From: a virus
IMG/VR virus record: IMGVR_UViG_3300013010_000039
Span: 1-32,693 of that record
Strand: one strand, 5' to 3'
DNA: 32,693 bases
The notes beneath the pieces are model-generated. The model ran no database searches and was not told the DNA's origin. It saw only the letters and a program-made list of their open reading frames with translations. This document shows positions 1-32,693 of this stretch, piece after piece (positions within the stretch are counted from its first letter, which is position 1; every line of letters begins with the position of its first letter). The translations under genes were made by a program, and so were the position numbers.

Positions 1-909
1 ACTAGCTTTGACAATTCCATTGATCGTGTACCGCTTCTCAGTGCCGCCGCCGCTTAAAGTTACATTCTCATCACTTTCGTTAGCCGCAGCGGCAAAGCTC
101 ACATCATCAATCGCGCTGTCATTTAGTCCATATTCGCTTGTAATGAAGTCGCGGATACAAAGGGCTGCGTTGTTGCTATATGCAGTAGAGGAAGTTCTCG
201 GATCATATACCTTTTTGCCCTGCACAACAGCAGTAACAAGCGGAACGCCACTGGCGAACACTTCAGCATCATACTCATATCGGACATAAAGATAAGCAAT
301 TCCATTGCCCACAAAGTTAGATGTCAGCGCATTTGATCCTGTTAATTCGCTTTCTGCAATCAATGTATTTGCAAGATTTTTGCCACTAACATTTGAAAAG
401 TCATCTGACGTTGATGTTTGGTTCCCAAGGTGCATCAATATACGGATTTTGCTATCCCAAGCAGTATCAGTAACAAATCCATTGCTATCAATGGTTACTG
501 TTTCATCGTTAATGTAGATACTGCCGATTGCCTCAACTTCATGACCAGCTAGAACTATGATTTGATGCAAAAATTTATTTTCATCACCAGTTGACTCATA
601 ATAACTTACTGTTCCGCCCTTGCGAACTTGACCATAAACAAAATCAACAGGAGCAGTTGCATCACGGGAATTTACCAAGGTCCCTTGAGACCCGAATGAT
701 GAAAAGTCTGGCTTTGGAATAAGTGCTGATATTGCCCAAGATGCAACAACACCAATTGTTATTACGCCAACAGCATAAATTACAGATAAATAGTAAGTAG
801 AAGCGCCAACGGCAGCCATAACGGCATTACCTATTGTAATTGGATCACGAGGCACTCTATCCCAAGAGTTCCAGTTCTTGACTGTAAAATCGCCTAGACG
901 GTAGCTCAT
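1..909 (-). CDS. Tail tip / host-specificity protein (J-like), N-terminal part only
   Basis: The frame is open from an ATG at 909 to the window edge, giving 303 codons with no stop, so the C-terminus lies outside. The N-terminus has a hydrophobic stretch (about residues 25-58), then a segment with VNSRDATAPVDFVYGQVRKG and the phrase LAGHEVEAIGSIYINDE. These are typical of the start of COG4733/J-type central tail tip proteins, which form the tail tip and contact the receptor. It overlaps the upstream peptidase-like gene by ATGA, and it sits where the large tip protein (the megatron of gene transfer agents) is expected. The family assignment is from recognised sequence style; receptor specificity cannot be read from this part. 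Confidence 0.82.
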   Translation of the reverse strand, partial: MSYRLGDFTVKNWNSWDRVPRDPITIGNAVMAAVGASTYYLSVIYAVGVITIGVVASWAISALIPKPDFSSFGSQGTLVNSRDATAPVDFVYGQVRKGGTVSYYESTGDENKFLHQIIVLAGHEVEAIGSIYINDETVTIDSNGFVTDTAWDSKIRILMHLGNQTSTSDDFSNVSGKNLANTLIAESELTGSNALTSNFVGNGIAYLYVRYEYDAEVFASGVPLVTAVVQGKKVYDPRTSSTAYSNNAALCIRDFITSEYGLNDSAIDDVSFAAAANESDENVTLSGGGTEKRYTINGIVKAS

Positions 910-1331
910 GATCTAATCCACGCTTTATCAATATCATCTAATGGAAGGTATATCACGCCGTCCTTATCTAAGAAAGCGCACTTGGTTCCAGTGCAAATGC
1001 CCATAGCAACGCCAGTAATCCATTTACGAGCCTTCTTCGTTGTTACCAAAGCGCCAAGGGGAGGAACCCCATCAACACGCTTCCAGCGCGTATCTACAGC
1101 TTCATCAAAGCTATTAGCCCCATGTAACCTATACAATTCCTTGCGAAGCTCTGACCTGTTTATAACTTGATTGCTTTTGATGTATTGGCCTATCCACTCG
1201 TCAGCCCATCCGTGACCATACATGCTGCGCCAAGCATCGTTTGTGAACGTCAAACAATCATGTTCTCCCCAGATGAACGGCTTGTTCTTAGTGGCCTTCA
1301 TAAAGGCGTTAAGTCGTTCTCTTGGCCCCAT
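906..1331 (-). CDS. DUF6950-like tail peptidase candidate (NlpC/P60 position)
   Basis: A 141-residue protein. Near the N-terminus it has FIWGEHDCLTF (Cys about residue 26), the usual place and context of the catalytic cysteine in small tail-associated NlpC/P60-like proteins and DUF6950 proteins. It lies between a hub-like gene and the large tip gene, exactly where gene transfer agents and lambda-like phages encode a peptidoglycan peptidase. Start and stop overlap the neighbours by a few bases, so translation is probably coupled. Cell-wall cleavage during DNA entry is inferred from position and the Cys motif. A clear catalytic His is not obvious by eye, so it could be a structural relative without activity. 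Confidence 0.65.
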   Translation of the reverse strand: MGPRERLNAFMKATKNKPFIWGEHDCLTFTNDAWRSMYGHGWADEWIGQYIKSNQVINRSELRKELYRLHGANSFDEAVDTRWKRVDGVPPLGALVTTKKARKWITGVAMGICTGTKCAFLDKDGVIYLPLDDIDKAWIRS

Positions 1332-1888
1332 CAGTCAGACTTGACCTCTCGGCCCCAAACAATGTCACGGTCTTGTAGGTCAGCAAGGTATGAAAAAAAC
1401 GTATCGCTTGGATAACGTGATTTATGACTGCCTTCAGTATAACGCCAGTTTGATGCTTTTTCTAAACGAATTAGCTTACTCTCAACGGTCAAAGAGATAT
1501 TGCTAGTCTCGCCTCCATCCTCAATGGTCATTACGTCCATCAAGCCACTGAAAACCTCAATAGCGGATGTTGTATCCGTAGTTCCAAAGTAAATAGTGCA
1601 AGCTCTACGTTGATAAGGCTCCTGCAAGGCCAAAGAGACTAAAGATGCCGGAATTCCTGATAGCTTCAAAGTGATGTTTTTTGCAGAAAGGTCATTCACT
1701 TCCTCAAGACCACTAATGCTAAGAAGGTTTCCAGTACCAGTATATGTTTGGCTGTTTATGGTACGACTGCCATATCCCGTCCAAAACCGCACCGGAGCAG
1801 AGTCAAAATTCATTTCGACTGCATAAAAAGGCTTTACCTCTGGTTGACTAAGTGCAGTCAATAATGATGCTGGAGTACTACGGGTCAT
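1331..1888 (-). CDS. Tail hub / minor tail protein
   Basis: A 185-residue protein read between the distal-tail-like gene and the peptidase-like gene. It is rich in beta-type sequence and ends with the segment YPSDTFFSYLADLQDRDIVW, a pattern common in phage minor tail proteins at this position. The start overlaps the preceding stop by four bases. Order suggests it is the counterpart of the gene transfer agent hub gene (between distal tail protein and peptidase) or of lambda L. This is a positional and stylistic call; no catalytic motif is visible. Confidence 0.6.
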   Translation of the reverse strand: MTRSTPASLLTALSQPEVKPFYAVEMNFDSAPVRFWTGYGSRTINSQTYTGTGNLLSISGLEEVNDLSAKNITLKLSGIPASLVSLALQEPYQRRACTIYFGTTDTTSAIEVFSGLMDVMTIEDGGETSNISLTVESKLIRLEKASNWRYTEGSHKSRYPSDTFFSYLADLQDRDIVWGREVKSD

Positions 1889-2481
1889 ATTACCTCACTA
1901 CAAGAAAATGTTATGCCGTAACGACTGACTTGATCCGCTGACCAGCGCAGATCATTGCTATCCATTCTAAAAACACCCTGCGCTTCTGTAAAATTCACAG
2001 GAGTTGATGTCGTAAGCGCAACTTTTAGCGGGGGCTGAATAGTAACTGACCCATCACCGGAGTTATTATCTACTACCATATGCAAGACTGAATTTGCCCC
2101 AGTGAAGAATTGCAAATAGCTACCAGTGTTTATTTGTCTACCAGCACCAATCGTAAGATCGACTGTTGTGGCCCCAATAGCCGCGCTAGAGGCTACAGCT
2201 ATAGAACTCGGTGCCGCATCCGAAATAATTTCTTTTCCATCAGGGTCGCCTAGAAGAAATGTATTCGCGCGACCCTCACATTGCATAAAGAACGCTTGCC
2301 ACTGACTAGCCTGTGAGCGCTTCATAGGGGGTAAAGTAAGAGTAGCTTGCCATTGGGCCTTGGGATACGAATGGACCTGTGACGCGCCCGTAAATGGACT
2401 CTCAGACACAGCTACGGTTCGGCTTATGCCCCAATCAGAGTTGGTAAAGGCGGGGCTTGTTGGCATAGTTATCAGTGTCAT
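1885..2481 (-). CDS. Distal tail protein-like minor tail protein
   Basis: A 198-residue protein directly after the tape measure gene. It contains a block with the phrases LPPMKRSQASQWQAFFMQC and GRANTFLLGDPDG. This wording recurs in phage minor tail proteins that begin the tip complex (function analogous to lambda M or the distal tail protein). The rest alternates short hydrophobic and polar stretches, as expected for beta-sandwich tail rings. It likely bridges the tube end and the hub. The family is recognised by pattern only. Confidence 0.6.
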   Translation of the reverse strand: MTLITMPTSPAFTNSDWGISRTVAVSESPFTGASQVHSYPKAQWQATLTLPPMKRSQASQWQAFFMQCEGRANTFLLGDPDGKEIISDAAPSSIAVASSAAIGATTVDLTIGAGRQINTGSYLQFFTGANSVLHMVVDNNSGDGSVTIQPPLKVALTTSTPVNFTEAQGVFRMDSNDLRWSADQVSRYGITFSCSEVI

Positions 2482-2484
2482 AAA

Positions 2485-4416
2485 TCACCCAAATGCTCTG
2501 CCATAAGAACCACCACGCCTTTTAGCGTCAGCAACTCCAGACATTGTTTCTTGTTTAAATGATGGAAGTAAGGATATCATTTCAGCCCGTACCGTTTGGG
2601 AAACACCCGCGCTTACGTTGATTGTTTGATTTACCACTGTTGTTGACCCCCCGCCGAAACCCTTTGAATTACTATTATTCATTACCGTCCCCGCAGAAGA
2701 TGGAACAAAAAGCTCTGGACCGCGCTCACCTACCATGTAAGGCTGATTGGGGCTGACGCTTCCGCCACCAGCAAGACCGGGGAAACTGGCAGTCGGTAAT
2801 GGCACCCCGCCAAAACCGCCAAATACTGCGTTAAGGATTTTATTTACAAAGAAAAGCTCAATTGCCTTAGCGATCATAACTTTTACAAAACTTCTAAATA
2901 CATCTTTCAAGCTATCAAGGTTCATTTTTCCAGACATAAGCATATCTGCCATTGAGTCACTGAAACCAGATGACATATTTTGTATAGCGGAACTTAGGTT
3001 TGAGATAATTGGGTCTTGTTCATTTATTTTTTGACCAAGTGTTTCTAACGCCTCTAATGCTTTTTCTTTAGCAGGACCAGAAAACTTATCCATATTTTTG
3101 CTTAGTAGATCATATTCTTCCTGCATTTTATGAACTGGTTCAATATTAGCATCTACTATCGCTTTAAGTGAATTCAAAGCGTCTTCAGCAGCTTTAGTTC
3201 CACCACCGAGACCCTTTGTTATTTCAATTTGCAGCGGTGTTTTGAGAATGTCGTCAAGTTCAGACATCCCCTCACCCATACCTTCAAAAAAACTTTCAGC
3301 ACTATCGCTTATGCCACCAAATACTTTTGGAAATCTCTTCTCCAGATTTAATAAAGCCTGTTCAAAACCACCTAGCTTGTCTACGGCATACGCAGCACCG
3401 AGTGCTACAATTATAAATGGATTTTTGCGAATTATCGCACTGAGAGATTTAAGAACATTTCTGTTAATTAATGTTACCCTTGCTAATTTTTGCAATTGAG
3501 AAACTGTATGAAAAATTGTTGTCCCTAATTTCAATGCAATATATGCCGCAGTAGCTACAGCTAATTTATCTATTTGAGAGGTTACGACCCGCACAGTAGA
3601 TGCCATAATATAAAATCCACCTGACAAGGTTTTCCCTATTAGGACTGCAAGAGGTCTAAGTGCGTCAAGAAGTGGCTTTAAGGCATTAATTAAATCACGA
3701 AAACTTTCATTAAGACCGCTTTCAGCTACGGTTCTTTGAAAGTTAAACCAGCTATCACCAAGCATGGATAAAGCGCCATCAGTTGTATTAGCTAGATCAT
3801 TGGTAATTCCGTCATACTTTCCACCCGCTCCAAAGGCTTCATTTAGCTTTGCAAGGGTTTGATCTACGCTGTATGATGTTCCAGCTTGGAAGCCAGCCAT
3901 AGCAGAAACGCCGCGCTCTCTAAATTGGTCAGCGGAATTAATACCAGCGGTCAACGCCCTTTGAATGTTTCCAGCGGCTTCGTCAAAAGAAAGACCAGAT
4001 GCAGCGGCGATATTACCAGTAAGAAGCATCGCTTGTCCAAGCTGGTCAGCGTTTTTAGCAACCGTAGCAAGCGGAGCCGCACCCCTCTGAATATCTTGAA
4101 GGGAAAATGGAACTTGTGAAGCATATGCAGACATTACCTGAAATGCCTTTGAGCCCTCTTCTACTGATCCAAAAAGGGTATTAAACCTTACACCAAGATT
4201 TTCTACTTCTGCACCAGTTTGAATGAACCCCTTTATTAGCCCACCTAAAGCCGCCGCACCTCCAAGCGCCGCTAAAGCTCCACCAACCTTACGAAAAGAA
4301 GATGACATTTTATTGGTTGTTGTTTCAGTTTGATTGCCGATCTTTTTAAGATCACGCTTCAGATCAGACATATCCGATTCAATTCGGACTAAGAGGGTAT
4401 CTACTGTGGTCGCCAT
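2485..4416 (-). CDS. Tail tape measure protein
   Basis: At 643 residues this is the longest tail gene in the window. It starts with a charged coiled-coil segment (residues 5-40), has several hydrophobic segments in the middle (for example around residues 45-65 and 250-345), and ends with a Gly-rich region holding GGGSVSPNQPYMVGERGPE. That last motif is characteristic of tape measure C-termini. The start codon overlaps the stop of the frameshifted chaperone (TAATG), the classic arrangement. The length is modest for a tape measure, so a short-to-medium siphovirus tail (about 100 nm by the usual 1.5 angstrom per residue rule) would be expected. The protein sets tail length and may pass into the host membrane at DNA entry. 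Confidence 0.9.
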   Translation of the reverse strand: MATTVDTLLVRIESDMSDLKRDLKKIGNQTETTTNKMSSSFRKVGGALAALGGAAALGGLIKGFIQTGAEVENLGVRFNTLFGSVEEGSKAFQVMSAYASQVPFSLQDIQRGAAPLATVAKNADQLGQAMLLTGNIAAASGLSFDEAAGNIQRALTAGINSADQFRERGVSAMAGFQAGTSYSVDQTLAKLNEAFGAGGKYDGITNDLANTTDGALSMLGDSWFNFQRTVAESGLNESFRDLINALKPLLDALRPLAVLIGKTLSGGFYIMASTVRVVTSQIDKLAVATAAYIALKLGTTIFHTVSQLQKLARVTLINRNVLKSLSAIIRKNPFIIVALGAAYAVDKLGGFEQALLNLEKRFPKVFGGISDSAESFFEGMGEGMSELDDILKTPLQIEITKGLGGGTKAAEDALNSLKAIVDANIEPVHKMQEEYDLLSKNMDKFSGPAKEKALEALETLGQKINEQDPIISNLSSAIQNMSSGFSDSMADMLMSGKMNLDSLKDVFRSFVKVMIAKAIELFFVNKILNAVFGGFGGVPLPTASFPGLAGGGSVSPNQPYMVGERGPELFVPSSAGTVMNNSNSKGFGGGSTTVVNQTINVSAGVSQTVRAEMISLLPSFKQETMSGVADAKRRGGSYGRAFG

Positions 4417-4957
4417 TAGTCAGGATACCTTTCCATTAGGTCACTTAATTCATCTTTGTCCATTGGGGACGAAGACCCATTAGAATGAAACTCTGAGAAA
4501 CCTTGAATTGCGCTCATAAACTCTTCGAAAGACATTGACCAAAAATCATCTGGTCTTATTTGCATTTTTCCAAAAGCCAGTTGCATCCAAGAATTCCACG
4601 GAAGTTCATCTATGCGCTCTCCATCCCCACTTCGTTTCCCTCATTTCCACCAGCGCCGCCGATGACAAATGCGATAACTTCAGCTACAGCCTTTAAGCCT
4701 TCAGCAAATCCAGCATCCCAAACAATATTTGCCACGTCTTTATCTTTTAAATCTTTGCCGCTTGATCTTAGTATGGGGGTAAGAATAGCAACCATTTCAG
4801 TTGCAGACATTTCACCCTCCGATAGACCTTGTGCTACTTTAAGAATACCCTTGCCAATTGAGGCTTCAATCCTCATCAACGTGTCCATTGTGATCTTCAC
4901 TTGGAACTTCTGTTCCCCGATCTCCAACTGCATTTCGCCGCGCTTTGGGTTTGTCAT
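4416..4957 (-). CDS. Tail assembly chaperone fusion made by -1 ribosomal frameshift (G-T analogue)
   Basis: Ribosomes that slip -1 on GGGAAAC (4640 to 4634) leave the first chaperone frame after codon 108 and read 72 more residues, ending at the TAA that overlaps the tape measure ATG. The total is 180 residues. The extension contains LPWNSWMQLAFGKMQIRPDD followed by FW, then ends ELSDLMERYPD. This is the pattern of the short second tail chaperone of gene transfer agents (Phage_TAC_6/DUF2376, rcc01693-like). The downstream frame has a TGA immediately before the slip site and no ATG, GTG or TTG until an internal ATG inside the conserved part, which argues that it is reached by frameshifting. 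Strong prediction, not measured. Confidence 0.75.
4610..4957 (-). CDS. Tail assembly chaperone, unshifted form (G analogue; Phage_TAC_11-like)
   Basis: A 115-residue protein starting MTNPKRGEMQLEIG, then LMRIEASIGKGILKVAQ. This matches the start of the gene transfer agent family chaperone (DUF3356/Phage_TAC_11, rcc01692-like), whose hallmark is an NPxRGE opening and a helical body. It should coat the tape measure protein during tail assembly and be absent from the virion. It has a clear ribosome site (AAAGGAAATAAAAG before ATG). Its first 92 bases overlap the end of the preceding small gene in another frame. The last eight residues follow the slip site and are replaced in the frameshift product. 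Confidence 0.8.
   Translation of the reverse strand: MTNPKRGEMQLEIGEQKFQVKITMDTLMRIEASIGKGILKVAQGLSEGEMSATEMVAILTPILRSSGKDLKDKDVANIVWDAGFAEGLKAVAEVIAFVIGGAGGNEGNEVGMESA
4634..4640 (-). promoter_or_regulatory. Programmed -1 frameshift slippery heptamer GGGAAAC
   Basis: Read on the minus strand, the heptamer is positioned G-GGA-AAC in the chaperone frame (codons 107-108 are GGA and AAC). This is exactly the X-XXY-YYZ phase needed for tandem -1 slippage. Lambda uses the near-identical GGGAAAG in gene G. After the slip the next codon is CGA and the frame stays open for 72 codons. The zero frame ends 21 bases after the heptamer, at the TAG at 4612-4610. Confidence 0.8.
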
Positions 4958-5162
4958 CTTTTATTTCCTTTGTATCCATTACAAGAGTTTCTCCGCGATC
5001 ATGCAAATCAACGGCAGTCAGCACCTCAAATTGAGAGCTGTCGGCCTTGAAGATGTCTCCAACCTCAAGGCCAGAACAATGAGGAACTACAAATATAATT
5101 CCTCTACGATGGCTTAAATATGTAACCCCATTAAAATCGACAGTTGCATTTATCCAAGCCAT
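4866..5162 (-). CDS. Small conserved-position tail protein of unknown function
   Basis: A 98-residue protein. The ATG at 5162 is chosen because AGGAG lies seven bases upstream; the frame continues further up but without a better site. The sequence begins MAWINATVDFNGVTYLSHRR and ends in a very charged tail. It lies between the major tail protein and the first tail chaperone. Its last 92 bases overlap the chaperone start in a different frame, which is long for phage genes and may mean the charged tail is dispensable. No family is recognised. Confidence 0.55.
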   Translation of the reverse strand: MAWINATVDFNGVTYLSHRRGIIFVVPHCSGLEVGDIFKADSSQFEVLTAVDLHDRGETLVMDTKEIKDDKPKARRNAVGDRGTEVPSEDHNGHVDED

Positions 5163-5175
5163 TATATTGCTCCTA

Positions 5176-5601
5176 TTAAGCTGAAGTGAAGGTAAACGCG
5201 CCGCTATTCTCAAGAGTTACAGAATAAGTTGCTTCGCCGTTATATTCACCTGAGTACTCAAGTGAGGCTACCATAAACTTACCTTGGTATGTGCCAAAGT
5301 CGGGAATGATAATCTCAAAGTTTGAGAAGTTCGCGCCACCGAAAGCGTTTTTCAAAGTTGTTTCTGAAGCTGCGTCAGTAAATACGCCGGAGCCTGAGAT
5401 TGAACAGGTTTGGACACCACCATTTGCTAGAAGCTCTCGAATACCAGAACTATCCTTGGTTGTTACATCAACCGCTTCATCATTCATTGTAATACCAGTT
5501 GAGCGCAAACCTCCAACTGTTGTATATGTATCTGCACTCGCGGCGGCAGTAGCATCTGCGCCGATTTTTAATAATAGGGCTGAACCTTTTTGAGCCGCCA
5601 T
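5176..5601 (-). CDS. Major tail tube protein
   Basis: A 141-residue protein with MAAQKGSALLLKIG at the start and VGGLRSTGITMNDEAVDVTT soon after, then a run of beta-prone sequence ending YSVTLENSGAFTFTSA. The phrase order (load, difference from a reference, 'VDVTT') is typical of the TP901-1/GTA major tail protein family. These proteins form hexameric rings that stack into the tail tube. It sits between the DUF3168 tail completion gene and the chaperones, as expected. Full length for the family; a good AGG-type ribosome site precedes the ATG. Confidence 0.88.
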   Translation of the reverse strand: MAAQKGSALLLKIGADATAAASADTYTTVGGLRSTGITMNDEAVDVTTKDSSGIRELLANGGVQTCSISGSGVFTDAASETTLKNAFGGANFSNFEIIIPDFGTYQGKFMVASLEYSGEYNGEATYSVTLENSGAFTFTSA

Positions 5602-5612
5602 GATCTTACTCC

Positions 5613-6017
5613 TTAGTTATCAAACACGACAGCCCGGAACCTCATTACTCCGTGCCGCGTTATACCATCAGTTTCCGCTAGTGTAGTATTGAACTCTTGT
5701 CTAATATTAACCAGCGATGCACCTGAAATACTTATATCAGTATTATGGAGCTTTTCATAGACGCTTTGCATGATCTCCTTGATCTCGCGTCTACCCCTGT
5801 ATTGGGACCAAGCATGGATAGTAAGTGTATGCTCAATTCCATCAAGAGTTTTAGTGCCGTTGTTTGAGGCAGTTTCCTCACCGATTACAACATATGGATA
5901 TGCTGTACCTTCTGGAACATCATCAAATACAGGTACATTTGCACTGGTCATACCAGTGATATTTCCGCTAATAGTCGTAAATATAGCCTTTTGAAGCTCC
6001 CATGAGTGTAAAGCCAT
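5613..6017 (-). CDS. Tail completion / terminator protein (DUF3168 family)
   Basis: A 134-residue protein with the family pattern: an N-terminal helix (LQKAIFTTI), then VPVFDDVPEGTAYPYVVIGE, then HTLTIHAWSQYRGRREIKEI and a C-terminal strand RHGVMRFRAVV. DUF3168 proteins cap the tail tube and join it to the head connector. It overlaps the HK97-gp10-like gene by one base and precedes the major tail protein. Confident at family level. Confidence 0.85.
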   Translation of the reverse strand: MALHSWELQKAIFTTISGNITGMTSANVPVFDDVPEGTAYPYVVIGEETASNNGTKTLDGIEHTLTIHAWSQYRGRREIKEIMQSVYEKLHNTDISISGASLVNIRQEFNTTLAETDGITRHGVMRFRAVVFDN

Positions 6018-6424
6018 TACGCACCTCTTGCTTTCAATTTAGCATACATTTGAATGATTTTACGTCTATTTTCCTCAAGTGCTGGTTGAAGAAATGGACG
6101 CGCGCCCATTTTACTTGTTCCAAATTCAAGAGCCTCTGAATAATCAGCCCGACTTTCTACACTCGCACCCTTACCATTATTGTCCTTTTTTACAAAAATA
6201 TTTGATGCCAAATATCCAGTGTCAGAGTTTGGAGGATTTCCAGCGGTTGAAGCTGTATGATTTCCGTATGTTACGCCTTGAGATTGATGTTGCTGTATTG
6301 ATTTAACGGCTGTGTTGCGAACCATATTTGCACCACGCTCAATTATCGCCTTAACCTCTGACTCATATTTAGCCATTACAACACGGGATTTATTTATTCT
6401 GCGAGTAGTAGTGCGAATAGTCAT
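6017..6424 (-). CDS. Head-tail joining protein, HK97 gp10-like
   Basis: A 135-residue basic protein with a long N-terminal helix carrying VVMAKYESEVKAIIERGANM, a middle region with SDTGYLASNI, and the signature EFGTSKMGARPFLQPALEEN near the C-terminus. The GARPF motif is diagnostic for HK97-gp10-like proteins, which act at the neck. The start overlaps the previous stop as ATGA. A second in-frame ATG at residue 17 is possible but has no better ribosome site. Confidence 0.82.
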   Translation of the reverse strand: MTIRTTTRRINKSRVVMAKYESEVKAIIERGANMVRNTAVKSIQQHQSQGVTYGNHTASTAGNPPNSDTGYLASNIFVKKDNNGKGASVESRADYSEALEFGTSKMGARPFLQPALEENRRKIIQMYAKLKARGA

Positions 6425-6771
6425 GTAGCTACACCCTCAACGCACATTATCTCAATATACCTATCGCGATTATCTACGTTTATCACTCTCTTGATATTAA
6501 AAACCCGAGTTACAGATATACCCTCATTGGTGAATTTATACTGTATCCTGTTTTTAAAGCTAATGTCTCTACGAAACCTGATCCTAATAATATGGGTTAT
6601 TGGCTCTTGAAGCTGGTCTCCAAACATTCTTTCGCCACCAGATTTAGCCATTATGGAGCCAAATACATTGGCAAAAGTATTCCAAGAGGTTAGCCCATCA
6701 GAACCGCCTCCGTCCGGAGTTACATCTTTACTTTGAAGTTGGAGCTTATGTCGCATTCCACCCACTGTCAT
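6421..6771 (-). CDS. Head closure / head-tail adaptor protein (SPP1 gp16-like)
   Basis: A 116-residue protein. The N-terminal MTVGGMRHKLQLQSKD, the central WNTFANVFGSIMAKSGGERM and the following HIIRIRFRRDI match the phage head closure family (SPP1 gp16 / HK97 gp7 type), whose members form a ring below the connector to keep DNA in the capsid. The start codon overlaps the stop of the connector gene (TAATG) and the stop overlaps the next ATG, so the neck genes are translationally coupled. Confidence 0.82.
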   Translation of the reverse strand: MTVGGMRHKLQLQSKDVTPDGGGSDGLTSWNTFANVFGSIMAKSGGERMFGDQLQEPITHIIRIRFRRDISFKNRIQYKFTNEGISVTRVFNIKRVINVDNRDRYIEIMCVEGVAT

Positions 6772-7439
6772 TAGATCACTCCAGACCTAATATTTTTATC
6801 ATATACTGAACTGCTAAATCTAAGAATACGATATGGATCAAGCAATGATTTTACGATTTGTGGCGGGTTTGCTTTTACCTCATCATCTCCACGATTTTCA
6901 TACAGAAAAGTTAAGTATTGAAGTATCGCAACCCGAATTGGCTCTGGAACTGTAAAAGGGTTAGTGCCATATCCAGCGGTAAAATTTATCTCAAGACCAT
7001 TAAGATTTCTCAAGTCTGTGGGATATGTTCCTCCAGAGCGCAGAGAGATTTTCGCTGGTTCTGAAAATATATCAACATAATAATTAGACGCATCCCAAGT
7101 GCTTTGAGTATCATTGTCAGAATAATACTTAACACTCTCAACAGACAGAACTGGAGCGGCGGCTAGTTCGATGTAGTCTGACAAATAAACTTTATATGGT
7201 CCAGTTTTCATACCTTCCCACAACGGGCTATCAACCTCACGGGCTCCATCAAGCATCATTTGGCATGTTCTACTTATGAAAAATCTATTGGTATAGTTTT
7301 CAGCCCAAGTCGTTGCGGCTTGGATGTAGCTCCTGACTTGCATATCATCTATGCCTTCATCAAGACGTAAGTATTCAAGAGCTTCAATTTTACTAACAGG
7401 CGTTATGGCTGGCCCTGTAACAATTTTCAAACCACTCAT
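6771..7439 (-). CDS. Head-tail connector protein (gp6-like)
   Basis: A 222-residue protein. The first third has the connector pattern of short helices: ALEYLRLDEGIDDMQVRSYI, then AATTWAENYTNR, then a beta segment. The C-terminus has VPEPIRVAILQYLTFLYENR, a helix typical of phage gp6-like/DUF3199-like connectors. It would form the ring under the portal. It follows a small unknown gene and is coupled to the head closure gene by a TAATG overlap. Confidence 0.82.
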   Translation of the reverse strand: MSGLKIVTGPAITPVSKIEALEYLRLDEGIDDMQVRSYIQAATTWAENYTNRFFISRTCQMMLDGAREVDSPLWEGMKTGPYKVYLSDYIELAAAPVLSVESVKYYSDNDTQSTWDASNYYVDIFSEPAKISLRSGGTYPTDLRNLNGLEINFTAGYGTNPFTVPEPIRVAILQYLTFLYENRGDDEVKANPPQIVKSLLDPYRILRFSSSVYDKNIRSGVI

Positions 7440-7462
7440 TTGCCTGTCTCCGTTTTAATCTA

Positions 7463-7765
7463 TTAAGATTTTTTAGCTTTTTTCTTTGGGGCTTTACCAC
7501 TCTCCCAAGCCTCGTTTACGTCAGGGGTGTTGGGGTTGTCAGAAGCAAGCTGACCGTTGCTTGTTCGCGCACGTTTTGCTTTTGTTTCTGGAACACTAGC
7601 GTTTCCGCCGATTTCATTTGCAACACCAGATTTGACGAAACCTTGCAGTACTTTCTTTTCCCAAGCCTCAGTGGCAGAATATTCTTCGCCAGCCAAAAAG
7701 CGTTTTGTAGATGCACCATCCTCGCGATCAATCCCAGCGGCGTTCTTTACCATCATAATCTTCAT
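7463..7765 (-). CDS. Small basic protein between capsid and connector, unknown function
   Basis: A 100-residue protein. The N-terminal half (KIMMVKNAAGIDREDGASTK, then FLAGEEYSATEAWEKKVLQG) resembles the short 'pipe-like' proteins often found just after the capsid gene. The C-terminal half is low-complexity and ends with a Lys-rich tail. A ribosome site (AGGAGATTTCAA) precedes the ATG. It may be a neck or capsid-associated accessory protein, but no function can be read directly. Confidence 0.6.
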   Translation of the reverse strand: MKIMMVKNAAGIDREDGASTKRFLAGEEYSATEAWEKKVLQGFVKSGVANEIGGNASVPETKAKRARTSNGQLASDNPNTPDVNEAWESGKAPKKKAKKS

Positions 7766-7786
7766 TTGAAATCTCCTGTAAGGGAT

Positions 7787-7810
7787 GGAGAGAGCCGTTA
7801 AGCTCTCCCC
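7787..7810 (-). terminator. Hairpin after the capsid gene
   Basis: GGAGAGAGC and GCTCTCCCC form a nine-pair stem (one G-U pair) around a six-base loop, between the capsid stop and the next gene. No U-run follows on the minus strand, so it is more likely a partial terminator or an RNA-stability element that lets capsid mRNA exceed downstream mRNA. Confidence 0.5.
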
Positions 7811-7818
7811 TTGGTTGC

Positions 7819-9039
7819 TTATGAAGCAGCCATTTTAAGTGCGCGCATTGCTTCGGACAATACAACTTCACCACCAACGCGGCGGCGAGCGATATAACGC
7901 ACGTTACCTGTTGATGCTTGGCTGTAGGGGTCACGAAGAACAGACAGAGCTACACGATCAACGATCATGTAACCACGGCGATAGTCACCGAATACCACTG
8001 GTTTAGCAGAGGCAGCGATGTCAGCCATGTCTACGGCCTCAACATATGGGTGGCCCAAGATAGTATTTGGGAGACCTGATTGACCGGAGAAACCAGTCTG
8101 GAAGATGTACTGACCAGCAGTATCTTTCAGCTTACGGATTGCACCAAGAGTTGAACGGTTCATCATGAAGGATGCATTACGGGCATACTCAGACTTCAAA
8201 CCATGTACCAAGTCCATGATATCATCTGTTGCGATTGCAGCGGCAGCAGCGGCGGTCGTAGAAGCAACAGTAGTCCCGTCAAGGATACCTGTTGGCTTAT
8301 TAGTGCCATTACCTACCAAGAAAGCATTGCCTTCAGCCTTTGCAAACTGTTCTGCGAACTCAGTGTTCATTTCAGCTTCAAGGTCAAAAACGCTGTCTTC
8401 TAGCAACATACCAGAAATATCAACTAAAGCATAAAGCTCATGTGTTGGGATGGTATTCAAAGAAGTTGTGTAACCAGTTGTCTCTGTGCGAGAGCCAGTT
8501 TCAGCAGTCCATGCGGCAGCGAATGATGCTGTTTTGCTTGGAACTTCAATTTCTTTGTTGGATGTTTGACGAACACGGGCGACAGAACGAACTGGGGAAA
8601 TCTCAGTGATTACCTTGATAAGCTCTTCGACGTACTCAGCTGGTGCCAAGTTACCAGCAGTTGCGGCAGTGCCAACGGTCAGAGCTTTAAGCTCCATTTC
8701 ATCCATATGGCTTTCACCCTTACGCATGAAGCTGTCCCATGCCTTCAAAGACAGATCGACATCTTTTGCTTCCATAGCATTGGCTGGACGCTTGAGCATT
8801 GTTTCGATGTCATTCAACTTTGCTTCAAAACCTTCAGCGTGTTTTTGCTGTTGGGTAATGGCTTGGTTGATGTTCTCGAACTTGTCCAGATCAGCTTCGA
8901 TCTTTGCAAGTTTTTGCTCAGTCATTGGATCGGCTGTGCCTTTGGCTTCGATTTCAGCCAAGCGAGTGTCATTTACCTTTTTGAATTCTTCAAAGGCACC
9001 TGCCATCACTTCAACGGCTGTTTTTACTTCGTTTTCCAT
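7819..9039 (-). CDS. Major capsid protein, HK97 fold
   Basis: A 406-residue protein. Residues 1-110 form a highly charged coiled-coil region, the usual delta (scaffold) domain removed by the prohead protease. The core then follows with EYVEELIKVITEISPVRSVA, VDISGMLLEDSVFDLEAEMN and GNGTNKPTGIL, and the C-terminus has VFGDYRRGYMIVDRVALSVL. These are standard HK97-family capsid phrases. The protease gene lies 16 bases upstream. Processing probably occurs near residues 105-125, judging from where the coiled coil ends. Confidence 0.96.
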   Translation of the reverse strand: MENEVKTAVEVMAGAFEEFKKVNDTRLAEIEAKGTADPMTEQKLAKIEADLDKFENINQAITQQQKHAEGFEAKLNDIETMLKRPANAMEAKDVDLSLKAWDSFMRKGESHMDEMELKALTVGTAATAGNLAPAEYVEELIKVITEISPVRSVARVRQTSNKEIEVPSKTASFAAAWTAETGSRTETTGYTTSLNTIPTHELYALVDISGMLLEDSVFDLEAEMNTEFAEQFAKAEGNAFLVGNGTNKPTGILDGTTVASTTAAAAAAIATDDIMDLVHGLKSEYARNASFMMNRSTLGAIRKLKDTAGQYIFQTGFSGQSGLPNTILGHPYVEAVDMADIAASAKPVVFGDYRRGYMIVDRVALSVLRDPYSQASTGNVRYIARRRVGGEVVLSEAMRALKMAAS

Positions 9040-9055
9040 TTGGAAAATCCTTCCG

Positions 9056-9763
9056 TTAAGATTTTAGGATGTTGGTAAGGCTTGCGAGAGCCTCAAGGAC
9101 TTTAGGCGTTTCCTCTTTCACAGCATCCCGCTGTTCCAGTGCCTTGGTAACGGCAGATGCCGCTGCCTTTGCTTCAGTACGAGATAGGTTCCCTTCATCC
9201 CGAAGGAATTGCTCCCATTCCCGAACTGAGCGTTCTGTGCCTTTTACCGCTTGGACCCGTGCGCGTGGGTTCATGGGGAAAGTGACAGCAGAAATTTCCA
9301 TAAGATCGACTGATTTCAAGCGGCGAGTTTTGCCCTTTTCATCATAATCGATATACTTGGGGTCTGCACGATAGCCAATTGAAAGACCATCAAGTGCGCC
9401 CATTTTCATAAGTTCGTAAACTTCGCGGCCTCGCTGTGTTCCCATTGCAAGACGGCCCTTAACCTTTAAGCCACGTTCATCTTCAATTATTTCATCAAAA
9501 ACGCCGATTGGTTCATCTGATTTGTGCTGATAAAGAAGTTTAACAGCCTTTGCGCCTTTGCGACCAATTGATTTGGCAAATGCTCCAGACTCAATAACAT
9601 CTCCACCAAGGTCTTTATTTCCAAATATAGAGCCATAACCGGAGAATGTTCCATCGTCATCTTCTGACTCTTCAGCCTTGTATTCAAAAGCAATATCAAT
9701 TTTTTCTGATTTTACTTCTTGGTCAGCGATGTACTCTTCTACATCGATTTGTTCATTACTCAT
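9056..9763 (-). CDS. Prohead protease, HK97 (S78/U35) family
   Basis: A 235-residue protein. After an acidic leader, residues 35-60 give GTFSGYGSIFGNKDLGGDVI. The catalytic His is in LLYQHKSDEPIGVFDEI and the catalytic Ser is in DGLSIGYRA, followed by DLMEISAVTFPMNPRA. These are the conserved landmarks of the HK97 maturation protease. About 60 residues of charged helix follow the protease domain. It should remove the capsid delta domain during maturation. A 92-residue frame on the opposite strand is only a shadow. Confidence 0.95.
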   Translation of the reverse strand: MSNEQIDVEEYIADQEVKSEKIDIAFEYKAEESEDDDGTFSGYGSIFGNKDLGGDVIESGAFAKSIGRKGAKAVKLLYQHKSDEPIGVFDEIIEDERGLKVKGRLAMGTQRGREVYELMKMGALDGLSIGYRADPKYIDYDEKGKTRRLKSVDLMEISAVTFPMNPRARVQAVKGTERSVREWEQFLRDEGNLSRTEAKAAASAVTKALEQRDAVKEETPKVLEALASLTNILKS

Positions 9764-9843
9764 CCTACCGCCCTCAAATTGGGTTAGACTTAAAGATCAC
9801 TTGTATTGGCTGTAAGATAACTCATTTAGCTTTTTTGAGCAAG

Positions 9844-10629
9844 TTACTCATCAATTATGTCATCTTCTGGGGTTACATAGAGCAAAACACATCGACAATT
9901 TATGACATTTGCAGCCCCACCCCTGCTATCGCCGGGTCTCGCCATAGGAACAGGCCCAAAATCGCTTGAAACTTGAAAGTCTTCAGCCATAGGAATAATT
10001 TTACCATTCATAGCAGCATGACCTCCACGAGTTCTATCGTCAGAAACCGAAACCCATTGCTTTTGCAACTCAGGAATATTCATTGTCTTTGCAACTTCAT
10101 GATTGGCATAACTAGCTGCATTATGAGTTTCAGTTCTAGCAATAGTAGCAGAACGGTTTTTTGAATATTGCCCTCTAGTTGACTCATAAATTGCGTCTGC
10201 AACCGCGCGAACCCCAAGACCTTCCGCTTCATTTTCTAAAAGAACAGATATTAACCTAGCCCTTGTTGTTCGTGCAATTCGATTGACTGCCTCAAGACCA
10301 AATATCTTTATGTAATCACGAATGAGAGTTTCAAATTGGCTTTCTTGCTTCAAATTACGAAGAAGTCTAAGGCCAAATTCATCAATTACTGCACGATAGT
10401 GAGGCTCAAGAACAGAAAGAATACGCCCCTGTATTAACGTCCCCGTAAGATCGACAGACCCTCGCTCTAAATACTCACGCCTTGCAATGTCGCCTATCTG
10501 TGAGAATTGCGTTATTAAATTGAGGGTCAGCTTGCGCTCAAACGCTTGCCTAACTCGCATCTGTTCGATGACTTCTTTTCTGGCGCTATATCTTGAGCCA
10601 CCAGCCTGTTTGAAATTATGCACTGCCAT
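9844..10629 (-). CDS. Minor head protein, Mu F / SPP1 gp7-like
   Basis: 261 residues from the ATG at 10629; a TTG at 10650 would add seven. The C-terminal half carries the MuF signature: ARTETHNAASYANHEVAK, then KQWVSVSDDRTRGGHAAMNG and NVINCRCVLLYV. MuF-type proteins bind portal or capsid and are ejected or help DNA entry. The usual partner, the portal gene, is not adjacent but more than 3.7 kb upstream, beyond an accessory island. No strong ribosome site is visible before either start. The first codons are repeated 244 bp upstream. Confidence 0.88.
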   Translation of the reverse strand: MAVHNFKQAGGSRYSARKEVIEQMRVRQAFERKLTLNLITQFSQIGDIARREYLERGSVDLTGTLIQGRILSVLEPHYRAVIDEFGLRLLRNLKQESQFETLIRDYIKIFGLEAVNRIARTTRARLISVLLENEAEGLGVRAVADAIYESTRGQYSKNRSATIARTETHNAASYANHEVAKTMNIPELQKQWVSVSDDRTRGGHAAMNGKIIPMAEDFQVSSDFGPVPMARPGDSRGGAANVINCRCVLLYVTPEDDIIDE

Positions 10630-10647
10630 AGGTATATCTATACCATG
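10606..10647. repeat. Direct repeat copy 1 (spans the MuF gene start)
   Basis: This segment and 10850-10890 are direct copies. The first 27 bases differ at one position only, and the rest matches loosely, including CATGGTATAG versus CATGATATAG. The repeated block covers the start codon region and first eight codons of the MuF-like gene. Confidence 0.85.
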
Positions 10648-10840
10648 CAATCATACATTGATAAAATACAAAGTTTTTAGTTTCTCCAAACAAAAATTCT
10701 ATACTTTAAATTTTTGTAGAGTTTTTTATTTTTAGCAAATATTTCTTTTGCGTCCCTAAACTTTTACACGTTTGAGAATTTTTTGAATAAAAGTTTTTGC
10801 TTGTAATATTTTTTACAAGTTTTGCATTATAGTATTACTA
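10640..10840 (-). repeat. AT-rich array of degenerate 48-49 bp units (array 1)
   Basis: On the minus strand, four related units start with AAAACTTG, CAAACGTG, AAAAACTCT and AAAAACTTTG at about 10818, 10769, 10720 and 10672, a spacing of 49, 49 and 48 bp. The third unit is clearly similar to the unit at 27054 of array 2 (AAAAACTCT, A-rich run, AAGTAT, T-rich run, AGAAAC). No coding frame is convincing here. The array lies between the two direct repeats of the MuF start. Confidence 0.6.
10800..10819. repeat. Inverted repeat CTTGTAA / TTACAAG
   Basis: Seven-base perfect arms around TATTTT, inside the AT-rich intergenic region upstream (minus strand) of the MuF gene. It could be a protein-binding site or a weak hairpin. 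No U-run supports a terminator on either strand. Confidence 0.5.
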
Positions 10841-10849
10841 AAATTTTAT

Positions 10850-10890
10850 CTGTTTGAAATTATGCACTGCCACAGGCAGACTATATCATG
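10850..10890. repeat. Direct repeat copy 2 (orphan copy of the MuF gene start)
   Basis: It matches 10606-10647. Here the start codon reads GTG and the frame, after eight matching codons, reads three more and stops at TAG. It is therefore a dead duplicate of the MuF 5' end, lying directly after the 68-residue gene. Confidence 0.85.
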
Positions 10891-10891
10891 T

Positions 10892-11098
10892 TTAATCGTC
10901 AATTGAAGCAATAAACGCCTTACCTTCCTCGACCCATTGCTCAAGGCTCAAGTGTTTTAAGCGAGAAACATATACGCAGCGATCCATGTAATAATCATTT
11001 CCGGCCTCTGAGTACAGGAAGTAAAAATACTCATCCCCTACCTCCAAGGATATACGATCATCATTGAGTGCCTTTAATATCGCCGCTCTGGTGGTCAT
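10892..11098 (-). CDS. Small acidic protein, unknown function
   Basis: A 68-residue protein (MTTRAAILKALNDDRISLEV at the start, many Tyr and Asp in the middle). Its ATG overlaps the stop of a 30-codon membrane peptide as ATGA, so translation is coupled. It is the last gene of the small minus-strand operon in the accessory island. No family is recognised. Confidence 0.6.
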   Translation of the reverse strand: MTTRAAILKALNDDRISLEVGDEYFYFLYSEAGNDYYMDRCVYVSRLKHLSLEQWVEEGKAFIASIDD

Positions 11099-11187
11099 AG
11101 CATTACCATAAGGCGGTCAATATTAATCGCTCCAATGACCAATATAATTGTAAATATTACCGCGATCATTGTGTCTTGCTTGTCCAT
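11095..11187 (-). CDS. 30-residue single-span membrane peptide candidate
   Basis: ATG at 11187, stop TGA overlapping the next ATG. The peptide begins MDKQDTM, followed by one hydrophobic helix IAVIFTIILVIGAI and a short polar tail. The five-base gap from the previous stop and the ATGA coupling to the next gene make it likely to be translated. It may be a small membrane protein; nothing shows a holin role. It is below the length most gene finders report. Confidence 0.5.
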   Translation of the reverse strand: MDKQDTMIAVIFTIILVIGAINIDRLMVML

Positions 11188-11191
11188 ATCC

Positions 11192-11386
11192 CTAACCCCT
11201 TTTCCTAAGTTCATCTGAGAAAGTCATGCCTTGGTCAGCATAGTAGTTTTCTTTCTCTGGGTTCCAGCCCTTCATGGCTTCCCGTGCGCTGCGACAATCA
11301 GCAATGATATATTCAAGCTCAGAGACAGTGGCTTTTTTGGCCTTGGCTGTCCAGTTTTTAAAGTCTTGTGCAGTTGCGCCGCTCAT
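11192..11386 (-). CDS. Small helical protein, unknown function
   Basis: 64 residues from ATG 11386, chosen because AAGGAG lies seven bases upstream. A TTG six codons earlier would place that ribosome site inside the gene. The sequence MSGATAQDFKNWTAKAKKAT, then SELEYIIADCRSAREAMKGW, suggests two helices. The leader GGAGACACCCAATGAG is shared with the next gene upstream, hinting at a common origin of the two 5' ends. Confidence 0.6.
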   Translation of the reverse strand: MSGATAQDFKNWTAKAKKATVSELEYIIADCRSAREAMKGWNPEKENYYADQGMTFSDELRKRG

Positions 11387-11409
11387 TGGGTGTCTCCTTG
11401 TCAATTAAG

Positions 11410-11592
11410 TTATCTTGGGGATGGTGCTGCACATGTAGCAAAAAAGCTCTTCGCTCTATTCTCTTTGCGTTGAGCAGCCCATTCAGCCAAATAATCTGTT
11501 TTCTCCCATTCGGCCAAAGTATCCTCAGACGGGCCGCTCCAAGCTGGGTTCTCAGCAAAGAATTTCTTTTCGGCTTCAGTAAATTTTCTCAT
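11410..11592 (-). CDS. Small protein, unknown function
   Basis: 60 residues from ATG 11592 with a GGAG site seven bases upstream. The sequence is rich in Glu, Trp and Lys (MRKFTEAEKKFFAENPAWSG, then two AEW repeats). It is the first gene after a good minus-strand promoter at 11624-11652. The 16-base leader is the same as that of the next gene. No family is recognised. Confidence 0.6.
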   Translation of the reverse strand: MRKFTEAEKKFFAENPAWSGPSEDTLAEWEKTDYLAEWAAQRKENRAKSFFATCAAPSPR

Positions 11593-11620
11593 TGGGTGTC
11601 TCCTCATTGCTGCCCATAAA

Positions 11621-11675
11621 GTTAATATAATTAACAGTCGCTATGGGGTCAACCCTAAAAGTGAATTATTTTAAC
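11621..11675 (-). promoter_or_regulatory. Sigma70-like promoter with two palindromic motif copies
   Basis: On the minus strand, TTGACC (11652-11647) and TATATT (11629-11624) are 17 bases apart. The -10 lies inside the palindrome GTTAAT-TAT-ATTAAC (11621-11635). A second related copy, GTTAAAATAATTCAC (11675-11661), sits eight bases upstream of the -35. It would drive the four small genes to its left. The motif recurs at other promoters in this window. Confidence 0.7.
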
Positions 11676-11806
11676 TTTTCTGCCCGAAGTTCTTGCCACA
11701 CCCGCTCCCATTTGGTGTTGCGGTAGCGCATAGGGCATTGGCAGTTTGCGATAAATGCTGCGTTATGGGCGGCGACCTCTACTTCTTGAAGCGTAATTGG
11801 TGTCAT
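11666..11806 (-). CDS. 46-residue protein, unknown function
   Basis: ATG at 11806 preceded by AAAGGAAACTAAA, a good ribosome site; stop TAA at 11668-11666. The sequence begins MTPITLQEVEVAAHNAAFIA and contains a CQC pair followed by basic and aromatic residues. It lies between two hairpins and the promoter described at 11621-11675. Real by ribosome site and frame, function unknown. Confidence 0.55.
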   Translation of the reverse strand: MTPITLQEVEVAAHNAAFIANCQCPMRYRNTKWERVWQELRAEKLK

Positions 11807-11832
11807 TTTAGTTTCCTTTGTGCTTTTGGCTA

Positions 11833-11851
11833 GTTGGCACCAGCTGCCAAC
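11833..11851. repeat. Inverted repeat GTTGGCA / TGCCAAC
   Basis: Perfect seven-base arms around a five-base loop, upstream of the 46-residue gene. It could be an operator or the hairpin of a transcript end. A T-poor flank on the minus strand argues against a classic terminator. Confidence 0.5.
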
Positions 11852-11886
11852 AAATATAAATAAAGACCTTATGTTTTCTAATTGGG

Positions 11887-11906
11887 GTGGGGGGCCGTAG
11901 CCCCAC
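11887..11906 (-). terminator. Hairpin with cUACGg tetraloop after the 135-residue gene
   Basis: The minus-strand RNA reads GUGGGGC-UACG-GCC followed by CCCCAC, a GC stem capped by a UNCG-type tetraloop, starting just after the stop codon. Only a weak AT-rich tail follows. A similar stem-loop lies at 12340-12354. Likely a terminator or mRNA end-stabiliser. Confidence 0.55.
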
Positions 11907-11911
11907 TCCCT

Positions 11912-12319
11912 TTAGTGGTTAATTTCATTTACCCAGATGCCATAGACCATCTTATTGGAGCTATCGAAGGTATCTTGAGGAACCCCCTCTATTACTGCGC
12001 AGTAATGCTTTGACATTCTAGCAATGCAAACACCCTCAGTATCAGACGCCTTGCACTTGCGTCCTTCAAACTTAGGTGCAGCCATCCAAAACCAGCCGTG
12101 CTTGTTAAGGACTTTCTCATAAACAGATTTTGCCAATCCGTTCCTAGCTGACTTCTTGTTGCCAGCGTCTTGGTTGGCTTGGGCCAACTCTTTGTAGCAA
12201 GTTTCATAGTCAAGGCCCAGCGCAATAGCCATCGCCCTAACTCCGCAATCACCTGCGCTGCCCTTGCGTCCAGAGGCGGCGCGGCCCCCGTCATTATATG
12301 TAAAATTTGGATTTGTCAT
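11912..12319 (-). CDS. Papain-like cysteine protease-fold protein (candidate)
   Basis: A 135-residue protein. The segment GDCGVRAMAIALGLDYETCY places a Cys before an alpha helix; later SKHYCAVIEGVPQDTFD gives His on a strand followed by Asp. A Cys-helix, His-strand, Asp order is the layout of papain/C39-like phage proteins. GGAGG precedes the ATG at 12319. It could be a peptidase or an inactive relative. No export signal is visible, so action in the host cytoplasm is likely. Family call from motif order only. Confidence 0.5.
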   Translation of the reverse strand: MTNPNFTYNDGGRAASGRKGSAGDCGVRAMAIALGLDYETCYKELAQANQDAGNKKSARNGLAKSVYEKVLNKHGWFWMAAPKFEGRKCKASDTEGVCIARMSKHYCAVIEGVPQDTFDSSNKMVYGIWVNEINH

Positions 12320-12339
12320 GTCATGCCCTCCCAGAGCAT

Positions 12340-12354
12340 TGGGGCCGTAGCCCA
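12340..12354 (-). terminator. Small hairpin with cUACGg tetraloop
   Basis: The minus-strand RNA reads UGGGC-UACG-GCCCCA, a short version of the stem-loop at 11887-11906. It sits between the 81-residue gene and the protease-like gene. It may reduce read-through or protect mRNA ends. Confidence 0.4.
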
Positions 12355-12360
12355 GTTAAG

Positions 12361-12606
12361 TTATCCAGCGAAATGCTCTTTTATTTCCTCTAAGGAAGTT
12401 CCCATCCATTCGTTCATTGACTCATGGAATTCTGTATCCATTACCTCCTGTATTGCGGGTCTTCCATGCTCTCCCGCAAGGTCCATCCAAATATCAGCTT
12501 CAATGAAGTTGGCGTTCATTTCTTCATCTGATACCCAGTTTTCTGTTTTTTGGATTGCCTTGTTAAAAGCTGTATCAAAAAGCTCGATTATATTAGGGCG
12601 TGTCAT
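12361..12606 (-). CDS. Small acidic protein, unknown function
   Basis: An 81-residue acidic protein (MTRPNIIELFDTAFNKAIQK at the start). The AAAGGAC site upstream is the same ribosome-site style used by other genes of this phage. It is the first minus-strand gene of a divergent pair with the gene at 12761, so it probably belongs to the same regulatory region. No family is recognised. Confidence 0.6.
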   Translation of the reverse strand: MTRPNIIELFDTAFNKAIQKTENWVSDEEMNANFIEADIWMDLAGEHGRPAIQEVMDTEFHESMNEWMGTSLEEIKEHFAG

Positions 12607-12635
12607 TTCTTTAGTCCTTTCGTTTCTCTCTATAT

Positions 12636-12731
12636 ATTATAGGTAGCATTTGGTGTTACATATGTCAACACCTATTGTTAATTATTTTAACAAAAATTGT
12701 GCTTGCATTAACTTTTGAGTTAATATATCAA
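12636..12731. promoter_or_regulatory. Divergent promoter region with palindromic operator-like motifs
   Basis: Rightward: GTTAATTATTTTAAC (12677-12691), then a -35-like TTGCAT or TTGTGC, then ATTAAC-TTTTGA-GTTAAT (12707-12724) leading into TAATATATC as -10. Leftward: TTGACA (12668-12663) and TATAAT (12641-12636), but 21 bases apart, which is too far for an ideal sigma70 promoter. The two arms flank the rightward start region and could be bound by one repressor. Confidence 0.55.
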
Positions 12732-12760
12732 ACTAACAAGGAAGCCAGAAAGGACAAGAA

Positions 12761-13009
12761 ATGATTAACGAAATTATTTACCGATTTAGAGTTGAATACC
12801 ATGATGACCTGCCTCAAGGCCATAAGGACGCTTATATTGCACGAGGCATTGACCCAGATAATATCTGGAACCTATCCGCGTCTTTTGACAACCTGCAAGA
12901 TGCTTTCGATTACATGGCCGAAGAAGTTGACCAGATTGATTGGAGAACATGGCGCATAGTTGACCAGAAGCGCAGAACTTGGACCCAACGTAAAGGAGAA
13001 ATGCTATGA
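12761..13009 (+). CDS. Small acidic protein, unknown function
   Basis: An 82-residue protein with AAAGGACAAGAA before the ATG. It begins MINEIIYRFRVEYHDDLPQG and is rich in Asp, Trp and Arg. It is the first gene of a four-gene plus-strand operon with overlapping starts and stops (ATGA to the next gene), inserted among minus-strand virion genes. No family is recognised. Confidence 0.6.
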   Translation: MINEIIYRFRVEYHDDLPQGHKDAYIARGIDPDNIWNLSASFDNLQDAFDYMAEEVDQIDWRTWRIVDQKRRTWTQRKGEML

Positions 13010-13182
13010 GCACCCCCGCAAGAAAAGTAACTAATGAATTCCTTGAAGCTGTAGAATACGGATGCTTTGACAATTACAATTTGATCGTAGCTTTCTGCAA
13101 ATACCTCAATGAAGATGACGTAATTGATTTTCTTGAGGCCAATGAGCTTATGACCATCGTAAGACCACCATGTGAAATCTAA
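13006..13182 (+). CDS. 58-residue protein, unknown function
   Basis: ATG at 13006 overlaps the previous stop (ATGA), with TAAAGGAG upstream as ribosome site. Its stop overlaps the next ATG (TAATG). The sequence starts MSTPARKVTNEFLEAVEYGC and ends RPPCEI. The double coupling strongly suggests real translation despite its length of less than 60 codons. Helical; no family is recognised. Confidence 0.6.
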   Translation: MSTPARKVTNEFLEAVEYGCFDNYNLIVAFCKYLNEDDVIDFLEANELMTIVRPPCEI

Positions 13183-13370
13183 TGGCAAGGAATTCTAAAC
13201 TCATAAAGGCAGTTGAAGCCTGTAACGCTTTGGGAATGGATATAACCACTTTCTTAGAGCTTGAAGGAAATGGAACATTGCCACCCTCAGTAAATATTGG
13301 GATTGGGCGAAGATGGAACGAAGAAGTATTATTAGATTGGTACAGGGAGTGGAAAAATGAAACTGAATGA
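13182..13370 (+). CDS. AlpA/excisionase-like small HTH protein
   Basis: A 62-residue basic protein. It contains ALGMDITTFLELEGNGTLPP, then SVNIGIGRRWNEEVLLDWYR, the pattern of MerR-type AlpA/Xis winged helices: a short HTH, a wing with 'LPPS...G.RRW', and a final W-rich helix. Such proteins bind DNA as excisionase cofactors or transcription activators. No integrase is present in the window, so a regulatory role for the accessory island is equally possible. Coupled to both neighbours. Confidence 0.6.
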   Translation: MARNSKLIKAVEACNALGMDITTFLELEGNGTLPPSVNIGIGRRWNEEVLLDWYREWKNETE

Positions 13371-13641
13371 AGCCGCAAAAATCATAAGAAGTTTTGGGAA
13401 AGCGACCTCAAGATCATACGAAATAGTTTCCGGTAAGAAATTTGAATTAGAAGGCGACTTTAAAAATAGCGATCTGTTCGCGGGACTTGCAGCTTATGTT
13501 GCATTGGATTGGAAGAAAACTGTAGAGCCATCAAATATAGACGAAGCCTATAATGTGGTTATGAACAGATTGCGGAACATTGTACTGGACATGATTGAAG
13601 CTGATGATGGTTTTAAGTTTAAGGGAGAAGCGGGGGAATAA
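13357..13641 (+). CDS. Unknown protein, last gene of the plus-strand accessory operon
   Basis: A 94-residue protein starting inside the end of the AlpA-like gene, with GGAGTGGAAAA upstream of the ATG. It begins MKLNEAAKIIRSFGKATSRS and is mixed helical, ending in a charged tail. The stop codon falls in the loop of a strong hairpin shared with the convergent virion gene. No family is recognised. Confidence 0.55.
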   Translation: MKLNEAAKIIRSFGKATSRSYEIVSGKKFELEGDFKNSDLFAGLAAYVALDWKKTVEPSNIDEAYNVVMNRLRNIVLDMIEADDGFKFKGEAGE

Positions 13642-13648
13642 CCCCCGC
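13630..13648. terminator. Bidirectional terminator hairpin between convergent genes
   Basis: GCGGGGG and CCCCCGC pair perfectly around AATAA. The stem spans the stop codon of the plus-strand gene and lies just after the stop of the minus-strand virion gene at 13656. U-runs are weak on both sides, so termination may be incomplete. Confidence 0.6.
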
Positions 13649-13655
13649 CTCAAAA

Positions 13656-14363
13656 TCAATTTCTCTTCAAAAGAACACTAAACGCCGCTGATACAACATC
13701 AGTTCCGCTAGATGCTACAGCCCTAACTTCTATGCTGTTCTTTTCAGGAATTTCTGTGGCTACTCCAAAATCAATTTTATCCATCGTATTATTCAAAGTA
13801 ACGACTGATTTTGTTCTTCGCACACCATCATTTGAACGGGATACCAAACGCGCTTCAAGGTATTTATTTGATGCCGTAGCACCTGACGCAACCATCCAAT
13901 CTGTCACATAAGCTGTGTAACCCGCAGGGACGGTATAGACCGCTTGGAGTGTTTGACCCCGATCCGCTGAGATTTGTGAACGTGTTATCGCGCCTACTGT
14001 AGCTGTAATATTGCCAGCATTTACTTCACCAGTTCCCGCCTCGGTCACATACATACGATTGATAGCAATGAATGTTTCATCAGTGGTTACGTTTGTTGTA
14101 CCATCCATTGTAACTTCAACAGTTTGAGGCTCATAGTTTTCATCTAATCCCTCAATCTTTATTTTCTGTGCGCCAGTTCCCGCTGCGTCATCCGCTGCGC
14201 TTGAACTAACAACAACCGCCTCTGCGGCTGTATCTATATAGGAATACACATTACCAGCATCCCACACGACTTCCTCAGTTGTGGTAATAGCCGCGTTGTA
14301 TCCGAACTTGTAAATCCCACGACCATATGCGCCCTTTGCGGCTTGTACTGAACCAATGTTCAT
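13656..14363 (-). CDS. Beta-rich virion structural protein (head decoration or fibre candidate)
   Basis: A 235-residue protein rich in Thr, Val, Ala and Gly with no Cys and few long helices. Phrases such as GNVYSYIDTAAEAVVVSSSA, ITRSQISADRGQTLQAVYTV and PAGYTAYVTDWMVASGA are typical of small virion proteins found in marine phages. It follows the portal gene by four bases, in the head module. A role as capsid decoration, head fibre or other surface protein is likely but not shown; the exact family is not certain. Confidence 0.6.
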   Translation of the reverse strand: MNIGSVQAAKGAYGRGIYKFGYNAAITTTEEVVWDAGNVYSYIDTAAEAVVVSSSAADDAAGTGAQKIKIEGLDENYEPQTVEVTMDGTTNVTTDETFIAINRMYVTEAGTGEVNAGNITATVGAITRSQISADRGQTLQAVYTVPAGYTAYVTDWMVASGATASNKYLEARLVSRSNDGVRRTKSVVTLNNTMDKIDFGVATEIPEKNSIEVRAVASSGTDVVSAAFSVLLKRN

Positions 14364-14367
14364 AAAC

Positions 14368-16563
14368 TTACTCCTTGCTACTTAGTGGATGACCTTCTGG
14401 CAAAAGGTCTGTATCGAACTTTCCACTATTAAAGCGCCCTGTGCGAACTGCGCTAAGAAAGCCATTAACACGGGCATAGGCCCATTGGTCAGGACCAGTT
14501 ACATTTGGCCGGACGCTTTGAGGGTTTGTATTATAAGCGCCAACACCACGGGCAAACACAGCTTCGAGCATACGCTGAGTAACCCGCTTGCCCTTTTTAT
14601 CACCATGCTTTTCATTGTGATCTTTTACTTTCTCAGCGAGAGCCTTTTTTACAGCCTCACTGATCTTTGGGGCTTTCTCTTCCGCTGGAGGTAATTTTTC
14701 ATCCCACCAATCACTGAAATAAGTTTCAAGCTCTTCCGACTTATCCCGTTCTTTGTCTAACTGATCTACTTTTCGATTAGCCCATGATTGGCCTTCGTCA
14801 CCGCCCCAGCCAAGCCATGCTATCTTTCCGGGACTAGGGTATCCAGACTCGCCGCGATTAAATCCTTCAGCCTGTTTGTCTACTTCGTGACGGGCAAAAA
14901 AGCTCTTCATCCGGCGAACTGTATCAGGAGAAAGGCGCTGACGATTGACAAGCTGATTGGCACGGGCAACGCCTACACGGGTCATTCCCCGACCAAATTC
15001 CTTGCGCATATCAAGTGCGCGTTGACCATTTATAGCCATCGCCTCAGTAGGAACTGTATCTACATCACTCTCAGCTTTGCCAGACGTTTCAATTTCAGCT
15101 TCCCACTTTGCACAAACATATTGGGCGCGAACATCAGCATCAAAAAGTGAACAATATCCTTGGTCATAATGGTCACAATTTCCACAGCGCTTCTCACTAG
15201 TGCCCATCTGGTAAGCATCTGGAAGGCTGTCTGGTACATCTGCACCGTCTGGATATTTATCCAGCTTAAACTCGCCATAGGCATCCGCACCATCACTTGC
15301 GGCTTTATCACCCTCTGAGGGGGCTACCTCTGGGCCGCCTAGCGGGAAAAGGTTCGCCGCTATAAATACTTCATCACCGCCTTGGATCGGCCCTAGACCC
15401 AACCTATCACGGGCTTCATTGCGACTAATAATACCCTCACGAACCGCAGAAGTAACATTCTCATATATCCGGCGGCGGCGCTCAGTCATGGCTGGGATGC
15501 TGTCAATATCATACTCAATACGGATATCATCACCGAATGATGGTGCCAGCCATTCGTTTAAATCACTACAGACCCGCATTGCCAGCGGGATTATAGTCTC
15601 TTCATATAACGCCAAACGAGCCTCTTGGACGTTTGCATAAGTTTGGCTGTCTGGAATACCAATAAGCTGCGAGGGAATACCAAAGCAAAGCGCAATGTCT
15701 TTTGCGGCCATATGCTTTTGTTGCAAGAAATCCATGTCACGCGGGGACATTCCCATTTCTTTCCAATCGAAATCGCCTTCCAATAACATTGGTTTTCCAC
15801 TGTTAGCAGTACCGCTCATACGACGATTGATATCATCTTGGACTTGCTTTCTTTGCATTTCAGAAAGAGTCATAGTATTTCCAGAAGTGTCGGTTGGCTT
15901 GAAAATGACAGCCCCTGTAGGACGCGCACCATTAACCAATAATGCAATGTTATGCTTTGCTATCAAATTGTGTTGATCTACATCAATGGAAGCTGCCATA
16001 AGTGGAGAAAGCCCAAGGTAATCGTCCATTGGGTTCCATAGCTTGAAGTGTTTAACTTCAGATTGGCCTGTAAACGGGTCAGCATCGTATGTTTTTACAA
16101 CCTTCCCATTTAACTTATAACTGTAACCTTTTGGAATTGCAGTATTGCTGGGCATTATTTCGACCCGATCAGGTCTTAGAAGATGCAGTTCAGATGGGAC
16201 ACCTCCCGCCGTGCTGCTAATCGCATAGCTATTTCCTGAAAGTAATAAGAACGCATAGAGAGACTGGAAGTATTCATTGCCAGCTTGAAGCGGGTTTGGA
16301 CGTTTAAGTAGAGAGATCAACGGATGCTGTTCAAGCTCAACATTTCCTTGGAATACCTTGAACCCAATAGCAGACGCACCTTGCGCAATCTCATTAACAC
16401 AACGGTAAACTATTGCGTTTTGCTGATAGCCTTCGACCGCATAAGACTTAAAGTTATCAGATCGGTTGTGGTAGGGTGTTGTATGTTGGACATGAATACT
16501 TGGAGCCTCTTTAAATTCCATAGGCATTGCTACTGTTTTGCGAAAAAAATCCAAAAGGGCCAT
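14368..16563 (-). CDS. Portal protein with long multi-domain C-terminal extension
   Basis: 731 residues. Residues 1 to about 405 are an HK97-family portal: VEGYQQNAIVYRCVNEIAQG, LLLSGNSYAI, HLLRPDRVEIMP, GIPSQLIG, and the closing SRNEARDRLGLGPIQGGDEV. Three further parts follow. At about 458-486 is a Cys cluster (CGNC, GYC, VCAKW; spacing C-x2-C-x7-C-x12-C). At about 514-600 is a block with LDMRKEFGRG, SFFARHEVDKQAEGF and GWGGDEGQSWANRKV. At about 625-731 is a block with AVFARGVGAYNTNPQSVRPN and DTDLLPEGHPLS. The last two recur in marine phage proteins. Most HK97 portals are 400-500 residues, so this is an unusual fusion. The start overlaps the TerL stop. Confidence 0.92.
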   Translation of the reverse strand: MALLDFFRKTVAMPMEFKEAPSIHVQHTTPYHNRSDNFKSYAVEGYQQNAIVYRCVNEIAQGASAIGFKVFQGNVELEQHPLISLLKRPNPLQAGNEYFQSLYAFLLLSGNSYAISSTAGGVPSELHLLRPDRVEIMPSNTAIPKGYSYKLNGKVVKTYDADPFTGQSEVKHFKLWNPMDDYLGLSPLMAASIDVDQHNLIAKHNIALLVNGARPTGAVIFKPTDTSGNTMTLSEMQRKQVQDDINRRMSGTANSGKPMLLEGDFDWKEMGMSPRDMDFLQQKHMAAKDIALCFGIPSQLIGIPDSQTYANVQEARLALYEETIIPLAMRVCSDLNEWLAPSFGDDIRIEYDIDSIPAMTERRRRIYENVTSAVREGIISRNEARDRLGLGPIQGGDEVFIAANLFPLGGPEVAPSEGDKAASDGADAYGEFKLDKYPDGADVPDSLPDAYQMGTSEKRCGNCDHYDQGYCSLFDADVRAQYVCAKWEAEIETSGKAESDVDTVPTEAMAINGQRALDMRKEFGRGMTRVGVARANQLVNRQRLSPDTVRRMKSFFARHEVDKQAEGFNRGESGYPSPGKIAWLGWGGDEGQSWANRKVDQLDKERDKSEELETYFSDWWDEKLPPAEEKAPKISEAVKKALAEKVKDHNEKHGDKKGKRVTQRMLEAVFARGVGAYNTNPQSVRPNVTGPDQWAYARVNGFLSAVRTGRFNSGKFDTDLLPEGHPLSSKE

Positions 16564-17810
16564 TAGCTAATTCTCCACGCTGGCTGTCCGGTAGACGCGC
16601 TCAATTCTGTTAAGGCCCACACTAGGGCGTCCATTCGATCTGGGGACTTTCGAGAGTTTGGTGTATAAGATACCATCTGATCCTCAAGTTCCTTGTGTGT
16701 GCCGACATGATGGACTTTGCCTTGCTCGTACAATGCCGCAATCGGTTCCGCTCTTACTAACTTACCACGAGAAGCATGAACTTTCGAGTAAGGAATATTC
16801 CTATCTATAGTTCTTATCACTCTTTCGACCAAATCTCCACCGTTATTGACCTCTGCAATCAGTCTATCGGCTTCATGGGAATAAAAACATTCAATTGCCC
16901 TCCTAGCCCATCCATCCGGTGTATTTTTGTGTGAAGCGTCTTCTAATACATAATATCGGTTATTATTGCATCTAGCTGCGACAACAATCCCTGTTTCATC
17001 ACTATCTTCATTGTTAGTTACGCTTGGATCAATTGCTACTACAATCCTGTTAAATTCAGGCAAATTCATTTTATCAATTCTAGTTCTTTCAATAGAACTG
17101 TAATTCCAAAGCGCACCCTCAAGATCGTCCAAAACCTCCCCGTAAAGCTCCTGACGCCCCAGTCGGGTTCCTTCATATTTTTCTTTTAGCTGCGCAACAG
17201 CAGTTTCAGAAAGGTTTTTAGCATTATCAAATGTGCTTCCTCTCGTAATTATTGTGTTTGTTCTTTTTACTAGAGACCTCGTTAAATCATTCGGGGCGGG
17301 TGTTGTTGTAATTACACACTGAGGATTTTCTCCAAGACGAAGGCCAAACATTAATTGGTCAAATGCGTCTGGGTATTGCCATGCAGCGATTTCGTCACAC
17401 CAAGCCCTATGAAACTGAGGGCCGCGAAGGCGTTTAGGCTCAATAGCGGCAAAACCCTGAATAATTGATCCATTGTAAAGCCTAATTTCAGCGGCAGAGC
17501 TTGAGTAACCCTGCCCACGCCCCTTCAGAAGACAATCATCTGGTAGCCAGTTCATAATTCCCGATACGCCGCCAAAAGCAACTCTTCTCAAATCACCAAA
17601 TGTTGGGGTTACAACAGCACAACGGCTCTCTGGGTTATTCAAGGCATAGATCATTGTATCAAATGCCCCAACCATGGTCTTGCCCCATCCACGACCAGCC
17701 AAAATAAGCCACACGCCCCAATCACCCTTTGGGGTCAACTGCTGGGGACGGGCCATTTTGAGCCAATTACTGTAAAGTGTGCTGTGCGCTTGATGACTTG
17801 GCTGTGGCAA
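16563..17810 (-). CDS. Terminase large subunit
   Basis: The ATPase has Walker A in LILAGRGWGKT, Walker B in RAWCDEIAAW, and the coupling region TTTPAPNDLTRSL. The nuclease has VVAIDPSVTNNEDSDETG and the late Asp in DRMDALVWALTEL. It cuts concatemeric DNA and pumps it into the prohead through the portal. The frame is open back to 17924, but the first 158 bases would overlap terS. The conserved NWLKMARPQQLTPKGDW lies just past the overlap, so a start around the TTG at 17810 is preferred; an ATG at 17756 would cut the conserved block. The start is uncertain, the function is not. Confidence 0.93.
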   Translation of the reverse strand: MPQPSHQAHSTLYSNWLKMARPQQLTPKGDWGVWLILAGRGWGKTMVGAFDTMIYALNNPESRCAVVTPTFGDLRRVAFGGVSGIMNWLPDDCLLKGRGQGYSSSAAEIRLYNGSIIQGFAAIEPKRLRGPQFHRAWCDEIAAWQYPDAFDQLMFGLRLGENPQCVITTTPAPNDLTRSLVKRTNTIITRGSTFDNAKNLSETAVAQLKEKYEGTRLGRQELYGEVLDDLEGALWNYSSIERTRIDKMNLPEFNRIVVAIDPSVTNNEDSDETGIVVAARCNNNRYYVLEDASHKNTPDGWARRAIECFYSHEADRLIAEVNNGGDLVERVIRTIDRNIPYSKVHASRGKLVRAEPIAALYEQGKVHHVGTHKELEDQMVSYTPNSRKSPDRMDALVWALTELSASTGQPAWRIS

Positions 17811-18387
17811 GCTTGTCCAGCTCTTCGATAACCTCTCGTAAGCTGTCTGGTGCTGTAACATTTGCTGATACCTTGCTAATTTCTTGAGCTTGACCAAGAG
17901 CCAATTTACCAATTCTCTGTGCATTGCTTACTGTATTTGAAATCCCACTCATATCGTGAGGTGTCAATATCTTTGATGTAAGCCTGAATTTTTCAAGTGC
18001 CGCATCCCTGTCAGGCCCATTGTCCATTTGAGCAATGGCTTCAAGCTGTGATCTATCTTGAATGTCTTTATTCATGCGGCGACCAGCATCACCCAGCATA
18101 GCGAGTGCAATTTTTATTGCATCATCATCAAGCCTTGCCCCATAATCTACCATTTTCTGCAACCGCTCTCTAGTTACAGCGTTCTCATATTCAGTTTGGA
18201 TTTTGTTTTTTTGGCTTTGCCAGTCCTCTGATTGAGACCTCCTGTGCAAAGACGCATAAGCAACATCATGGCGCTTTGAAAGGGCTTGAACAGTAGGGTA
18301 TTTACGGACGCCATTTTCATCAACGAATCCATGCACGAATTCATCTTTTATCTTCAGTTTAAGAGCTTCATCAATCTTGTTGGTCAT
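17767..18387 (-). CDS. Terminase small subunit (candidate)
   Basis: 206 residues from ATG 18387; a GTG at 18414 would add nine and overlap the previous gene. An N-terminal HTH is suggested by YPTVQALSKRHDVAYASLHR and RSQSEDW, as in small terminases that recognise the packaging site. A long charged helical region and a C-terminal segment follow (DSLREVIEELDKLATAKSSS). It overlaps terL by 44 bases with the preferred start. The call rests on HTH, length and position directly before terL. Confidence 0.75.
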   Translation of the reverse strand: MTNKIDEALKLKIKDEFVHGFVDENGVRKYPTVQALSKRHDVAYASLHRRSQSEDWQSQKNKIQTEYENAVTRERLQKMVDYGARLDDDAIKIALAMLGDAGRRMNKDIQDRSQLEAIAQMDNGPDRDAALEKFRLTSKILTPHDMSGISNTVSNAQRIGKLALGQAQEISKVSANVTAPDSLREVIEELDKLATAKSSSAQHTLQ

Positions 18388-18400
18388 GTCCTCACCATTA

Positions 18401-18820
18401 TCATATATTTTCACTACTATCCAGTATTAGCTTTCTCAACCTTGTTGTAGACCAATTATGATGTCTTTTATTAAAATAAACATTTATTGGAAAATCATAG
18501 CCAGTAAATTTTTTTTCCCTATATTCTTCCCCTATAATTCTAACATCAATTGGGAGTGCTGATAGCAGGTGCAGAAGCTCATATTCTGTTGAATAGCAAA
18601 TGACCTCATCAATATATTTTACAGCATTTAATTGTATCTGTCTTTCCATTAATGTTTGAATTGGTTTGTTCTTTTCGGGCCTATCTATAGATGGGTCGAT
18701 CTGCAATCCAACAATCAAATATTCACACACAGATTTCGCCTCTTGCAGCATGGTTATATGCCCAGAGTGCAAAAGATCAAAACATGATGCAGTAAAGCCT
18801 ATTTTATATTTCTTGTTCAT
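18401..18820 (-). CDS. Cytidylyltransferase-like nucleotidyltransferase (TagD/GCT type)
   Basis: A 139-residue protein. GFTASCFDLLHSGHITML holds the HxGH motif (residues 18-21), MERQIQLNAVKYIDEVICYS the central part, and NWSTTRLRKLI the STTxxR motif. These are the hallmarks of the glycerol-3-phosphate cytidylyltransferase group, which makes CDP- or similar nucleotide-linked small alcohols or sugars. Full length for the family. Its start overlaps the end of the ParB/IbrB-like gene by 17 bases and it ends 13 bases before terS. The substrate cannot be read from the sequence. Confidence 0.85.
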   Translation of the reverse strand: MNKKYKIGFTASCFDLLHSGHITMLQEAKSVCEYLIVGLQIDPSIDRPEKNKPIQTLMERQIQLNAVKYIDEVICYSTEYELLHLLSALPIDVRIIGEEYREKKFTGYDFPINVYFNKRHHNWSTTRLRKLILDSSENI

Positions 18821-19475
18821 CCTGATATTTTTTCTTTATGAGGATTTGTTGCTTAGTAACCCAAGCCTTTTTGTACTCGGTATTTTCAAACAACTTCGAG
18901 AAGCCAGTTATGTGCTTGAGGCGCAATAGCTCTTCCGGCTCCATCCCAAGGTGATTGCAGATGTCTGCATCCTTCCAACCCTGTTCCAGCATTGAGAATA
19001 CCATATTAGCCATACCATCAACGCTGTGTGAGCCTCTGGCCCTGTTATGGCGCACTGTAGCTGCCATCCGCTCGTTTATGTCTTTCTCTATTACAACGAT
19101 AGGTAAGCGGCCGTGGTTGCGATCCATGATGTCCTGATTGCTTTTGCAAGTAAAATATCTGTGGAAGCCATCAACTATTACGAATTTATCAAGCTCTTCA
19201 TCATAGATAGTTACTACAGGCTGAGTATAACCATCGTGCTTGATTGAGGTATATAGGAGCTTCATTTCTGCGCCAGCTACACTATTGGGATTATAGTCAT
19301 TTGCTTGTACGAGATCAATATCAACCCACATCACCTGACCTACTGGTTGCTGGATTGGGTGCATTTCTTGAAGCTCAATCTTTAAGTCTTCTAAATAGTC
19401 AATTTTTTCTTGGTCCGAAAAAAGTTCTATTTCCTTGCGAATATGATCCGCGTTCGTTCCCCATGGCTCAGACAT
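18804..19475 (-). CDS. ParB-domain protein, IbrB-like
   Basis: A 223-residue protein. Residues 45-130 form the ParB/sulfiredoxin-type domain: MWVDIDLVQANDYNPNSVAG, KHDGYTQPVVTIYD, then FVIVDGFHRYFTCK where ParB normally has GERR/GHGR. TVRHNRARGSHSVDGMANMV follows and a helical C-terminus. The Arg-rich 'RHNRARG' block is typical of the IbrB group, which occurs next to IbrA-type PP-loop proteins, as here. Such ParB domains can act as nucleases, CTP-binding DNA clamps or transcription factors; which applies is unknown. The start overlaps ibrA-like by eight bases. Confidence 0.8.
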   Translation of the reverse strand: MSEPWGTNADHIRKEIELFSDQEKIDYLEDLKIELQEMHPIQQPVGQVMWVDIDLVQANDYNPNSVAGAEMKLLYTSIKHDGYTQPVVTIYDEELDKFVIVDGFHRYFTCKSNQDIMDRNHGRLPIVVIEKDINERMAATVRHNRARGSHSVDGMANMVFSMLEQGWKDADICNHLGMEPEELLRLKHITGFSKLFENTEYKKAWVTKQQILIKKKYQDEQEI

Positions 19476-20631
19476 TTACTGGTATCCAATCTTTGTGTTC
19501 TGATTTGTTTACAAATTTCATATCGCCACGCTTCCACCTTCTAAAAGTAATTGCATATGGGCTTTGTTCAAAATTACTGACTTTTGTAAAATCAATATCT
19601 TGAGCCAATATTGTTGTGACGTGAACTTTATGTAGCTTTGAAGGGTCTTTGATTAGCGCATAATCCTTGTCCATTTTTGCGAACTTCTTGCGCATGGCCT
19701 CCTGGTACTCCGGATCGGTAACAAGATTTACCAATAGATGATCTCTGTATTCTTTCCAATCCTTGAACATATATGGTAATTTTTTGGCTTGGAACATATC
19801 CTCTTTGCTCATGTGACGAGCCTGATTTACCCCATCCAAACGCTTAACCAGCTTATTCCATGTATCCCGCTCAATCTCCTGTAAATAGAACAATTGATGC
19901 ACAGCTGTTTCATGGTGAAGATTTGAAACCCGCATTTTTGTAGGGCTTACACCATATTGATAAAAATAATCGTACGCTTTTGCGTACTGCCAGTTATGGT
20001 CAAAGATGCTCTTCCAAATATCTGTATATGACCAATCATAGAGTGGGTAAAAATTGTAATGACCTCTTTTCTTATCTACAGCCTTTCCCCAAGTAACCCA
20101 TTTATAGGTTGCTGCGGTAGTTAATCCAGCAAGACGCGCTGGGCTTTCCTCAGCCCTAACACCCGCCAGAACAGCAAGCCTTTGGTCAGGCCAATGGTGC
20201 TTCATAATAGCTGGGAACATTTCATAGAAGCGATCTTTGCCATATACATTTTCTGTAATTGCAAAATCTTCTTTTGGACGCATCCAGTTTTCATCATCAC
20301 CCTCAGTCCAGCAGTGAAGATAATGCTGTTCATTAGATGTTGAATTTGTCATTTTTATTGGCACTTGGAACCACATCGGCTCAATGCGCGGATCAGTCAT
20401 TACATCCCGAACATAATCAATTACGTTCTGCCATTCAGCTTCTTGGTCAAGAAACATAACCTTCAATGGAAGGCGTCCCATTTCTTCCGCTACTATAAGG
20501 GCAATATTAAGGGTTACTGTGCTGTCTTTACCACCTGAGAAAGACACAACAACCTCTTCAAATTCGTTAAAAATATATCTGACACGCTCTAATGCAGCGT
20601 CCCAAACATTATCCTTGAGTTGTATTTTCAT
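19468..20631 (-). CDS. PP-loop ATPase, PAPS reductase-like with DUF3440-type C-terminus (IbrA-like)
   Basis: 387 residues. EVVVSFSGGKDSTVTLNIAL (about residues 27-46) is the PP-loop of PAPS reductase/ATP-pyrophosphatase proteins. VMFLDQEAEWQNVIDYVRDV follows as in DUF3440 relatives, then VRAEESPARLAGL and YPLYDWSYTDIWKSI. The C-terminal region is long and helical. Relatives adenylate substrates or handle sulfur (PAPS reductase, DndC), but the IbrA group has no settled reaction. It forms an overlapping pair with the IbrB-like gene and follows a methyltransferase-like gene by a 23-base overlap. Confidence 0.85.
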   Translation of the reverse strand: MKIQLKDNVWDAALERVRYIFNEFEEVVVSFSGGKDSTVTLNIALIVAEEMGRLPLKVMFLDQEAEWQNVIDYVRDVMTDPRIEPMWFQVPIKMTNSTSNEQHYLHCWTEGDDENWMRPKEDFAITENVYGKDRFYEMFPAIMKHHWPDQRLAVLAGVRAEESPARLAGLTTAATYKWVTWGKAVDKKRGHYNFYPLYDWSYTDIWKSIFDHNWQYAKAYDYFYQYGVSPTKMRVSNLHHETAVHQLFYLQEIERDTWNKLVKRLDGVNQARHMSKEDMFQAKKLPYMFKDWKEYRDHLLVNLVTDPEYQEAMRKKFAKMDKDYALIKDPSKLHKVHVTTILAQDIDFTKVSNFEQSPYAITFRRWKRGDMKFVNKSEHKDWIPVNV

Positions 20632-21202
20632 CCATTAACATCCTTAAAACTGAAATGCAGTGAGCGTCATAGTCCGAAGCAACAAAGGTATTCCCCTTTT
20701 TTGCTTTTTTAAAATGCAAGACTGGCAATCCATAACCGCAAGTGATATCACCCATTCGCTTGTAGGTTTGACCAAGATACTCACACAGCTCTAAGTTCGT
20801 CAGACCCTCTGGAACTTCTATTCCCCAACAGCTTAAAGGTGTCCAGTGACCATTGAGCTTTACAGTTATATACTGATCTGGCTCTGGTAAATATTTCTCT
20901 AACTTCTTGTTAGTAATTGCTAACTTTGGCTTATCTACTATCTTGTCCCAAAGGCGACGAAACCCTTGGGCAAAGTCATTATAAGATGATGTTTTTTCTT
21001 TCGCGCGTTCATCAAATACTTTGATACCTGCGGGAAATGGTGGTTCACAATAAATAACGTCACACGCATCTAATTCGTCAAAGTATCCCTCACTTATAAT
21101 ATTGCGCCTACGCCCTATGCAGCCCTGATATTCAAACCTTTGCGTTGGTGGCATACCCTGAAATTGCTTGGTTCCATTTTTCAAAGCTGAGTTATAAATC
21201 AT
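20609..21202 (-). CDS. Small circularly permuted methyltransferase-like protein
   Basis: A 197-residue protein. CDVIYCEPPFPAGIKVF near residue 50 resembles motif IV (D/S/N-PP-Y/F) of amino-methyltransferases. Near the C-terminus, RMGDITCGYGLPVLHF looks like the SAM-binding motif I (DPFCGSG) and FVASDYDAHCISVLRML like the following acidic motif. Motif IV before motif I is the permuted beta-type order. There is no room for a large target-recognition domain. It may modify DNA or be a fold relative with another role. Coupled to the glycosyltransferase gene by ATGA. Confidence 0.6.
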   Translation of the reverse strand: MIYNSALKNGTKQFQGMPPTQRFEYQGCIGRRRNIISEGYFDELDACDVIYCEPPFPAGIKVFDERAKEKTSSYNDFAQGFRRLWDKIVDKPKLAITNKKLEKYLPEPDQYITVKLNGHWTPLSCWGIEVPEGLTNLELCEYLGQTYKRMGDITCGYGLPVLHFKKAKKGNTFVASDYDAHCISVLRMLMDENTTQG

Positions 21203-21960
21203 GTCATTAACGCCTTTCTCTTATTAAGGTGAACGCTCTTTGCGTATGAAGTAAGTTCTGAACCCGATGGAATATGATAACCGCCCTTTGCGTCTCTTTT
21301 TAGGGATATGTATTCTGGGTCTGGCAGCTTTATATTACTACTAATTACCCAAGACTTTCGCCCCCCCGATGAAAGTATCTTATGTATTGCCAAACTTCCC
21401 AAATATCTTATGTTTTGATAACCATTGAGATAGGAAGCCAGTGACCATTCTGTATTGTCACACCAATAATCTTTCTTTCCTAACTCAATAATCTTTCTTG
21501 CGATAACACTATCAAAAATCATACCTCCTGCCGTATATACTATGTGCTGTTTTACTATCTCGGGCTTTATCTTTTTAGACATAAGCATTTTCTCTGATCT
21601 GACCCAGTTTCCAGATACTATCCCAACACCTTTTTGCTGCGCTAACTCTGCCATTGCATCGAAATTTGTAATTGGCAAAAACTTCATATCGTCATCTATT
21701 GACGCGACAACATAGTCTGATGCAATGCTATCTATCTCTTGCAATGCAATACGCTTTGCGTTGTGCATACCAATTTTTTCATCACACCAAATCAGTCTAG
21801 ACCCGCTTGGGACGAGATTTGCAATTTTTACTTTTCTTTCATCTGAAAATTCTTGGCCGACAAGCACAAGTCGCCAACCCTCCAAATGCGACAGAGAGCA
21901 AAGACAGTCGTGCAAAAGTTCTTTTCGATTGTCTACGCAAGCCAAAACCAGAAACTTCAT
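21199..21960 (-). CDS. GT-A fold glycosyltransferase (family 2-like)
   Basis: 253 residues from ATG 21960, which overlaps the previous stop (TAATG). The frame extends upstream but the longer start is unneeded. MKFLVLACVDNRKELLHDCL is the typical first strand and helix, VVASIDDDMKF carries the DxD metal-binding motif, and KKDYWCDNTEWSLASYLNGY fits the acceptor region. It should transfer a sugar from a nucleotide donor. Acceptor candidates are DNA bases, virion proteins or host glycans. The methyltransferase-like and ParB neighbours make DNA worth considering; this is inference. Confidence 0.8.
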   Translation of the reverse strand: MKFLVLACVDNRKELLHDCLCSLSHLEGWRLVLVGQEFSDERKVKIANLVPSGSRLIWCDEKIGMHNAKRIALQEIDSIASDYVVASIDDDMKFLPITNFDAMAELAQQKGVGIVSGNWVRSEKMLMSKKIKPEIVKQHIVYTAGGMIFDSVIARKIIELGKKDYWCDNTEWSLASYLNGYQNIRYLGSLAIHKILSSGGRKSWVISSNIKLPDPEYISLKRDAKGGYHIPSGSELTSYAKSVHLNKRKALMT

Positions 21961-22235
21961 TAATCTCTTGCTCTGTTTATAAGGTTTTCTTTTTCTGGCG
22001 ACCACATGAGCCAATAAATCCAACCATCTAACTTATAATATTTTCTTGGCGTTCCTACCATATTTCTAAGTTTACCGTATTTATTGACAGCTTTGCCCGT
22101 CCATACAAATTCATTGGGATCGTCCCATGTTTTTTTTAATGTATAGAAATGGGGTAAAGTTTTAGCATAGGTCTTTGCGAACTTATACTCTGCATTTCTG
22201 AGGTTGTGCGCTAATCTGATTAAATCCTCGTTCAT
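21960..22235 (-). CDS. Small aromatic-rich protein, unknown function
   Basis: 91 residues from ATG 22235, two bases after the ParB stop. Upstream TTG extension is possible but overlaps ParB. It contains NEFVWTGKAVNKYGKLRNMV and YKLDGWIYWLMWSPEKENLI followed by NRARD, with many Tyr and Trp. The tight packing between ParB and glycosyltransferase genes implies that it works with them. No family is recognised with confidence. Confidence 0.55.
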   Translation of the reverse strand: MNEDLIRLAHNLRNAEYKFAKTYAKTLPHFYTLKKTWDDPNEFVWTGKAVNKYGKLRNMVGTPRKYYKLDGWIYWLMWSPEKENLINRARD

Positions 22236-22236
22236 A

Positions 22237-22812
22237 TTATTTACCCGTAAAAACAAATATTTCAGCGCAATGTGGGCATATTACCTCAGTACCCTCTTGA
22301 CCCTTGATCCGATCACTCATGTCTTGATCCATCCGGTCACTTGCCTTTTCCATCTTGCTGTCATCAATTTCTGAAGCGTCAAATTTAGGATCAAGAACTG
22401 GATTATAATTAAAGGCAGATAGGTCAATATCTACTCCCATAAGTCCAAGATCATAACCATCGTTAGCCATCTCTTTCAATTGAACGAAATATTCATTTGT
22501 ATCCCACTGACCATTTTCAGCCAGTTTATTGTCAGCTATTACATAAGCCTTTTTTTGTTGTTCGGTCCAATCCCTTGCAGTCATGCAAGGAACCTCAGAC
22601 AACTCAAGCTCTTTTGCTGCGAACAATCGCCCATGACCTGCAAGTACTTGGTCATTTTCATCAATTAAAATTGGAATAGTCCAACCCCATTCACGAATAC
22701 TATTAGCAAGCTGTTTTATCTGTGTGTCTGGATGAATTTTAGGGTTCCTGTCATAAGGGATAAGGTCATCAACCTTGCGATTTTCTACACTATTTGCAGC
22801 CCAATTTTCCAT
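22237..22812 (-). CDS. ParB-like nuclease-domain protein with C-terminal zinc ribbon
   Basis: A 191-residue protein. VDDLIPYDRNPKIHPDTQIK, SIREWGWTIPILIDENDQVL and AGHGRLFAAKEL give a clean phage-type ParB N-terminal domain (GHGR in place of GERR). AYVIADNKLAENGQWD follows, as in ParB proteins that in other phages are fused to or precede DNA methyltransferases. The C-terminus has CPHC, probably half of a metal-binding ribbon. It is the first gene of the long minus-strand operon to terL and portal, behind a sigma70-like promoter. Confidence 0.85.
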   Translation of the reverse strand: MENWAANSVENRKVDDLIPYDRNPKIHPDTQIKQLANSIREWGWTIPILIDENDQVLAGHGRLFAAKELELSEVPCMTARDWTEQQKKAYVIADNKLAENGQWDTNEYFVQLKEMANDGYDLGLMGVDIDLSAFNYNPVLDPKFDASEIDDSKMEKASDRMDQDMSDRIKGQEGTEVICPHCAEIFVFTGK

Positions 22813-22837
22813 TTAATAACTCCCAATTGTTATTTAA

Positions 22838-22885
22838 TTCATAAATTACATAGGTAAGATTAGCAAGATTGTTAATTATAATTAA
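22838..22885 (-). promoter_or_regulatory. Promoter for the ParB-to-terminase operon, with palindromic motif
   Basis: On the minus strand, TTGCTA (22866-22861) and TATGAA (22843-22838) are 17 bases apart. The motif TTAATTATAATTAAC (22885-22871) lies four bases upstream of the -35. TTGGGAGTTATTAA before the ATG at 22812 supplies the ribosome site. This is one of several promoters sharing the motif. Confidence 0.6.
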
Positions 22886-22889
22886 TAAA

Positions 22890-22917
22890 CCCCTCTCCGA
22901 TTGGGGACGGAGAGGGG
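22890..22917 (-). terminator. Strong GC hairpin upstream of the ParB operon
   Basis: CCCCTCTCCG and CGGAGAGGGG pair perfectly over ten bases around an eight-base loop. On the minus strand the stem is followed by TTTATTAATT, so it would end transcripts coming from the replication genes on the right before the ParB promoter. Confidence 0.75.
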
Positions 22918-22980
22918 GAGCTTATGTCTGGGAGGAAAGCTCTAAGGGCAGAAAGGAAAAAACTACCCCCTTTTTTTCCA

Positions 22981-23382
22981 TTACCATTTTTTAGCTAAGT
23001 TAGCCATCATTTCCTGCGATATGCGTTTGCGCTCCTCTGCATCTTGGCTCTTGCGCGGCGCAGCTTCGATTTGAGTGCGAGGTTGAGCCTCAATGTATCT
23101 CTTACGGTTATTTATGACTATCTGCCTTACAAGGCCCTCATGTGGCCTCTTGGACGGGTATTCTATGAGATACTGCGAACAGGCTTTGGTGATTTCACCC
23201 GCTGTAAAATCCTGAAGCATATCCATCCATCCCAACAGAATGTCACGCTTTACAATTTCATCTTGTGGCATTTGAAAAAACCTGCCCATAAGAGCCTGTG
23301 CCTTTATTGCAATGAAAGCGCGATGCTTGGTAAGTGTATCATCATCCATAACCTTAGATTGCAGGGCTGGTAAATTACTCAT
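22981..23382 (-). CDS. Replication-associated protein candidate, unknown family
   Basis: A 133-residue helical protein. It begins MSNLPALQSKVMDDDTLTKH and has WMDMLQDFTAGEITKACSQY, then SKRPHEGLVRQIVINNRKRY. Its ATG overlaps the stop of the O-like initiator gene, the place where lambda-type phages encode a helicase loader or partner. No Walker motif is present, so it is not a DnaC-type ATPase. A role as replisome organiser partner is inferred from position. Confidence 0.6.
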   Translation of the reverse strand: MSNLPALQSKVMDDDTLTKHRAFIAIKAQALMGRFFQMPQDEIVKRDILLGWMDMLQDFTAGEITKACSQYLIEYPSKRPHEGLVRQIVINNRKRYIEAQPRTQIEAAPRKSQDAEERKRISQEMMANLAKKW

Positions 23383-24029
23383 CGGCTTACCCTCGCAAGA
23401 TCATTTACCATATCTCGAAACATATGGTCTATGCCGTTTTGCTGTGGAGCCTCAATATCATCATGCCACCTTTCTCCATTAAGCCAAGTGCTGAGATGTG
23501 GGATAAATTTGCTATCCTTGCCAACCAAGCTGTCAATGTATTGAGAAAGCAATTTGCAAAGCTCTCTTTCATCAATCTTTTTGATTGCCTTGGCCCACGC
23601 TTTTTCTGCATGGCCCTTTCCAACTTTCCTTGGATAAGCCAACCAAGCGTCATTGAACATATTAGGTTCATTTACATGGTTAATACTTACATGGTTATTG
23701 GTGTCCAGATTTTGGATAGGGGGGTGTCCAGATTTTGGATAGCCCCCATCCAGATTTTGGATACCCATGTTAAGATCATATTCGTTTGAGGTTTGCTGCC
23801 CGTTTTCTCTGGCTCTACCTTTGCGCTTGATAAGCCCTCTAAGCTCAAGTGCAGACAGATGTGTAAACACAGAGCTTGTGGACATATTGCAGTCCGCAGC
23901 TAATTTCTTTGTGCTAGGGAAACATCCCATGTCTGGATTGTGTCTATCTGATAACATCAGCAAAACTATTTTTTGTGATGGTGTTAGGTCTGGCTGGTGC
24001 AATGCCCAAACTACAGCCTTCATGCTCAT
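23379..24029 (-). CDS. Replication initiator, lambda O-like (winged HTH + C-terminal interaction domain)
   Basis: A 216-residue protein. The N-terminal winged HTH (HTH_36 type) has LTPSQKIVLLMLSDRHNPDM, FPSTKKLAADCNMSTSSVFT and HLSALELRGLIKRKGR. The linker is encoded by a repeat-rich region. The C-terminal part has AWLAYPRKVGKGHAEKAWAK and IPHLSTWLNGERWHDD, found in many phage O-like replication proteins. It should bind iterons and recruit the host helicase. Three 15-bp iterons lie inside the gene, in the linker, as in lambda ori. AAAGGAC precedes the ATG. Confidence 0.85.
   Translation of the reverse strand: MSMKAVVWALHQPDLTPSQKIVLLMLSDRHNPDMGCFPSTKKLAADCNMSTSSVFTHLSALELRGLIKRKGRARENGQQTSNEYDLNMGIQNLDGGYPKSGHPPIQNLDTNNHVSINHVNEPNMFNDAWLAYPRKVGKGHAEKAWAKAIKKIDERELCKLLSQYIDSLVGKDSKFIPHLSTWLNGERWHDDIEAPQQNGIDHMFRDMVNDLARVSR
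23672..23763. repeat. Iteron cluster inside the initiator gene (putative replication origin)
   Basis: Three exact copies of TCCAGATTTTGGATA lie at 23704-23718, 23727-23741 and 23749-23763 (spacing 23 and 22 bp). Next to them are two copies of TTACATGGTTA (23672-23682 and 23687-23697) in an AT-richer stretch. The arrangement of short iterons within the O-like coding sequence, beside a melt-prone stretch, is that of lambda-type origins. Confidence 0.7.
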
Positions 24030-24082
24030 TTTTATGTCCTTTCTCTTGTCCTATAACCTATTTATAGAAAGCGATGCAAAAA

Positions 24083-24181
24083 TCAACTTTTATATTGTAC
24101 TTGAGAAGCCATGAGTGTATATGAGCAGTCATAGGTAGACTGCTGCTCGCTTTCGCCCTTTACTAGAAGCCCTGCGCCCAT
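24083..24181 (-). CDS. 32-residue leader-region ORF (candidate)
   Basis: The ATG at 24181 is preceded by AAAGGACAAGAGAC, the same ribosome-site style as other genes here. The peptide starts MGAGLLVKGESEQQSTYD and stops 53 bases before the initiator gene. The DNA also folds as a hairpin (GCAGTC/GACTGC around 24125-24143), so the region may instead act as untranslated leader. Low confidence. Confidence 0.3.
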   Translation of the reverse strand: MGAGLLVKGESEQQSTYDCSYTLMASQVQYKS

Positions 24182-24209
24182 GTCTCTTGTCCTTTCATCG
24201 CGCGGGGCT

Positions 24210-24392
24210 TCATTTATTTTTATAAAAATACTCAGACAGCTTTTCCAAAGTAAGCAATGATGGGTTTCCATCATTCTTACGTATGCGAGAAAGAGACATA
24301 TAAGTAAGACCGCATTTCTCAGCTACATATGATAATCTGCGGTCAATCAGCTTTTTGCGAACTTGCTCTGCCGTTAGTAATTTTACATTCAT
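24210..24392 (-). CDS. Small HTH repressor (XRE/Cro-like)
   Basis: 60 residues from ATG 24392, chosen for the GGAG site eight bases upstream. An upstream extension of the frame crosses the promoter region and is not believed. VRKKLIDRRLSYVAEKCGLT, then YMSLSRIRKNDGNPSLLTLE, is a compact XRE-type HTH. It is transcribed divergently from the early recombination operon with an 11-bp inverted repeat between them, so it probably represses one or both directions. Confidence 0.8.
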   Translation of the reverse strand: MNVKLLTAEQVRKKLIDRRLSYVAEKCGLTYMSLSRIRKNDGNPSLLTLEKLSEYFYKNK

Positions 24393-24404
24393 TTTTGTCT
24401 CCAA

Positions 24405-24465
24405 AGTTAAATTATTCACTTTTCTCTTTACAATGCTTAAAGCTATCATTAAAAATTGTAAAGAG
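24405..24465. promoter_or_regulatory. Divergent promoter/operator with perfect 11-bp inverted repeat
   Basis: CTCTTTACAAT (24424-24434) and ATTGTAAAGAG (24455-24465) are perfect arms 20 bases apart. Each arm holds a TTTACA -35 box facing inward, with -10-like TAAAAA (rightward) and TAAGCA (leftward) 17 bases on, so the two promoters overlap. GTTAAATTATTCAC (24405-24418), a variant of the distributed motif, lies between the leftward promoter and the repressor start. Confidence 0.7.
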
Positions 24466-24489
24466 CTAATAAGGACAGGAGCGCTTAAT

Positions 24490-24693
24490 ATGACAAATAC
24501 ACCAATACACTTTATTAGGGCCACCATAGCCAATAAAATTGCCAACAGGGGCACCAAGCTGGTTGAGCAAGCCATCTCTGGAGCCATTACGCACCAAGAA
24601 TACCTTGCGGATCAATTCCCAGCAGATGCAATTTCATTTATTGAAAAAGCAATAACACAGGCAATTGATGACTTTGAGGGGAAAAAGAAATGA
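24490..24693 (+). CDS. Small protein, first gene of the early plus-strand operon
   Basis: 67 residues from ATG 24490 with GGAG eight bases upstream. The start MTNTPIHFIRATIANKIANR is followed by helical sequence ending in a Lys tail. The stop overlaps the next ATG (ATGA). It precedes the Gp157-like, ERF and SSB genes, so it is probably an early protein. No family is recognised. Confidence 0.6.
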   Translation: MTNTPIHFIRATIANKIANRGTKLVEQAISGAITHQEYLADQFPADAISFIEKAITQAIDDFEGKKK

Positions 24694-25172
24694 GACTCAA
24701 TTCATCTATGCTTACATATATGGCAGAAGAGCTTGCGCCGTACTCAGAAGAGTTAGAAGTATTCTGGGACACACTGGATGGTGAAACAGATGTAATGGAC
24801 ATTGTAACCAGCGTTTTAACCGAGATTAATGAGACTGAAGCTGGGATGATTGCATGTCACGAAATGGCTAAGAGGTACTCAGAGCGTAGATCGTTACTTG
24901 ATGCGCGTAAGGTTCGATTAAACAAAATGCTCAAAACCATTTTACTTTGCGCCAATCAATCAAAAATTCCCCATCCGTTGGCAACAGTATCGCTTCGCAA
25001 GGGAACGGAGAGTGTAGCAATAATTAACGAAAAGGAGATACCATCACAATTATGCAAGATTACCGTCACGCCAGATAAGGCAGAAATAAAAAAACAACTC
25101 AAAGCGGGTGTTCAGATTGACGGGGCCGAATTGGTCACTGGACCTCAAACTATATCAATAAGGATGAAATGA
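24690..25172 (+). CDS. Siphovirus Gp157 family protein
   Basis: A 160-residue protein. An N-terminal helix pair is followed by a coiled coil with ETEAGMIACHEMAKRYSERR and SLLDARKVRLNKMLKTILL, then LATVSLRKGTESVAIINEKE and IPSQLCKITVTPDKAEIKKQ, then GAELVTGPQTISIR. That order is the Gp157 family pattern (phages Sfi21-like and many others), typically found with ERF/RecT and SSB genes. Its molecular role is not settled; a link to recombination is by association. Coupled to both neighbours. Confidence 0.85.
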   Translation: MRLNSSMLTYMAEELAPYSEELEVFWDTLDGETDVMDIVTSVLTEINETEAGMIACHEMAKRYSERRSLLDARKVRLNKMLKTILLCANQSKIPHPLATVSLRKGTESVAIINEKEIPSQLCKITVTPDKAEIKKQLKAGVQIDGAELVTGPQTISIRMK

Positions 25173-25801
25173 TGTCTGACAATGGACCAATAGAAAGTAT
25201 TAAAGCCTTTGCTTTAGCACAGGCGCAAATGGGTTCTGCATTTAAAAATGCAAAAAATCCATTTTTGAAAAACAAATATGCTGATCTTACTGCAATACAA
25301 AATGCTGTTTATCCAGCATTTCACGCAAACGAATTTGTAATTTTGCAAACACCCGGGAAAGATGAGTTTGGGGCGTTTGTAGAAACACAATTTATTCATA
25401 TCTCTGGAGATGAATTTTCTGGAAAAGTTTACCTTGAATATAAGGCTAACGATATGCAGTCATTTGGGGGTGCTATTACCTATGCGCGTAGATATGGACT
25501 AGCCTCGATATCAGGCGTTCCTATTGAAGATGATGATGGAAATGCAGCAACGGGCCGCATGGCTCCTAACAGGGCTCAAATCGTCGCTACGCCAGTGCCA
25601 GAGGAAAAACCTAGCCCGGTTCATAGGGGGGTGCGCTTGATGAAGTTTTTAGATGGTTATGAAGTAACTGAGAAAAAACTTACAGCTACCCTTAAAGAAG
25701 CGGATGAAGTAATTGCACTCATAAAAGTAGAAGATGCTGAGTATGCGGGGCGAATTCAAACAAAACTTGACTATAAAAAATCAGAATTGGGAATGATATA
25801 A
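25169..25801 (+). CDS. ERF-family single-strand annealing protein
   Basis: A 210-residue protein. KNAKNPFLKNKYADLTAIQN, then FVILQTPGKDEFGAFVETQF and IHISGDEF, and finally MQSFGGAITYARRYGLASIS, are the hallmarks of ERF annealases (P22 Erf). The C-terminal 70 residues are a variable linker and helical tail. It anneals complementary single strands in phage recombination and genome circularisation, here beside SSB, HNH and RusA. The ATG overlaps the Gp157 stop; a second ATG follows directly. Confidence 0.9.
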   Translation: MMSDNGPIESIKAFALAQAQMGSAFKNAKNPFLKNKYADLTAIQNAVYPAFHANEFVILQTPGKDEFGAFVETQFIHISGDEFSGKVYLEYKANDMQSFGGAITYARRYGLASISGVPIEDDDGNAATGRMAPNRAQIVATPVPEEKPSPVHRGVRLMKFLDGYEVTEKKLTATLKEADEVIALIKVEDAEYAGRIQTKLDYKKSELGMI

Positions 25802-26181
25802 TGAAACAGATAACAATATTCGGTAACTGCGCCAAGGATGCAGAGGTTCGCCAAACCCAAAATGGTCAGGAAGTTTGCGGCTTTGATATTGCCGTAAATG
25901 ACAGACGTACCAAAGAAACATATTGGTTCAGCGTATCATATTGGGGAAAACCGGGGGCGGCTGTCGCCCCTTACCTCCGCAAAGGACAGCCTGTTGTGGT
26001 CTCCGGTGAATTCTCTTGGCGCGAATACAATGACAAAAAGTATTTGCAAGTAAATGCGAATAGTGTGGCCCTTGCTGGGAAAAACTCAAGTGATCCACAC
26101 CCAACCAAAGAGACCGCCGGAACTGAGCATCCAAGCCAATATGCCTCAGATCAAGAGCTAGATGACTATATTCCGTTTTGA
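25801..26181 (+). CDS. ssb: Single-stranded DNA-binding protein
   Basis: A 126-residue OB-fold protein. MKQITIFGNCAKDAEVRQTQ is the first strand pair, YWFSVSYWGKPGAAVAPYLR the core, and GQPVVVSGEFSWREYNDKKY the last strands. It ends in an acidic tip DDYIPF that recruits partners, as in bacterial SSB. Slightly short for SSB because the linker is reduced. It protects ssDNA in replication and ERF-mediated annealing. The start overlaps the ERF stop by one base. Confidence 0.93.
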   Translation: MKQITIFGNCAKDAEVRQTQNGQEVCGFDIAVNDRRTKETYWFSVSYWGKPGAAVAPYLRKGQPVVVSGEFSWREYNDKKYLQVNANSVALAGKNSSDPHPTKETAGTEHPSQYASDQELDDYIPF

Positions 26182-26582
26182 GCGAAAAGCCCAAAATAAC
26201 CGTAAAGCTGGTTAATGGTGAATTTCAGCCCTGTTCCGCATTTGATGCGGAGCAGTTGGCCCTTGCCAAGAACGGAACGGAATTTGATTTGATTTTACGA
26301 TCCAAAAGATCGGAGCCACATCACAAGCTGTATTGGACAATTCTTGGCAGGGCTTGCAAAGCAACAGGGAAATGGCCGAACTCAGACAATCTGCATCGCG
26401 AGCTAAAAATGGCCTGTGGCTATTACCAAACGGTTGTCAGTGAATTTGGTGGCATTTACTATTTCCCAGACACAATCGCCATGAACAAAATGAACCAACA
26501 AGAATTCAATGAATTCTTTGAAGCCGCAATGGCCAAACTTTCAGAGGCTATAGGAGTAGACCCAATGGAGTTATTGAAATGA
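26178..26582 (+). CDS. NinB/DUF1367-like recombination accessory protein (candidate)
   Basis: 134 residues, starting at a TTG that overlaps the SSB stop (TTGA). It contains RSKRSEPHHKLYWTILGRAC, WPNSDNLHRELKMACGYYQT, IAMNKMNQQEFNEFFEAAMA. The pattern 'H-x-LYW...L', an aromatic core and the 'M-x-QEFNEFF' helix is seen in phage proteins described as DUF1367 or NinB/Orf-like, which sit in recombination modules. The exact family is unsure. Lambda NinB replaces host RecFOR in phage recombination, which would fit the neighbours. Confidence 0.55.
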   Translation: MSEKPKITVKLVNGEFQPCSAFDAEQLALAKNGTEFDLILRSKRSEPHHKLYWTILGRACKATGKWPNSDNLHRELKMACGYYQTVVSEFGGIYYFPDTIAMNKMNQQEFNEFFEAAMAKLSEAIGVDPMELLK

Positions 26583-26803
26583 GGAAGTGCAGAGAACGCG
26601 TCAGAGACGAGGATACTTTGATGGTACTTCATTTAACTGAAAACGAAGGATGGTCATGCAAAGCCGCTGGTCAGCAATGCGGAATGACTAAAAACGCAGT
26701 TATTGGTATTAAGCATAGGATCAGGAAGACTCAATACTGCTTTGATGGATGTCGTAACCCCAATAATATGGATTATGCACTACAGCCTTTATGGTGGGCT
26801 TAA
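26579..26803 (+). CDS. GcrA-like HTH protein
   Basis: 74 residues, coupled to the previous gene by ATGA. GWSCKAAGQQCGMTKNAVIG, then IKHRIRKTQY, closely follows the GcrA DNA-binding helix (TRNAVIGK-x-HRL) that controls methylation-sensitive cell-cycle promoters in alphaproteobacteria. The protein lacks the full GcrA sigma70-binding C-terminus and instead ends in a short Cys/Trp-rich tail. It might redirect host or phage transcription during replication. Family similarity is by motif only. Confidence 0.6.
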   Translation: MRKCRERVRDEDTLMVLHLTENEGWSCKAAGQQCGMTKNAVIGIKHRIRKTQYCFDGCRNPNNMDYALQPLWWA

Positions 26804-26969
26804 TTTATAGATGATTAATTTAATCTGTGAGCAGTATGCATATCATAGTACATTATGAACTATATATGACAAAAGCGTGGAGTTTTGTTTTTCTTCCACA
26901 TTGTTGGTATTTTTTTGTTATTTAATAATGAATTATTTAATCAAAAAGTATAATTGCAGCCATTCTGTA

Positions 26970-27209
26970 GCCATTTTTTTAAAAATATACTGCGATAACG
27001 TAAAACTCGTTAAAAAAAATAAGTGTAAATAAGATTATTTCAAAAAATGAAAAACTCTGCTAAAAAAATAAGTATGAACCATTTTATTTTAAGAAACGTA
27101 AAACTCGTTAAAAAAAATAAGTATGAAATGTTTTTTCCAAAAAATGAAAAACTTGTTTTAGAATTTACATACAATACATTTTATTTTTAAAGGTTGGAAA
27201 CTCGTTAAA
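26970..27209 (+). repeat. Tandem array of degenerate ~49 bp units (array 2) in a 406-bp non-coding stretch
   Basis: The block 26804-27209 has no convincing gene. Units begin at about 27005, 27054, 27103, 27151 and 27200 (steps of 49, 49, 48, 49 bp). They share AAAACTCGTTAAAAAAAAT or GAAAAACTCTGCTAAAAAAA, then ATAAGTATGAA, then a T-rich stretch. Units 1 and 3 are nearly identical for 30 bases. The last partial unit runs into the HNH start codon. A related array on the other strand lies at 10640-10840. Confidence 0.8.
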
Positions 27210-27512
27210 ATGTGGTCAAACCCCAAAAAACCAAAGGAAAAGAAAGATGGAAACTATCTGCAAGAGGTGCGGAGGAAGAGGTGTTGTATTTGTGAGCAAT
27301 TTGGAGAAGTCCAGCAGAGCCCAACAACGGCGCACCACCCGATACATGATCGGTTTTCTCGTGCGAAGCGAGGCGACAGAACTGCGATCCCGCTTTGCGA
27401 GGGTCATCACCAAGGTCTTTGGGATAAAAGCAAAGTAGCCATTCACAAAGAGCCTAAGAAATGGCGTGAACTTTATGGCGCTGACTGGGAATACTCTAGT
27501 AACAGATCATAA
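27210..27512 (+). CDS. HNH nuclease, Ref/DUF968-like
   Basis: A 100-residue basic protein. RRKRCCICEQFGEVQQSPTT, then AHHPIHDRF, then DRTAIPLCEGHHQGLW and AIHKEPKKWRELYGADWEY. The two Cys, the AHH pair and the C-x-x-HH end form a beta-beta-alpha metal finger as in phage recombination-linked HNH nucleases (P1 Ref, DUF968). Its start codon lies in the last unit of the repeat array. Its last 40 bases overlap the convergent phosphomannomutase-like gene. Nicking or cutting of phage recombination intermediates is likely. Confidence 0.75.
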   Translation: MWSNPKKPKEKKDGNYLQEVRRKRCCICEQFGEVQQSPTTAHHPIHDRFSRAKRGDRTAIPLCEGHHQGLWDKSKVAIHKEPKKWRELYGADWEYSSNRS

Positions 27513-28195
27513 GTTTCTCGCCAATCATTAACCTGATGCACATGATCTAGGTTTTTAGCTAATGGATAATCGTTACCACCCTTTTGCGTCTGATCGCCAA
27601 AAAATACTGCTGTGCTTGGATCATGTAAGTATTTCAAGGTTTTTTTCTTTGATATATTGCTATGGCTTATATCAATTCCAGTTTGTCCTGCTATCCTTGC
27701 TACGGCCTTTGCACCCATCTTATTATTAAATTTGGAACAGATATTCTTGCGTTCACCTGAAACCATATCCCAAGCTATATATTGCTTCCTCTGTATTGAA
27801 GAATAATTCTTTCCAAGAATACTAAAATTGCACATTCCAACCCTTTCATCAAAATGATGCCCCGTTTTGAATGGGAATTTACTGCCGTGCAAAAAATCTT
27901 CTAAATATTTTTTGTTAAATTTACTGAGTGTAAAACAAGATTTGGAAATTTCTCTTCCCTGTTTCAATACATGCCCACCGCCAGAGTTAATCATATACTC
28001 CGCAGCCATACAAATATCGTTACCAAGCTGACGCACTGTTGTTTGATAAGCTGCGCCCGTAACTATGTAGCATTTATTATTAAGGAAAAAATTGTGCAAA
28101 AATTTCCGAAAACTTGGCTCAATACCCAATGAACTTTCTACTAAAGTTCCATCGACATCAAAGATGAATTGGTTCATCCCACTGTATTTTGACAT
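27473..28195 (-). CDS. HAD-family phosphomannomutase-like protein
   Basis: 240 residues from ATG 28195 with AGGAGGAG seven bases upstream. FIFDVDGTLVESS is HAD motif I (Asp nucleophile), CYIVTGAA motif II, SKKKTLKYL motif III and VFFGDQTQKGGNDYPLAKNL motif IV. RVGMCNFSILGKNYSSIQRK resembles the substrate-binding loop of eukaryote-type phosphomannomutases. It would interconvert hexose phosphates or act as a sugar phosphatase. This could feed sugars to the glycosyltransferase in the 21-kb region. Overlaps RusA at its start and HNH at its end. Confidence 0.75.
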   Translation of the reverse strand: MSKYSGMNQFIFDVDGTLVESSLGIEPSFRKFLHNFFLNNKCYIVTGAAYQTTVRQLGNDICMAAEYMINSGGGHVLKQGREISKSCFTLSKFNKKYLEDFLHGSKFPFKTGHHFDERVGMCNFSILGKNYSSIQRKQYIAWDMVSGERKNICSKFNNKMGAKAVARIAGQTGIDISHSNISKKKTLKYLHDPSTAVFFGDQTQKGGNDYPLAKNLDHVHQVNDWRETYDLLLEYSQSAP

Positions 28196-28601
28196 GGACG
28201 TGCTCCTCCTGACCTACATCACAATATCTTTTAAATGCTGAGAGGTGCCACACTGCGGCATCATCGGAATAGACAATATCATTACATCCGTCCAGAATTG
28301 ACTTACAAAGATTATCTAAATCAGGCTTGCCCGGTATTCTGGAACCCGTCTCGCACTCAAGTCTTTTTGCTTTTGAATACGACTTGGGTATCTCAAACAA
28401 AAAGGTCATTATTACACTGACCCGACGATCTGTTTTTTGCAGCCTCGCGGTCTGCATGGCGATCCACGCGGCCTGTTTAACCTTTACCTCGTAGTCTTTG
28501 GTTTCCGCAGGAGTGTATGCGTGACCAAACTTTGAAAACCTTGGGCGTGCCTTGGCCTTTGGTTTACCGGTAACTTTAAACTCACAAGTCTTGATTGCCA
28601 T
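28158..28601 (-). CDS. RusA-type Holliday junction resolvase
   Basis: 147 residues from ATG 28601 (GGAG nine bases upstream; a TTG five codons earlier is less likely). FKVTGKPKAKARPRFSKFGH and AYTPAETKDYEVKVKQ open the fold, then SRIPGKPDLDNLCKSILDGC carries the catalytic Asp cluster and NDIVYSDDAAVWHLSAFKRY the last Asp. This is the RusA signature. It resolves or debranches recombination junctions before packaging. The stop is 38 bases inside the HAD gene. Confidence 0.92.
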   Translation of the reverse strand: MAIKTCEFKVTGKPKAKARPRFSKFGHAYTPAETKDYEVKVKQAAWIAMQTARLQKTDRRVSVIMTFLFEIPKSYSKAKRLECETGSRIPGKPDLDNLCKSILDGCNDIVYSDDAAVWHLSAFKRYCDVGQEEHVHVKIQWDEPIHL

Positions 28602-28677
28602 ATATAAGCACTCCAATCTTCATGACCGCAATATATTGGTTCTAAAAATAAAGACCATCCCCTTTTTTCACATAAAT

Positions 28678-28728
28678 GTTAAATAATGTAAAATAGGTGT
28701 TGACTATGTTAACAGGAAGGGCTATTGT
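28678..28728 (+). promoter_or_regulatory. Plus-strand promoter for the small-gene operon
   Basis: TTGACT (28700-28705) and TATTGT (28723-28728) are 17 bases apart. GTTAAATAATGTAAA (28678-28692), a weaker copy of the distributed motif, ends seven bases upstream of the -35, and GTTAAC lies inside the spacer. Transcription would start about 20 bases before the ATG at 28757. Confidence 0.6.
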
Positions 28729-28756
28729 CAATTATAGGCAATGGAAAGGACAAGCC

Positions 28757-28906
28757 ATGATTACCGGAGAAAAACTTTTTGACACGCTGGAAGCCGCAAT
28801 TAATTGGGGCAAAATTATAGCCGAAGGAACTGGCTGGAAATACAAAGGCGCGGCTGTAATAACCGTTGATGGAAAGCTGCAATACGCACCAAGATGGGAG
28901 TACTGA
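28757..28906 (+). CDS. 49-residue protein, unknown function
   Basis: ATG 28757 is chosen because AAAGGA lies six bases upstream and because the longer frame would start at the promoter. The sequence MITGEKLFDTLEAAINWGKI, then AEGTGWKYKGAAVITVDGKL, suggests helix-strand-strand. First gene of a five-gene plus-strand operon that ends at 29880. No family is recognised. Confidence 0.55.
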   Translation: MITGEKLFDTLEAAINWGKIIAEGTGWKYKGAAVITVDGKLQYAPRWEY

Positions 28907-28908
28907 TC

Positions 28909-29055
28909 TTGGACAAGCTGACTGCATACGCAATTTGCGATTATTTTGACAGCAATATGAATGTGACCATTGAGCAGGTCGCTAGAAAATTTAACGTAAC
29001 CAAGGCCGAGGCCAAAAAGGTCTTAATGGACCAAGCATGGGGAGACTTAAAATGA
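28909..29055 (+). CDS. 48-residue HTH-like protein
   Basis: Starts at a TTG at 28909 with GGAG eight bases upstream; the stop overlaps the next ATG. MDKLTAYAICDYFDSNMNVT, then IEQVARKFNVTKAEAKKVLM, reads as a short helix followed by a helix-turn-helix. It may bind DNA. It is below common gene-finder limits, but the ribosome site and coupling support it. Confidence 0.5.
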   Translation: MDKLTAYAICDYFDSNMNVTIEQVARKFNVTKAEAKKVLMDQAWGDLK

Positions 29056-29360
29056 AGGTGTATTCTGACGAGGGCAATTTTGAGTTACGCTGGGAGCCTA
29101 CAAAATACAAAACGAAGGCGGCAGCAGCCAAAGCTCTTTACAAGGCTCTGTGCGCCCACTGCAAGGCTCTGGGGATGGACCCTGAAGCGGAAGTATGGAT
29201 CAAATCGCCATCCCAAAGCGAAGACCACGGATATGTAGGAAAAGTATGGCATGTTTGCTGGGAAAGCGGACCCTTTGATTGGGCTGTGAGCGTCTTTGCA
29301 AACGGAGAGTGGGGCCACTGCGAAACGTATTGGGGCTTTGACTTGGCACTTTACGAGTAA
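29052..29360 (+). CDS. Conserved phage-type protein, unknown function
   Basis: 102 residues from ATG 29052 (GGGGAG seven bases upstream, ATGA overlap). An N-terminal strand (MKVYSDEGNFELRWEPTKYK), a helix with many Ala and Lys (KAAAAKALYKALCAHCKALG), then a Trp-rich region with VWHVCWESGPFDWAVSVFAN. The aromatic, acidic second half looks like a small single domain. Unknown role. Confidence 0.6.
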   Translation: MKVYSDEGNFELRWEPTKYKTKAAAAKALYKALCAHCKALGMDPEAEVWIKSPSQSEDHGYVGKVWHVCWESGPFDWAVSVFANGEWGHCETYWGFDLALYE

Positions 29361-29372
29361 GGGGGAATTATT

Positions 29373-29681
29373 ATGAAATACGCAAATCATCAAGGGTGGA
29401 GCCAAACTTACCCGTATGAAGTTATTAGATGGGTTAGCGAAAAAACCGTAGAGATACGTCAAATGGATGCTGAACTTGATCCAAGCTGGAAACCCGAATG
29501 GGTTTCTGGTGGCTTCGCTGGACATTGCACCAATCAACACACTCAAAAATGGATTTATTCATCAAACCCAGAATATAAAGTAATACGCATGAGATTACGA
29601 AAAGACGGGCGATGGCACTCAGCATACGGGCGCCATACTCTTAGTGACGAACCACGGATGTTTTATGACTATAACTTTTAG
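29373..29681 (+). CDS. Conserved marine-phage-type protein, unknown function
   Basis: A 102-residue protein with GGGGGAATTATT before the ATG. The phrases YPYEVIRWVSEKTVEIRQMD, EWVSGGFAGHCTNQHTQKW and DEPRMFYDYNF look like a family seen often in environmental phages, apparently a small beta-rich domain. It always appears among small early genes; no function is known to me. Confidence 0.6.
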   Translation: MKYANHQGWSQTYPYEVIRWVSEKTVEIRQMDAELDPSWKPEWVSGGFAGHCTNQHTQKWIYSSNPEYKVIRMRLRKDGRWHSAYGRHTLSDEPRMFYDYNF

Positions 29682-29691
29682 GAGCGTTAAT

Positions 29692-29880
29692 ATGTTAATC
29701 GAAAAAACCAGCATGATTTCCGGTAAAAAATCTACATTGGATTTGCCAGTAACCGCAGAAGAAATAAAACTCTGGCAGACGGGGATGTTAATCCAAGACG
29801 CAATGCCCAATCTGAATGAAGCCCAGCGTGAGTTCCTAATGACAGGAATTACTGAAAGTGAATGGGCAGAGCATTTCTAA
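29692..29880 (+). CDS. Conserved small phage protein, unknown function
   Basis: 62 residues from ATG 29692 with AGGAG seven bases upstream. EKTSMISGKKSTLDLPVTAE, then IKLWQTGMLIQDAMPNLNEA and EREFLMTGI-like text (QREFLMTGITESEWAEHF), are well conserved in unrelated phages as far as I recognise. Last gene of the operon; a strong terminator follows its stop by one base. Confidence 0.65.
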   Translation: MLIEKTSMISGKKSTLDLPVTAEEIKLWQTGMLIQDAMPNLNEAQREFLMTGITESEWAEHF

Positions 29881-29881
29881 T

Positions 29882-29921
29882 AAAATGGGGTAAGAACTAG
29901 GTCTAGTCTTTACCCATTTTT
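29882..29921 (+). terminator. Rho-independent terminator
   Basis: AAATGGGGTAAGAACTAG and CTAGTCTTTACCCATTT pair with one or two bulges around GT, then run on as TTTTTAATT. It ends the small-gene operon that starts at 28757. Confidence 0.85.
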
Positions 29922-29974
29922 AATTACTTCAAGGGGGGGGTTAGGCCATAAATAAGCTCATACCTCCCCTTGCT

Positions 29975-30025
29975 GTTAATTATTTCAACTTTTGTGTTGA
30001 CAGGCTCACCAACAAAAGCTAGTCT
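29975..30025 (+). promoter_or_regulatory. Plus-strand promoter for the second small-gene operon
   Basis: TTGACA (29997-30002) and TAGTCT (30020-30025) are 17 bases apart. GTTAATTATTTCAAC (29975-29989) ends seven bases before the -35, the same spacing as at 28678-28705. The -10 box is weak, so an activator or the AT-rich motif may be needed. Confidence 0.6.
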
Positions 30026-30052
30026 TTATATATAGCAGCGAAAGGACAAAAC

Positions 30053-30340
30053 ATGACCGCTATACGGAAAATGAAATACCAAAAAAATGGCTATGACATT
30101 ATGGCGCGTGTCCACGGGACAGGAGAGTATGCTGAAGCACTCATACTTTGGAAGTTTTATGGCGATGATACTTACACCCCCATCGGTAAAATATATAAGA
30201 CAACAACAGCAGCTTGTGGAACAACACGCGATACAGCGACTTGGCATCACAAGTTTGGCGAAAGCCCGATGTACAAAAAGTCTTGGCACGAAGCCGCTGG
30301 AGACCTTGCCAGCGAATTTCTCAAAAAGGAGATAGCATAA
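30053..30340 (+). CDS. Small protein, unknown function
   Basis: A 95-residue protein with AAAGGAC upstream. MKYQKNGYDIMARVHGTGEY and KSWHEAAGDLASEFLKKEIA bracket a beta-rich middle. First gene of the second operon; its stop overlaps the next ATG (TAATG). A second frame of 82 codons in the same DNA is a shadow. No family is recognised. Confidence 0.6.
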   Translation: MTAIRKMKYQKNGYDIMARVHGTGEYAEALILWKFYGDDTYTPIGKIYKTTTAACGTTRDTATWHHKFGESPMYKKSWHEAAGDLASEFLKKEIA

Positions 30341-30552
30341 TGGATACCCAAAAATTGAAAGTTTTGAACCATCTGCGAACAAGCAAAAATGGCATAACAT
30401 CTTGGGAAGCAATTACTGAATATCATGTTACCAGATTGGCCGCTTACATAGGTTTTTTGCGGGATGATGGGCATACAATTGAAGCTGTCAGGGAAAAGCA
30501 TGGCAACAAATCTTTTGCCAGATACTTTTTGATTTCGGAGACAAAACAATGA
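30340..30552 (+). CDS. Winged-helix protein (HTH_39-like)
   Basis: 70 residues from ATG 30340 (AAGGAG upstream, TAATG overlap). MDTQKLKVLNHLRTSKNGIT, then SWEAITEYHVTRLAAYIGFL and RDDGHTIEA form a winged helix seen in many small phage regulators. It likely binds DNA; target unknown. The stop overlaps the next ATG. Confidence 0.75.
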   Translation: MDTQKLKVLNHLRTSKNGITSWEAITEYHVTRLAAYIGFLRDDGHTIEAVREKHGNKSFARYFLISETKQ

Positions 30553-30791
30553 CTGCTTATGAAGAACGCTTAATCAATCTTTACAACAGCAGAACCATTC
30601 AAGAACTGCGTGAAATGCTAAAGCTAAATTCCCAAGATGCGGCAGCAGCAGACAACCAATTTAATGAAACTGGACTGAGTAAGCACAAAGAAGACAAAGA
30701 GTTTTATTCTCGCGGATGTGAGGTGCTTAAATTTGTAATCGCTAACAGGGAATTTTACGATGTCGATACAGTCATCAATGAAGTCAATTGA
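30549..30791 (+). CDS. Small helical protein, unknown function
   Basis: 80 residues, coupled to the winged-helix gene by ATGA. MTAYEERLINLYNSRTIQEL is followed by an Ala/Asp/Lys-rich helical region and a C-terminal FVIANREFYDVDTVINEVN. All helical by appearance. No family is recognised. Confidence 0.55.
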   Translation: MTAYEERLINLYNSRTIQELREMLKLNSQDAAAADNQFNETGLSKHKEDKEFYSRGCEVLKFVIANREFYDVDTVINEVN

Positions 30792-30912
30792 GGCGCAACT
30801 GGATCGAATTGAGCGTCAATTAGAAAGTGCTCAAAGATCATTTAATGAACTTGAAGCCATGCTGTTTGAAGCAAAAATACGGAGCATAAAAAATGAAGAG
30901 ACTTCCACTTGA
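30760..30912 (+). CDS. 50-residue coiled-coil protein (candidate)
   Basis: ATG at 30760 inside the end of the previous gene with AGGGAA upstream; the frame ends inside the next gene. IEAQLDRIERQLESAQRSFN, then ELEAMLFEAKIRSI, has a heptad pattern with Leu/Ile at a/d positions. Overlaps of 32 and 20 bases with its neighbours and a regular coiled coil suggest it is real, but it could be chance. Confidence 0.45.
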   Translation: MSIQSSMKSIEAQLDRIERQLESAQRSFNELEAMLFEAKIRSIKNEETST

Positions 30913-31075
30913 AGCCAAACAGGCTTTGGATGGTTTGATAAAAGAGCAAGAACGCTGTTTTGATAATTGGGTAGATCGCTGCGCCATAAGAGGATCACGA
31001 GAAAAGTATTACGAGGCTAAAAATGCAGTCTTGGAATTCAAAAAACAATACAGGCAAAAAGGGTATGCGATATGA
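30893..31075 (+). CDS. Small helical protein, unknown function
   Basis: A 60-residue protein with GGAG eight bases upstream. MKRLPLEAKQALDGLIKEQE, then RCFDNWVDRCAIRGSREKYY and a Lys-rich helix. The stop overlaps the next ATG. It may pair with the neighbouring coiled-coil proteins. Confidence 0.55.
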   Translation: MKRLPLEAKQALDGLIKEQERCFDNWVDRCAIRGSREKYYEAKNAVLEFKKQYRQKGYAI

Positions 31076-31242
31076 AAGACGCAGAAAATGCGCAGTTAGC
31101 TCTTGTAAGGCAAAAAAGACTGTTAGAAATAATCCAAAGGGACAGTCAAAAAATGAACAGGTTAAATTTAGTTCAAAAATTGCAAGAAATCATCGCACTG
31201 AACGCAATGGCTGCTAGAAGCATTGAGGTAAAAAATGATTAA
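31072..31242 (+). CDS. 56-residue helical protein
   Basis: ATG at 31072 overlaps the previous stop (ATGA). MKDAENAQLALVRQKRLLEI, then IQRDSQKMNRLNLVQKLQEI, reads as one long amphipathic helix. The stop lies inside the next gene start. Coupling supports translation; role unknown. Confidence 0.5.
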   Translation: MKDAENAQLALVRQKRLLEIIQRDSQKMNRLNLVQKLQEIIALNAMAARSIEVKND

Positions 31243-31591
31243 TCACATTCACCAATTTATAATTGAAAATCGCCGTAGGCCAACAGAAGCTGACGTTGGG
31301 CAGCTTATGAAAGCTGTTGCAATGTCAGAACCCGGAAAAGCTAGAAGCGCGGCTCATGTAAATCGGATTAGAAGTGCGGCGGAATATGGTTCGATGGGTG
31401 GGCAGAAAAAAATCCCTATTGAACTTAATGATACCGCAATGAAGATTAATTATCTTTTGAGAAAAAAAATATCTCACAAAGACATTGCTCTCATATTAGA
31501 TATTAATGTCAAAACTGTTAGAAATATCGTCAAAAAAAGGTCACTTCCCAGAACAAAGGAAATGATATTAAATTACGAAAAAACAGAATGA
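31235..31591 (+). CDS. DNA-binding protein with C-terminal HTH
   Basis: 118 residues with GAGGTAAAAA before the ATG. The N-terminal helix bundle (RRRPTEADVGQLMKAVAMSE) is followed by a sigma/resolvase-like HTH: INYLLRKKISHKDIALILDI, then NVKTVRNIVKKRSLPR. It is basic and probably regulates late or early genes. Last recognisable gene of the operon. Confidence 0.7.
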   Translation: MINHIHQFIIENRRRPTEADVGQLMKAVAMSEPGKARSAAHVNRIRSAAEYGSMGGQKKIPIELNDTAMKINYLLRKKISHKDIALILDINVKTVRNIVKKRSLPRTKEMILNYEKTE

Positions 31592-31701
31592 AATTAATCG
31601 TGTGGGTAGCCGTTATATTAAAAAGTTTTGGCGCTTTTTGCAACACGTCATCCGAGGTAAACAACCGCCATTTCCATGGCAAAGTAGATTTTTATTGTTG
31701 A
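31588..31701 (+). CDS. 37-residue hydrophobic peptide (candidate)
   Basis: The ATG overlaps the previous stop (ATGA). The peptide starts MKLIVWVAVILKSFGAFCNT, a signal-like or membrane-anchoring start, then a short polar tail ending in Cys. It might be a small membrane peptide. The same DNA carries a long-range inverted repeat, so it could also be a non-coding RNA. Low confidence. Confidence 0.35.
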   Translation: MKLIVWVAVILKSFGAFCNTSSEVNNRHFHGKVDFYC

Positions 31702-31715
31702 TGATAGCTACCCAC
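31602..31715. other. Long-range inverted repeat between convergent genes
   Basis: GTGGGTAGC (31602-31610) and GCTACCCAC (31707-31715) pair perfectly with 96 bases between them, and CCAT/ATGG pairs inside. It may fold as a transcript end or a small structured RNA between the plus-strand operon and the lysis genes. Confidence 0.4.
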
Positions 31716-31720
31716 TAAAT

Positions 31721-31960
31721 TTATTTATCAGAGAAATCTGTGTGCATCAACCCAGCCATACCAGTTAATCTGTTTAATTCTTTAGTTCCACGACTTGTTA
31801 ATTCAAAACAGCCTTTTGATGGGGTTAAAAATTTATTGCTCAACAAATCATCAAGAATGTGTTGATATGGTATTCTTCCACAAACAACGGCTATCAATCC
31901 ACCGAGCCTAACTATTTGAGCTCTTGATAAATGTCCGTCTTTACCCAGTGATGTTCTCAT
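31721..31960 (-). CDS. Small winged-helix-like protein next to the endolysin
   Basis: A 79-residue protein. ILDDLLSNKFLTPSKGCFEL, then TSRGTKELNRL, resembles the wing and last helix of MarR-like winged helices. An N-terminal hydrophobic patch (LGGLIAVVCGRI) is too short for a clear membrane span. GCGGAA precedes the ATG. It follows the endolysin by nine bases. A lysis role is not shown. Confidence 0.5.
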   Translation of the reverse strand: MRTSLGKDGHLSRAQIVRLGGLIAVVCGRIPYQHILDDLLSNKFLTPSKGCFELTSRGTKELNRLTGMAGLMHTDFSDK

Positions 31961-31969
31961 GAATTCCGC

Positions 31970-32584
31970 TCAATTAAGCCATTCATAAACTTTATTTGTT
32001 TCTTTTATGCGATGGTCTAGACCAGTATATCCACCATTTATTTTTCTGGTCAGACGTTTGATTGCGTCATCATTAACACCTTCGTCACATATTTTCCAAA
32101 GATCGTTAGATTGGAAAAACCAAATGGCTGTATCCATGGCATAATCTTCTTCTAAAAGTGAAGGGTCTTCCATAACTTCAGGTTTGCCCATATCACTAGC
32201 GAAGGCTCTTACGTTGTTATATCCGGTCAATTGTAAAAATCCTCGCCCGATGTATAGGCTGGCTTTTTCTTTAGTATCGTTACCCATTCGTCCGAAATAC
32301 ACATTTTCAGCAAGCGCCTTGGGGTTTCTGGCGTATGGCTCTGCGCTTTCTTCTGTTGGGAAGCGGCTGGGCCATACCTTCATCATAGCCTCAACGCTAT
32401 AGTTCAAGTTTTCACGCACATAACGAAATGTACCAGATTCATGGATAACTTGACCTAAAAGGTGCGCTCCGCGCTCTGGTGACAGATCATAGTGCTTTAC
32501 GATCCCACGGGCGGTATTTGGACCAAAACTTCCGTCTGGTGAACATCCACATTTTTCTTGCAGAATTTTTAGTGCGTTACTCAT
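31970..32584 (-). CDS. Endolysin, glycoside hydrolase family 19-like
   Basis: 204 residues. A short N-terminal peptidoglycan-binding-like segment (ALKILQEKCGCSPDGSFGPN) precedes the catalytic domain, which has LGQVIHESGTFRYVRENLNY (catalytic Glu), YIGRGFLQLTGYNN and the late RLTRKINGGYTGLDHR. GH19 phage lysins cut the glycan strands of peptidoglycan at lysis. No signal peptide is visible, so a holin is required. A Gly-rich ribosome site (AAGGTGG) precedes the ATG. Confidence 0.93.
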   Translation of the reverse strand: MSNALKILQEKCGCSPDGSFGPNTARGIVKHYDLSPERGAHLLGQVIHESGTFRYVRENLNYSVEAMMKVWPSRFPTEESAEPYARNPKALAENVYFGRMGNDTKEKASLYIGRGFLQLTGYNNVRAFASDMGKPEVMEDPSLLEEDYAMDTAIWFFQSNDLWKICDEGVNDDAIKRLTRKINGGYTGLDHRIKETNKVYEWLN

Positions 32585-32693
32585 TTCATTCCACCTTCCA
32601 TGTCCAAAATTCCGTTGTGGTCACGGTTAATATACTTCAGATCGTTTTCAACTAAAGAAACTCTTTGCTGCAACTGCGTTACCTGCCCAATGG
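32581..32693 (-). CDS. C-terminal end of a small coiled-coil protein upstream of the endolysin
   Basis: The frame enters from the right edge and ends at a TGA overlapping the endolysin ATG. The visible 36 residues begin IGQVTQLQQRVSLVENDLKY, a heptad-like helix, then a short Gly-rich tail. Its start and any membrane span lie outside. Position fits a lysis-cassette gene, but no family can be assigned. Confidence 0.6.
   Translation of the reverse strand, partial: IGQVTQLQQRVSLVENDLKYINRDHNGILDMEGGMK

Follow-up and report, generated by a model that had tools for sequence, protein, structure and literature searches.

A candidate phage DNA hypermodification cassette with an IbrA/IbrB-like core and an exchangeable tailoring slot ahead of the terminase genes

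The window, a 32,693-nucleotide stretch of viral DNA, carries between positions 18401 and 22812 a run of seven overlapping ORFs on the minus strand, all of them present where an earlier note had placed them. Based on alignments, we re-set the start of P2 to the ATG at 22235 (91 aa) and that of P3 to the ATG at 21960 (253 aa), which overlaps the P2 stop as TAATG, instead of the upstream TTG codons. The features of the region are listed here in minus-strand order.

22890 to 22917, minus strand: terminator-like hairpin with a 10-pair stem, from a consensus scan only
22237 to 22812, minus strand: ParB1, ParB N-terminal domain with an AGHGR motif and a single CPHC pair
21960 to 22235, minus strand: P2, 91-aa core-associated domain, AKT..PH.Y...Y.YW.M...INR
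21199 to 21960, minus strand: P3, GT-A-like putative glycosyltransferase with an invariant DDD
20609 to 21202, minus strand: P4, small protein resembling permuted amino-methyltransferases, EPPF for D/NPPY, in the exchangeable tailoring slot
19468 to 20631, minus strand: P5, IbrA-like PP-loop (SGGKDS) ATP-pyrophosphatase with PAPS_reduct and DUF3440, core
18804 to 19475, minus strand: P6 (ParB2), IbrB-like, DGFHR and HNRARG motifs, core
18401 to 18820, minus strand: P7, cytidylyltransferase-like nucleotidyltransferase, HSGH, HldE-domain-II / TagD-like
17767 to 18414, minus strand: terS-position gene, assigned as small terminase subunit from its position, without a family match
16563 to 17924, minus strand: terminase large subunit
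14368 to 16563, minus strand: portal protein

From ParB1, the cassette runs into terS, terL, and portal, in support of the proposal that a modification cassette is joined to the packaging operon. A strong terminator-like hairpin (22917 to 22890) parts it from upstream DnaD-type genes. The genes and their order into terS, terL, and portal hold as first described, but the single promoter proposed to drive them is not demonstrated, since consensus promoters occur at chance level. Between the window and the relative L001, dN/dS was 0.03-0.18 for ParB1, the PP-loop gene, ParB2, and P7, which, with the recurrence of the core order in relatives, speaks against a chance finding.

A search for this gene order in other phages showed that a conserved core of ParB1, P2, the PP-loop ATPase, and ParB2 co-occurs in 90 distinct loci, so that the lack of co-occurrence named earlier as a refutation did not materialize. 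In 85/85 loci the PP-loop gene is immediately followed by ParB2, mostly with a gap of -4 to -11 bp, and complete cassettes carry ParB1 in 64/66 and P2 in 53/66 cases. Of the "GHGR-type ParB with zinc ribbon" described earlier, the ParB domain stood (PF02195, 27.4 bits against a cut-off of 26.3; phrog_620, E 6e-46), but the zinc ribbon amounts to one CPHC pair that falls under the Pfam cut-off. Moreover, ParB1 shares homology with the ParB portion of phage proteins in which ParB is joined to a DNA methyltransferase (phrog_498, E 5e-43; PADLOC MTase_II, E 7e-31). P2 had no curated family match, and PDB searches by sequence and by fold gave nothing significant; relatives have fusions of P2 with GNAT, with class-I methyltransferase, or with SET-containing ORFs. 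P2 similarity tracks the class of the tailoring slot beyond the core weakly (26/2000 permutations), with the difference mainly at P5 identities above 60%, and carries little weight here.

P5 and P6 bear out the earlier description of a SFSGGKDST PP-loop protein with a DUF3440-like tail, paired with an IbrB-like ParB in the manner of IbrA/IbrB. P5 exceeds the cut-offs of both PF01507 (60.5 bits against 22.5, E 3e-16) and DUF3440 (PF11922, 33.6 bits against 25, E 4e-8) and matches phrog_2302 (E 2e-84), while P6 matches phrog_2159 (E 1e-70). We also considered P6 as a SerK-like serine kinase and rejected this, as the similarity was by profile alone (PDB E ~1e-3) and NCBIfam scores were far under cut-off.

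The PF01507 match raises the question of whether a PAPS-reductase-like protein might put sulfur into DNA, as a phosphorothioate or thio-base, like Dnd, Ssp, or BREX type 4, and P5 does show weak profile similarity to DndC (E 2e-5) and BrxP (E 8e-10) in PADLOC. However, it scored 19-21 bits against curated CysH models with cut-offs of 154-165, and 16.1 bits against a DndC model with a cut-off of 290.4, which places it outside both PAPS reductases and Dnd, and no DndA/D/E-like or desulfurase genes were seen in the cassettes, nor Dnd genes in their neighborhoods. Further, the PP-loop family has no invariant Cys (the best column has Cys in 72% of sequences; a broad alignment of PP-loop proteins, A3, had diverged too far to be scanned for patterns). 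Therefore, sulfur chemistry, including the sulfur-linked group suggested earlier, is disfavored, and we regard it as improbable.

The position immediately preceding the PP-loop gene is a slot occupied by one of four families: the permuted methyltransferases (P4), HxD..H oxygenase-like proteins, GNAT proteins, or class-I methyltransferases. These families are mutually exclusive, with 2 loci carrying at least two of the four against 12.3 expected (P<1e-4), and exclusivity persists among 32 representatives with P5 identity <60% (2 against 6.6 expected, P=0.001). Loci L005 and L006 are 92.8% identical through the ParB1 end and 95% identical from the first PP-loop base, with no similarity between, and their difference is a clean cassette swap from the end of ParB1 to the start of the PP-loop gene. 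A glycosyltransferase-like gene, a DPPW methyltransferase, or both often accompany the slot family. For the 2OGDO-type genes, a GT gene was present in 11/12 loci (p=0.009), and an AF2 model of the oxygenase-like protein (pLDDT 89) gave AspH and prolyl hydroxylases as best matches. Against Pfam N6_N4_Mtase, the DPPW proteins give matches that lie at the cut-off or below it. Six cassettes add a SAM decarboxylase (SpeD), whose co-occurrence with DPPW (4/6) was not significant (p=0.22). The class-I methyltransferases of relatives match UbiE, BioC, and CpaM models, not CmoA, and were rejected as CmoA-like Cx-SAM synthases; one resembles a tRNA-methyltransferase phrog.

In the window, the slot region holds P3 and P4. 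P4 has a permuted amino-methyltransferase-like fold and no curated family match; its alignment with the DPPW methyltransferases (hhalign 95%, E 2e-8) agrees with its earlier reading as permuted methyltransferase-like. All 19 distinct members of its family carry a CGYG-type SAM motif I, and their catalytic motif is of EPPF type, with no DPP in any of the 19 and outside the D/N-P-P-Y/F/W pattern. An invariant family DDD motif and its position weakly suggest that P3 is a putative glycosyltransferase; it had no curated family match, a profile comparison with GTm gave 1.5% by hhalign, and a weak PDB match was to chondroitin synthase (E 0.2). One relative, L203, has a fusion of the P3 family with the PP-loop enzyme. 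A tblastn search of isolated phages with P3 and P4 gave no match. P7 exceeds the PF01467 cut-off (50.8 bits against 21, E 3e-13) with an HSGH motif, which confirms the HxGH cytidylyltransferase, and did not reach the cut-offs of specific heptose and glycerol-3-P models. Found in 5/19 records, and located after portal in L041, P7 is an optional local accessory inserted between ParB2 and terS. A PMM-like gene of the window was rejected as a sugar-donor partner because it is absent from 19 related records. The seven genes are therefore not one fixed system, as the earlier note had taken them to be.

The stretch before terS often acquires accessory genes, and with its optional, relocatable cytidylyltransferase the cassette might have come together by chance from unrelated auxiliary genes at an insertion hot spot. 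The constant adjacency of the core, the exclusivity of the slot families, and the gene fusions all argue against this, and we give it very little credence.

The PP-loop/ParB2 pair occurs in more than 200 phage records, and in phages it bears the annotation 'co-activator of prophage gene expression IbrA/IbrB'. P5 and P6 belong to this pair by family (PAPS_reduct plus DUF3440 with a phrog_2159 ParB) as well as by adjacency. Gene-expression co-activation is the sole function described so far for IbrA/IbrB, which in E. coli is known in connection with Ig-binding genes (PMC4541368), and we found no tested function for the pair in phages in the literature. On this basis, the pair could control host or phage expression, or neutralize a defense, with the slot genes as separate morons. 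However, unlinked morons would not overlap the core, become fused to it, exclude one another, and swap precisely, all of which the slot genes do, and we consider a regulatory or counter-defense role unlikely.

With somewhat better than even confidence, sequence comparison favors a late, post-replicative DNA hypermodification cassette in which a fixed core is combined with a plug-in tailoring slot. ParB1 and ParB2 would recruit the enzymes to DNA and consume NTP, the role proposed for the ParB-like ATPase DpdB. The PP-loop enzyme would adenylate an oxygen (of a carboxylate or a base carbonyl) for the joining of a nitrogen nucleophile, a ligase/TilS/AsnB-type chemistry rather than thiolation. 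A P2-linked enzyme would then finish the group: in the window, the permuted methyltransferase P4 with GT-like P3, and elsewhere hydroxylation plus glycosylation, acylation, or class-I methylation. P7 may provide an activated donor in the phage lineage of the window. The decorated DNA would then be packaged and withstand host nucleases, and fast slot exchange would fit an arms race centered on the outermost group. We advance a more specific version only tentatively, which would be a new class of phage DNA hypermodification: the IbrA-type PP-loop ligase and the ParBs would put a nitrogen-linked group on DNA, finished by interchangeable P2-linked enzymes; in SpeD variants, a DPPW-type protein would transfer an aminopropyl group, in place of a methyl, from decarboxylated SAM to a base as an amine handle.

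We infer both the DNA target and the chemical product. The link to DNA comes from the N6_N4_Mtase matches of the DPPW proteins, the homology of ParB1 to ParB-methyltransferase fusions, and the ending of the cassette in terS-terL. A look through the literature turned up no nucleoside analysis for a carrier. Against the hypermodification reading are the tentative assignment of P3 as a glycosyltransferase, the Cys that 72% of PP-loop sequences share at the best column, and the core-only pairs of Streptococcus, Lactobacillus, and Flavobacterium phages, which, unlike the cassette, have no recognizable ParB1, P2, or tailoring genes.

The same core-plus-tailoring logic could instead serve a non-DNA target, such as an RNA (tRNA among them) or a protein of the virion or the host. 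PP-loop enzymes are classic tRNA modifiers (TilS, TtcA, ThiI), RNA or protein substrates are conceivable for the slot enzymes given the tRNA-methyltransferase-phrog likeness and the oxygenase matches to amino-acid or protein hydroxylases, and a SET domain is part of one P2 ORF. Two ParB proteins nevertheless point to DNA, as do the three links above, and we consider a non-DNA target possible but unlikely. Nothing in the analysis points to the virion, which had been named earlier as a candidate target.

AsnB synthetases are members of the PP-loop superfamily. On our best reading, the cassette would work like CmoX/CmoY, but be built from the IbrA/IbrB pair. In the carboxymethylcytosine-glycine system of Synechococcus phage S-B43 (CmoA/CmoX/CmoY), phage DNA is modified by CmoX together with CmoY, a ligase resembling asparagine synthetase, and the contigs concerned often carry ParBc genes (PMC12783734). 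Like that system, the cassette would set a SAM-dependent handle enzyme and an ATP-dependent ligase on phage DNA with ParBc proteins nearby, and some cassettes include an enzyme that makes a SAM analogue (SpeD in place of CmoA). In contrast, the cassette methyltransferases are of permuted amino type (EPPF/DPPW) whereas CmoX is of C5 type, the ATPase is IbrA/DUF3440-like rather than asparagine-synthetase-like, no CmoA was recognized in the cassettes, and the cassette adds P2, an exchangeable slot, and the terminase linkage. In deazaguanine DNA modification, the ATPase DpdB is ParB-like (PMC12839542). As proposed here, Dpd (7-deazaguanine) and Dnd (phosphorothioate) pair a ParB-superfamily ATPase (DpdB, DndB) with a modifying enzyme, and DndC is itself a PP-loop enzyme, but no TGT (DpdA) or DndA/D/E was seen in the cassettes, and their PP-loop family has no invariant Cys. 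Serratia phage eta, which has a ParB homologue and was once reported with a modified guanine, was rejected as a precedent, since modified bases are absent from its DNA (PMC3918226).

In agreement with the earlier note, we found no described system with the same gene set in the literature. If IbrA/IbrB forms the center of a cassette whose slot can be exchanged, a concrete hypothesis on its chemistry follows, as do likely new phage DNA modifications, namely hydroxylation plus glycosylation, acylation, and aminopropylation. Isolated relatives such as Microbacterium phage Hendrix make this hypothesis testable. The genes of Hendrix gp154-158 and gp1-3 are annotated, and we found no functional study of them in the literature. 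That stretch differs from the window in lacking a cytidylyltransferase and in having a GNAT/class-I-methyltransferase slot instead of the EPPF methyltransferase. It comprises GT-like gp154 and gp155, a P2-like domain with a methyltransferase in gp156, GNAT in gp157, and the PP-loop enzyme in gp158, with ParB genes gp1-3 and then terL (gp5).

The window, 32,693 bases long, is a complete virus record in IMG/VR. On its minus strand, an overlapping run of genes leads from ParB1 (22812) into terS, terL, and portal. All seven cassette genes proposed in the earlier note were found, and the starts of two were corrected: to ATG 22235 for P2 (91 aa) and to ATG 21960 for P3 (253 aa), whose start overlaps the stop codon of P2 in a TAATG. 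The junctions that follow are overlaps of 4, 23, 8, 17, and 14 bases. One feature lies at the head of the run:

22917-22890, minus strand, strong terminator-like hairpin just upstream of ParB1

Because of this hairpin, the cassette is probably a unit distinct from the DnaD-type genes that precede it. No promoter rose above shuffled-sequence level.

ParB1 is a ParB_N protein of a kind that also occurs in fusions with DNA methyltransferases of phages. P5 belongs to the PP-loop proteins and has PAPS_reduct and DUF3440 domains, P6 (ParB2) is a phrog_2159 ParB, and P7 is a cytidylyltransferase-superfamily protein. By family, P5 and P6 are the IbrA/IbrB pair; in profile comparisons, ParB2 matches ParB/Noc CTPases and, at a weak level, free serine kinases. 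No curated family matched P2, P3, or P4. P4 aligns with the DPPW methyltransferase family of related cassettes (hhalign 95%, E 2e-8); its motif is EPPF, and 0 of 19 distinct P4-family members carry DPP. The putative glycosyltransferase P3 has an invariant DDD and a GT-A-like layout, an assignment for which profile tests gave no confirmation.

More than 200 phage records contain matches to P5 and P6, and searches of isolated phages found no relatives of P3 or P4. Scanning viral contigs and species genomes yielded 90 relatives distinct at protein identity ≤97%, a filter that removes kinship among loci only in part. The sample was limited to the 80 top-scoring relatives of two queries, and architectures were called with small profiles built in this analysis. 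ParB2 came next after the PP-loop gene in 85 of the 85 loci that had room for it. Upstream sequence was long enough in 66 loci; of these, 64 had ParB1, 53 P2, 38 a GT-like gene, and 27 a DPPW methyltransferase. In Arthrobacter phage Laroye and Bacillus phage 055SW001 (L053, L063), a small methyltransferase lies just after or between the PP-loop/ParB2 genes, which is an alternative core arrangement.

The position directly before the PP-loop gene behaved as a slot, holding one of four families per locus:

EPPF methyltransferase, 12 loci
HxD..H oxygenase-like protein, 12 loci
GNAT, 18 loci
class-I methyltransferase, usually fused to P2, 12 loci

These families are mutually exclusive, with two or more in 2 loci against 12.3 expected (P<1e-4); for the 32 representatives with identity under 60%, the figures are 2 observed and 6.6 expected (P=0.001). 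The DNA of two relatives' records, L005 and L006, is 92.8% identical as far as the ParB1 end and 95% identical from base 1 of the PP-loop gene onward; the 1.4-1.6 kb in between has no similarity, one record encoding GT plus EPPF methyltransferase there and the other GT plus an oxygenase-like protein. Comparing L006 with L008 gave these boundaries again. In these comparisons, flanking proteins were 93-99% identical and P2 33-34%. The cytidylyltransferase is an optional addition to the cassette: it is a clean present/absent insertion between ParB2 and terS (L006 versus L005), occurs in 5/19 related records, and in one (L041) is located after portal.

P2 is fused to class-I methyltransferases in L031, L035, L107, L116, and other relatives, to GNAT in L034, and to an integrase arm-type DNA-binding domain and a SET domain within one ORF (L104:5991-7004). 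Its AF2 model is confident (pLDDT 91.8), and none of the PDB matches reached an E below 0.08. The best reading of P2, therefore, is as a putative adaptor on the tailoring side of the core. The L104 ORF adjoins a SAM decarboxylase. Stand-alone P2-domain proteins occur on Butyrivibrio proteoclasticus plasmid pCY186 (L261:5956-6291), adjoining McrBC and WYL genes, and on Rhizobium leguminosarum megaplasmids (L260:5968-6282). In bacteria, P2 may also be found in restriction/modification settings. Another tailoring fusion is possibly Mycobacterium phage Gaia gp104 (L057:5611-6510), whose annotation is a ParB2 fused with an ectoine-synthase-like (cupin) domain and whose gene immediately follows one for a PAPS-reductase-like protein. 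In L203, a P3-family domain and the PP-loop enzyme are encoded together in a single 644-aa ORF.

No Cys is invariant in the PP-loop family (best column, 72% of 98 sequences), which disfavours DndC/TtcA/PAPS-reductase chemistry; the pattern fits adenylation-type ligation of the TilS- or AsnB-like kind, an established chemistry. HxD..H is present in 15/16 oxygenase-like slot proteins, whose model is a double-stranded beta-helix (pLDDT 89) with AspH and prolyl hydroxylases as best PDB matches (E 1.5e-4, TM 0.37-0.47) and some cupins also among the matches. A GT gene is also present in 11/12 of their loci (p=0.009), which is what hydroxylation with subsequent glycosylation would predict. SAM decarboxylases occur in 6/66 cassettes and are of at least two types, PF02675 (E 5e-12 to 5e-14 in three) and phrog_3125 (E 2e-18 to 2e-20 in two tested members):

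Positions of these genes within the relatives' PP-loop/ParB cassettes
L200:4239-4607
L203:2217-2585
L205:3023-3391
L033:6990-7385
L137:5671-6045

A DPPW methyltransferase was also present in 4/6 of these cassettes, an association without statistical significance. In phages, SAM decarboxylases are otherwise tied to polyamines (PMC9992855); here they may instead provide an aminopropyl donor for DNA.

The closest described logic in the open-access literature is CmoX/CmoY, in which an asparagine-synthetase-like ligase attaches glycine to a SAM-derived handle on phage cytosine and ParBc genes are common in the vicinity (PMC12783734); DpdB is a ParB-like ATPase serving deazaguanine insertion (PMC12839542). 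Because of these analogies, the DPPW proteins, the DNA-methyltransferase kin of ParB1, and the terminase link, we read the cassette as a putative post-replicative DNA hypermodification system expressed with packaging; both DNA as the target and the identity of the attached group are what we infer. In the window version, P4, possibly with P3 and P7, would perform the last decoration.

Elsewhere in the window, a gene at 27473-28195 (minus strand), downstream of a RusA resolvase gene, encodes a protein of the HAD family with a match to eukaryotic-type phosphomannomutase (PF03332, E 3e-17) and 0 relatives in 19 related virus records; it could supply a sugar donor to the GT-like P3/P7. The product of 31970-32584 (minus strand), which has a weak chitinase class I/GH19-like match (E 2e-4), is possibly an endolysin.
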